Assembly (NCBI RefSeq): GCF_003073045.1
Contig: NC_037593.1
Span: 10,960,735 to 11,024,734, forward strand
Source: Pomacea canaliculata
Lineage: Eukaryota; Mollusca; Gastropoda; Architaenioglossa; Ampullariidae
Length of the DNA stretch: 64,000 nucleotides
Reading direction: 5' to 3'
The translations under genes and the position numbers were made by a program. Shown one piece after another: positions 1 to 64,000 of the stretch (position 1 is its first letter; every line of letters starts with the position of its first letter). The notes beneath the pieces were generated by a model. It was given only the letters and a program-made list of their open reading frames with translations, was not told the DNA's origin and did no database searches.

Positions 1-445
1 AACCAAGGCTTTTGGCAGGAACGTAAGTGTGATTTTGTTGTTTTCTTTAATCGTTTGACTACAGTGTGAATACAGTGTGAATATAGTGTGAATACAGTCG
101 CTGTTGAATGCCTCTTGTAGTCGAGGAACACCAACACTTGTTTACTTTGTCGTCTTTTAGAATCGCTGTTGTGTAAACAAAGCTTTATCACTATGTAAGT
201 TCACTCGCATCAGAAAATTTCGAAGTTTTGTAACTCCCAGAAAAGAAACCTATTCGAAGCTGTTTGCTTTTCGTTTTAAAGGTCTTCTTTTAACTCTTCT
301 GTGTTCCCATTGGTTTGCAGGTTACCCAGACGACGACTACGTAGACCAGCCAATCCGTGACAGGACTCCAACTCCTGCACCAATCGAAGGCGATGGACCT
401 CTAGCCTTGACCCAGCAGCCATGGAGGTCACGTCCGTTGTTCTGA
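1..445 (+). CDS. Gene A, 3' end of a cadherin-like receptor (partial, last two exons)
   Basis: Only the end of the gene is inside the window. Exon pieces are 1-22 and 321-445, joined in phase 1 (donor GTAAGT at 23, acceptor TTTGCAG ending 320), stop TGA 443-445. The joined peptide contains NQGFWQERYPDDDY, which matches the FWKERYPDDDY motif in the tail of gene B and WWKE-T-YANDDY in gene C, so it is the cytoplasmic tail of a third tandem paralogue. The tail then reads DQPIRDRTPTPAP and ends RSRPLF. Unlike B and C there is no C-terminal CaaX box in this reading. Either A has lost it, or a further exon follows a cryptic donor (GGAG|GTCACG near 426). I saw no such exon. Homology to B and C is seen in sequence; the receptor role is inferred from them. 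Confidence 0.65.
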
Positions 446-3400
446 ACTCATGGCTGATTCATGTTTTAAACTGCAATAAGCTTCTAGGGGCACATGCTGC
501 TGAAGACGAACAGTGACAATGCTGTAGATGACAGATGGTTGATGTCAGACTTTTATCTCAGCAAATATTTATTACCCAGACACGCTTGAGCAAGTATCTT
601 CTTTTCGATGGATCTACTTCGTTTGGCTGTATATAGTCTCCAATCAAGTATTTATTTTTTCGGACAAGTATCTGCTTCATAAAGAAAGTCTCGGTATCTG
701 TTGAGTAAACATTTACTTCAAAGTGAGGCTTCGAGGGCTGAGTGTATGGCCACAGAGAGGACTGTGAGGAGGATTCTCGAGCTGCTACTGAGCGTCCATT
801 CTTCAACGTCTGATGAGACTTTTGTTCTAGCCATGAACTGGTCAGCAGTTGATCCATCTTTAGTTTTTATAAAGAATTGTCTAACCAAATAATGGGTAAT
901 GGATTTTTCTGTGATTCCGTAATTTACATTAATTATTGTAATGTAAAACTATCTCTTTCGTTTCCTCTTTGCAGTCATAGCTTTTGAAGCATGATGAAGA
1001 AATATTTATAAATATTTGACACGTGAAGCATAATGATACATTGGAGAGAGAGAGAATGTGAGAGAACGATTTAGTAACAGACACAGACTAGAATGTAGAG
1101 AGAACGAGAATGAGTGGATGAGGACAAAGAAATGTAGAATGATGAAGGATGTGAGACAGGGGTGGAGAGACTTACCTGTCCTCGTGTGTATGAAACTGTT
1201 TTCGGGTCTGTACTTCGCGTGTTTGAATTCTACACATGAACTTGACCTGACCCGGAATTCAGTCGTATATATCCCTCACTCGCTGGTAGATTGTGTTGGT
1301 GTTTACTGATATAAGTATTGCGCTATCTTTTCATAATAAGTATACGGGGAACAAAATAAAGAAATAAATGAGACAAAAGGAATATTGTGTGTGCCTGTCG
1401 TCCATGAATATTTGAATTTAAGTTCCATGCTTCCACTCTCCAGATATATACAACATACATCAACCTCATTTTCTCAGTTGAAGACACTTCATTTAACACA
1501 TTATCATATTTCCTTTTAGTTTAACTCAGTGAGAATAAATTTTCGATCTCTTGCATACATTACATTCGTCATAAAATCCTCCACCCGCAGTCACACCCGT
1601 CACCCGCTGACATTTCCTTCCCAACGCCGTAAATATTTGTCTTCTGCTTCTTCACCCGGAGTGTGCTGGTGTAACATACCCGTCTACACAGGTTTCGGTA
1701 GACATGACAGGACAGGGACTGGGGTAGAGAAATCCTGTCTGAAGACGTTGGACACCGCGCCTCTACGTCTCTGCGTCACGAGGTCGGCAACAGCTACGTC
1801 ATTTCCGTCGCCTGGCTCCGCCTCTCGCTGCCGCACCCTTCAGAGAATGTACATTGACGATGAAATCGTGGGTCTGATATCTCATCTTGATACAATCTTC
1901 ACTCTTATATTTCCTCCATAAACTTGTAACTGTCCCTTTCTCCGGGTGGTTTATCTTCACCTGACGTCACCCTTTCCCCCCAAGAACCGCGCCTACACAG
2001 CTACCCCGATGTTTACACGAGGACCTTAAAGAATAGTTTCGTATATTTGCAGCTACAAAAAGTTGATTTATGGACGATCTGCGCCAAGTAGATAATAGCA
2101 AGTGCTGTCAAAGACTAAGTATCTTTCCAATAAAATATTTTCACCGTCAATAGCTGCCTGGTTTATGTCTGTTGGCGACGGAATGCGCTCTGGGTTCGTT
2201 CTCAGTTAATCATACTCTCATCACCATTGCGTTTTAAGAGCTAACAGGAACTTGAAGAAGACAACCCACTTTAGAGAAATTAGTTTTTTTTATTTATTTC
2301 TAGTCACAAGTAGCCACAGGTGTCTTGATCGCGCAAATACATAATGCAGACAGAAAATGGAGCAAAGATGGAGAGAGAGAGAGAGAGAAAAGAGAAAGGA
2401 AACGAGCGAAGTATTAAAAAAACAAGAAACAGATAGAAACAAATATACGAGAACGCGAAACTCCAAGTATAAAACACAAACAAAATGACAAAATGAGTGG
2501 AAATCTGTTCATTCACGAGCCTTTGACCTAGGCATCAGGCTGTCCTGACGGTTGGACACGTAGACGTCAGATTTACCGACGCCAACTGACGTTGATGCCC
2601 TCGGTGGAACAGGAGCCTGATGTCATGGGTGAGTGAGCAGGGAGGAAACACGACTCCTCCTGGTGAGGCAGTGGATTGAGTCGAGCTCAAAGGGCTTTCC
2701 TGCCTCATTTGTCTGTTGACAGGAGTCTAAACACAGGTGAGCAAACACCTGGCTAACGGCGCATGAGGCTTTGGGACTGGATAAAGAGAGAAAAAAACTG
2801 AGTTCGGGTATCGTGAGCTGGGGGAAACAGGCCGGGAATATTTTAAATAAAAAGTTAATGCCAGTATGCAGAATTTGTTCTACACTCATGATATACTATA
2901 ATAAGAGAAGGTAACTGCTACCCAATTAGGGAAGACAGGTGTGAGTATTACACTTGACATACCCTGAAGTGTGTGTTACATAAAAAGCAAAACTGAATTG
3001 TATTAGTTTAAATTTATCAAAGGGGCATAACCAAGTATATTTTACATCAGGCCATACAGAAGTGTGTAGCACATACGGATATAAAGACATGTCTACTGCA
3101 AGTGTGTTACTCCCAGTGACAAAGACAACTAAATGTCAAACACAATGACAAACAAACTAAAGCATAAGCTATACACAGGTACAAACAGAAAAGTATCTTG
3201 CACCCAGTGTCTAAGTATGAAGAAACAAAGAAATGGGTTTATTCAGAAGAATGAAGTAAACTTAATAATAACAAACAAAAATACTCACGGGCAAATTAAA
3301 TATACTATCACACAAACAGAGGCAACAGAAGGGCACTGCACCCAAGACCAAAACTAAAATATCGAATAAAGTATCCTCACCCAGACAGTTGACACCAGCT

Positions 3401-3486
3401 TGACAAACGTCTGTCAACAGATCGACTGGAATCTTCAATTTGGACAGATACTGCAATTATATCACTATCCTCGCTCGACCTTTATC

Positions 3487-3531
3487 TTTGTTTGTTTGTT
3501 TGTTTGTTTGTTTGTTTGTTTGTTTGTTTGT
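3487..3531. repeat. (TTTG)n microsatellite
   Basis: About eleven uninterrupted TTTG units follow a short T-rich lead. Simple tandem repeat with no coding potential. Confidence 0.9.
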
Positions 3532-4496
3532 TCTCTCACGTAGTGTGTATGTATGGATAGCTTTTCCTTCGACTTAAACTGACAGAATCCCGGACCTACC
3601 AAGAGATGTAAAAAGTTCGTAGTCGCAAGCCATGGTCCTGTCTGACAATGATGAGGTTTCCGTATTCACGGCATTTAAGTCCAGGTGTTCAAAAAGTGCT
3701 GAACAATAAGTTCTCCTCTTCTCACAGGCACTGATAGTGATCCTTTCAGTCTCAATGAAACGTGATCCTTGCTGACAGACAAAGCCCCAGGGATCTGGGT
3801 GGATGACAATAATAAACCAAACCTTTGACTGCTGGGAGGTCAAAGTCCGGACACGGGACAGCAATTCAAAGCATTGACAATACTCTCAGAAAAAAAGGAA
3901 ATCAAAAGAAGAAATAAATTGAAATCTTTTCATGATGTGTGAACCTTCCTCACAAGAGGTCATGGCAAGAAACCAGTGACACTTTCAGATGATGACAGGG
4001 TTGTCCACGTCCTCGCTTCATCCTCCAGTTTACCTATATCAGGTGACCTTTTAAATTGCTTTGGTTGGTGTAGTTCTCCAAAATCAGAACATCGAATAAA
4101 GTATCCTGTCACAAACAGTGAAGGCAATATTAGTTTGGTCTGGGAGAGGGGTACTTACCCGAGAGTTTTACTGTTTACGAGTCATTGAGTCCGCCAGTGG
4201 CACTCAGCGCCATCTACAGGTGTCATACGATCTCCATATCCACTGCCTTCTCTTTCATCTTCTTGTCCCTCCCTTACTCCTCCTCCGTCATTACCAACTT
4301 AGAGCATTTACAGACATAACGGGATGCCCCACCCCTCTCAATCCCCATCGCCAATCAACCGCAAGTAAAAATTAAAAAAAAAAAGATTTCCACCCGTGAT
4401 TAGAAGACTGAAGCTGACGGAGGACTAAAACACTCGGGGCTTCAATTTAATGGAAGCGAGTTTTAACACTCCCTTTCTCCGCTGTTTAGCTCTTAA

Positions 4497-4740
4497 TGTT
4501 TGCATAGCTGGCGATAACTCTCAGGCTGTTTGAAGTGCTGGTACCCGAGTGCCACTCCATGTCGAGTCGGACAAAGTGCAGAGCGATTTCTCATTGTAGT
4601 CCAGATAACACTTGTCAAGGTTCGTGACGAACTCCATGAACTCGCCATGAGCTTCGATGTCTCTTGTTTGCTTATCGCTCCTCCACCAATGGTCGTCGCT
4701 TGGAATGTCGACGGTCTGTCCATCGCCGACATCGCTCCCA
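4497..4740 (-). pseudogene. Unassigned coding-like stretch, possibly a stray or decayed exon
   Basis: On the minus strand one frame stays open for about 72 codons with natural protein-like composition. It includes segments such as DGQTVDIPSDDHWWRSDK, DIEAHGEFMEFVTNLDKCY and LCTLSDSTWSGTRVP, then a TGA. It has no start codon, and an in-frame stop lies just upstream. Upstream in other frames are CFDQPIEVKITQGGSWFLI and similar, suggesting frames have been scrambled. A GTACCA sequence after SGTR could be a weak donor. I do not recognise the family. It may be a fragment of a lost gene or chance; composition is the only argument. Confidence 0.25.
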
Positions 4741-5764
4741 CGTCAAAGGATTTTTTTTACGATGAGCAATTAGAAACCAGGATCCACCCTGGGTAATTTT
4801 TACCTCTATCGGCTGATCAAAGCACCAGTTTGCGTGTTTCACCTGTCTGAACACCCGAATAGCCTCTGTGAGAGTAGTTTTGAGAAGGAAAGTAGAGAGT
4901 TGGTGAGAGTAGTTGTGAAGACGTTGCTGGTGTCATCACATAACGGTCGTTAATACCAGAAACTTCACGTGCGGGGTTCACTCAACGATGTGTTTTTCTA
5001 CTTTGTCGAGTAACTTGTTAGAAAGACAGTGTCCGTTGAACTGGTATGTTAACATCTGTGTTGTATTTCTTTTTTAATTTTCATTTTTGCTCTTTCTTTG
5101 TTTCTTTCCTTTTTTAAAATTTTCTTTCTTTATTTATTTATGTATTCATTTTTCTGTCTTTTGCTTGCTGTAAGTATGTATTTATATTTATCTGTGACAT
5201 CGATAATCCTCATTTCCGTGCTTTACTAACACTTTATACAGACAATTTATAATTTGCAAGTTTTTATAAAGAAATATTTTAACATGTAGATTTTTAAAAA
5301 AATATATTGTCTCTTTTATTATTTGAAAAATATCAATTGTTTAATGAGTCAATTAGTCAGTCAATCGTTCTCAGTATTTCTTTAAACTCTTTACCTGTAT
5401 TAATCACTATAGTGTGTCCGTGAGTTCTCTATGCTTATTCTATCGTGTCTCTGTGCGATTGACACTCCGTCACTCTGTCTTTTTTCTTTGTGTATCTCGT
5501 GTTGTCTACGACCAGTGTCCATGTGATATTTGTGACTTGTTTGCATGTGCATCTGATATAGTTTATTTCTTATTGCAATGTGTGGAGGCTGTGTGTCTCT
5601 GTGTCCGCGTGTTCGCATGATTATTTGGTGACTGTGTCTGTTTGTGTGCCTGCCTGTGTCGGCGTGCGTATATAAAAAATATATATGAGTGTTATTGCCA
5701 TCATGGGAAGAGGTTATGTTCTCAGAGGTCCTGATGACATACTCGTTGACCTTTGCAGTAGTCA

Positions 5765-8595
5765 ATGGCAGTCGTTCTCGACCTCCTGATCCTGACTCTG
5801 GCACTACAGACACTTCAGTCACCTGCCACTGCCATGGTAAGACATGTTCTGTAAAGTACTCGAACCCCGACCTACACCCTCTACAACCTTAACACCTGTA
5901 TTTAAAATATTTTACTTCTCTTTTATCTCGTGTGCTGACCGCAAAACTGACATTTTCTACCAACTATCAGCTGTTTAAGTCCGTTTCTGTTTGAAACGTC
6001 ACGTGATGTTTGTTGTTTACTGCAGCCAGAGTTCGACGCCAGCAAACCGTCGGTGGTGACGCTGTACGAAAAGGAAACGACGGTGACTACACTGTCCACC
6101 GAGAACTGTACAGACCCCGGCAACTCGCCCACGGTCAGTCTCACCAGCGTCACACCTACAACACCGTGTGGACAGATCTGCTTTCAGGTCTTGCCGTGTG
6201 GGACAGGTGAGAGGGCAAAGTGGAGACAAAGACAAGAAGAGGACGGGTAGTTGCTTGATTCTTGGTGTTTAATGCCAAGTAAGGTATGTCACTGCAGGGG
6301 GAAGAGAAAAGAAGTCTACTTCTATAGACATCGCAAAGAGAGAGAAGCAAAACGTGTTTAAACTGACCGTTTGTGATCCTCGTTGTCCAAGCAGCAAGAG
6401 CAATACCGCTGAGTCACCAGGCTACCCAAAATAAAGAAAAAAGCAGATGATGACGAGTATTCAAGTTCCTATATTGGTTGTTAATTTTAAATGTTCTTAA
6501 TTCATCATGGGCAGCATTACATTGCTATCAATTCAATGGAATTTTCCAGCAATTTCTTGCTAATTCATGTCATTTTATGTTCAGTTCAAAATAAAAATGT
6601 TTTGCATTCAGCTATGTCTGTCTTTACACATCCCCAACCTACTGCTGTGTATGCTGCATTTCACTATACACTGCATTTTCCACACAGAATGGTGTGTGTA
6701 CTTCTTCCCCTCAATGGGGACACTGGACTACCGCAAGGCGTCTGCCTACTACGTCACGGTCACGTGCACGGCCAACGGCAGCTCCGTCAACAAAACCATC
6801 AACGTCAGGCTCACCCCCAACACGCCGCCGATATTTAACCCGGATGTATCCTTCCGTAAGTTTTAACCACTATGTATCCTGTACATTTTTAAGGTGTGAA
6901 GAAAATCATAAACATGCGTGTTGTAGGTAACTTGTGTACTTACTGCCACACTTACAAGTAAGTGATACTTTGTGATGCATACACTTGAGACACAGATACT
7001 TGCTAACATTTTTTCCAAGCTGTTGAAAGTAGTTTTTTGTTATTCTGCATTAATCTCTCTCTCTCTCACTCACACACACACAAATATATTGTTAGATTTC
7101 GTGTGTGCGTGCATAATATATATATATGTGTTGTGTGTGCGTGTGCATGTGTGTGCTTGTCTGTGTCTGCTGCTCACTGACAGAAACCACGACCCTAACC
7201 AACACCAAGAATGTCAAGGCTGGAACTAAGATCTTCACCGTCGGCGCTGTTGACGACAACAACGACACCATCATCTACACCATGACGTCAGAGCCTCAAT
7301 CCAGCAATTTCCAGATCGGCAGTGGTACGTTCTGGCATCAGTCGCATGTCTGACTAATTCTTCTAGGTGTAGTTGGTAGATTGTGCATGTTGATAAGTAA
7401 CGATTTTGTTCCCTAGACTTCTAGACTTCTTTCGCCATCGTCTCTGTCTTTCACACCTTCACATCCGGTTGCTACAGACCGTTTAATTGTCCACAGGCAC
7501 TGGGGTCATCACGGCTGTCCATGACCTCAGCTCGCAGTGCAGCAACAGCATCACCTTGCATGTCTACATCAGTGATGGCGTCAACCCTAGAGTCGGTCCC
7601 CAGGACATCGTTGTTACTTTGAGCGGTAAGACATCGGTTTCCCTGTGATAATTCAAGTGCCACCGAAATAATAGGCAGTTATTGTTATTGTTGCGTTATT
7701 TACGTCTTCAGGTAAACACAGGAGACAGAGAGTGTAGGCCATTCAGCCAATCTGGTATTTTTTCGCCCATCTACGAACTAATGTTACAGATCCGAACGCC
7801 TCCCCGGACATAACCAACCTCGACAGATCCGTGCAGGTCCTGGAGAGCAAGGCGGTTGGGGACAGCATCATGACGTTCACACCAACGGATGAGGCAACGA
7901 AACAGCTGACGTATACTCTAAGTGCTGACCCACCCTCCAATCTGGCCTTCTTTGATACATCAGGTAGGTCTAGTATATATCTGTGTCTTGGCATACCTTT
8001 CACACCGTAACTACAGTCATGACGAAATGGAAGCAGAGAATCCCGTTGCTAGGTGACGTATCTCCACACTCAACTACATTATGTACCTCCCTTCCGTCGT
8101 CTTCGATTCCAACTGCCCAATCCTCATCTCCTGCTGTTCCAGGACAAGACATTGTGGTGAAGTCCACGCTGAACTACGAGACTGTAGCGACACGAACCAC
8201 CAACCTGACGGTTGTGGCGCAAGATGCCAGCGGCTGTACGTCACAACCCCACTACCTGTACGTCACAGTCACTGACGTCAACGAGATGCCTCAGCTGTAC
8301 CCGAAGAACGCGGTGTACACCACCTACGAGGGCTCGGTGAGTCAGAGCGTGAGGTCAGCACCCAGCAGACAGGTCACGGAGACAGTTCGCGAGGATTTGT
8401 ACTGTGACGTGCTGAGGGCAGATAATAAAGAGGAGATACATTGAGTGACGTACCCTGTGACGCACTAATCATGTGTTGGTTCTTTTTAATCCTTCGTGCA
8501 CAGCGTAGGGACCTTCCTCTACAAGGGATATTATTGTTTGGTCTTTAAGATCTGATATTTTTAATTTCGTATGTTTGGCTTTGCGTACGTGTGTG

Positions 8596-8660
<65 letters not shown>

Positions 8661-11481
8661 CTGTGTGGCTGTGTGGCAAAGTGTGATGTAACACAGTGTC
8701 CAGTGTGTGTGTGTGCCTATGGCAAAGTGTGATGTAACACAGTGTCCAGTGTGTGTGTGCTCGTTTTCTGTGACAGTCGTAGTGAAATGTGACATAAATA
8801 ACTTGTATGTATGGTTCAGATCACTGTTCAGCCCTCCTGGACGGTGAAGGATGAGGATTTTGTTGATACGAGGACATACAGCATCATCTGGGGGCAACAG
8901 CCTCAACAGATTCAGGTAACCACACCATCCATCATGTCCCTCGACTAATTCGTCACTCTAGTGCCACATCTGTATCTGTCAGTCAGTGCTTTGTCCTTCC
9001 ATTCTTTTTCGTGATCCTTGTTTCACTTTGTTCCTCTATGTAAATAGCGTATAAGCACTCGTTTTTGTATTTTCTGAGTTCATTTCGTCCAACATTGCTT
9101 GTTACATCTGACCTTTGACCTCAGTTCGTGTGATCTGGCGTGTCTCAGGATCGATCCCAACACCGGCGACATCTCCTCCAACGTCGACTACGACGTTGAC
9201 GGTGGCGCCATGCCCACCACCGTGACCCTGACGGTAAAGGTCACGGACAAAGGCGGCCTGTCAGACAACACCACCGTCACCCTCAACATCCTGGACAGCA
9301 ACGACAACCGCCCTGTCGTCATCAACGGCCCCTACGACTACACCGTGCAGCCGTGCAACGTCAGGGCCGGGAGGACGCTGGGCACCATGGTGTGTCAGGA
9401 CAAGGACTCCAGCTTCCAGGGCAACAACGACACCTACTTCTCGTGAGGAACAATTAATGAAGGAATGAACGGATCAGTGAAGAAATGAATAAATAAATAA
9501 AAGGTTTTATTGTGTTTTTCTTTGATATATCCTTTCACTTACATTCTCCAGGAGTTCGGGAGGTACAGGTCTGACCATCCTGGCGAGCGGGGCCATCATC
9601 TTGAAGGACGTGCCACCCGAGGGTACCACCTACACCGTCACCGTCTACTGCTACGACAGAGGCCAGTACCCCAACCCCCTGCAGAGCCTCGCCCCGACAA
9701 TCGTCTCCGTCACAGGCATTGTGAGCTATGATGATCAGGAGGATGATGTAGATGACGACGATGATGACAGTGGCTAGTAACGACTATTTGTGCCATCGTT
9801 ATGACAGACATCACAGCAGACATTGAATTGTTACATTACCGATGTTGATAGTAACCAAGAAGTAACAAACAAAAAATTACATCGACAGCGGTAACCATGC
9901 AATCATTACATTTATTTTACGTTTAGTGATTTTCATTGACTATCGTGATTTATATTTACATTTGTAATGCTGTAAAAACTATTTCAGGAATGCCAAACAA
10001 CGACCGCGGCACCACCAGTCACAGCAGCGCCCAAAACTGCGGCCCCCACGACAACGACTACTTCTACAACAACGACGACACCAGCTCCATCCACTGCCAA
10101 CACCAAGAGCTGGGTGGACCAGAACCTGCCGTGGATCATGATAGCGGCGCTGCTGACGACGGGTCTGCTCGGTCTGCTGGCTTACCTGTTGGCCAGGTAC
10201 TGCTGGCCGGCCTGCCTCAGGTGTTGTCGCGGGAGATGGTGCCAGAGGTGGGTTGTCGTCCTTCTCGTTGTCTTGTAAACTCTGAAGAAATTTTTAATCA
10301 TACGTGTTCACTGACTGCTGGAGGTTTTTTTTTAACTACACAACCTTTTCTGTTCCTCTCTCTTTACTTCTTTCTATCGCGCGCTCTCTATCTTTTTTTG
10401 TGCCTCCCTTCTTCTCTCGCTCTCTCTTTACTGTGTTCTCTAAGCAGATCTCAGTGACCAACACTTACTTGTTTATGGTATCATTCACCACCACCGCCAC
10501 CACCGTCGTCGTCGTCGTCGTCATCTAACTATAACTACAATTATTTCTGTTCCAGTCGTCCTCCCAGACCGCGAGTTCGCCGCAATGTGACCCCGGCGCC
10601 ACTTCCTCCCTCCGACTCCGCCACCTCCCGTGTGAGTATTGAGTGTGAAAGGGAGAATACTCTCATGCAGTATGATTATCGCGTCCATCTGTCTATCTTC
10701 TGCATCTGAAAGGAAGAATACTCGGTTTCCGGTGTTAATATGACGTTTGGAAGGGAGAGAACTCTGTGTCCGTGTGCAATGAGTTGCAAGGAAGTCTTTT
10801 TTTTTTAAAATGTCGCTTCTTTAATCTTAAAAAATACAAAATTAAATAGAAATAAAATAGAAAATGCAGAAATACCAAAATCTAGTCACTGTAATTACTA
10901 AAACGTTGTTAGTCTGACGGGTAGGGTTAGCTTAGTTTAGACCTTAACTGTTGGATATCTTCATGTCCCTCAATAATCTCCACCTCACAGCTTTAATACA
11001 CATGTCTATAGACTGAATCTTAATGCGCGTGAACAGGTCTACACATGGCTGTAATATAGATATAAATATATATATAGCTATTTATAGCTCTAGTCACCTC
11101 TCTACATTTTACGCCGCGTGGATCATCACCACGTATCTCCACAAGGTCCAGGCCTTACCTGGCTGCCGCAAATAAATTCATTCCTACACATTGTGAATTT
11201 TTCGAGAACATTATTTGTAAAATCATATTTTTAATAGATTTTTATGTGATTGTTTTGAGATTTTTGTTTTTTGACACGTTCTTCGTGGCAGCATTGGAAG
11301 CCCCGACGCCTACCTGTATGACTTCTGGAAGGAGCGGTACCCGGATGACGATTACGGAAAACAACCCAACAGACAGGCCCCACCACTTCCGGTTGACTCC
11401 GTTCCTCAGGAAGACGGTGGTAAAAGCGTTGGTCAGCCGCTGACATCATCCAAGAAGTCACGAACGTGCAACATTCTGTAG
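5765..11481 (+). CDS. Gene B, cadherin-like single-pass receptor ending in a CaaX box
   Basis: Thirteen coding exons: 5765-5836, 6026-6206, 6688-6855, 7184-7324, 7497-7625, 7790-7963, 8143-8336, 8820-8915, 9149-9442, 9552-9720, 9988-10247, 10556-10631, 11292-11481. All have GT-AG borders. Exon 1 is a signal peptide (MAVVLDLLILTLALQ). Exons 2-3 form a Cys-containing module (CTDPG, TTPCGQICF, LPCGTG). Exons 4-10 hold cadherin-like repeats with LNYE, TVTDVNEMP, FRIDPNTGDI and LDSNDNRP calcium-site motifs. Exon 11 has a Thr/Pro-rich stalk, one membrane helix (WIMIAALLTTGLLGLLAYLLA) and RYCWPACLRCCRGRWC. The tail carries FWKERYPDDDY and ends TCNIL. Two junctions close in frame only if one base is removed from G5 at 8890-8894 and from C4 at 10591-10594; both probably are sequence errors. 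An acceptor at 5757-5758 suggests a 5' UTR intron. Adhesion or recognition at the cell surface is inferred from the cadherin fold. Confidence 0.85.
8587..8760. repeat. (TG)n microsatellite with a duplicated 46-bp unit, in a gene B intron
   Basis: A long TG run (about 8587-8660) is followed by two near-identical copies of a 46-base unit starting GGCAAAGTGTGATGTAACAC at 8675 and 8721. It lies in the intron between exons 7 and 8 of gene B. Confidence 0.85.
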
Positions 11482-11551
11482 ACGTGACACGGACAGTCAT
11501 GATAATTAGAGGGAAGATTAATTAAGACCTCGTCTTTGGTTATACAGTCAG

Positions 11552-11630
11552 GAGATTGATTGATTGATTGATTATTGATTGATTGACTGATTGATTGATT
11601 GATTGACTGATTGATTGATTGATTGATTCT
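11552..11630. repeat. (TTGA)n microsatellite
   Basis: GATT/TTGA units repeated with a few TTGACTGA interruptions, just downstream of the gene B stop codon. Confidence 0.9.
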
Positions 11631-12720
11631 CAAAATGAACATAGCTGAACACTGAAACTCGATGAAACCAATTTATGAACATTTTTGTCTCAGGGATTAC
11701 ATGAGCTTTGTCCTCATCTTGAAACACGTTTGATGTGACAAGGGACAGAGACATGTGACCATGGTTTGCTAACCATCAAATATCTAAAACTAATCTACTG
11801 AACCGTTAGTAGAATATTCTGATATTACAAACATGAACGTGAACATATCACAAATAATATATTTTATATATGATATAGCTATGTGTGTATATATCCTATG
11901 TAAGAGAGGGTGTGTGTGTGTTTGTGGGTTATTACAACTTATGAACGCGTGTAACCCCAAGACAGACATCAAAGACTGATTAATCAACCACAGGTTGGAA
12001 GTGGAAGTGGTTGAATGCTCTTACTCTCACCACCTGGACACAGGTAACACTGTGACTTTCCTGAACCAGCTTCTGCTGAGACCCTCGCTAAACCCAAACA
12101 TATTCACTTACCGACAGCTTTCCCTTACTCGGGTGTGCAAAGTGACAGGTACTTTTATTCTTGAAGTTTGAGGGTGGCATTGGCCAACCGACGACACAGA
12201 ATATTCACACACTGTCCAACAAACACAGTCAATACCTGTCAGGGTACACAAAGACACCCACAGTTACTCAGATATGACATATTCTTCACTGAGGTCACCT
12301 GAGGTTAGCTGTACGAAAACATGTCAAATATAAGCAATGTACCCGACACCCACTCATTGTCCACCCACGGAGCGCAAAACGACTTGCTCTGCATTTGACC
12401 CCATAAGCCGCACGCACCAACTTTGTTTATTTATTTATTTATTTTTGTCTCTTACCTGTTCTGTGCGTCATGTAGGTTTTTTTGAAAATCAGATTAATGT
12501 CATCTGGATGTGCGATTTATTTTTGTTGGCGACGTTGACAAAGAGGAAACTTTAAAGTCTTGATTGAATTACAACAATGTCAGTAAATGTTTTCTCCTCC
12601 TGCTTCTTTCCTTCTCTTCTTTTTTGTTTTTTCTCGCTTCCTTACATTTTGTTTACATATTTTAAACATACATGCAGAGAATGTAACGTAGGATCTATGA
12701 ACATGTGTTACAATTACCAC

Positions 12721-12763
12721 ACACAAACAAACAAACAAACAAACAAACAAACACACAAACAAA
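12721..12763. repeat. (ACAA)n microsatellite
   Basis: Perfect CAAA/ACAA units, with one CACA interruption near the end. Confidence 0.9.
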
Positions 12764-13564
12764 CACATGTGCACATTATGAAATAAAAGACAGTAAAAAG
12801 AGATTCATTTCATACATGTTTACCTCTTCGGATCTGAAACGTCACTGTATGAATGTAAACCCGTTTCTAAGAGCTAAAAATTTCTCTCCAAAAAATGACC
12901 ACCCAGCCCCCATCAAAAAAAAAAGGAGGAAGACCTGAGCCGTGACCCTCAGCGCCTCGCTGTCGGGTGGCTTTGAAGACTTTGTCTCTCTATGTGCTGT
13001 GTACCCCGCTGAACTTTTACAATCTGTTCTTTTGGATCAACATACGAAGCGGGTGAACAGAAATTTTCTGCTAACCGCCCACCCCACCTTCACTCCTGCA
13101 AACAAGGCTTTCACTCTTTCCTAACGGTCTTGTGTGCGGGTAGGAAGGCTTTCAGTCCGGGTGCACAGATCTTTGTCAACGACGCGCGAGCGCAAGCTGT
13201 TATCTGTCGGTCGTCCACCCCGGGTATGTATTGCCGCCTAAACGGCTTGATCCACCCTCGACACAGTCACAACGTGTTGTAGGCAGAAAGACTTGTTTTC
13301 AATCATCCAGACGAACTCCTTCAAAAGGAAAGGATCAGACAAATATTTGAAAACCCAGTGGAGGCGTTTTGTAGAACTTGTGGACATTTGGAGACTGTAT
13401 CTGTGACAACCGCTGATAATTGGGAGAGTTTGGTTAATTTATCTGTGGTGACAGCTGATGTGAGGATAATATGACGAGCACACTGACACATTACTAAGCT
13501 TCGGAGTTTTCTATAATTTTAAAACCTGGAATATCCAGTGTACGAGCATTGGACTTAAGGAAAC

Positions 13565-16500
13565 ATGGCTTCCAGCTCCTTTCTCTGTGTCTTGATCCTT
13601 ATTTTCATTCAGGACACAGGCTCTAGGCGCACCTGTGAGTATTTTTGAAACAGTCTTGACTGTGATTAATTTATTCAGTACCAGTGTTGTCCAGATGTTT
13701 ATTGGTTGTTTGTCGCAAGGGTTTGTAAGCCAAGAGTACGTATTGTTTATTTGTCTTAAATTGAATTGAAACATTCTTTGATATTTTCGTGTGTGTTATT
13801 TATTTATTCATACTTCATTCACTTTGTTTATGTTTGCTTTATATTTGTTTTGGTTCGTGATTAAAAAAACTAAATTTATTGAGGGTAGGATGGATAGAGT
13901 TATTTGCTGTAGGTATTTTAAACATATTGACTATTAATGTCTCATTGCTTATGCTATGCACTATCCTTTTGAGTGAGAACGTGAGTATGAGAGAGTGTGT
14001 GTGCATTGGTGTATGTGTGGTTGGTTATACAGTAACTGAAGGACTGTTGAGGACGAGCTCGGTTTCTGAGGGCGACAGTGTTTACAGCGCGCAACGAAAG
14101 CTCCGACCCTCCCTAGAAATACCCTTTACAATGCGGGCTATCAGGAGTGCAATAATCTCCCAAACTCCAAAATCTTCTTACGAGTTTATAACCCCCCCCC
14201 CCACCCATCCTTGCTACACATGCCAACTCACAACTAGGTGAATACGTTTGTATGTAAAATAAAAGCAGAACAGTCAAAATAGGCATTTTCTCAGAGAGAG
14301 AGATTATATAAACCATTCGTGAATCCGTAACAAAACTGCCGAAACAAATATCTCTATCTAAATTTTCAAGTTCAAAACTGTCGCCCAGGCAGCCCGGAAA
14401 CACGTCACGTAGGTTGTAGACTAACGTCTGCAGGTGTCTGTAGCCTCATAAGCATCTTGTCAGGCGGTTCTGTTGTTGCTGCAGCCCACCATCACAGTAA
14501 ACCCCAAAGGTGGCGAGGCTGAGTGAGTTCCAGACAGATCCGTCACTCTGTTTAATACCATGACCTGCACTGACCTAACGGAAAGACCTGCAGCATCCAG
14601 GTCAGCAGCATCTCTCCCAGCAGCCCTTGCGGCACCTGCTTTACGGTACTTCCATGTACTCCGAGTAAGTGACCTCCACACCTGTCTGTTGTCCACAGCA
14701 TAAAGACTTCCCATGCAAACTTCTTTTTCAGGGTTATTCCACCTAAATTTCTACCTGATTTTCTTTCTTTCTTTCCTTTTACACTCGTCTTTGTTTGTCT
14801 TTTAACTTATCTGTGCTGGGTGATCAAATCCTGTTCCTGGGAAAATTGTATACACTACGCCAGCTTCTTCTCTCGTAAGTAAAGTATCTCCTACCTATGT
14901 ATATTCTATTGTATCCTTACCAATCTCCTGTACATCTTATTGAATCTTTTACACTTTAGATATCCTATTGTATCCTTACCTGCCTCCTGTAATTCCATGA
15001 TATCCTTTTCAGCAAGTGTAAATGACATCGTTTTGTGATAGCATGTATACATAATATGTTTTTCACTAGGTGTGATGCGAGTTTTTCCCTTGTATATTCT
15101 TCCATACACTTTTTTACAATTTTGCCTTCTGAGTCAGATGTGTAGCAGTTAACACATCCATGTTTGAAATATTCGGCTTCTACCATTGTACATCATATCC
15201 ATAAACACTTTCAATATGTATATATTTATATTATATCAAACTGTATCGCCACTTGCAATCATACTCCTACGCACTACATTCAGCTTTGTCTAACGATCCA
15301 GGTTTCTGTCTATCACCGTGACAGACTCTTTTCTTGTTGACATGAGTGGTTCACTGGGTCAACACACGTCACGCAGTTTGTCTTGTGTCCTGCAGGCTAC
15401 TGCCTAAGGTATCTGTCCGGCCAGGGGTCGCTTAGTCCCTCCACTAGACCCTCCTACACGATCGTCGTCACAGCCACCAACCACGACGGGATGACCTCCA
15501 CAAGGTCGTCGACGTTCGAGTCACCACAAACGCACCCCCTTACTTCAACTACACGCAAATGAGCGGTCTGTTGCTTTATTTATTTATTTATTTATTTTAA
15601 ATTGTGTGTGATTAGAGGTCGGTGGGGAGAATATACACTGAAAACGATTCTGCGTGGATCTCTATTTCTATCGTTGTAAAAATACTTATTTTCTCCGGGA
15701 CACTTGCTTTACTCGTTCATTACATTAACCTACTCCAGATGACTGTTCAAGTAATAAAATTTATTTGTATGCCGTTCCTCAGATGTAACTTATTTATGGG
15801 AACCTTTTCTAATTTCAAAACGGAGTTAATAAAATTGATGTTTATCTTTTGCCTGTTAGTTTGGATGTTTGCCTGTGAGGATGTTTGCATGGATGTTTGC
15901 TTGATTATCTGCTGCATTTCGTGAATGAGAGAAAGATCTACTCGAGTGTAATGTTCTCCTCAATAACTGTGTTATGTTTATTTCGAGAATATAATTCCCG
16001 CAATCAAATGTCTTCTGTGGGGGAAAATCGCTCTTTAGTATTTCAGACATTGGCTTCTGTTGGTAGGTCTTTAAATCGTCAAATTTTCTTTGACAGCAAC
16101 GCCGGTGTCCAACGCTGAGTCTGTGGCGGCGGGATTTACCCTGGCCACTATCATGGCTGCCGATAACGAAAGTGATGCTCTCACCTTTTCCATGAGGACC
16201 GAACCCCCCACCAGCAACATCGACATCGACCCTGGTGAGTCTGGTGTTGTAGATGAGACTCATCCTTTCGTGTGACTTTCACGCTTGAAAAGTTGTGATA
16301 GAATTTGTCCTAGATTTACTGACTCATCTCATTAAAAAGTAATAATAAACATGTAATAAATAACCTTTATAAGGTAATACTTGCTTCGTTAAGACTCAGT
16401 TGTCAGTTGATGTCTATGTACCACCACTGCTTTACTTACGCTTCCATTGTCAAATGCTGTCTACCATCACCCTTTAAATTTACTACACTGATAAATCTCA

Positions 16501-19500
16501 TACATACAAGTCATGGTGCTGGTATTGACATTAGATAAGTAGCGTTGTCATCGCAATTTTTAAGATACAAGATTTTTTTGCAATTTTTCTGGCAGGACGG
16601 GAAGGATATTTGCTGTCAACAACCTGGCTTACGAGTGTCACAGCGAGATCACCGCACCTCGTCACGGTTCAAGATCCCTACAATGACCCCGTCGGCACCT
16701 TCGTCGAAAGCATCTTGCTCAACAGTAAGTACGTCATCTCCATGTACACCACAGTCATCGTTAAATATCTAGCGGCATGGAACTATTTTTTTTTCTCATT
16801 ACTATGCAAAACTCTGTGTAAAAGACCACGTTTTCATACTCTGGATGAAGGCATTATATACATTATATACATTATGTACACTATATACAGTGTGTACATT
16901 ATATACATTATATGCATTATATACAGTATATACATTATGTACATTATATACACTATATACAGTGTGTACATTATGTACATGTGTATATGTGCGCCATCTT
17001 GGGCAGATGCTAACTACGCTCCGTTCATCACCAACCTCAACTCCGAGTGAGGGTTCGCGAGGACGAGGGATTACGGGCAAGACAGTCTTAAAGTTCGCGG
17101 GGTACGACGACGACACCACCGCCCAGTACAACACCATCACCTACCAGACCTCCATCGCGCCCTCTACAGCCGCCGACATGTTTGACGTCACACGTAAGCA
17201 GTCAAGATCAACGGTGCTGCAGTTTGCAAGTTTGCGCATGCGTGCAAGAATAGTCGAGTGTGTGGCTGTTTGGATGAAAAACAAGACATACACGTGAGCC
17301 GGAGAGGACACGATGCCAAATCACTCTGCTGATGTTGACTTTTTCTGTTCCCTCCAGCAGCCAAGGGCGAGGTGGTGGTGAAGTCGGCGCTGGACTACGA
17401 GACGCAGCCCAAGGTCATCACCATGTACGTCACAGCCACGGACGGCTACTGCTTCGTCCGAGACGTACCAGCTGACCATCCGACTGGTGGACATCAACGA
17501 ACCCCCGATCCTCCTCCCGATTGACCAGACGATCCAGTCGTGCGAAGGACGGGTAAGGCAACTTCCCATCTGCCGATGAGAATGGAGAGGAAATTTAAGT
17601 ACATTCTAGAGTTTCATACGTTACCTGAGAGTTTTAGATGAACAGAAATGCAGCGAGAGTACGCATGACACGGAAACTGTTCCCGTCTCATCCTCTAGCG
17701 CATTAGCATCCCCCGCCCGAGTACAGTCGAATAGCTGGTATGCGTTTGTAGCAGACTAAATACGAACATTTATCAGGAATTTTGTGACTCTCAATGACTC
17801 AGCATCCAGGTAGTCTTTGTATACTCGGTATTCGGGTGCGAACCTGTAGGTCTATTTCACAAGTGGTCACAGAGAGTTATCTTTCCTAGAGCCAAAGTAG
17901 CTCTCAACTTTTACGCCATCTACCTGAGGTATTCGACAGTCGCGCATGACAGTATCGAAATGAAAGTCGATGCTACTAGTGGTTGTTATAGTTTCGACTT
18001 AAAGCGAGAAGGAGTGGCTTTGCTGTGTGTTGCTACAGGTGACCATCACACCCGACTGGCAGGTGTCGGAACCAGATGCTGGCGACATCGTCAAGTTCAC
18101 TGACATCCAGGTCAACGACAAAGGCTACTTTCAGATCGACGAAGACACAGGTAATGTTTGTGTGCTCCCGACACCTGGGAGCCAGACGTTAAGTAATCGC
18201 GTAGAAATGGCGAGAGCCTTTTCAGACGTGAGAGCAGCAGGGTCACTAGTTGTGGTAGGTCACCGCATTGTAAAACTCTGGGTTCAGAACTCTCGTATAT
18301 GACACCTGTTTGCAATTGTGTAAGCTGTGCCGTCTTCGGTTTCCTGTTTCTTTACAGTACACCTTTAGGTGGAATTACATTCTCATCAAACCAACTACCA
18401 ACACTGTGTCAAATTATAGAAACAGCACGTCACAATCTGTTACAGGTCAGACTCAATTACCGAAAAGAACAGCACTTGTACAGGTTATCAAAGTGTTATG
18501 ATCAGCAAGTGTTGTCAATGTGTCACAGCACGGTCACAATTTTACAGGTCAGGTGTCCACAACCATTGACTACGACCTGGACGCGCCGGTGATAAGATGT
18601 CGCCGACAGTGGTCAAGACGGTGACAGTCACTGACCGCCAGGGTCTCACAGCCACCTCTACCTGACGATACGCTTCGCCGACTGCAATGACAACGCCCCC
18701 GTCTTTGTGGTATGGCAACAAACACAATCATAACAACAACACCAGTGTTCATGGGATGACGACAATTTTTATTTATTTATTGGTATGACGACATGCGTTC
18801 GATGAATAACGTCATATGACGGGTCAGTGGTATGACGTCACAGTCAACTGTAGGAATTTAAACTTTTTTTGAATTTTTTAAAAATTATTATTATTATTAT
18901 TTTCCAAAAGTACGTACAAGTTCAGGAACCGTTATTTATTTATTTCAGAAAAGCGCGTACGAGTTCTTGAACCGCGACTGCTGGACGGCAGGGACCGTGC
19001 TGGGCACCGTCTCCGCCACCGACCAAGACTCGTCCTACGAGCAGAACAACATCTTCTCCTTCTCCGGATCAGGGGCAGGGGTCGAAGTTCAACCATCCGG
19101 CCCTGTCGTCCTCACCGCGACCTCAGCGCCGGGACAGTCGTGACCTTTCCTGTCTACGCCACAGACCAGGGCAAAACGCCAGGCCCCCTCACCAGCGTCT
19201 CCCCCACCTGGGTGTCTATATACACCATGGTCAGTCGCCTCCTCTTGTACTTCGGGTGCTCTGATGACATCTGCTTTAATAACTGTCATCTGTCCATTAT
19301 TCATTATATTATCTTTTTTTCGCGTTAACCAATCATCCATACGCTAAACTGTCAAATGTCTCTTGCCTCCCCTCCGCAGCCGTGCATCACCCCGTCTCCT
19401 GTCCCGAAGGTAACGGATCCCCCAGTCGCCAACACCACCAACGCCACCGTCAGCTACTTCAACATCTCCTCGCCCATGGGCACCAACCTGCCGTGGATCA

Positions 19501-21482
19501 TCTTGGCGGCCATCCTAGCGGCGCTGCTGACGGCGTTGCTGCTGTACATGTGCATCCGCTACTGCTGGCCTTGTCTGCGGAGATGCTGCACGCGGTGCAC
19601 TCGGTGCACCAGGTGAGTCAGATACAAGAGGTGAAAGAAGCCTGTAAGGTCCAACGGCGTTTTGTTTTTCTTGGTTTCGTCATCTTTTTATTGAAGTAAA
19701 GTTACATGACACACGGCAAATATCCATGGTCCTTTCTCTGGGCTTGTACTTTGGTGGCTCCATCTTCCTCTCCATGTAGAGATAGGTTGGCCTGGTCACG
19801 AACATACGGGCACTGGGCCCTGGCTGGTACCGTCATTGCTTGAAGCCTTCTCTAGCTGATGCTATATTCAAAAGTTCTCTGAAAACAGATTTGTTCACTA
19901 AGTACTATTCCCTTAATTACTGTCTTTAACTCCTGTTGCAATACTGTCTGCTAACCACCATTTAACGACCGCATCTTACACTGTTTACAGTATCTACCTC
20001 CCTTCATACCTTCATCCATTACAGCCATTCACATCCAACACAGAAAGTCATACAGACGCATATTAATGGCAATCTGAACAAAAGTACGGGAATTTAAGTA
20101 ATCAGTTTGAGCTTTTAAAAAAAGACATAAACCCATTTTTGAACAGGAAACCAAAAGCAAGACTAAACAGACCGATCACGCCAACAAGACGACCTACTCC
20201 AGTTGCTCAACCGTTAGTATTTTTTATGTTTGAGTTATTTTTTAAAAGGTACTTCTAAACACTTTTTATTTTTAGTGTGTATTTGGTTTTATTTAGTTAG
20301 TTTTTTGTTTGTTTGTTTTGTTTTGTTTATTTTATTTTATTTATTTTTTTTTTATTTATTTATTTGCTATTTTGCTGAATAACGACTGTATCCCTTTCTC
20401 TTTAATCGTCTGAATCGTTAAAAAAAAGTTGTTATGTTCCCCAACTCTCTCTGTACATTCTTTTAGATAATATTCTAAAGGTACTTTTTCGGAACACATG
20501 TCTTTTAATCACCTTTACTCATAAAGTATCTGGAATAATCCTTGGTATTGGAGTTAAATGGTTACAAACATCCAGGCGGAGTTAAGATAAGGGGAGACTA
20601 GCCTCTGACTAATCATTTGTGTATTTTGAGGTTCCTTCCCTTGCATCATAGAGCGCTATTCCGTAATTGTCTAACATCGCCCCTGACTGTTGTTTGACAG
20701 GGAGAAACCACACCCTGGCTTTATCTTCGGCTGGTGGAAGGAAAGTGAGTATCCATCTCTGTACCGTCTCAAACTGGTCCTTTCATCCTTTCTTCTCATT
20801 TCCACATCATGATGTAAAATAGCAATTATTTACTTACTATTAATATTCCTCAGTTTATTAATTTTATAGTTGTGCTAGTACTTGCTATATTTGCTGTAAA
20901 CATCAGCAATGTATCATTTTAAACCCATCTTCTCCACCCACTACCAACACCTTTTCGGTTGCTTGTTTCTAACCTACTGGCATCACAGTGTGATAATGTT
21001 GAAAAAAGTCTGTCACCAAGATTAGTTTCAAAATTATAGGTAGCCTCTCTCTCTCTTTTACTCACTTCCTCCCTGTATGTCTCAATTTCTCTCACTCTCT
21101 CTGTCTCTTTATGTCTCTCATTCTCTGTATTTCATAAAATTAATTTTCTCGTGTTGAAGGTGCATATCTGTGGCGTCCTGCTATCGTTGTGTTGTTAGTT
21201 TATGTTTCCTTCCATTCCCTCAGACTCTCTCTTCCTCTCTTTTCTTGGAAACATTGTGTTAAGCTCTACAAGTTTGTGCGACTGCATGCTTCATTCCACT
21301 CCACTGATTCCCATGTTGCAGCTTATGCAAACGACGACTACAAGACGACTCCTGATAGGACGAACATTCCGGAACCTTCCAAAGGCCCTGAGATACCAGA
21401 GACCAACACTTACGATGTTGACCCTGTGTTAACCCCTCCACCTCCTGACCCACCACAAGAAAAGACGTGCATTATTTTGTAG
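13565..21482 (+). CDS. Gene C, cadherin-like single-pass receptor ending in a CaaX box
   Basis: Fourteen coding exons: 13565-13634, 14485-14664, 15396-15565, 16097-16234, 16596-16724, 17007-17193, 17358-17552, 18039-18150, 18548-18709, 18949-19229, 19380-19612, 20147-20212, 20701-20744, 21322-21482. Exon 1 is a signal peptide (MASSSFLCVLILIFIQDTG). Later exons match gene B in order, length and phase: SPCGTCFTVLPC module, LDYETQ, VDINEPP, FQIDEDTG, ADCNDNAPV, membrane helix (WIILAAILAALLTALLLYM) and RYCWPCLRRCCTRCTRCTR. The tail has WWKETYANDDY, a PPPPDPP stretch and ends KTCIIL. Twelve one-base length changes, ten apparent losses and two gains and nearly all in short homopolymers, must be allowed to keep the frame. 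With them, exon lengths agree with B (exon 5 is 129 in both, exon 7 is 194 in both). No stop from a base substitution was found, so sequence error is likelier than decay, though a pseudogene is not excluded. Confidence 0.8.
14906..14996. repeat. Short direct duplication in a gene C intron
   Basis: The phrase CTATTGTATCCTTACC followed by a variable pair and CTCCTGTA occurs at about 14906 and again at about 14967, roughly 61 bases apart. Confidence 0.6.
16851..16983. repeat. TATAC/CATTA minisatellite in a gene C intron
   Basis: Irregular units of about 9-10 bases (CATTATATA, CATTATGTA, CACTATATA, CAGTGTGTA) alternate. A higher-order block of several units appears twice. It ends about 25 bases before the acceptor of exon 6, and the units are partly self-complementary. 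Confidence 0.8.
19745..19930 (+). mobile_element. Short LINE 3'-end remnant in a gene C intron
   Basis: One frame reads LKPSLADAIFKSSLKTDLFTKYY followed by a stop. This resembles the 'FKxxLKTxLF' ending common to reverse transcriptase ORFs of non-LTR retroelements. No reverse transcriptase core is present, so only the last part of a copy would remain. It lies between exons 11 and 12 of gene C. The call rests on one short motif. Confidence 0.35.
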
Positions 21483-21619
21483 ACTATCAATAAGGGGGAC
21501 AACGGTCAGGCTGGTGTTGTCATGGTGTCACCTTGTTTTTGGATGTCAAACAACGTTTACAAAGATCACAAAATTCAGTCTTATTACTGTTGTGATTTGT
21601 TGATCATTTTACAATCAAA

Positions 21620-21625
21620 AATAAA
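21620..21625 (+). promoter_or_regulatory. Poly(A) signal of gene C
   Basis: AATAAA 138 bases past the stop codon of gene C, at the usual spacing for a short 3' UTR. Confidence 0.65.
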
Positions 21626-23769
21626 GTGAGGCGCAGTTTCGTGGACATTTCATTAATACTTATAGTCTAGATCAGACTGTTATCTGTTCTTGTGCGAAAC
21701 GGAAATGGAGGACAATACAAGGAGACAGATGTCGTCGCTGACTGATGACCTACAGGATTCAGCTGTCCTGATGTTTTACTATATTGTAACTGGTCGGCCA
21801 ACTTGTCTCCGACCTAAGAACACTTGTGGCTGGTAACAAGAGTCTGTGATGCAGCCAGCAGCTCCATCTCAAGCCCTCGACATCCCGCAGACCTGTGGCG
21901 ACATATTGGCCTCCGTCGTTCACGACAGACATTTCCTGACAAACAGAACAATAGTCTCCTGAGTGCTGACAATTTATGACTTGGTGAATTGTCTCCCCAA
22001 CACAGATATGATTGTGGAATCAATATGGAGACAATATATTATAGCCACAGTCGTGTGGACGTTTGTATTACACAGAGGTTATTACCGTCTCGTTTCTGGG
22101 GAAAGAAGGGGAATGGGGGAAGGGTAGGTGACATCCATTCTACCACCATCCCTACATGATCTTCTTTAAGTTCAAACCTTAAACCAAACCCTAACCTTTA
22201 ACACTAACTTACTAGTAACCCTCATGTATGCCTTTTGAGCTAATGAGGTTAAAATAATCATAATAGACATCAAGAACAAACAAAAATAACACGCACGTAC
22301 ACGCACACATATTATGACTACGATAATGTCGAATCCAAGACAGCACAGTGTTTTTTTTTTTAAACATAACATTTAAACTACCTAACTGTATTCAGCATAT
22401 CGACATATTGGGAGGTAAAGATAGAGTTGTGGGCGAGTGGGCGTGGTCTTACTAACGCCATCAACGTATCAACTCATATGATGATCATAATGAATGTAAT
22501 AATATTTATGACTTATAGTGATGCTTACAATGACTGCAATAACTTATCATGATGCTTCTAATGCTTAGTACACTTCAACAGATGTGACGGTACATAATTA
22601 TTGTTCTTAAATCATCAACTTGTTGTTCTCATTGTTTCATTGTTGTTTACTGCAAGCTTCTGTGATAATGTTTATTTATTTATTGCTGAATGATAAGTAT
22701 AATGAATAAAGAAATAAAGATGGAGAAATCGATGTTTTATACAAGTGTCAAGTGTTATTGAGAGTCAGGTAACGTCTGGCAAAACTAAGGAACGTAACGT
22801 CGTGACGACGTACTACGTGGACAGATAATTTCTAGAGCTTTTGTCTTTACAGTGACGTTTGTGCGTGACGTGACCAGACAGTATATACTCTCTGAATATG
22901 ATTTAAAAGTTTACAACATACACTGGCTAAAATGCATTTAAATGTCTCTTCCTCAATCTCTTATTCGTCGAGAGCTTGAGTTCTAAATGGAAAGATTGAA
23001 ATGTTGTTTGTGAAAGGAACCCGGAATCTTTGTCTAAGAAAATAGTCCGGACTGACTGTCAGCATCCGCCTGCCTTTGTCAGCGAGTGTTCGCTGAAATG
23101 ACTGTGTTGTTGAGGAATCTGGAATGTAGACTGTTCTCAAGTTTTTTCCAACCAGGAAAATCAGGTCTGGCTTCCCCGATGCACTACAGTCGAGACAACG
23201 TGCACGCACAACGTTGGACGTACAACGTGTTACGTTCTGTCTACGTCTGTGTTACTAGCTTTGGTGTGTTGATGTCTCTCGTGCTATTTGCTGCCTTGTA
23301 GACGTGAGTCTCGTGTTTGAATACATTCAGTATTCAACACTGAAGTAAGTTCTCGCAGAAAGTATTCATCAGTATAGTACGCGCTCACACACACATGAGT
23401 ACATGCAACATGTCTACAGAGTTCATCTACACATCTACACAATTCATTTTAATTTCTGTATAACTACTGTGTATAACTACCCAATAGACAGTGTCGACCC
23501 GACTGTGAGGTTTTTTCCCTGGTCACAGATTTTTTTCCTGCAGACGACAGTCATGTGCATGTAGACGTGTCGATGCCGACATAAATCAACGGGCACGAGG
23601 AAGTTGAAAGGCTGTCAAGACTGTCGGTGATGGCTGCCTCCCCCCTTGTGACGTAACAGCAAGAGATCAGTGGCACATTGTAGAGACGAGTGGTGGGCGA
23701 TAACACAACCTGTTTATTTTATTTATCAAACATAAGCGAGGTAAACTGATCTGAGTGTGGTCATCCATC

Positions 23770-24500
23770 CGTGTCATCAAGTGTCGTTATATATTCCCAA
23801 GTGTCACGTGGCAGTATTTTGCATCCAGTGTAAGAAGATTCCAAAACATAAATTATAGAAGTCTTTAATAGTGAGGGAAGGGGGTACCAACAGCTCATAA
23901 AATAAAAATACACAGTCCTATGGTTTACATTTTTTCGTGATTTTTATCCCTGGTGTCAAGAAACTGTTTTTAATTTGAGTGACAATTGTATCTATGTACA
24001 ACTGTGTCACTGACATTTAATAACATGCAATGTTTGTGGACATTACACAGTGTTATCCTCAATGAGGCCTCCAGACTTAACGGCTTTACATTTTAAGACC
24101 TCGGTGAAAAATGTTCGTTGGTAAGTTAGTTCTCTCTTACGTCATTACGTGATCTACGTGACGGAAAGTGTTGTTCACCAAGTATCCAGCATCGTAAGTA
24201 TTTACCATTGTCATATGATGTCACATATATTCATCAGGTGTCATTGTCACCGATTGTGTAAAGAAGTCACAGAGTATGACGAAATGTCATCACGTGTCAA
24301 CGACTGTCAAAAGGTGAGCCTCTTGTCACAAAGTGTGGCAGTCACGGAGGTTCACAAGGCGTCATTGCATGTCAAAACGAGTTCTTTGTGTCCTCGGTGC
24401 CAGCCCAGTGTCGTCAACAGTCATCAAGTGTCAAAAAGTGGGAAAAAATGTCTCCAAGTTATCACTGAGTGCGTAAAGGTGTTACCAAAGTCACTGTCAT
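23770..24500. repeat. Degenerate array of GTGTCA-type words
   Basis: The word CAAGTGTCA and close variants (GTGTCATC, TGTCAAC, GTGTCAAAA, GGTGTCATTG) recur many times, mostly at 10-20 base spacing, densest at about 24220-24440. Units are too diverged for a clean consensus by eye. An open frame crosses the array but looks like a by-product of the repeats. Confidence 0.45.
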
Positions 24501-24804
24501 CTGGACGGCGCAGTTTTCCACTGTCCACCCGGTTTGACCACAGTTACCTGAGCCAGCTACAGACCTACCCTCCCTCTCTTCCCTCCTTTCTCTCTGTCTC
24601 TCTCTTATCCTTGCTGCTCGAATGCCAGGCTTCATATCTGACCATTCCAGAAGAAGACGAGGGTTAATGGTATCGCCCATCACCAAACACTAATGAACTA
24701 TTTCTCTCGTCGCCTGGCATGTAGTGAAGGATCTTCCCCACCTCCACGCTTGCAAACAAATAAATAATAAAATTAGGCCGCATGTATGAATCTCGGATGT
24801 TTAC

Positions 24805-24941
24805 CTGCAGTCGTCTCAAGGCCCCTCTCAGTGTCTCCAGGTACGCACCACGCAAGCGCGCTCCGTTCAGCCACTGTAACCTCTGACCCCTGGCGCTGAC
24901 GAGGGCCGCCGCAAGTAGAGAGTTGACGGCGCAAGGTTTCT
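24805..24941 (-). CDS. Possible single exon of an unidentified minus-strand gene
   Basis: Reading the minus strand, an open frame gives VNSLLAAALVSARGQRL then WLNGARLRGAYLETL and RGALRRLQ, ending exactly at a CAG|GTAAAC donor (24805/24804). Leucines recur at heptad-like spacing, so it could be a helical segment. No matching acceptor or neighbouring exon was found, and I do not recognise the family. Confidence 0.2.
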
Positions 24942-27900
24942 ACTTCCTGCTTGGTGAGTCTAGGATCGCCGTGACTAGAGGATGTGCTCACACGTAGTGG
25001 GGATTTCCGTCAAGACACCAGTAGTCTGTGTGTGAGATGGTAGGTCCACCAGTCACCAACAGAACTACCGTACAGAGGTCGGCAGGCGCGGCACTCCATT
25101 GCTCCTGTCTCGTCTACATGTCAGTAATTATGTAATGACTGCTGACAGTCAGCGTGGGAGAGACAAATGCTGTGCACAGATGTGAAATACGGATAACTAG
25201 GAGTCAAATTTGTGAGGTTCTGGGGAGAAGAGAGAGAAAAGGAGAAGAAAAGATCATGTGGAAGTACTGTGACATTCTTGTGAGGATGGGACCGAGAGTT
25301 CTTACCTGAGGATTTTCATCTTGATTATCTACATTGGACAGGTAAGTGTGCAAGTTCATAGGATTATGTGTGTGTGTTTATGTATCTGTGTGAATGTATC
25401 TGTATGTATGTCTGTGTGTGAGTGTGTATCAGTTGGTGTATGTGCGCGCACATTAGTATGATTGTATGTCTTTCATTGTGTGTTTGTTGTGTGTCAGTGT
25501 GTTGATGTATGCATTGTGTGTCAGTGTATTTGCAAGTGTGTGTGTAAGAGAAAGAGAGTGTGTGTGTCCTGCCTTGGCCTCGTTTCCTACAGAGATGCTG
25601 CTGATTGTGTGACTGGGCAGTGTGGGGGTGGACTGTGTGACATGAGGGGGTCGAGTCAAGACTAAACACGCTCTGACACTCGTCCCTGCCTTCCACCATT
25701 CCGTTCTCTCTCGTCAACAGTGTGCGGGGGGCTATGGAGTGGAAAGTGCTTTGAGGGGTGGAGGGTAGAATCGGTAAATCCAATATTACTCACTGGGCCG
25801 CCCCCTTGGTAATTTGAATGAGCCGCCTGCCTTTCGTGACTGTAGTACTTCTCTCTCTCCTTCGCTCACTCTCTCTCTCTTGTGTTTCTCCCACCTTCTA
25901 TTCTGTTCTATGGTGCTCTGTCATTTTACTCTTTGTCCACCGCTGTCTCATTCTCTGTCTCTGTCGGTCAGTCTGTCTCCACCCTTAAGACGTTTTCATT
26001 CTCCTTCATCTCTAACCTTTGTCTTTTTCTTTCTCTCCTGGCTGTGTCTGTCACTCTCAATTGCACTTTCTCGTTATCTTTCCCTTATACTCACTTTCTT
26101 ATTCATTCTTTCTCTCTTACTAACACACACCTCCACACACACACTATTAGTCCATGTCAGGATCTCTGTCATTCTGTCTGCCCCAGTCTGTCTTTCTGCT
26201 AGTCTCATGCTCTGACTCACCTGACGTCTTAGTCACGCTTTTCTGTTCTCGTCAGGCCTCGCGATTAGAGTTTACAATGACATCCACTCTCTGTCTTGTC
26301 TTACTCCTACTTCAGTCGTCTACGTACTTGTCCCTCCCGACCAGTAATTTGGGTTTTTTATTTTTGTTTTTGTTGTTTGTGACACTTCCCAGTAAAGGAG
26401 CAATTTTGAAACCTTCGAAAGAGTGACCTCAGCGACCCTGATACTCGGCGCTTACGCTTTCAATCATTTCATTAGAACTATGAAGCCTTGGTACAACGCT
26501 GTGCCAAACCACAGGTAAAAATTAATAAGTGCATACATTTAATCATGTAATGGTGCCAGGTGAACTTGCCGCAGATCCAAAACAATGGAGACAACACCGG
26601 AGACTGGTAAAATATAAGTAACTTCTGATCAGTTAGTACGAGGGACTGTCAACAGTCGAACGGCATCATATGGTCATGTGACCAGACACGACACCATATC
26701 TAAGACTGTCCTCAAGGTATCTTGGATGCTGGTGGACACCGCGGTGGCCAGAGGAAGAACTGGTTACAAATGTAAAAAAATTATCATAGGAATTTAAAGC
26801 TTTGATTTTTACAATGCAGCGTTTTACCACAGCCCTCGCATTCTTTTCGTTCATCTTCAGGAAAAAGAAAACAACCCACAACCCCCTCTTCCCCTTCACC
26901 CCGAAAAAATTCAAACACTGCTTTTCTCATACAAACTGCTGGAGGTAAGCTCCGTGCTATGCGGTCCCTGACGCCCAGACTGACCTCAGCTCACCTTCTT
27001 CACATAGTTTATGGCCCCTCGAGTGTTGTCTCGGTTGTTAGAGGCCTCAGGTGATGTTGCCTGCCAGCTCTACACCGTTAAATGTATGCACTTCTTCCTA
27101 CACCTTACCTGTTGCTCAGTGCAGCGGCATACCGGACTTTCATAGTTCTGTTTGTCGAGGGAAAGATTGAAAGTAAAGTTCCGGTTTGTGTGGAATGTTA
27201 AGGTCGCTCATGTCACGCTTCCGAATGCTTCCTTCATTGGGATTGTTATGGAGGGAGAAAAAAAAAGCTTCCCGGATACACACCCACCTAGACGCACATA
27301 TACACTGCTTGCTCGCACCTGTAGCCACAGCCCATGCGCGGTAGAAAGTAGTTCAGGTCCGTCCATCTCCTCCTCTTCGGCTTGGAAAACGCATGTCGAC
27401 CCCCTGATGCCGCCCCCTCCACAAAATGTCGAAAGTTCTCGAATGATAGTCTTGTTCATCTTCCTCTTCCCTCCCTCCCAAAGGTTCATAAGAAAGGTAT
27501 TACAGGTGCAAAATAGTTTTAAAGATACCGGCGCGCTTCACTGAGTGTCAGCGGTGAATGGAAAAAGGGAGGGAGAAAGAAGCAAGAGATGTAAAGGTGA
27601 GCAAACACTGAACCAGGTGAAAGGAGTTGGGTGGGGATGCGACAGAAGTGGAGGGGGTAGTAGTGAATAAAAAACATCCACTGCATCATCCCCCGAATAT
27701 TGTCAACAGCATCGTGGCTCACACAGTCTTCACTCGCTGTCCTGTGTAAATACGTGAAGCAGGCACCAAGAATAGCATGCACGCGCTTGGTTGAATACAC
27801 ACACCCACACGCATGGGTGGCACAGAGATTGAAGAGGAAGGACAGGAGAGAGGGAGGAGAGACTGACAGTGAAAAGACGAGAGGAGGGGGGGAGACAGTG

Positions 27901-30900
27901 ATGGGTTTGATTAGTTCCCTCCCCTGAAGACAATAATTATGATTGACTACGGCGGGGGCAGTGAGCGTGAGCTGCAGTCAGAAGCCATCTTGTCATCAGT
28001 GGCGACAAGGACTGGGTGATTCACGACGACTCGGACTACAAGTCACTTCAACTTGGCCAAGGCCTGCATGTTAAAGTGTCCTGTGGCGCCACCTGTCGCG
28101 ATGTCTGATGATCACATCCATGATTCAGTTTCCAGCTATGAATTGTTTCCCGATCTTTTGCGAGGGAGAAAGAAAACTCTCATTTATCTCCTACTTACCC
28201 CCGATCTCACTGAAGCCTGGCACCGTCCGGTGAAAGTAGAACAAAACGGTTAACTCAAAAATGCTGAGTAAACAGAATAGTCAGCTTTTGATGAAAGAGA
28301 ACAAACTTGAAGAATATTTAAATGCGCACAGACAGCTGCCGACATTTCACTCAGACGACATGTTCATGAACATCTATATGTGATGGTCTTGAATTCCATT
28401 TGTAGATATTCATTCGGAAAGATCGTCTTATTACTAGCTAGCTATTGAAGCAAGTATTATTTATTTGCCACGTGATCTAGGAACAGGAAATATCTGTAAA
28501 GTGATATTCGTGCGAACGGTCCGTTAACTTCCTGGTTTATGAGCAAATAAACTTGTCTTTATTGGTGACGAGGTACAGAGCGACGAGCGTGATAGAAATG
28601 TTCCGTGAGGAAGCGACGTAGTGGTGTGTGACGTTACGTGTGTGCGTGTGTGACCTACCTGGCGAGCAACCTACCTTCGTCACAGGTAGTTTTTTTTTTT
28701 TCCTTCTCTAACTTGGCTCCACCTACCTAAGCAAACACTGCGCAATGTCGGTCAGCTTCAAAGCCCAACACACCGCCGTAGCTGCTGTATGGCGACTTAT
28801 TACATGTCCATCCCTCCCTGTCACCTGCGTGCTGATGCTCGGCGTCGCCTCCACGTGCAAGTGGCCCACGTGATGCTACGGTTGCCGTCATGTCATGCCA
28901 GGTCTTGTGTCACACGTTGAACACTAATCCCATGTCTGTCGTTCCAGTTTGTTGATTACGACCACCTGCATGTGCAGCGTGCGCGCGAGAAACTTCGGCG
29001 TCGCTCCGTTGCACTTCTTTGGAAAGTCTCACCTGTCTACTAGCGCTGTGACTACATTGCAAGAGTGAATATCTCCATTACTTGGCGGTCTCGTTCTTCT
29101 CTCCCTCTCTTTCCCTTTCTTGCCTTACATACACATACCATACGGTTATCGTGCCACCCGGGAAACTTTGTGGTATTAAAAGTGAAGTTTAATGAAAAGT
29201 ATTTGAATAATACAAAGTCGTTAGCTATTGGTGGATGTCATTACCAATAAAATACAGTTACGTGAGGAAAAAGTGTTTGGCACTCGACCAGCCTTCCAGA
29301 ACGGACTATAGGGGAGGTGCCAGCTTAGAAGCACAGTATGTCAGACATACACGGGTACCCTGGTGAAAGACATGAGTCTCATACATTTTCTATGAGCCAC
29401 ATGTTATAATTTTTTCTGCATTGTATGCTGCGATGTTACTTTTTAAAAAAATTTTTTTTATTGATTTGTAGAAGATTTTTAATGAGAAGCAGAAACGATG
29501 TCCTGCAGCTCAGTAAGATTTTAACCGCAGTTATCTTCGTAGTCTGAAACCGTATCCATGATGTTTGATGTTTCTGCACAAAATAAATATTTATTTATTT
29601 CGGTCGGACAAAGCCCTCATCTGGCCTTGAAGTGATGTTTCTTGTTTATCAGTGCATGTCTGCCGTATGTTTACGAAAGGAGAATCTGAGGTAAAGCGGA
29701 GACCGTGACACTAGCGGCACGCGGGGCGGTGATGCGTGACCCGTTACACGACACGGTCATCAGTAGGCGGGGCAGTTGCGACATGTTGAACAACCTTTGT
29801 GACTGGTGATGAATGGGTTAATGAATCAGTTAACACTAAGCACTGAACACATCACGTGCTAAAAGCTGTTGGCTGTTCACAGCAGCCCACTGAACGAACA
29901 GGACGGCTTTGCTTTGATATGATTAAGAGACTACTCGAAGAAGTATTTTGATGTCCACCCTGGTCAGATCCTCTGCTTCTTTCAGGAGCTAATTTGGGTA
30001 TGATCTCTAAGATTGATTCCATCAAAGAATATTTTTACATTGTTTATATAGACACGGAGCCAAACATTAAATTGACTATTTTAGACAAAAATAATACATG
30101 ACAAATCTTTATTTACGAGGTAAGGAAAAGTCATGGTTGTTAACATCTAGCCCTCGATCTCAGGGACAAGAAACTGAAGCACTAGATGCACCTTTGCGCG
30201 CTGCACGAGAGAAGATTTATTGGCTGTTACTATCGCCAGCACATTTTTCCCGATCGAATGAGTTGAACCTGAACAGAAAGGGTGGAGCGGTTGGAGAGAA
30301 TAGAGCCGTTGTCACACATTTCAATTTGAATCTGATTAAACTCGGCTCATTTATTACAACACAACAGTGATCTTTTCCACCAATCTCTTTACATTCTTGT
30401 GTCTCGCTAAAATTCAACTAAGAGGCTAACAAGCTGACCCCATTTCCGTTTTAACCACCGACGTGTGTGCATTGCGCATGTGCTGAATAGCTTACAAAAT
30501 ACACTCATTACTTAGAACAGGCGATACGTCACCAGGGATTGGCAATGTCCTCGTGACGCCCACGTGCTGGTGCTCTGTTCTCAACAACCACGTGGAGGAC
30601 GTCCTAGCGAGGGTGACAATGATCTATGGCCTCTGCCCACACGGTCCTATACACAGGCTGTGGGGGTCAAGGGGCATCGAGTAGTAGTTAGGGTACAGAA
30701 TACAGAGAAGACGATGATGATGGCGAATAATTAAATTTTAAAAAAAAAAAGTAAAGTTGTGACCTTTGTTCCTCCTGGTTTGAAACGGTTTGAACAAACA
30801 AGTGGCGCTAACGCTTTGCTGTAATCAGTCAGGAGCAGCTTTCACAACGAGTCAGCATGCTCTCGAGGACAGTCGATTTGTCTTCTTGTATTTTCCTGTC

Positions 30901-33900
30901 TCCCTCCGTGTAGTTCTCTTGCCTCCAGCTTTCTCGATGTAGCTGTTGGCTTCTCTTGGTTTTCTATCGCCCACCCACCTCCACTACCCCTTGCTGTGTT
31001 TGAGTGTCGAGCAACGTGTCCAACATCCGTTAGTTTAACTGTTGACTAATTTCCTTCCTTCTCTGACGTGTTTTCTTGCTAACTTGACTTTATTTATTTT
31101 GCTCAGTCGACTTTTCTTTGCTACGGCTGAATTTTTGCTAAGTCAAGCTGACCTTTTTTTTTTTCGAGGGGAAGTCGCATTATCTTTCTCGACGTTGACA
31201 TTACTTGTTAATCTAACATCTTCTCTTGCTAAGTGGTTTCTTTTTATACTAAGTCGACATCTTACCCTGCTGACAAGTTTTCTTGCGTTTTCGTTTAACT
31301 GTTTACCTGCTGATCTCACCTCCTCATTGTAGGCGATATCTCTACATTCCAAAAGATGACAGTGAGGAAATCATACCTGTGCAAGATGAGGTCACGTGAC
31401 CCGCAACTAGCCACTAAGGGGTGAAGCAGAGTAACAAGATGTTAAAACAGTTGAATAGGTTGATGATGATGTAGAAGCTGTCATCGCTCGGTCCTGAGGT
31501 CGATTTGACACGGGTGGCATTGCGGTGAGGTGTGACCCGTGGCCCACGCTCTACTGCGTTATCTATGATAACGGTGAAGTCATCTAATACGTTGAACAGG
31601 AAGCTGTACTTGTGTTACGGCTCCAGTGCAAAGGTCGTGATCCTTGCCGCGAGCTGACATAGAACCTTCATTCAAGAAACTAAATGCGAGATCCCACTCC
31701 CCTGCTTGAAGCTGCTTTGTTGTTTCCATTCGTCAAAATTAGTTCCTGGGGTGTCCCCCGCATTCTGAGTTGGCTTCTAGAAGTTGTTAACTGCTAAACT
31801 TAGTTCCAGATGTTCTCCCATGCCTTACTTTTGCTTATGATTCAATTCCTGTTGTGATTCACTCCTGGGTTTGGATTGACTGCCTGATTAGCTTGGATAA
31901 TTATAGTTGTAGTGTATCGCCAGTACTGCTGTACCTAGCTTCCTCCAGAGGACTACACAAACCTCAAATTTTAACTGTCGTTGTTGTAGAAGAGAATGAC
32001 GAGACAAAGGGCGATGGTAGAACCGTTGACATAACGAGATCAGGGTTTAGCGAGAATCAGGAGACAGGAAGTACCGTTGTGTCTTTCAAAAGTCACAGCA
32101 AAGTGACGAAATTCAAGATGGTCTGAGGTGTATTCACTCGCCTTTCAGACACCCTGGCGATTCTTACAAATAAGCGGCTGGGACGGTGAAAAGCTCAGAG
32201 CATGGTGCTCGGGCACTTTACTCACTGGGACCGTAGTTAGGAAGTTTCCAGTGTAAAATCAGGAACTCAAGGAAAAATGTTGTCGTGGTTACAGACTCCA
32301 AACTACTTCATTTCTTCCTTTACCCAATCCTCCATCCCCTCACCTCGGCATCATGGCCACCGCCTTGTAACTACGGCTCCGTAAAACAACAGCTGCGGAG
32401 CCTGGACACAGCTTTGTTGACTTTGAAACAAGATGGTAGCCCCTGAGTGTCCATGTTGCCCGGGGTGGGCATGCGGGCGGCGGTGGGGAGAACGTGACGA
32501 GGAGGTAGACACCACGTGACCTCGACACCAGCGTCAGCGGGAAGAAAGGGGGATTCCCCGCGCAGCTGCCGCAACGCTCGTCCATTGGACCTGCCGCTGG
32601 CTGCTGCACATAGGTAGGTGAATAGGTGCGTAGGTATGTATCCAGGTAGGATGCCTTTACATTCATGAGACAAATCGCAAAAGCAGGTGAGAGTATTTGC
32701 ATTTGCTGTCACCTGTCGCAGTGCAGCTGCTGCCCACACACACAGCTGTGCGACAAAAAAATAACACGCTGAACCACTCAATAAACAGGTTTCTCATCCT
32801 TATTGCAAATAATGTCATCGCTCAAAAGAGCCAGCAATTGTCACTATGGACGATAGGCAAATTTTAAATAATTAGCAAGCACAAGATGGTTGTTGTTAAG
32901 AAGGGAGGAAGAGGGAGGGTACAGGAGGGAACTCTTCCTTTACAGTCACACATCAGAAGTCACCGAACAACGAAGTTTTTTTTTTTTTTAATTTCCTCGA
33001 TCAAAGTGCCCTACCTATCTTTCTCAGCCCAATCTCCCTTCCTCGTGTAAATAAGAGTCGTCTTATCCTTCGAGCCTCTACTTCCTCGTTAGTTGCTCTA
33101 TTTTTTAATTTTTGAAACTAAACGACATTGTCTATCACCGGTCACCTCACGCCACTCTTGTCACCTGGGTATCTCCCTCTTATCGTCGGCTCCTGACCTT
33201 TGTCCCATCTCCGCACAAACTACAGCTTTACATAAAATAGAGACTGTATGTAAATTCCCCACACAAGCGGTCCACAAACTTTGTAGCCCTTGACAAAGTC
33301 CTCCACGGTGTTGAGAAGGTAGGAATGCGGAGACGGGGTCTGGCTAGTCACAGCGACGATAATTGAGGACCGGTTGGTGGGTGTCGTTGATAGGAAAGCG
33401 TGCAGATGTGAAGTTAATAAGGGGCCTGAGTAGAATAAGGGGGAAAAACAATGAACACCAGTCCAAAGTCCGCCAGCCCTGTGAACTACATGTCACGTTC
33501 ATAGAAAATCTTTTGTCTTGAGGTGAGATCTGAACCCAGTGATGACAACCTGAACCTTAAGGCTAAATTTAATTTAATTTAAATTTAACCACTGCTCAGT
33601 TGGGTATGTGAGTGGAGGAAGGCGGTGGGTGCGTAGGTGTGTTGTGGGTTTTTGAAAAACTGTAAGATACTGTTATTTATAGGCTTGATGGTTGTCGATG
33701 GCAGGACTGGGGCAGGAGTGTGAGCTCTGGGCGCGGAGGAGCATTTGTAAGGCACGTACACAACACCAAGGGGGAGGCCCGGAAGTAAGAGGATTAACTG
33801 TGGTGTTGCGTGGTCTACTAATAGAAACCACGTCACTACAGAGTAGACTTGAGCTGTACCCTGAGATATCCTGACCAACCTGTCAACGGTCCCTTATCTC

Positions 33901-35094
33901 TTATTTTGTCTGTCTAGTCGTCGTCATCGTCATGCAATCACAAATTGTTGTTCCTCGTATATTTCTGGTTTATGTCCCTCTGTTTATATGTATATTTGCA
34001 TCTCTCTCTCTCTCGTTATTCCTCTGTCTCTTTCTCTATTTCTGTCTTTCGCTCTTTTCTTCTTCGTTTTTCTGTCTGTCGGGTGGTGTTGGGAGTGGTT
34101 CATCGGTACAAGACTAAGTTATAAAGAACAGAAAAGGGGTTGGGTCAGCTTCTTAACCCAATACAGCCAATCGTTTTCAAGTGTTTCACGGACTTTTTAT
34201 TCCTCTGGGGAGGGAAAGATACGAAACACTACAAGAATGGGGTTGAGGAAGTGTGTGCGTGTGTTGGTGGGGTAGAGGGTGTCAGGGTGAACAAGAGAGA
34301 TTTAGGACATGCTATCGACTGTGATAAAAGCTTTTAGTCGGGCCGTGCGGCATTACATTCGAGATGACGACAATCGCGATAACACAGGTGACAACTTTGC
34401 AACCTGTTCTTTCATCTGTTTGTCCTCTCTTAACGCACTTCGCTTGCAATATATTATTATGCTGGAAATCACACGTGTGCGCCACTTTATAGTCCTTGAT
34501 AATACCGCAGGCTTACTGCCAAGTGGCCGTGCCTGCCTCCACCCACTAGTGTATGCTAGTAGGTAAATCAAAACAGGTTTGTCTGTCTACTTCCTTGTTG
34601 CAGGGACACCACAACGTTTCATTCGATTGGTAGGTCGTGCAGCTATTTTTATATTTTTATTTTGTTTGTAAGTCAGGTAGGGCAGTAAACATGGCTGTAA
34701 TGGCGCACTAAGAAATTATTTGCAAGCGAGTAAAGCAGTGACAACACACTGAATGTCTGCTACAACTTGTAAACTTGAGAACTCAATAACCAAGAGGAAG
34801 ACATTTGTGGTCGGCTTCATTGCAAGGACGCTGTGTCTACTGGAGAAAGACAACACTGACCCTATATACCCCTAAATAGAAAACAAAACAAAAGCTTGTA
34901 CATTAACGGCCTGTGCACGTTAGAAGGTGGAAACACGACCCAAGACTGACATTGCACACACTGAGTGTTGTTGCGACACGCCACAGGTAACCACAGGTAG
35001 CGTGTGTGAGTGCGTGTGTGCGTGTAGAGTGGCTGTTGGCGATAAGAGGGAGACACGGCGCCAGTGAAGGCAGTGGAAACGGCCGACACCTACT

Positions 35095-35155
35095 GTACGG
35101 GTCGTCGCCATTTACCCGCGCAATGCCTGCTGGGCCCTAGTGCGCATGCGCTAAT
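35095..35155. promoter_or_regulatory. CpG-rich promoter-like site with an NRF1 palindrome
   Basis: TGCGCATGCGCT (35141-35152) matches the NRF1 binding consensus. It lies next to CGCCATTTACCCGCG; read on the other strand this is an ATGGCG context of YY1 type with a start codon at about 35111. It could be the start of a minus-strand transcript, but no exons of such a gene were found. Confidence 0.35.
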
Positions 35156-37140
35156 GTGCTAAAAATAGCATTTGTCGTCTGGCTTCTTCGTAGACAATCG
35201 CAAATTGAAATCTTAAACTTTAGCGCACTCTTAGAAGAAAGCCAACATGTAACATTCTCTCAAAGATTTCCATGAAAGTGGTAAAAGTTTATCTCCAACC
35301 ACAGCGAACCTCAGTGCAGTAAAGTACTCAAACCTCAACTCTTCACCACCCTGAACCTGTGTCCTGTCCAAACCGAAATAAACCCAATAGGAAAATAAAC
35401 ACAATTAAAATCTAGCTAAGTAAGAATGCAAAGTTGTCTTAATGGTTACCTTTGCATGAACTCTTATTTTAATCCTGATTTCTCAAAACATGGTCTTTCA
35501 CTTTAAATCACGAAATCGTCTTTTTCGTTACTTGTATCATTGAGCATTGATCAGCTAAAAAAAGTTATTATTGTCAGAAGAGCTTTTCATAAATATTCAT
35601 TTTCAACATTTGGCGAAAAATTGTAATCTTGACATTGACACTGTCTTTCTTCAACCATTTACTTCTTCTGCTCTCACACGTAGCGACCTGTGACACCCTC
35701 ATTGCTCCTTCAACTTGCACAGACCACTTTCTGTGTCCTCTCTGACAGATTATTTACTGTCTTATTGCCGTGTACTCATTCAAAGCCTGGCTCGAAACAG
35801 TCTCACTGCAAACCGACTCTTGCCAGTTAGGAACTGCATTCCCACCCCATTCAGTGTCGGGAGGAGGTGGGCAAGGAGGCAGCCACCCCCTCAAAAAAGA
35901 TAGCGAGGAGGCAAGAATGTGAACGCCGTTCACTGTCAGCAAAGACTTTGCCCCACCTTAAAGCCAAGCATGTTCCTGCACCACTGACTTCATTCACATG
36001 AAGGCTATTCATTCCTTTGCTAACTTCAGATCCAATTACAACCTCTGCATCTGACAGTATTCAAATTTCCACTGAGTAACACTCACCATCACAGCTTCCC
36101 GTGGTTTTGATGAGAAATGAATATTTCTCCAATATATTCCTTAACAATTTCTGTTTTGGTTGTCCAGAATGTCTTCCTAGGTTGTACAGAAATAAATCCA
36201 AATATAAATAATGTATACTCAGCTACCTCGTTCAATAACCCAGTAGAAACGTTCCGGTGCATATGGTAAACTTGTTTATTAAAGCAGATTAATTTAATTC
36301 AAAAGTTCTGAGCGGTCGTAAACTTTAAATCAAACAACAATAACAATGTAACAAAGACTTAAAGTAAAATAAATTTATTTAGTATCTATGGGAGGTTCTA
36401 ATGTTACAATAAATACATCAATAAAATAATCTAATAGCCAGAGCTGGCAAGCTTTCCTCCGGTAGCAGCTGATAATCACCGCCCTTTGCACCTTTACCTT
36501 TGCCACCTGCGTGACGTCACTCACATCGTTTATTTCACCTGGTTAAATCGGTTTCTTATCAGCGGCATTTTTTTTTTCTTTATAGAAGTTTAGTCGAGTT
36601 TACCGCCATCTTATGCCTAACGATTTTTTTTCTTCTAGCTTAATCTCATCTGTTAGTCCGAAAAAGTTTACATTGCCACATACAACTTTACTCTTAAAGT
36701 AGATTTTCTCTCATTTACTTTCTTTTTTCTTGCTTATTTGTTCGTTCACTCGCTCGATTTCTTCCTGTTCTTTATTCTCTTCCTTTCATTCGTTTTCTTG
36801 TTTCTTCGTTTATGTTATTTACCACATGGCGTTTAACAACACCTGCAACGCATGCGAAGACCACGCTGTTCGAGGCATGTTAACACCCGCACGAGGGACT
36901 GTTTGTCATTTCGTGTTCCTCGCGACTTTTGTGGCATGTTTGTCACACTTCTATCATTTGCTGTGTGTTGTGTTATGCTGTGTTTGTATTATTTGCCGTG
37001 CTTTGTTGTCATAGTTTCTATCATTTTCTGTGTGTTGGGTGATATTGTGTTTTTATCATGTTTTGTGTTGTTTTGTGGAGTCCACCGCGTCCCACGCACT
37101 TTTCTTGTCTCACGTTCCGGATGCTTGTCTCGTTCGACAG

Positions 37141-40081
37141 GTGGCGCCATGTCTAACCGAAGTCAGCCAGAGCGATATCTGCATGGTCTGTAACAACCAA
37201 TGTCCTAACGACTTTTATCCAGACGCTAGTGTGCAGCAGTGCCCCACGACGACGGCAGCAACAACGACATTGACAACGGAATCGACACAAACGACCTCGA
37301 CACTAGCGCCATCGAATCCAGTCAGCAATGAAACGGGTAGGTTACAGAGTTGCCGGGTGCAGGCTCGTTTACCTGTCCGCACTATCGTGGAAGGATTGCT
37401 GTAATGTCTTGGGGTTAGTGGGGTCCAGTGTTGTCTGGGTGGACGGTTGATAGCTTACCGTGGACTCAACAAGTCGTCAACACTTTCTTTCCATGTATCG
37501 TTCTTGTGTGTGAGAAATCGAGAGAGAGAGAGAGGAATAAAATTCTTCAAAAAAATAAATTCTTTGGCGCCTTACTTAGGTCCAGCAAGAAGACTATATC
37601 ATTGCCAGTCCTGACAATACTCGCTATTTTTGAAAAAAAGAACAGCTTTCCTGACAAGAGATTCGAACTCAGACTGCCTTTGAGACAATTGGTTAGCCGT
37701 TGCGCCATTTGAAGGAAAAAAAGTAGGAACAAAACGAGAAAGAAGGAAGAAAAACATCAGAGGATGAAAAATTTTAAATATACACATAATCAGAAGGGCT
37801 GTGTTTCTTTCATCGAATTTGCTACATTCTCGATTTTATTTTCGCTTGATTATTTTGTGTAATTTGTCACCTGTTCTTTGCCTGCAGACGGGGTGCCAGA
37901 CACAACGACGGGTGCATCACGGGTGCAGGTCTTCAACGCAACTGTTAACGAGACGTTGATCTGCCGGCGGTGCAACAAAGAAAGTCCCTCAGCACTTTGT
38001 CCGACTCCGGAAAACCCTGACACTGGCAACCAGGTGGCTATCATCGCCGGTTCTGTCGCTGGTGGAGTTGTCCTTGTCGCCATCGTGGTGCTTCTCGTCG
38101 TTTTTTGGTGGTGTAGACGAAAAAGGTCAAAAGGTGCAGCTGAAATGGTAGAAGAACCACCGCCAGAGATATCGGGTGGCCTGGTGAGTTGTCATTCTTG
38201 TCTGTACTGTGTGATGAGACTAAAATGTAATATATTTCTGTCTTAGCATACTTAAACACAATGGGACCTAAATCCCATTAATTATTTTTATTGCGCCAAA
38301 AACTTCTGAGCGATATTAGTAAGTTAGTACAATTTTTCATAAACAAAGAATAAAAGAAACACACAACAGAATATTTCAGTTTTTAAAAAAACCCGACATC
38401 GTACACCTGGTTCTCATTTATTAAAGTCCTTTATTTCCTTACCTGGAACTACACTTTCAACTTTTTTTCAGTTGACAGCACATTCTCTCTCTCTCACACA
38501 CAAACACACGCGAACTATTTTTATATACTGCACCTCCTGGTGTGTTTCTACATCAGCCAAAAGGCATAAATTTGTGGAGAGAGACCAATTAAAGGCGAGT
38601 GTACCAATAGGATGCTTTAAACTAAATAAGTCACAGACTACTGATTCATATACTAGCTCCGAAAAAGACATTGGACAACGGTGAACGAAATCTCTCGAAG
38701 AGGTTTACAGAAATAAAATAAATTTCTCGACATTAGCTCGTCCCAGCATGCACGTGAAGGAGGTGGGATTCCCGCAGATGTCTTATACACATGTTCACTA
38801 CATTTCTGCATTGGTGCTTGTGTTCAGAGACACGACAGCTCTGCGGACCTGGTGACCCAGCGCGACAAGTCGCAGGGCGATCCCACCTACGAAAACTTCC
38901 ATCAGAAGAGACCCACCAACTCCTCCATCCAAATTGGTCACGACAATGTCACGCGCTACACACGTGATCCCACCCTGAAAGTAAGAACTCTCGGCAATAA
39001 TCGAAGGAGTGACACTTCCTAGAAACGATTTTTCTTTTCTAAGTTTGGGGACAAATGCGCAGACCGTCTTCTCCGTGTGTACATGTTGTGGTTAGCCTCA
39101 AACCCAAACGGTAACCCTAACTTTAACTAACCCTAACTTTAACTAACCCTAACTTCAATACCGGGAAGTTAAAGAGGCAAGTAGATTGAATGAGAATTTT
39201 TTTAGCAAAACTGAAATGAAATGTTAAGACAGACATTCTAAGACAATCAGATTATAATTTTAGAACTGACCAAATTATTTTAACTCTTTGCTTCAGAGAG
39301 AACTATTGAATCGTTCCAACCCGGAGGACAAAGAGCTGGAGGAACTGGGAGAGGCCCCACTTCCTCCAGGGCACAGGAGGCATACGAGGATACCGAAAGC
39401 CGCTCCGACCAGTCGGTCTCACGTCGGGGTCGTGACCCTCTCCCACCTGTACCAGGTGAACATCGTCCTCCCTTCAGCAGCCAGCGCAACCGCCCAGTTA
39501 CCGGCCAGGCGAAAAGGGGTGTAAAAGCTGAAGTCGCCAAGAAACAAGTGAAGGTGGAGGAAGATGACCCAGATGAAGACTACATAAATGTTGAAAAACC
39601 AGCTACAGGAAAAAATACGCCCTCTACGGTTAAGGGGACACTACCTCCCGTGCCCACTGCGCATAAGGGTGGCGACATCGACAAAGTGGACGACGACGAC
39701 TCGTCTCCAGACGAGAGTTACGAAAACGTTGGCGCCAAGAAAAAGTTGACCAAGAAGAAACGCAATGAGGGCAATGCTCGTAGCGGCCGGGTCAACCCTG
39801 TTGTTGTAGACGATGACGAGGAACCGGAGGAGATGTACGGCAACCAAGATGTTGTGGAGGAACAGAGGCGGCAGAGTCGTCCGCACAAGCCGGCCCGCAA
39901 CAACACCACCACCACCGCCACCACCACCACCACGAAGGGCGGCAACGACATCTACATAGCAATGGACCTCTTGCGAGCCCCGAAGGACGAAGACGATGAA
40001 GTGCAGCCAGTGTACGGAAACGATGCGAACGAGAACCCTTACGTCAACCTACCCCTCGGCTCAAAGGGGGGATACTCATAA
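37141..40081 (+). CDS. Gene D, single-pass membrane protein with multi-Tyr-x-Asn tail (5' end not found)
   Basis: Exons 37141-37336, 37888-38183, 38828-38980, 39297-40081; GT-AG borders and phases agree. The ectodomain part has CxxC units (DICMVCNNQC, ETLICRRCNKES), a Thr-rich mucin-like stretch and several N-glycosylation sites. A membrane helix (VAIIAGSVAGGVVLVAIVVL) is followed by CRRKRSK. The tail holds six Tyr-x-Asn motifs: YENF, YINV, YENV, YGNQ, YGND and YVNL, plus YEDT and YIAM, and RDPLPPVP, a class I SH3 ligand. The last exon needs one extra G at 39347-39349 (GGG to GGGG) to join its two open parts, likely a sequence error. Phosphotyrosine docking of Grb2-type adaptors is inferred from the motif class. 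Upstream exons with the signal peptide are missing; the family is not recognised. Confidence 0.7.
37652..37714 (-). mobile_element. tRNA-derived SINE candidate in a gene D intron
   Basis: On the minus strand TGGCGCAACGG (37697-37707) fits a polymerase III box A. GTTCGAATC (37660-37668) fits box B, with 28 bases between them as in tRNA-derived promoters. Acceptor and T stems do not pair well, so this is not a working tRNA. A SINE head is the better guess; its 3' end would run toward about 37500. Confidence 0.4.
39112..39157. repeat. Telomere-like interstitial repeat
   Basis: Three copies of a 16-base unit built from TAACCCTAACTTTAAC, which contains the CCCTAA telomeric word, in the intron before the last exon of gene D. 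Confidence 0.6.
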
Positions 40082-43000
40082 AACCTGTGCTAAGCCTTTC
40101 GGTTAGAAGGGTTTGTTTGAGAAAAGGTGAGAGAAAGAACCGAAGTCCTCGCATCACGTGACTTTGTGGACACGCAACGCTCCTGTTTCGAGAGACGTGC
40201 ACGTGCCTCTCAAACCACAGGGTTAAGGTAACAACCCGGACAGAAAGGTTAACTGATCGGTGCTGTCAGATTCAGATAAGACAATCTCTCTCTTTGACTT
40301 AGCGGAGATGTGGTGACGAGTGTCTATACATACAGTTCTCGTCTTCTCACGAAACTTTTGAGAGAGCGCATAGGGCATCGACCCTGACCATGTGATAAGT
40401 GTTTCAGACACGCCGTTCTATTTGTTGGAGGAGCAATAGGCTGTTGGCTGGTCATTTCTGGGCATCACGTGGGACTGTTTGCCCACTTCACTGTTAATTA
40501 ATGACCTCAACAATTTGTTTGTTTGTTTTTGTGAGGTCTTGACTACGCCAGCCACTCGTGATATCAATGCAATAACAAAATGACAGTTACCATGCGTTGG
40601 AATTCTGTGCACCCATGGATGATCCCACTGTTACCCTGAAGTCAGGTGTTTTTGAATATTGCGAAGTATTACTGACATTTTGACAGAGTGAAAGAAGTAT
40701 CAGGACTTGTGGTATATCTCTCAACGATCTTTCGCCTTAGTATTGCAAGACTACAGTTCTTTCCACGCCATTATTCACAGTTCTGTGTTGACGAGTGAGA
40801 TCGTGGGTGTGCAAGTTCTTTCGGTATGGACGTTTCTTCTAAAGGGTACCAACTGAAATCTTGATAAGGAAAGCTGTAAAAACAAAACAGAAACGATCGT
40901 GAACGGTCATTGTTTGATCATTGGTGTAAATCTGAACTGCTGCTTGCTTTCCCCATTTCCCCGAGACCAACTCTTAGTCTGTGGCGAAGTTGTAGGTTTC
41001 AGCCAAAGATTCGCCAGTTTAATACCCGGAACCGTGATAAAATTCTTAAAGTCAGCCATAACCTTGCACTAAGCTTATTACTTAAATACTTTTTCTTTCC
41101 TCTACCTCCATTTCCCATAACTCAGATTCAATAAACTGAAGACGCAACTGACCATAAAGCATATATCCATATACGTCCGTGGTTTGATGATATGACACAT
41201 CTTCATAAGCAGGCAAACCGATGGTCACTGACATGTAAGCATGAACGCACATGCAAACAGACGCATGCACTCACTCACCATCCTACACAGAGACAACACA
41301 CATACACACAGACAGCACAAACATACAAAGAAAGCATATTCCCCTCTTTCTCTCTCAACCTGTCGAGAGTTAAACAAACCTGCACTTGAATATTTGCACG
41401 TTGGTAGGTTACTCGTATAAGCTACAGTCCTGTAATCGCGAAAACCTTATATGTTCATTCTAAATTATTACCCAACTTATTAAAAATACACAATGGTAAT
41501 TGCAAAATTTCTGTAAGTTATAGTTTTCGTGCAGAAGTAGTTCAAGAAATGCATTGTCTGTACTAAAGTGAATGGAAAACGTAAGAAAGTTATACTGTGA
41601 TCATGTGTAAGTGTGTGAACACAGGTATACAATTATACAATGTTCACACTTCAGTGAATAAAAGAATGTATAAGTTATATCCACGCAAAAGCAATTGAAA
41701 ATGTGTAATATTGTGCACCTGCAGCTTTGATTTACAAGCGACTTGTCAACGATGACAAATTATTCCTGGGCAATAAATGAAATAGTTAAAGGCATATAAT
41801 ACTTGCTTCATCTACAAGGTAAGAGCCATGCTAACATCATCAGACTAAGGTTTATTGTGTTTTTATGCATAACCTCCCACTGTGAATTTTTATGGTGATT
41901 GGAGGAGGTTGCTATAAGTTCTTTCCATCACTCTCTCTTTACATATATATATATGCTTAAACATAACCGAAAGATTTTAAAACGTATGTTTAAGTGAACT
42001 GGTGACCAAGTCTCGACCTACCTGTAACAGTTCTAAACGAGCAGACAAGGAAAAATCATCGTTGTAAACTATCAAATAAATGCAGCCATTTTTTTCCTGT
42101 CCTACTTTGTTGGCTGCTTCTCTGTTGAACCCTTTGGCCCATAAGCAGGTGTCTACCTTGTGAGAAATATGAGAGTATAACTACAGCTTCGTTAGAGAGA
42201 GAGAAAGACAAAATGAAAGAGATGAACGATAAAGGCAATGAATTCTTCTCTCCCCCCTTATCAAACGTTCACCGTTTTCTTATCTATACTTTGCCGCACC
42301 CACATTTAAAAAAATTAGGCTTTGAGATTATTCTTAATGTCCTTTAACTCCTGCGCACGGGCTTTAAAAAAAGTGTGACAGACTGCTCCACAATTTGACC
42401 ATCGCAAGGTCCAAGGTGATAATGGCGGAGACAGATGCACAGTGGTCTCCTTGTCTTTTGCGGAATGCACTTGAAAATCGTGAGAAGTGGATGGGGATTG
42501 TGCCATTCAGTGGCGGACTCACCAACTTCTCATGACCTGGCGAGACCTAGCATAGCCACATTCTCAAGAATTGCTGAAGGCAGCAGAAGTGTGGCCATGG
42601 GTAACCAAAGAGGCCAGAGAACAATATGGCCAGCCATTACATTAAATAAATTATCCAGACTGTGGCCAACAATAACCACACTGAAGGTAGCGAGACTTTC
42701 AAGGCAGTCAGATAAAGTAGTTTGCAACAAAGTGATTAGAAGGCTCTGGTTGTGACTTAGAGTAACTTCAGGAAGCAGAAACTACACAAGTGAAGCTGTT
42801 ATTATCTGATTGATACACCTTGAGTGGTCAGCTATTTGACAGTATGCCTTGTTTGAGTTGACCATTACCTGATGATATCTGAACTATGTCCCAAATATGT
42901 TTAAGCCATATCTTTTCGTCATCTTATTTCATATGCATCCAATCAGCAAATCCTTCCTGGCTTCAGCTGGAGTGCATAATTATCATTTATCAGCAAACTA

Positions 43001-44794
43001 AAGGGCAGTCTTTTGGATTGGTTTTGTTATTGACTTCCTTAACCTCCATTCATGAAATCTGTATGTTTCCTTGGGAATGTTAAATTTGTTCCTGTTAAAA
43101 TTCCTTCCCCTATAAGCCATTCTAGAATATTTTGACATTTCTTGTAAATGCATACATAATCCCTATGGAAAGCTGTGCCTCTCAACCGCAGAACTAGTCA
43201 TTACTCAGTGTTTAACCCTACTTGAGTTACCTCTCTCAGAGAAAATCTTGCTAGTGCTGTCTTTCATAAAACAAACATTGATTGTCATGCTATGTTTTGA
43301 TGTTACACACAAGATCGTAAGGATGTTGCTTTTGCCTGTATTTAAAATGTATATATATAATGTATACATTATCAATACTGATAATTTTGATTGTCCTTAA
43401 CCTTGACACTGCTGGCCTTAGCTGAGGACCTCTATGTGCTACTGGTGTTTGTCAAAAGATTGGGTACTGCTGTAGGCTCTTGTGCACATATCATAAACAG
43501 ACCAGCTCACGCCTGACAATACATCTCTTGTGGAGATTAATGTCCAGTTGTTAATCAGGGCAGTTAATCTACATCTAAACTGCAAAGGATTATGATAGAC
43601 ACTCCTGTAGGGATTGAATGAAATTTTAGCATTTAATGTTCATATTAGTTTTTCTATAAGTTATATTTGAGCCATTTAGGTTACATTCCAGGAAAATGTA
43701 AGCTCCATTGTGTTACTATATTAGTACTTATTTGTGTATCATCATGTTCACCATTTCTGACAGTATGAATTTGTTCCAAAAAAGTAGAGGTTGACTCCTT
43801 TCCGTCCTGCATAACAAACAATGAAAATTTATAAGATTAACTCACTTCTATCTACAGCACCTATTTTTGTCCATCTTGTCCACTGCTTCTATTTAATGGC
43901 TAACTCAGTGTTGAGCTTACATTCAATATTACTTTGGGACACTAACCTGAATATGAACTAGATCATCTCACGAACTTGTCCTTAACAAATTCACAATGAC
44001 ATTGATCATTAAACTGTATTTTCATATTTCAATAAAGAATGTGCCAGTTGTACAAACACTTGTAGCTGATTTATCTGCAAGAAAAAATGTCGAAATGATT
44101 CACCTGTATTTTTTGTTTAAAGTGTGATTACTGTATATGGCTCAAACACTGACATTATTCTCTGATTCACTTCTTTTAGGATACTTTCTCTGCATTTATC
44201 TCTCAGTCCATCTCCTCTCCATCTGCATTTATTTGTCCTCTACCTCCACATCTTCTTTATTTTGTCCACAAGAAGTAGTGGTCAATGGTCAATTCTTTCA
44301 ATTCAAATTCTCTCTTTCTCATTCCACACTCACCCCATCATTTGTTATCTTGTGAGGATATTAAGGATATGTATAAACAAGCACACACACATACATGACC
44401 TGGCACATCTTTGCCTGGAACCCACTCCTTAATAATGCCGCACTGATTTTATTGGCACAAAATCTCTGCTGCAGTGTCACATATGGCACAACATTTGTAT
44501 AAAGCTGAAGTGTGTAGTTGGACTGCGTTTCTGTTTGCAATACAGTCCTCCCTCAACACACCATCAATGTAATTTATCCCAAATCTAAATGTACTCTAGG
44601 ACTGCTGTGTACACCTAAAAAAATGTAATTATTCTTCTGAGAGCGGCATAGCTCTCCTGAAAATAGACCACACATTTTTCCTGCAGCATTTTACACAAGT
44701 CTTTTTTAAACTTAACATGTTCCCAACAATAATATTTTTTAGAAAATACTTCTTGTTAAACTTATATGTTCTGTTTGAGAACATAAAGGAAATA
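40082..44794. other. 3' flank of gene D and following unassigned stretch
   Basis: The first kilobase is probably the gene D 3' UTR, with AATAAA at 41130-41135. No exons were found beyond it. CpG is ordinary up to about 42.7 kb and scarce afterwards, although no gene is visible between 42.7 and 44.8 kb. This suggests an unseen or non-coding transcript, or a long 3' extension of the Myb/SANT gene. Confidence 0.45.
41130..41135 (+). promoter_or_regulatory. Candidate poly(A) signal of gene D
   Basis: AATAAA about 1.05 kb after the stop codon of gene D; other copies lie near 41658 and 41774. Confidence 0.4.
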
Positions 44795-45785
44795 CAAAGA
44801 GGAATCAAAAAGTAAATGAAAATCTTAAATTACATAATAACCAGAACAAAGAGATTCTAGCGAAATACAACATACATAAATTGTATACCGATACTCTCAT
44901 TCCTTGTTACTTGGTTCCTCTTTGCATTTTCTGTATGTCTTTTCTTTATCATCAGTACTGTTGTTTATCCTTCTGTCATTCATATGTTATTTGTTTTTCT
45001 GTCCTTTGTATGTTGTCCATGTCTCGTTCTTGTTCTTAAGTGCTATGATCATGATCCTTACAAGTGTTAATTTGTGCTATACAAATCTTGCATTTATAAT
45101 TATTATAATACATTGCCTGTTCAAGACTTGGACCACGCACAGTGCCTCACTGAGCCTTTAGTTGATAGGTGGCCACAAGGGCAGATAAACAGACACTCCA
45201 TTGCAAAATTAAACCATCAAAGAACATGCTGTAGTGCACGTTCTTTGGGCAGAGGAAGCGAACCCTTTGGAATTTCACTGTTGGATGTTGGCTCAGTATG
45301 GACGTAGCACCATGAACCAATGAAAGGTTTATGAGTGGTAAGAAAGGTTTAAAGAGGGAAGAACTGATGTAGCTGACAAAGGCCATTCTGGTTGCCTTTC
45401 AACTTCATGCACACAACAGCCCATCAACAGGTCTGCTTGAGTAAAGAAGACATGGATAATGATGTCCCAATTGGCTGCACATCTGGAAATCAGTGATGAA
45501 TCCATATTTGCCACAGAACATGATTATCACATCTTCAGTTCCTGAAAGTGGCACTGCACTGTTGCAGATTCACCTCTGATGAAGAAGTAAAGAAAGTGGC
45601 GCTCACCTGCCTTCCAGAGCAGCCCAACAACTTCTCTGCAGGAATACAGAAGCTAGTTGAAGGATACAACATGCGCATCGTCTTGCTTGGGTACTATGTG
45701 AAAAAATGATGTGTTCACTTGCTCACAGTTACTTATATTAAAGCTGTTAAGCGTATTTTGCCTTTACTTTTTTGATTCTCCCTCA
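44795..45785 (+). mobile_element. Mariner-family DNA transposon, internally deleted and degenerate
   Basis: Flanked by TA at 44793-44794 and 45786-45787. The ends form inverted repeats sharing GAATCAAAAAGTAAA (left) and TTTACTTTTTTGATTC (right), typical of mariner. Inside, one frame reads LAQYGRSTMNQ then KVYEW and ERFKEGRTDVADKGHSG, matching the mariner N-terminal helix-turn-helix region. Further on, FTSDEEVKKVALTCLPEQ and FSAGIQKLVEGY match the C-terminal end of mariner transposases. The catalytic middle is missing and stops interrupt the frames, so it is a dead copy of about 1 kb versus about 1.3 kb for a full element. Several substitutions separate the two ends, so it is not recent. Confidence 0.8.
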
Positions 45786-45798
45786 TAATTAGTCCACA

Positions 45799-48700
45799 TT
45801 ACAACTTTTCTATGAGCTGCTTGAGCAGCATATTGCGTTCTGCAACCACATCAGTAAGTCGGTCGATAGCTTGTGAAGTCTTTTCCAGAAACTCTTTTAA
45901 CCATGTTGGTGGCTCCTCTCTTTTTCTTTTCTTGCCTTTGCGGGGTGGTGTTTCTGCATATCCTGAAAGGACACAAGGTGATGTTCGAGGTTGATCAGGA
46001 CTAGCAGTTTCCTGAAATGACCATCCAGCAGTGGGAACAGCTGAACCATTTTCCTCGTCACTTTCTCCAGCTTTGCTTCTAGCATAAACTGCAATACAGT
46101 ACAAACAAAAGAAAAAAAACTATCAATAGCAACTCACCAGACTGAAAAAATATGCAGATTTAAGTCTGCTCCTCATTTCTGACACTGATCTGAGAGCAAA
46201 TATCAATCCTGCTTAAAGCCACATATTTTGAACAAAAATGAAGCATTAAAATGGTAACATGATATCATTTAACAACAAATTAAAACACAACAGTAATATT
46301 TTAGTATATTAAAAAAAAAAACTGTAATGTCTTAAAGAATTAAGCACGAAAAATGGCATCTACTTAACTGTTTATCTGCCATGGAAAGACTTTGGTATCA
46401 GCCCGACCTTAGGGAAAAGCAGTCTATGATGGAAATAGAATGGACACAGAGAAGTTGATATATATTAACAGATGCTCACCTTTTATTCCATTTAGTGAAC
46501 TGTTTATGACAGGTGCAGTCATGGAAGTATCTTCCTGAAGAATGTCAGTCATAACTCCCAAGTATGCCCACCTTGTTCCCCCAATACCAGTTGCTTTGTG
46601 CCTTTCTGTTATTATTTTATACCTAGAAATCAAAACACACTAGAGGTTTGAATGTGTATGCTGTTCCCCTTATACAGAAATGGGATACATAACAAGCACA
46701 AAAGATACTCGATCAATGTAGAAATTGATAACAATTCTGGATGATCATACTCCAGAATCTCAATGTCTGACACACCTGTCAAAATGCATACTTTTATACT
46801 TGGAGATCCATAACAAACTCTGTTAGGCAAAGTAAATTTGTCAGCATGTTAAACGTGTCTGGATTGGATTCCCAAACACAGACAGGCCTATACTGCAGTG
46901 AATCAACGTGTTGAACAGTACATCTATCAGGCCAAAGTGAAATGCCATCCCCCAGACAACATTGCATTTGTTCCAAGATACTGTTCAACACATGTAGTCG
47001 TATGACTAGATTTAGCAAGGTGACAACTCCTCCCTGCCTGTCCTTCTTCACAGCTAGTGTCAATTTTTAGCGAATACACCACCTACAAGATATCAGATAT
47101 TTGATCATATCTTGATTTAATAATGGTGGCAGACAAATCTCTAATGATGTTTCTCCAGGATATTCTCTCACTGAATTCCAAATCATCTATGAGGCCTGTT
47201 TAAAGATATTCTCAGGACATCCAAGAACCTGCCCGTCAGACATGTTGCTCATCCACCTACTTCTTAAATGTCTGGATATTCTTTCTCTTTTTTTTACAAA
47301 CATATAAATGTCTGTTTATTAACAGGCTTCTTGCCTATGTAGCCTTAATGCATGCTTGACATCGATGCATCATAACAACTACCACGCAGTCTCCTTTTTT
47401 TTTTCTTCTCTAGTCTATGATAATGTGAAAAAATAGCTTTGAAACATTTTCACTTTAAAAGTGCACTATCTCATATCAGATGACATATGGATCTAGCCAC
47501 AGTACCAAAACTATTCTCATTAAAGTAGCCACTGACATTCAGTCTGCTCTTGACAGATGGTGGTCCTATATGCATCTGCTCCACTTTTGTACAGGGTTCC
47601 CAAGCTAAGTCTTAGGCACACTGTCACTTCTCTCCTTTTTTTCTCTGAAATGACTATCCATTTTTGTTTGCATTAAGCACACGCTGTGTTATGCTTTAAT
47701 TCTTTTTAAGGCTCATGTCCTGCATATTTCTTTGAGTCAATCTTCTCCTTTTTTCCTGTGGACTGGCTACCCAATATGCTCTTGCATGTGTTCTACAAGC
47801 TGTGTTCTACTTAATTTTCATTTTAACAGGCTCATCTGTATATTTTCCCAAACTTCTCATCCTATACATCCCTGCTAGAAAATTCCACTCTCCATCTGAT
47901 GAATGCATGCTAACTATTCCTGTCAACAAAACAAAAACATAGTCACCAACTTTTTCAGTACTATGCAACAAAACAGTAGAATTATCTCCCCTTCAACATC
48001 AGCCACTTAACAACTTACTTAGTTCTCAATTACCCTGTTACACTATTGTCTCTAGATCTTTACTGTTTCTCTTCAGGAACTTTCTCAAAACTGTTGCCAT
48101 CCTTTATTCCTTCCTTTACTGACCATGTCTTGTTTTTGTCTCAAACTATGTGCTTACTCTGTGAGCATTGGTGAATACGCATCAATGTCTGTGCCTGGAG
48201 GAAACTGTGGGTTATGTTTATGCATTTGCAAAATTCAGATTCTCACAAAGATTAAGTTAAAGGTCAATATAATGAAACTAAAGACTATCAATAAAAAGAA
48301 AAATTAATGCATGAAACATGACGGTGTCCATAAATATACAAATGGAATGGCATCTAACATATGTGCACCATGTTAATGGAATGTTCAATAAACACCTTAC
48401 CAAGAATATAAGGTAAGTCAGAAGAGCAAAATAATGCACTAGATTTCACCACTTACCGATTTTTTAAATTGTCCCACTTTTTGAAGCAAGCCTGTGCTGA
48501 GAAGCCCCAGCCCTCCTTATTTATCTCCTTGGCTATTAACTGCCAGACATCCATCTTCTTGACAGTAGGAATTTTTAAGAGATGTCTTTTATTTCTGAAT
48601 TTTTCGAGTAAGAAGTAGCACAGCTTCATGTGGCCATACTGACAGGTCAGTCAAATTTCCTGCTGAATAATATTTCCTAGATTAATTGTTTTTGTTGTTG

Positions 48701-49023
48701 TATATGTGAATTACAAGGTATGATAGTTTATGTCTCCTTTAGGTCAGTTGTAATAATAGTTGTATTTTTAAAATAATTGTATTACACTGAATTGCTTATT
48801 GATTCTGAAGTCCCTAAAGAACTACAAGAGTTACTGTTTTAGGCATAAGTTTATTACAAATATAAAACATCTTATCTCCTAAATAAAAGAGAGCAAGCTA
48901 TTCACTCAGATTCTGGGAATCATTATCTTCTATTAAACTATTTTTTTTTAAAACCTGAGTGTGTCTTAAATACAGATAAATAAAAATAAAAAAAGACATA
49001 CTTTATGTGATGGACTCACCCAT
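45799..49023 (-). CDS. Myb/SANT-like DNA-binding protein
   Basis: Minus-strand exons: 49023-49020 (ATG plus one base, start context CCGCCATGG), 48638-48457, 46622-46480, 46088-45799. The result is about 205 residues. The first 95 residues form a Myb/SANT-like (trihelix, MADF-related) domain with spaced tryptophans: WPHEAVLLL, DVWQLIAKEIN, KKWDNLKNRYK and GTRWAYLGVM. A basic nuclear signal (PPRKGKKRKREEP) lies near residue 160. The C-terminal 34 residues (from WLKEFLEKTSQAIDRL) form a probable coiled coil. Frame and phase fit only if one T is dropped from T5 at 48600-48604 (A5 on the coding strand). Otherwise the frame would start at a downstream Met without the first Trp. Related domains occur in host transcription factors and in Harbinger transposon accessory proteins. 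No nuclease gene is nearby, so a host regulator is likelier. The mariner starts 13 bp past the stop. Confidence 0.75.
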
Positions 49024-49575
49024 GGCGGTTGGGCAAAATATTAAACAAGTCTCTGAAACTGTCACTTACCGGATAAGCATAGCTGTGCTGTAAAACACAC
49101 ACACACACACAAAATGAACTGGTAAGTCAAATAAAATTTTCAATAAATTGATATAAAAGCTACAATATCAACATAAAACTTTAGTACAAGTGTTGTTTCT
49201 AAGGGAAGATGCATCCTATAGAGATCAGATTGTCCTAAAATTTAAGATAAAACAGTATTTGAAAATAGCCGCTGATATGACTGCTTACGTGTAGCACTAG
49301 TAAATAACGTTTATCTTTAATTTTAGTACCAAACCTTCATCCCCTCCCCTCAAACCCCTCACTACTTTCAACGTGCTGATGCCGATTATTTTCAAATCTT
49401 TCATTAAATCTCTGATACATATCCAAATTATATGTCTAATACATAATCAAAGTCTGACGTTTAACGCTTTCTTACATTCATCTAGGCTTTTTCTCTCTTC
49501 ATTATTTACGGCCATCTGCAACACTGAATCGGACCAAGTGTAGTTATTTATGTTATTTATGTTTTGGTCGTGAAG

Positions 49576-49659
49576 ATGGCGCATCGGAAGTTTCCGCCGA
49601 AGAAGGACATGGCTAGCTTAAAGCAGCTAAAGCAAGCCTTCCATTTCCAAGACAGTTAG
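49576..49659 (+). CDS. Small open frame, 27 codons, uncertain
   Basis: ATG GCG in an AAGATGGCG context begins MAHRKFPPKKDMASLKQLKQ and stops at TAG after AFHFQDS. It is lysine-rich with an amphipathic tail. It sits in the CpG-rich divergent promoter about 900 bases before NUP42. It could be a microprotein, an upstream open frame of an alternative NUP42 leader, or chance. No splice donor joins it to NUP42 convincingly. Confidence 0.2.
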   Translation: MAHRKFPPKKDMASLKQLKQAFHFQDS

Positions 49660-50019
49660 TCAAGAGAGACTATTCATAAAGAAGTCTTACAGCAGTAACT
49701 TCCCTTTAGCATTTTGTTTCACACATAATATAATTATGTCTCATTATGGCCTTAGGGTCAGGTCGGTACATTTACTCATAGTTCTACACAACCAACGAGT
49801 TTCAGGAAAGGAAACTCTTACTTTGGTTTTATTGTCTCCAATCGCTTTCAGACAACCCTTTTTCATTTCTGCCGATCCACCAACCGTGCGTTTGAAAGGA
49901 TCCATTTGCTGAAAGATATTCGCTTTTCGCATTTGTGCAAATAAATTCTTTAGAATCTATTATTTGAAGGTATTTGAAATGGCAGCTAGCAAGTATATTA
50001 TTAGGCACACTTGTAAGCC

Positions 50020-50047
50020 ACGGACCTTCATACGTATGAAGGTCCGT
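50020..50047. repeat. Perfect 28-bp palindrome
   Basis: The half ACGGACCTTCATAC is followed at once by its exact reverse complement, centred on TACGTA, with no spacer. It lies 516 bases before the NUP42 start codon. Confidence 0.95.
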
Positions 50048-50563
50048 ATTCGCAGATGTCGATGTCGATGACATAAACCTAGACCCCTAAACGAACGAGA
50101 CTGTATGTTAAGGTTTGGGTCAGGCTAGGTGAGGGGGAACGAATGTTCAATTGGGTCGATATATCAAAAAGCCGTAAAGCCGATAGAAGTCAAGAAAAGT
50201 TAGGTTTGATGAACTATTGAGGTGACTACAAAGATAAACCGCTTCTGTAAAGTGACGAAGCTGTGATGGCATATGGACCCAAAGCTTATTTAGCCGCGAG
50301 AAAGGCTACGACCCCGATTTGCATGTCACGTGATACAAAGTTCTACTTTTAACTTTCTTTGATATTTTATACGTTTACAAGCAATTAGTAATTTAACTTT
50401 TTTAACATACGCCTGGCCATGATCCTCTATTTTCCCCTAAACTCAGACTCTGTATCATCAAATACATTGGCTATTTGCAAAAAGAGATACGCATGTGATT
50501 GATTCAGCCAATGGGAGTCGATTGGGGTCGATGTAGCTGTGTTTGTTATTTTGCCGTGTAGTG

Positions 50564-53500
50564 ATGCCTGTGTGCGAGTTCTTTCTCAAGGGACGTTGTC
50601 TTTATGGAGAAAAATGTTTTAACGAACATCCGCGAGGTGCGTAATGAATGGTAGCACAGAATCAACAATATATATTTTTTCTCCCTACGATTTATCTTTT
50701 GCTTAGTACATGTGCTAAGAATACATGCGCCTTGTTTTTTACTTGTCACACTAACTCTTGAATTACAAAATTTAATATGTAAGAAAAGGAAACAAACAAG
50801 TACCTGCTGTTGTATATAATGAAAGTCTCACCAGCACAAGCAGAACATGTAACAGCCTAAGAAAAATAATAAGAAAAATACCTTACATTGCTTCAGTTCT
50901 ACCTCAAAATGTGGTTTGTATTTTGCTTTTATGAGTGTGTGTGTGAGAGAGAGAGGGAGAATGTTAGTACACACATTGTTTTGTGTGATGTTTTCTTTCA
51001 TGCTTTTTAAGGACACGGCGGTGGAGGAGACAGAGGAAGTGGAAGTAGACATGTCGCTTTCCGTGATAGCTTTGGTAGCGGTTATCAACAGGGTAATAAC
51101 CCATACAAGTGGGCATCCAGCAGTCCACAGGCAGGCAGTTCTCAGACCACAGCCTCTGCAGATGATATTGTGTATGTTGCAAGAACAGTTGTACATTTAT
51201 TGCATATCATGCTATATAAGTGGCATCAGAGTTTGGAACAGAAGTTTACTGACTCAAGGGTTTCTTATGCTTGCCCACTTAGCAATTGGTACTTGATATC
51301 AAGTAAAAGGTGGGTGAAAGAAAAGACTGGGTTTTCCTTCTTTCATCTGGACCCTAGACACAGACACCTTAAGTTAACTGCTCTTACAGCAATTAGGCAT
51401 TGGGATCTTTCCTATGTCTGTTATCTTTTTCTTCTTTTTTAAGTTTTCTAAATCATGTTAATCATCATTATCATCAATTATTTAACTCTTCATCAGTGAG
51501 AGGGTTGGAAAAATGAAGCAGTTGCCAGTTATTTTTCTATTCTTAGTGTTATAGGCAAAATTCTTCTATTATTTCTTATATTGTCATAGACCCTGTATGC
51601 TTTGTTCATGTAGTTCTTTAGAGATGCTACAAAGAACAATTTTGAACATCTTGTTTGTAAGGTTGTTAATGGTCTTTCCATGTATTTGCTGGATGGATTC
51701 TTGAAAAACTGAATGTTTTCTTTATAGTGGCAAAATGTCAAAATGTGTATGTGCATGAATGTGCTTGTTCATTTTTGTTATGGGGAGTAGGGTGCATGTG
51801 CAAAAGTAATGAGAGACTGAATCATACGCATGATATGAAATTTGGTTGCTGCTTACCGTCATGTGTTGGGGTATATGTGAGACATAGGAATTTCCTACAA
51901 TTGAATAAGCTATCATTCATTTCATCCTATTATGGGCACAGCAGTAGCAGTCACAGGAGCTCTGATGGAGTGCAGCAGAGGTGAACTCAGGTCGCCAGGT
52001 CCAGTCATGTATGAGAAGGTTCCTTAGTGCACAGCCAGTCCACTCTTTCATATTAGTCAACCAGCTTTTCTTCTGTTTGCCACATCATTGACTGCCTTCA
52101 ATGTAACTTGGAGGACTGTCTTCGGCAAAGCATCATGCCAGGCAGCCTGACTGAACCAAATAAGCATTAATGTCAGGGGGAACTTCTGTGCTAGCTAAAC
52201 ATTGTTTCTGGTGCTTAGATGTGAATTACTGCCTGGGTGGAGAAGGCCAAAGGGCATTTGGCCATGAGGGATAGTTGGGGACTGTTAGTCTTGAGAAGGT
52301 TTTTATGGACAGTTGTCAGGAATGGAGGCAAAGATGTTTCCTGTCATCCTTGGTAATGCCTGACTAGTGATGGCCAGTGTGGTTGATTGGCAGATTTTAT
52401 GCTGGCTGCTCTAGCTAGTTTGGCTGAAAGGCTACATGAGGTTGTGAATGACCAATGGCGTTCTTCCTTAGTTTTGGGTATGTGCAGTTGCGGAGTGGAT
52501 TGATTTAATCTTGTGCCACCCAATGCTAGATGCCTCCTTTTTGATCTAGAGGCAGGTCTCCTTGAAGGCAAGTATCTTGGAAGTAATAGTAAAGGCCAGA
52601 AGCTGTGTCACTAACTCAAACCAGTGACATTGAACTGTTGGAACTACCTTGTTGTCATTGCAAAGTTGGCAGTGACCACACTGTGGTTCAGGACTTAGGC
52701 TACCTTGAGAGGTGTGGAGCTTCAAAACTAAGTCTTGCTTATTCTTCTAGGAAATAGCATTCTTTATGATTTCCACTCTTACTGGATAAAAGAGATCAGA
52801 CCTGCCAGACTGGTGTTTATTCATCAACTGTACAGAGCTTTGCTCCCTTTGACCTATATCACTTGGTGCTGTACCAACAATGTAGTCAGGTTTCCTGCCT
52901 GTTAGTAAGGAAATCATGAGATGTCCCAAGACTGGGATGGCACTTGCTCATTCAAAATGCTGGGGAATAGTCATTGCTCCTTGTACCTGGTCGGGGAATT
53001 GAGTATGGAGGTGACAGACAAGACTGGATTGGGCATTGCTGGCTTTAAGCTCACTAATGTATAGACTGTCCACGGACTGTAAATTCGTTATTTGTCTCTC
53101 TGAGGACTCGGGGCTCATTGGTACTGTGAAACGTGATGTCGGTAAACAAGGGGAGGGTTGCTAGATGTGTGTGAGCTGTATCTTGCACTGAGCTTAATAC
53201 AATCATTAAAACAAAATTTTGCACCACATTAGTCCTTTAAAGTTTTATTAAAAGAGTGTTCTGCCAGGTGTTACTACCATCATTCTCATGCAACAACTAT
53301 GCAGAGATATCATTCACTGAGAACAATTATTACTTTAGTGTTATTAGTGGATTCATATATAACAGATGGATACATAGGAGGGGAAGTTAAAGCATTTTTG
53401 GAAACAAAACTTGAGCTTCTTTTTTGATTCTTTAACAGGAAAAACATTCCGAAGGAAATAGAAATATGGCAGACATCAAAGACATGGCCATTTTCTTGTA

Positions 53501-56500
53501 TCGGTTTTGAAGCCAACTTGCCATCATTTCCAGGTATTGATCACATTTTAGAAAATGTGGACTGACATTGTCTTTAATATTGTTTTTATGCATTATGTAA
53601 TAAACAGCTTTGGAAAAAATAAGGGCTATTTATCATAACTTATTAATGATTGTTTTTAATATGTTACATATGATCTACAAAGTGAAAAGTTCGAAGGAGA
53701 TCTGGTTTAGCAGTGTTTGAAATAATTTTTGTGACCTTGTATGTGGCATCTAAATAGCTAGTAGTAGCAGTAGAATCACATTTAGTAAAATACAATATGT
53801 GTGTAAAAAAACACTGGCGAATGGTGCTTATCCTGTTTTCTACTTGTCTGTTTTCAGACATCCCTGACCTTAGTCCAGAAGAACTGAGACTGGAAGCATA
53901 TATGGCCATTCAACAGAACACTCTCGATCAATATGTGAGTTTGTTTTCATCTGTTTTTTAGTTTCTTCTGATTGTGGAAAGTAGGGAAAGTAGATTTCTT
54001 GCTGTAGATTTTAACACATTTTTATGGGCTTTATGTATCAAACTTCTTTTGTGATCACTTTTATTTTTGTAGCATGCACATTTTTGACTTTTATTCTATA
54101 AATTAAGAATATATTTTAAAGAAATGCACATTGATCTAATTTGCTACATTCAAGAATCAGAAAACTAAAAACTTACATGACATCTTTTGTATCTTACTTC
54201 TAAAATGGATTAACTTTGTGCCAACTTTTTTACATTTAAAGACAGTAGAATGTGAAAACAATACTATGGCATGCAGTTTATGATTCAATTAAGCTTAGAG
54301 CTATATAAATGGTATTGAAGGTGTTAATAAATTCAGAAAAAGTGTTGTGGCTCATAAACTTTAAAAAAATTGCTATTGTTAAATTCCAGCTGTATTTTTG
54401 TGTTTCAACTAACTAAACTCAATAGTTACGTTTGTGCATGTATGTGTATGAGGCCAGGGGTGATGGTTGAATAGGTGCATTCATATGAATGAGTGAGTGT
54501 GTGTGTGTGTATATATATATGCCAGTCCATCTTTATCTATATTTTGTAGCTAAAAGCATGCTCGCGCACACATTTCAATCGAGAAGAGCATTGAATGTGT
54601 TTGTGCTTGTGGGGATGATTGAAGTTGCTTTACATTTACACTGCTTTTTCTATTCTCACCAGTTTTGGCAGTAAGGGATGTAGTCATAGGGCTTGTTGAC
54701 ATTTTGTGCAATAATGTATGCTTATTTTTAGGGTTTATTCTCCCTGTTGTAAGAAATCGCTGGTACCTCCCAGTATAACATTACTATGCAGAAGACATTT
54801 TGACATGTCTGCTATACAGTGCAAGTGTTAATAACATATTTTGAATAAATATTCTATGAGAGCAAAAGAGAAAGGGAAGGAGGAAGAGAGGGGAAGCATT
54901 TGAGAAAGCAAATGAGTAATCACAGAGATAAAGGAGGGATGGGGAATTGAGTGAGCAAGTGTGCAATAAAATCGGAGAACAAGAAGAGGAAGGGCAAAAG
55001 AGGTGAACGGCCATTTTTATTTCCCCTTTCTCTTGAATATGCCACCTTTGCGAAACATGAGCTGATGACCTGTCATTTTAGGGAAGAGTCATCAAAGTAC
55101 AGATATTTCACTTCACAGATACTCAGAATAAATAAGCTTAACCCAAATAAAGTGATAGATTGACAATAAAATTTACAGTTTTAACAGTTAGTGGCAGAAA
55201 TCAACCTGAATAAAATCAGTTACACTGCATTTTCCTTCTGTGCAGAAACTGAAAGTATCACAACTTGCAGAGCAATATCGACAGTGGCAGGAACAGCTTA
55301 AAGTGAACTCTACAGACCCATCACTTCGACACAGACTGGTATGCCATGCTGTCATTACCTTGAAAGCTAGGATTTTTTTCCTCCTTCTTTTGCTTCTAAT
55401 GCCCTGAAAAAATGATTGCCAGCTATGTCTGTAGGTACTTGTTTGAGGAAGATAGATGACTATATAAAGCAGTGGGTAGTAAATATGTTTGAAAAGTCTT
55501 CCAACCTTTCAAATGGAGTCATCTCTGAATGTAGGTAAGAGCAATAAAGAATAGCTGTGGTCAACAAAAGGTGTTTCGGCAGTCATCTGAAAGTTTGGCT
55601 TTTTATAGCTTAGGTAGAGGTTGTACATTTGATGACTGGCTTTTCTAAGTACAAAATACCATATGCTTGAATCTATGCAAATAACAAATAATAGTAAATT
55701 GTTTTTACAAATGACGTTATGATTCATGTATGTTTTGTTTATTGTACTGTTTTCTGCATCTAGGTGGAGCTCATAGAAGAGAGCAGACGAAAAAAAAATA
55801 GCGGGTGTGTAACTTTTGTAATAACAGTGATATGTTCTGACCACTTATTTGAGCTTCATTTGATGTTAAACTTTAGTAAGCCTTTGATGAGGTTGTATGT
55901 AGGCTATACATTTTCTCCTTTGAATAATGTGAAATTAATCTTTTTGGTGCTTTTTTGGGGTTTACTTGAGCTTGAACTTGAATGTTAGATAATTTAGCTC
56001 TAGGTGCAGCATTACAGCTAAGCAGCAAAACTCCCTTTCCTTTTGTATTCAACACTTACCACCATTAATTCTCTTAAACGTGTATCTTTTCCATGAGCAC
56101 TGCTCCTAAGCACAGTCCTCTTAATACTATTGATCTGTCCTTTCTCCTCCCCTACCTACTGTTTCCCATTTTATATCTCTTGATTAGTTTGTCCTGTTGA
56201 CCTTTGATGGTTACTTTTTAACTTGCTCTTTGCAGTTGCTGTAACCTCTTTGTCTTTACTGTATTGTATATATCTCATTGTTACCTATCTTTCTGCTCCT
56301 TCAAGTACTACACATGACCTAAATTTTGTGTCGAGAGATGCGCACATCCAACTATATGAACATGATTCTGTGCAATATAAATTGCAATTTATTATTAATA
56401 TTATTTTTAACGTAAAGATATTTTTTGTGCTGATGACAATCAAATGCTAATTCACTAATTCAAAAGAATCATTTTATCATTGCAGGTCTTTGATCAGACC

Positions 56501-57716
56501 ATCTCTGTTCGGTGAGTATGTAGGCACACATATCCCCTTGGCCCCCAACACAAATGCATAAAGGTGCAATCAGAAACAAATTTACTGTTGAACACAGGCG
56601 TAGCTTAAGGTGTTGTGTTTTTGAGAGTTTTAAGAATATTTTCAGTCCATTTATTAGTGGCCCTATGCTCCTCAAGGAGTAACAAGGAATAAACTAAAAC
56701 TAAACAGTCCATTTCCCATTTTCTGTGGATTTGGATTTACATGTTTGTGGATATTAACATACATATGCTTGTTCTTTTTTGTACCATTGTTCTTAATTTT
56801 TGAAGTTTTATTCTTACAGTATTTGAATGTATATATGTTCTTCATTCATAAAATGTTATTTGACTTTCAATGTAAATGTTTTTTTTATTACTTAAATGCT
56901 AAAATTGTGTATAATATCAGGATTTAAGACTCTGAACTTCAAGTTTATTTTTTCACAGGGGGTCAGACAGCCAGTACAGCCAGTAGTGGGTTTGGAACTG
57001 GTGCTTCCCACTCATCCGTCTTTGGTGGTTCTTCTGCCTCATTTGCTCAGAATGTCAGTTTCTCAGGTTTTGGGCAGGGGTCCTCACCTTCTGCCTCTTC
57101 TACTTCAGTCTTTGGAGGTAACCAAAATAGTGGAGGAGGAACATTTGGACAGGCTGGGGCAAATACAGGTGGCAGTTTTTTTGGAACCAGTACTAGTGCA
57201 GTTTTGAACCAGAGTGGTGGAAACTCAGGCTCTTCTACTTCCTTTGGCTTTTTTGGACAAACATCATCAGGAGGAGGACTTTTTGGGCAGTCACCAGCAT
57301 CCAGCTCATCACCAGCACATGGTTTTGGAGCTCAAGCAACAACCAGTCCAAGAACTGGTGGACTTTTTAGTGCACTTCCCAACCAGTCACCTTCAGCACA
57401 AGGAAGTGTGTTTGGTGGAGCTTCTCAGACAAAGGGAGCCATGTTTGGACAGTCAGGTGGTTTCACTAATGTGTTTCAGAATAGCTCTAGTGGTAGCAGC
57501 TTGGCAGCTTTTCCTGGCTCTGGCATGCCCACTTCAAATCAGGGTATGTTGTCTCCTGGCAATGTTTCATTTGGAGCCACACACCCAGGCCATGACTCAC
57601 TGTACACAGCAGTGGATAAGTTAACTGAGGAAGAAAAAGAGCAGTTTGAAGCAAAAACATTCTCATTTGGAAAAATTCCTTTGCGACCTCCTCCAAAAGA
57701 AATGATCAATATTTAA
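50564..57716 (+). CDS. NUP42: Nucleoporin NUP42 (NLP1/hCG1), CCCH-zinc-finger FG nucleoporin
   Basis: Eight exons, all in phase: 50564-50636, 51012-51171, 53439-53533, 53858-53934, 55246-55338, 55764-55804, 56486-56511, 56959-57716. The product has 440 residues (human about 423). Residues 1-25 are a CCCH finger ([21 protein letters not shown]-x7-C-x5-C-x3-H). Exon 2 is Gly/Arg/Ser-rich. Exons 3-5 hold the conserved helical region with [16 protein letters not shown] and [16 protein letters not shown]. The last exon is an FG domain with about a dozen FG dipeptides (SVFG, LFGQ, MFGQ) rich in Ser/Gly. It ends [20 protein letters not shown] then IPLRPPP, the conserved C-terminus of the family. In animals and yeast the protein sits on the cytoplasmic face of the nuclear pore and binds Gle1 in mRNA export. 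No frame breaks were found. It is very likely correct. Confidence 0.96.
51930..52150 (-). mobile_element. LINE ORF2 C-terminal remnant in NUP42 intron 2
   Basis: On the minus strand one frame gives [19 protein letters not shown], followed by a WRPEFTSAA-like segment. A neighbouring frame gives KTVLQ and TLE just before. These match the end of the reverse transcriptase ORF of many non-LTR elements ('KTILQGTLEG..RGRQKKSW.DNIKEWTG...LL...WR'). No catalytic core remains, and the frame is broken at least once. The remnant may extend toward 53.1 kb, where I recognise nothing. Confidence 0.55.
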
Positions 57717-59164
57717 GTTTTTACAGAAAGGTGTATTTGATCCTGTGTCCCCTTAAGGTTTTATATAGTTCTGCTTTCCTTGATGTGTGTCTGTAAAGTT
57801 ACTCCAGTGGAGAAAGTGAATGTGATTTTTTTTTTTTTTCAGTGTGTCCCTGAACATTGATGGAAGACCATTTGTATCTGATCTCCTTAATTATGCAAAC
57901 ATTTCTTTTTTATGACATCTATTGAAAGTGATGATAATGTTCAAGCTAGTGAGACGATGTGACAGAGCTACATGCCTCAAGCATGTGTTAAATTTTATTA
58001 ACATTTCCATAAGCATCCGTTACAATGCAGATTTTAGTTTATTTACAGAAACACACCTTACATTTGTTTGTTAAATGGGACAGACAAACACACATTGATT
58101 GTTTTGGGGATTTTTTTTTTCATTTCTAATATAGATTATGGTTTTCCATATCCTTGTTGGGATAAAATCAAAGAAAATTAGGTCTTGCTTTCCTGATTGA
58201 CTGCTAAAATTAGCCACAAAAGCAAATTCAATCATTCACTTTCGTTCCCATATGCATGTATAAAAATGACTTGTTGGCTGCAATTCTGTTTTAGTCAGCA
58301 TGTTCCAGATGTCGTTCAAATTCTTGGGAGGAAGATGCTAGCACTCTTTGACAATGAATTTATATGCAACTGATTTGTCTTCAAAAAATAATAAATCCTT
58401 AAAGCAATCTTTTGTTCTCATGTAATGGTAATATGTGTACTTGGGAATGTTCTCTCTGATTGCTAAGTTTTGTGTGTGTGTGTGCTTAATATCTTCAAAC
58501 AAACCCCATGTTCTCCCCTCACATTTGCAATCATTTCTCACATTTAATTACTAAAATAATGTTATTTATTTTAAGGTAAAAAAATACTTAAAAACACTAA
58601 AGTGCAGTGATCAAATATGCAATTATTCTTCCTCCATGTTTGACAAAGGGTGTGTTCCTAAAATCCTGTCCTCTGAAGGCTGCACACTCTGCTGCCCAGC
58701 ATACATTAGTGGCTGTTTCCCAAGAGCTTGTCATCTCAAGAGGTGTTAAAATTTGTCTTCTCTCTTAATTGTTGGTAGTGCTGACTACTACAGCAACTGA
58801 TGGACATATGCTCAGGTGTTGATGCTGTTCCTCTTGAAATGGCTGTTGAGATTGAAGTGTTCAGTCTTCAGGCAAGAGATACCATCTACTTCAGGATGAA
58901 GGACATCAGTGTGAGGACTGCATGTACTATTTTTGTTGCAGAAGTAATTTTTTTCTGCAAGTTGTTCCTTGACAACAAATTTGAGAAGGGTTGTTATTTG
59001 CTGCTTCCCTCCTTTACCATTTAATCTGTTTTTACACCTGCAATTCCTGTGTGTGCTGGAATCCATAGATAAGCAGCTGTGGTGTGTGGTATAAGATGAG
59101 TGTAACTTGAGAATTGGCACCCAGCTCGTCGTGATTCAACTTTTATGCTTTTCCCACAAATAAA
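57717..59164 (+). promoter_or_regulatory. Probable NUP42 3' UTR with poly(A) signal at its end
   Basis: No gene is visible. AATAAA lies at 59159-59164, and nearer weak A-rich candidates exist around 58163 and 58387. The block keeps the low CpG of the NUP42 body, which fits a transcribed 3' UTR. Confidence 0.45.
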
Positions 59165-59579
59165 GATATGCAGAAAAAGGGATTTAGAGGTGCAAATCAT
59201 TTTTCAAGAGCTGTATTTGCTGAAAGAACAATTTACTAAAACAAACTTAACCTGAAGCTAGGATCGTCCTTATTTATATTTTAGGATTAATACCCTATTG
59301 GTGAAAATAAATTGCTAGGGCAATATAGTAGCACCAATGTCATATTTTATCTATAAGGACATCAGATACATGTCAGCATGTGCTTTGCTAATAGTTGTAC
59401 CTAACTATTCCCCTGGCTATGTCCAGACATGCCTGCTAACGCCTTATTGTTTGATACAGGGTATGGACGTGCACATTCTGAAAACTTTTATTATGAAAGC
59501 AGTTCCAATTAAGGCTACAGGATTTGCATAAAAGCAAATTTTTTTTAAAAGAGTGATAAATCAGAAAGATTAAAGAATT

Positions 59580-60115
59580 AGTGTTAAAAAGGTATGTTCC
59601 GCGCGTGTGCTTCACATTCGATGAGCTAAACGTGCAGCAACATGCTTTTTCAGAAACCTTGGATTTCTTTTATCGTCTGCTACGGCAGTTGGGATGCGGA
59701 CTCGACACTATCAGGTTAATGAAGATAAAAAAAAACTGCTGCGTAAAATTCAATATATCAAAAAAATCCTACAAATAAACGTGCTACGGATGAGAAGATA
59801 AAAGATTTTATGGAAATATATTTTCAAGCCTTGCAGAAGGTGCGACTTGCTAGCGACTCGACCTGAGTAAAGGAGGAATGACGTCAATTTCCATGTCACG
59901 TGAATACACGCGGGATCGAGGCACATGCGTAGTCGCCGCCATTGTTCTAACCCGGAGAAGGAAAGACTGTGTTGTTTGTGAACGTTTTTACTGCAGTCTT
60001 TGTGATTTCTGATCACCCCAAATTGCTGTCTGATACAACTTTTGTGCACAAAGATTGTGTAAAGACTGTGATTGGACACTTGTGTTATTTTTTAAGGTGT
60101 AGGAACTGATCTGTG
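59580..60115 (+). promoter_or_regulatory. YTHDF promoter and 5' leader
   Basis: CpG becomes frequent from about 59.6 kb (CCGCGCG near 59600, GTCGCCGCCATTG near 59932, close to a YY1-type site), directly before the first coding exon. No TATA box was identified, so this resembles a housekeeping promoter. Confidence 0.5.
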
Positions 60116-60570
60116 ATGTCGGCAAGTTTGGATCAGGTACGCAGCCATGCTCTTTATGATTCGAATTCGAGGATAGGCCTACTTTTTGTCATGTGTTAAC
60201 AGTCTATCGTTGCGTAGGCGTAGTAAATTATTTCTCGTATCAATCATATCAAACGAGTAAATGAATTCCACTCAATTTTTTTTTTATATGTAGAACGTGG
60301 ACATTTTGTGAAGTGAAGGGTTGTGGTTGTCAGGCGAGATTGTGTGGCGTGTACTCGAGTGTATCCCGAGTGTAGCAGGCTATCGCACTGCCGCAACCTC
60401 ATACCGAGTGTTGCGTACTAAAACGAGAACAGTCGAGCTTTTTTTTGTAAATGTGTTTACATTTCCCCCGTTTTTATGTGCAAATACCACTGATTCTAAA
60501 CTTATTTTCTAACGCTTTTTTTCATGTTTGCCTTGGCGTGTTCAGAGGGCGAAAGGACAACCTAACCAAG
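60116..60570 (+). CDS. YTHDF: YTHDF-family m6A reader, first two coding exons (rest lies beyond the window)
   Basis: Exon 1 is 60116-60136 (MSASLDQ) with a GTACGC donor. Exon 2 is 60546-60570 (RAKGQPNQ plus one base), acceptor TGTTCAG, donor GTAAGA, ending in phase 1. The joined start MSASLDQRAKGQPNQ corresponds to the vertebrate YTHDF N-terminus (MSATSVDQRPKGQGNK in YTHDF3, as I recall it), and the exon boundary sits at the same Gln|Arg position. YTHDF proteins are cytosolic readers of N6-methyladenosine in mRNA that control its decay and translation. The YTH domain itself is outside the window, so identity rests on 15 residues and gene structure. Which paralogue cannot be told; invertebrates usually have one. 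Confidence 0.75.
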
Positions 60571-63500
60571 GTAAGAATTCAATCCTTTTTATCTGCCGCC
60601 ATTTAATCGCAGTTATGGGGTCGTGTCTCAGAAAACGTGACGTAGACAGACATTTATGACGAGAGTGACAAGTTCGAGACTAAGTCGAAGTTCTAAGAGG
60701 CTAAATCATCTTAAAAATTATTCTGTTGTACAGATTCGTGCTTTTCCACAAGTTATCGCTTCGCTGTTACTGATTATGCTGATTAAGCGTTCGGCTTTAT
60801 AATTTCGTTTTCGGTTCATGCTTTATGTTGCACAAAAGTATTAAATATTTCAACTGTTGGGTACAGCAAGTCCTACATACACAGAGTATGGATTTTTAAA
60901 ACTTTAGAAGCAAACGTTTTAAGTTGTTCTTTTTAAGCAGGTTGAAATATTGTCATATTGTCATTCACCTAAGTTCCTTTCAACTGTCAGTTTTAACTTT
61001 CATTTGACTACAGACATAATTTTACTATTAAGTGCTGTCAGCTATCAATGCTGTCAATGCACTTAAATAATGAAAAGGGAACAATAAAGATAAAATTGTA
61101 AAATTAAAAGATTAAATAATTAAAAGCTGTGTTCTGTGGGCTTTGTTTTGTTTGGTTATTTCCATAATGTCCAAAAGATTTGGTTAATACAACTGAACAC
61201 CTGCATATTTCTGAACCTGCTGCAAATTGGGTCATTTATCAGAAATATCATCTGTCCTTACATATACCATGTCACTGAATGTAGTGCATTAATTTACCAA
61301 TTTATGCAGTAGTGAGATGAAACAATGCCAAATTAAAACCATGCTTTTTACCTTGTTCTTGAAATAATATGCAATTTGTATGATTATGTATACATTTTCT
61401 TTCAGTGTAGAAAGTTTTATGTTAATGATTTTGGTAATGGAAACTAGATAAAAGGGAACTGTTTTAAAGCTATATGAAATGTGTAATCTTTATTTTGTCT
61501 GCCATTGACATATGAAAGTTAAGTGAAACAGTACTCAAAACATTTTTTGAGTTAATGAGTCATTTTCATCTGTGTTTTGTTGGAGAGTAAAGAATCTCTA
61601 ATACATACATATTCACTTTTCCTCACACTTGCATGTTTGGTGATCTGGTAGTAACTGCACCCAGTAAATATTTGAAAAACTAGATGGCAAAAAAAAAAAA
61701 ATAAATAAATGTCAGAATGGTGATGAGTTCTTAAAAGTGCTGCACCTATTTGCTGATTTCCTAATAAACTGAGGTAGGCTGTCCTGGGTTCAGCTCTTGT
61801 CTCAGCTATGTTCTTTCTCTACATGTGGCAACTGTTTACAGGGCTGGCTGCCTTGTAACATAACCTTAGTTGCTGGCTTGTGATATAACCCTAGTTGCTG
61901 GCTCAGTGTAAAAAAAAAAAAGCCCTCCTTCCTAATAAACTGCTGTGGGATTTGTAGTATACCATTCTTAGGTTTCTTCCATAACAGACTAAGCATTTTT
62001 GCTTGGTGTTGGTACTGTCCAGAGGAAACTTAAATCAGTTGTCAGTGAACTCAGTAGCTTTGTATGCATTGGCAACATCTCATGTTTTCACAGCTACTTA
62101 TTATTTAGGTCTTCCTGCCTCCACAAAAAGATGCACTACTTGAGTTTAAGTAACAAGAAAAAATAGCCAGTAGATTTAAGTTTAAAGAATGGAAGTTTAT
62201 TGGGCATAAAAAAGGGAACTAAAGTATTTCTGGTTTAAATGTCTACTACAGACAATTCAAAAGGTAGCTGTTAAAATGAATTTGATATTGTTTTAGACAG
62301 ATGTTCTGATAATATCTGGTGTATAGCAGGTGGAAAGTATTAAGCCAGACAACACCAGTTTACTGTAAATATGTTTAGGTTGCTTGCTTCCAATTTCTAC
62401 AAATTTATCTGCCTTTTCTTACCTTTATGCACTGTCGGTGCATTTTTACCCTTTTTAATTTCGTCTGATGCTAGATCTTTTAAAGTAACGATCAGGCAAA
62501 ACCAAATTTGTAAAAGAATCATTTTCACATTATTTCTGTGGTGTATGGATGTTTCAGATCCATGCTTGCACTTTTACTTTGAGTGAGGCTTTTTTAGCAA
62601 GTGCTTCCTGATAAAATTTGTACTGCAAGTGTCAGGAGTACTCTGCACAGAAGGAATAATTCTGTGTTCAGCAAATGTGTTCTTTTTAACTATAACATAT
62701 TTGCCATAGCGTTGAAGAACCAAATTATGTTTCATCTTATAACACTTTCTTATAACCAGAGAGATGAATTAATTTAGTGATATTGGAAGCAATGAAATTA
62801 CAACAATATTGATATTTTTAATGTTATACTTATAGTTAGGAAGAACCATCTTTAGCTGTTTCTTGAAGATTTAGAATTTTAGCACTTTGCATGTAAGCCT
62901 AGCTGACTTCTAGATATGTGCCAAATTTCCCCTTTAAAATATCTAAGGTTTTTTAACATCTTAGGAAGTGGATAATCTGGAATTTTAAGTTTAACTTATG
63001 GATTTGGTGTTTTGTATTTCACTTTGACAAAATAACTGCTTAAAATCTGTATGGTTCAGGGATTTTGATTGTTGAATGATAGATGTGTGGGGAGCTGTGG
63101 ATCACTTAACATTTGTTATGTTCTGCAAGTCATGCAGATGGTTTCTTTCTACATACTGTTTGTGGCATTCATTCTCTTTTTACTCTGATGAAACCATAGC
63201 ATATGGAAAGCACCTAATTAATTTCAGCAGAAAATCTTTTGGAAAAAAGTACCATGCATATGTATACAGAGTAGCTATTAATACTGGAAAATATGAACTT
63301 AAAATATTATAAGGTTAATGCCCAGAACTGGAACAGCAAACAATTCAGGGTTAACTTGCATAGATGTAAAACACAAACAGTAGGCCACTATTTTTTGTAG
63401 GTTTCTTCATGTGTCCTGCTTTCGGCCACAGTGCTTACATTTAAATTCATTATATTAAGGGTTATTACATGCCATACCTAAGTAGAACTCGTACTTGCCA

Positions 63501-64000
63501 CCAAGTGGAATGTGTGACTTTGTGTGCTGCTAGAAAGCACCATTAATAATTCACTTACGGTCCTTGATTTGTAGACATAAATATCACACTTCATACAGTT
63601 AATTAAAGTTTGAAAATAGCAGAAGCAGTTTTTACACACATCATCTCACTTTCCTGTCTGAGTCTTCTTTAATTCATTCAACTTGGACAAATCCATACAA
63701 TTGAGGTGCAGCTATGAAGATATTCACATATATGTGGGTCTAAGCAGTATAGGAAGACTTAAAACACAATATTCAGTTGGTTTTAAATAGGTTGCAACTA
63801 GAAGGAAAATGGAGGAACCTTTAACTGATATTCATGTAACAGAAGATACAAGAGTGTGGTAGTTATTTTTTATTGTGATTGCCGCACTCAGAAATAGTGT
63901 TCTTGTTTTCTATCAGTTCTTGTTTTTCTATCACACAACAGTGCAATCTGTTGTAGTGCGTGATGCAGTAAAATTGTTACTTGCTTACATCATCCTTAGG
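60571..64000 (+). other. YTHDF intron 2, running off the window
   Basis: About 3.4 kb of AT-rich, CpG-poor sequence without a recognisable exon, consistent with an intron of the gene that starts at 60116. No mobile element was identified in it. Confidence 0.55.

What the first reader, a model, noticed from the sequence alone, without database searches (positions are those of the whole stretch)
5765..21482. Tandem cadherin-like receptors whose cytoplasmic tails end in CaaX boxes
Genes B and C code for type I membrane proteins (signal peptide, cadherin-like repeats, one helix). Both end exactly at the stop codon with Cys-aliphatic-aliphatic-Leu (CNIL, CIIL). X = Leu favours geranylgeranyltransferase I, as in Rho, Rap and G-gamma proteins. 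The box is kept in both although the tails around it have diverged (KKSRT before one, QEKT before the other). The juxtamembrane RYCWP plus Cys/Arg strip would suit palmitoylation. A tail tethered at both ends to the membrane would be an unusual design; I know of no classical cadherin or protocadherin family with it.
Basis: partly seen in the sequence, partly recalled or inferred. Interest (0 to 1): 0.75.

Follow-up and report, generated by a model that had tools for sequence, protein, structure and literature searches.

The report
Snail cadherins ending in CaaX boxes
A small family of cadherin-type surface receptors in what appears to be an apple-snail genome ends in the four-residue signal that normally tells a cell to attach a lipid, which would tie the receptor's inner tail to the membrane at both ends; it is an unusual design, so far only predicted from sequence.

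Summary
B ends KKSRTCNIL-stop (11467-11481), C ends QEKTCIIL-stop (21468-21482). A transmembrane-exon search of the same genome gave five members: A (ends at window 445), B, C, and minus-strand D and E about 0.5 Mb away. D and E give in-phase 13-exon GT-AG models (779, 809 aa), both ending PPKRKVCNIL-stop. So 4 of 5 members, or 3 of 4 deep lineages, end in C-x-I-L; A ends RSRPLF. In the last 30 residues little else is shared, and Cys -4 is the only Cys in the last exons of B, C, D and E. The ectodomains are cadherin repeats (PF00028); prenyltransferase-type genes are present.

Cautions: C's ectodomain, as assembled, has about six frame breaks (pseudogene or assembly indels). One B splice junction does not keep frame with its best donor. 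No RNA and no other mollusc were available. Prenylation is untested; a PDZ ligand is the main rival.

Best reading: cadherin-superfamily receptors with a geranylgeranylated tail, possibly palmitoylated beside the membrane. New variant of a known kind.

The parts
5765..5836 (+). Gene B exon 1: signal peptide MAVVLDLLILTLALQTLQSPATAM, donor GTAAGA
6026..9720 (+). Gene B ectodomain exons with cadherin repeats: 6026-6206, 6688-6855, 7184-7324, 7497-7625, 7790-7963, 8143-about 8342, about 9125-9442, 9552-9720
   Evidence: PF00028. A short exon between 8342 and 9125 was seen only by eye (frames) and not modelled
9988..10247 (+). Gene B Thr-rich stalk, transmembrane helix and RYCWP Cys/Arg strip
10556..10631 (+). 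Gene B first cytoplasmic exon (SRPPRPRVRRNVTPAP...); its best donor (GTGAGT at 10632) is out of phase with the last exon
   Evidence: the model used a weak donor after 10669 instead
11292..11481 (+). Gene B last exon (IGSPDAYLYDFWKERYPDDDY...KKSRTCNIL-stop); in C, D and E the same stretch is two exons
11467..11481 (+). CaaX box CNIL plus stop, gene B
14574..19220 (+). Gene C ectodomain exons; frame breaks near 14573, 15490, 17455, 18585, 18650 and 19125
   Evidence: five from alignments; the one near 14573 by eye
19380..19612 (+). Gene C transmembrane exon and RYCWP Cys/Arg strip
20147..20212 (+). Gene C first cytoplasmic exon (basic, Pro-rich)
   Evidence: chose a later donor in the same phase
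20701..20744 (+). Gene C 44-base middle exon (EKPHPGFIFGWWKE); same length and phase as in D and E
21322..21482 (+). Gene C last exon, ending QEKTCIIL-stop
21468..21482 (+). CaaX box CIIL plus stop, gene C
1..22 (+). Gene A middle exon, 3' part (it begins 19 bases upstream of the window; 41 bases in all)
321..445 (+). Gene A last exon (YPDDDYVDQPIRD...RSRPLF-stop): third tandem member, no CaaX
   Evidence: start 321 by eye from TTTGCAG, the assembler chose 282

Best explanation
A-E are a subfamily of single-pass cadherin-superfamily receptors of this snail-like genome. Their cytoplasmic tail is about 100-160 residues and has no catenin-binding domain in a Pfam scan (D only). It probably starts with palmitoylatable cysteines beside the membrane and ends, in B, C, D and E, in a C-x-I-L box read by geranylgeranyltransferase I. 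After prenylation, removal of the last three residues and carboxyl methylation, the tail would lie as a loop tied to the inner leaflet at both ends, holding its basic/Pro-rich and (in D, E) coiled segments at the membrane and steering the receptor to particular membrane domains or partners. Shown: the sequence, in-phase gene models for D, E and the C tail, retention of the box in three of four deep lineages, presence of the enzyme families. Inferred: cytosolic topology, prenylation, palmitoylation, function.
For: 4 of the 5 members found by the transmembrane search end in C-[NI]-I-L. D and E are 13-exon models in phase to the stop; the C tail joins GT-AG in phase. In the last 30 residues of B, C and D, columns -4, -2 and -1 are invariant against 1 of the other 26 (post hoc hypergeometric 0.004). 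That Cys is the only one in the last exon of B, C, D and E. D versus E: dN/dS 0.47 overall, 0.36 for TM plus tail; in CNIL only a synonymous AAT/AAC change. Other frames ending C-x-a-L: 5 of 2945. PF00432 prenyltransferase exons at three loci, 0 of 14 control genomes; one ICMT-family locus.
Against: A has no Cys in its last exon. C may be a pseudogene. One B junction is unresolved. D versus E last exon alone has dN/dS 0.85 on few changes. The residue after Cys is Asn in B, D and E, not aliphatic (tolerated in CaaX boxes by recall). The ICMT family also rings in 5 of 14 prokaryote controls, so that match is not specific. Everything comes from one genome, without RNA or biochemistry.
Confidence: 0.62

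Rival explanations
1. The C-terminus is kept as a PDZ ligand (hydrophobic last residue), not as a prenylation signal; or it serves as both, as described for the prostacyclin receptor.
For: CIIL fits a class II ligand (hydrophobic at -2 and 0; classes recalled). The prostacyclin receptor's CSLC end is farnesylated and also a PDZK1 ligand; the farnesylated peptide did not bind in vitro, although earlier cell work suggested binding independent of prenylation (PMC3566133, passages). A, without Cys, still ends in hydrophobic LF.
Against: B, D and E have Asn at PDZ position -2, which fits neither class I nor class II. A PDZ ligand does not need the Cys, yet it is present in all four and is the only Cys of the exon.
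Confidence: 0.17
2. The box is inherited from a common ancestor and no longer used; the tandem copies are decaying.
For: C has about six frame breaks; B has an out-of-phase junction; A lost or never had the box; a fragment reading KICNIL-stop lies in a D intron.
Against: D and E models are unbroken, with dN/dS 0.47. The box outlasts nearly all residues before it. C's breaks are small indels and its tail exons and their splice sites are whole, which assembly error would also produce; C's ectodomain splice sites were not checked.
Confidence: 0.12
3. Splicing artefact: the CaaX exons are not the true ends of the main transcripts.
For: No RNA was available; the B junction 10631 to 11292 is out of phase with its best donor.
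Against: The exon pair (44-base middle exon, last exon) keeps the same phases in C, D and E and corresponds to one fused exon in B; D and E share their amino-acid frame up to the stop.
Confidence: 0.09

Closest known systems
Protocadherin/FAT/CELSR-type cadherin superfamily (PF00028)
   Same: Signal peptide, tandem cadherin repeats with LDYE and DxNDN-type motifs, one hydrophobic helix; the best PDB sequence matches of the D membrane-proximal segment are CELSR1, protocadherins and cadherin-23 (60 of 165 matches shown).
   Different: Short tail without a catenin-binding domain in the Pfam scan of D, ending in CaaX. No cadherin with a CaaX end was seen in the listings of searches; one search held no paper.
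Prostacyclin receptor (IP)
   Same: Integral membrane receptor whose cytoplasmic tail ends in a conserved CaaX (CSLC) that is farnesylated and needed for coupling and internalisation (PMC3566133, passages).
   Different: GPCR, farnesylated box, unrelated protein.
CLN3
   Same: Transmembrane protein with C-terminal CQLS, a farnesyl acceptor in vitro (PMC6900386, passages).
   Different: Lysosomal, not an adhesion receptor; mutating the box did not alter its lysosomal localisation, and that review knows no data showing an in vivo function of its modifications.
Rho, Rap and G-gamma GGTase-I substrates (recalled)
   Same: C-a-a-L end; basic residues before it in B, D and E.
   Different: Soluble proteins for which the lipid is the main anchor; here a transmembrane helix already anchors the protein.

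Membership tests
Cadherin superfamily | Tandem PF00028 repeats above the gathering cut-off | tested here: met
   D 9.4e-20 with 3 stretches, B N-terminal part 7.9e-15 with 2 stretches; B membrane-proximal part 25.3 bits, under the cut-off of 28.8
Cadherin superfamily | Signal peptide and single transmembrane helix | tested here: met
   B signal exon, D/E first exons, TM alignment of five members; judged by eye, no topology predictor was run
Classical cadherin | Catenin-binding cytoplasmic domain | tested here: not met
   Pfam scan of the D model at E up to 1 gave only Cadherin and Cadherin_4; the tails of A, B, C and E were not scanned
GGTase-I CaaX substrate | Cys at -4, aliphatic a2, Leu at the C-terminus | tested here: met
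   CNIL in B, D and E, CIIL in C; not met in A
GGTase-I CaaX substrate | Enzymes present in the same genome | tested here: met
   9 PF00432 matches at three loci on C8, C11 and C13, 0 of 14 controls; one ICMT-family match on C2, but that family also rings in 5 of 14 controls. Which locus is the GGTase-I beta subunit was not resolved; the alpha subunit and RCE1 were not searched
GGTase-I CaaX substrate | Covalent geranylgeranyl on the Cys | not testable with these tools
   needs biochemistry
PDZ ligand | Class I, II or III residue at -2 | tested here: inconclusive
   Ile in C fits class II; Asn in B, D and E fits none (classes recalled)
CaaX-tailed cadherin family across animals | CaaX conserved in orthologues of other molluscs or annelids | not testable with these tools
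   no other animal genome is held according to the tool descriptions

The most novel reading that the evidence does not exclude
A gastropod cadherin subfamily evolved doubly tethered tails: a transmembrane helix with palmitoylated juxtamembrane cysteines at one end and a geranylgeranylated C-terminus at the other, so that the signalling tail is a membrane-hugging loop whose release or capture (by prenyl-binding chaperones or PDZ proteins) could be regulated.
Probability: 0.4. Interest if true: 0.75.

Novelty: new variant of a known kind. Interest (0 to 1): 0.6.

Why it matters
Prenylation normally brings soluble proteins to membranes. A transmembrane adhesion receptor that keeps a CaaX box through gene duplication implies that the lipid does something other than anchoring, such as sorting, hiding the tail or recruiting prenyl-binding proteins. 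The two precedents found here, the prostacyclin receptor and CLN3, are not adhesion receptors. It is directly testable by expressing one tail in a standard cell line.

Tried and rejected
Considered and set aside: a chance C-terminus (5 of 2945 other frames end so; four family members share it). Cytoplasmic exon joined directly to the last exon: out of frame in C, D and E until the conserved 44-base middle exon was found. Tails of the neighbouring minus-strand relatives F, G and H as an outgroup: not resolved for any of the three. F has a stop ten residues after its helix, but a donor-like GTGAGC lies at that stop, and the scan downstream gave one possible short terminal exon in F ending CSIK, not a typical box; none for G or H (one search printed nothing because of a wrong option). 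So whether the box is special to A-E is open. Tree of A-H: A, B, C and D/E not resolved (supports 42 and 43), F-H split off at 100, so an ancestral box lost in A is not separated from other orders. Another cadherin array on C1 as control: two stretches read, no tail found. Structure prediction was not run, since Pfam and PDB sequence matches already show the fold. first used a wrong exon end for C (20214); corrected to 20212. In some searches the printed translation of the second half of B starts in mid-codon and is meaningless; only its exon coordinates were used. The gene models rest on anchor peptides that I chose and a simple splice-site score recalled, not trained; the seventh exon of D and of E has an acceptor scoring below zero, the second exon of E and the eleventh of D probably start too far upstream.

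Full report
Setting. The window is C4:10960735-11024734 of a genome of 440,159,624 bases in 24 contigs. That fits the Pomacea canaliculata assembly (440,071,717 bp, 14 chromosome scaffolds, longest 45.4 Mb; PMC6129957, passages); contig C1 here is 45,418,568 bases. The species is therefore very likely the apple snail, but no tool named it.

Observation. The two C-termini are exactly as described. B: SSKKSRTCNIL-stop; C: PPQEKTCIIL-stop. B starts with a convincing signal peptide at 5765. Cadherin repeats are significant (PF00028: N-terminal part of B 7.9e-15, paralogue D 9.4e-20; the membrane-proximal part of B alone is under the cut-off). The closest solved structures to a 184-residue D segment, by sequence, are CELSR1, protocadherins and cadherin-23.

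Family. The transmembrane exon of B, searched over the whole genome, gives five matches: A, B, C and two minus-strand genes at C4:11.463 Mb (D) and 11.453 Mb (E). The same search with C's exon gives four of the five and misses E. The tail queries find only themselves or their near twin: B's last exon finds itself, plus three matches at E 0.3 to 2.6 that I take as chance; D's finds D and E. The C last exon was not searched. Reading D and E showed that both end PPKRKVCNIL-stop.

Gene structure. D and E assemble as 13 exons each, all GT-AG with matching phases, 779 and 809 aa. The models rest on anchors chosen by me; the seventh exon of each has an acceptor that scores below zero, and one start in each is probably too far upstream. 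In D and E the tail has four exons: TM with R-Y-C and a Cys/Arg strip; a basic Pro-rich exon; a 44-base middle exon ending F-W-K-E; and the last exon. The C tail follows the same plan, 19380-19612, 20147-20212, 20701-20744 and 21322-21482, in phase, with donors GTGAGT, GTTAGT and GTGAGT. In B the middle and last exons are one exon (11292-11481). In A the middle exon is 41 bases, the basic exon was not found, and the last exon ends RSRPLF-stop.

Conservation of the box. In the last 30 residues of B, C and D (ungapped from the stop), columns -4, -2 and -1 are invariant, and 1 of the other 26 columns is (post hoc hypergeometric 0.004). Cys -4 is the only Cys in the last exon of B, C, D and E. In the B and C tails the cysteines sit only near the membrane and at -4 (the B tail there leaves out its unresolved junction). 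R-Y-C after the helix is invariant in all five. Background: 9 of 2949 open frames of at least 40 codons end in C-x-aliphatic-L; 4 are these genes, and one is a fragment in a D intron that by eye resembles the D/E 3' end. The four lineages A, B, C and D/E are deeply diverged and their branching is unresolved, so B, C and D/E count as three lineages, not four independent cases. D/E dN/dS is 0.47 overall, 0.36 for TM plus tail, and 0.85 for the last exon alone on 4 synonymous and 12 non-synonymous changes; the box itself has only one synonymous change.

Problems. C's ectodomain has about six frame breaks inside exons that are unbroken in D and E: five from alignments, one by eye. They are small shifts without an intervening gap; no nonsense substitution was noticed in the aligned frames, but C's ectodomain splice sites were not checked. 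Assembly error and recent pseudogene both remain open. In B the best donor (GTGAGT at 10632) leaves no partial codon, whereas the last exon needs two bases; the best in-phase alternative scored -2.0. A lacks the box. The related genes F, G and H could not be used as an outgroup, because their tails are unresolved.

Mechanism. The likeliest reading is geranylgeranylation by GGTase-I (C-terminal Leu), then removal of the last three residues and methylation. Prenyltransferase exons (PF00432) are at three loci, with 0 of 14 control genomes positive; one ICMT-family locus was found, though that family also rings in 5 of 14 prokaryote controls. With the helix and possible palmitoylation at the other end, the tail would be a loop on the inner leaflet. 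Precedents for a CaaX on integral membrane proteins are the prostacyclin receptor, farnesylated at CSLC, where the same end is a PDZ ligand and the farnesylated peptide did not bind in vitro although earlier cell work suggested binding independent of prenylation (PMC3566133, passages), and CLN3 (PMC6900386, passages). The PDZ rival fits CIIL but not CNIL.

Novelty. No cadherin with a CaaX end and no single-pass prenylated receptor was seen in searches (15 of 144 papers listed; 5; 2; 12 of 1,198 listed; 0 papers; 0 papers). These cover an open-access library and only listings were read. This is a new variant of a known kind: cadherin repeats plus a known lipidation signal, in a new combination.

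Noticed in passing
14574-19220: Gene C ectodomain exons 2, 3, 7, 8 (twice) and 9 carry frame breaks as assembled, while the tail exons and their splice sites are intact.
   Followed up: partly
321-445: Third tandem member A; its last exon resembles B (YPDDDY..QP) but ends RSRPLF without Cys, so the box was lost or never present there.
   Followed up: partly
11292-11481: Middle and last exons that are separate in A, C, D and E are fused in B, an apparent intron loss.
   Followed up: partly
C4:11467025 (minus strand), in an intron of D: Fragment reading NCKICNIL-stop-KRFQT, by eye similar to the D/E 3' end: perhaps a relic of another tail copy.
   Followed up: no
about C4:10918100-10950300, minus strand (L010 to L007): Three related cadherin-like genes (F, G, H) with a different transmembrane segment; their tails are unresolved. 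F has a stop ten residues after its helix with a donor-like site at that stop.
   Followed up: partly
L036 and L037 (last exons of D and E): D and E last exons hold a charged, coiled-coil-like stretch (EEMAEKEAIARERQEKIAKYEKEV in D) not seen in A, B and C.
   Followed up: no
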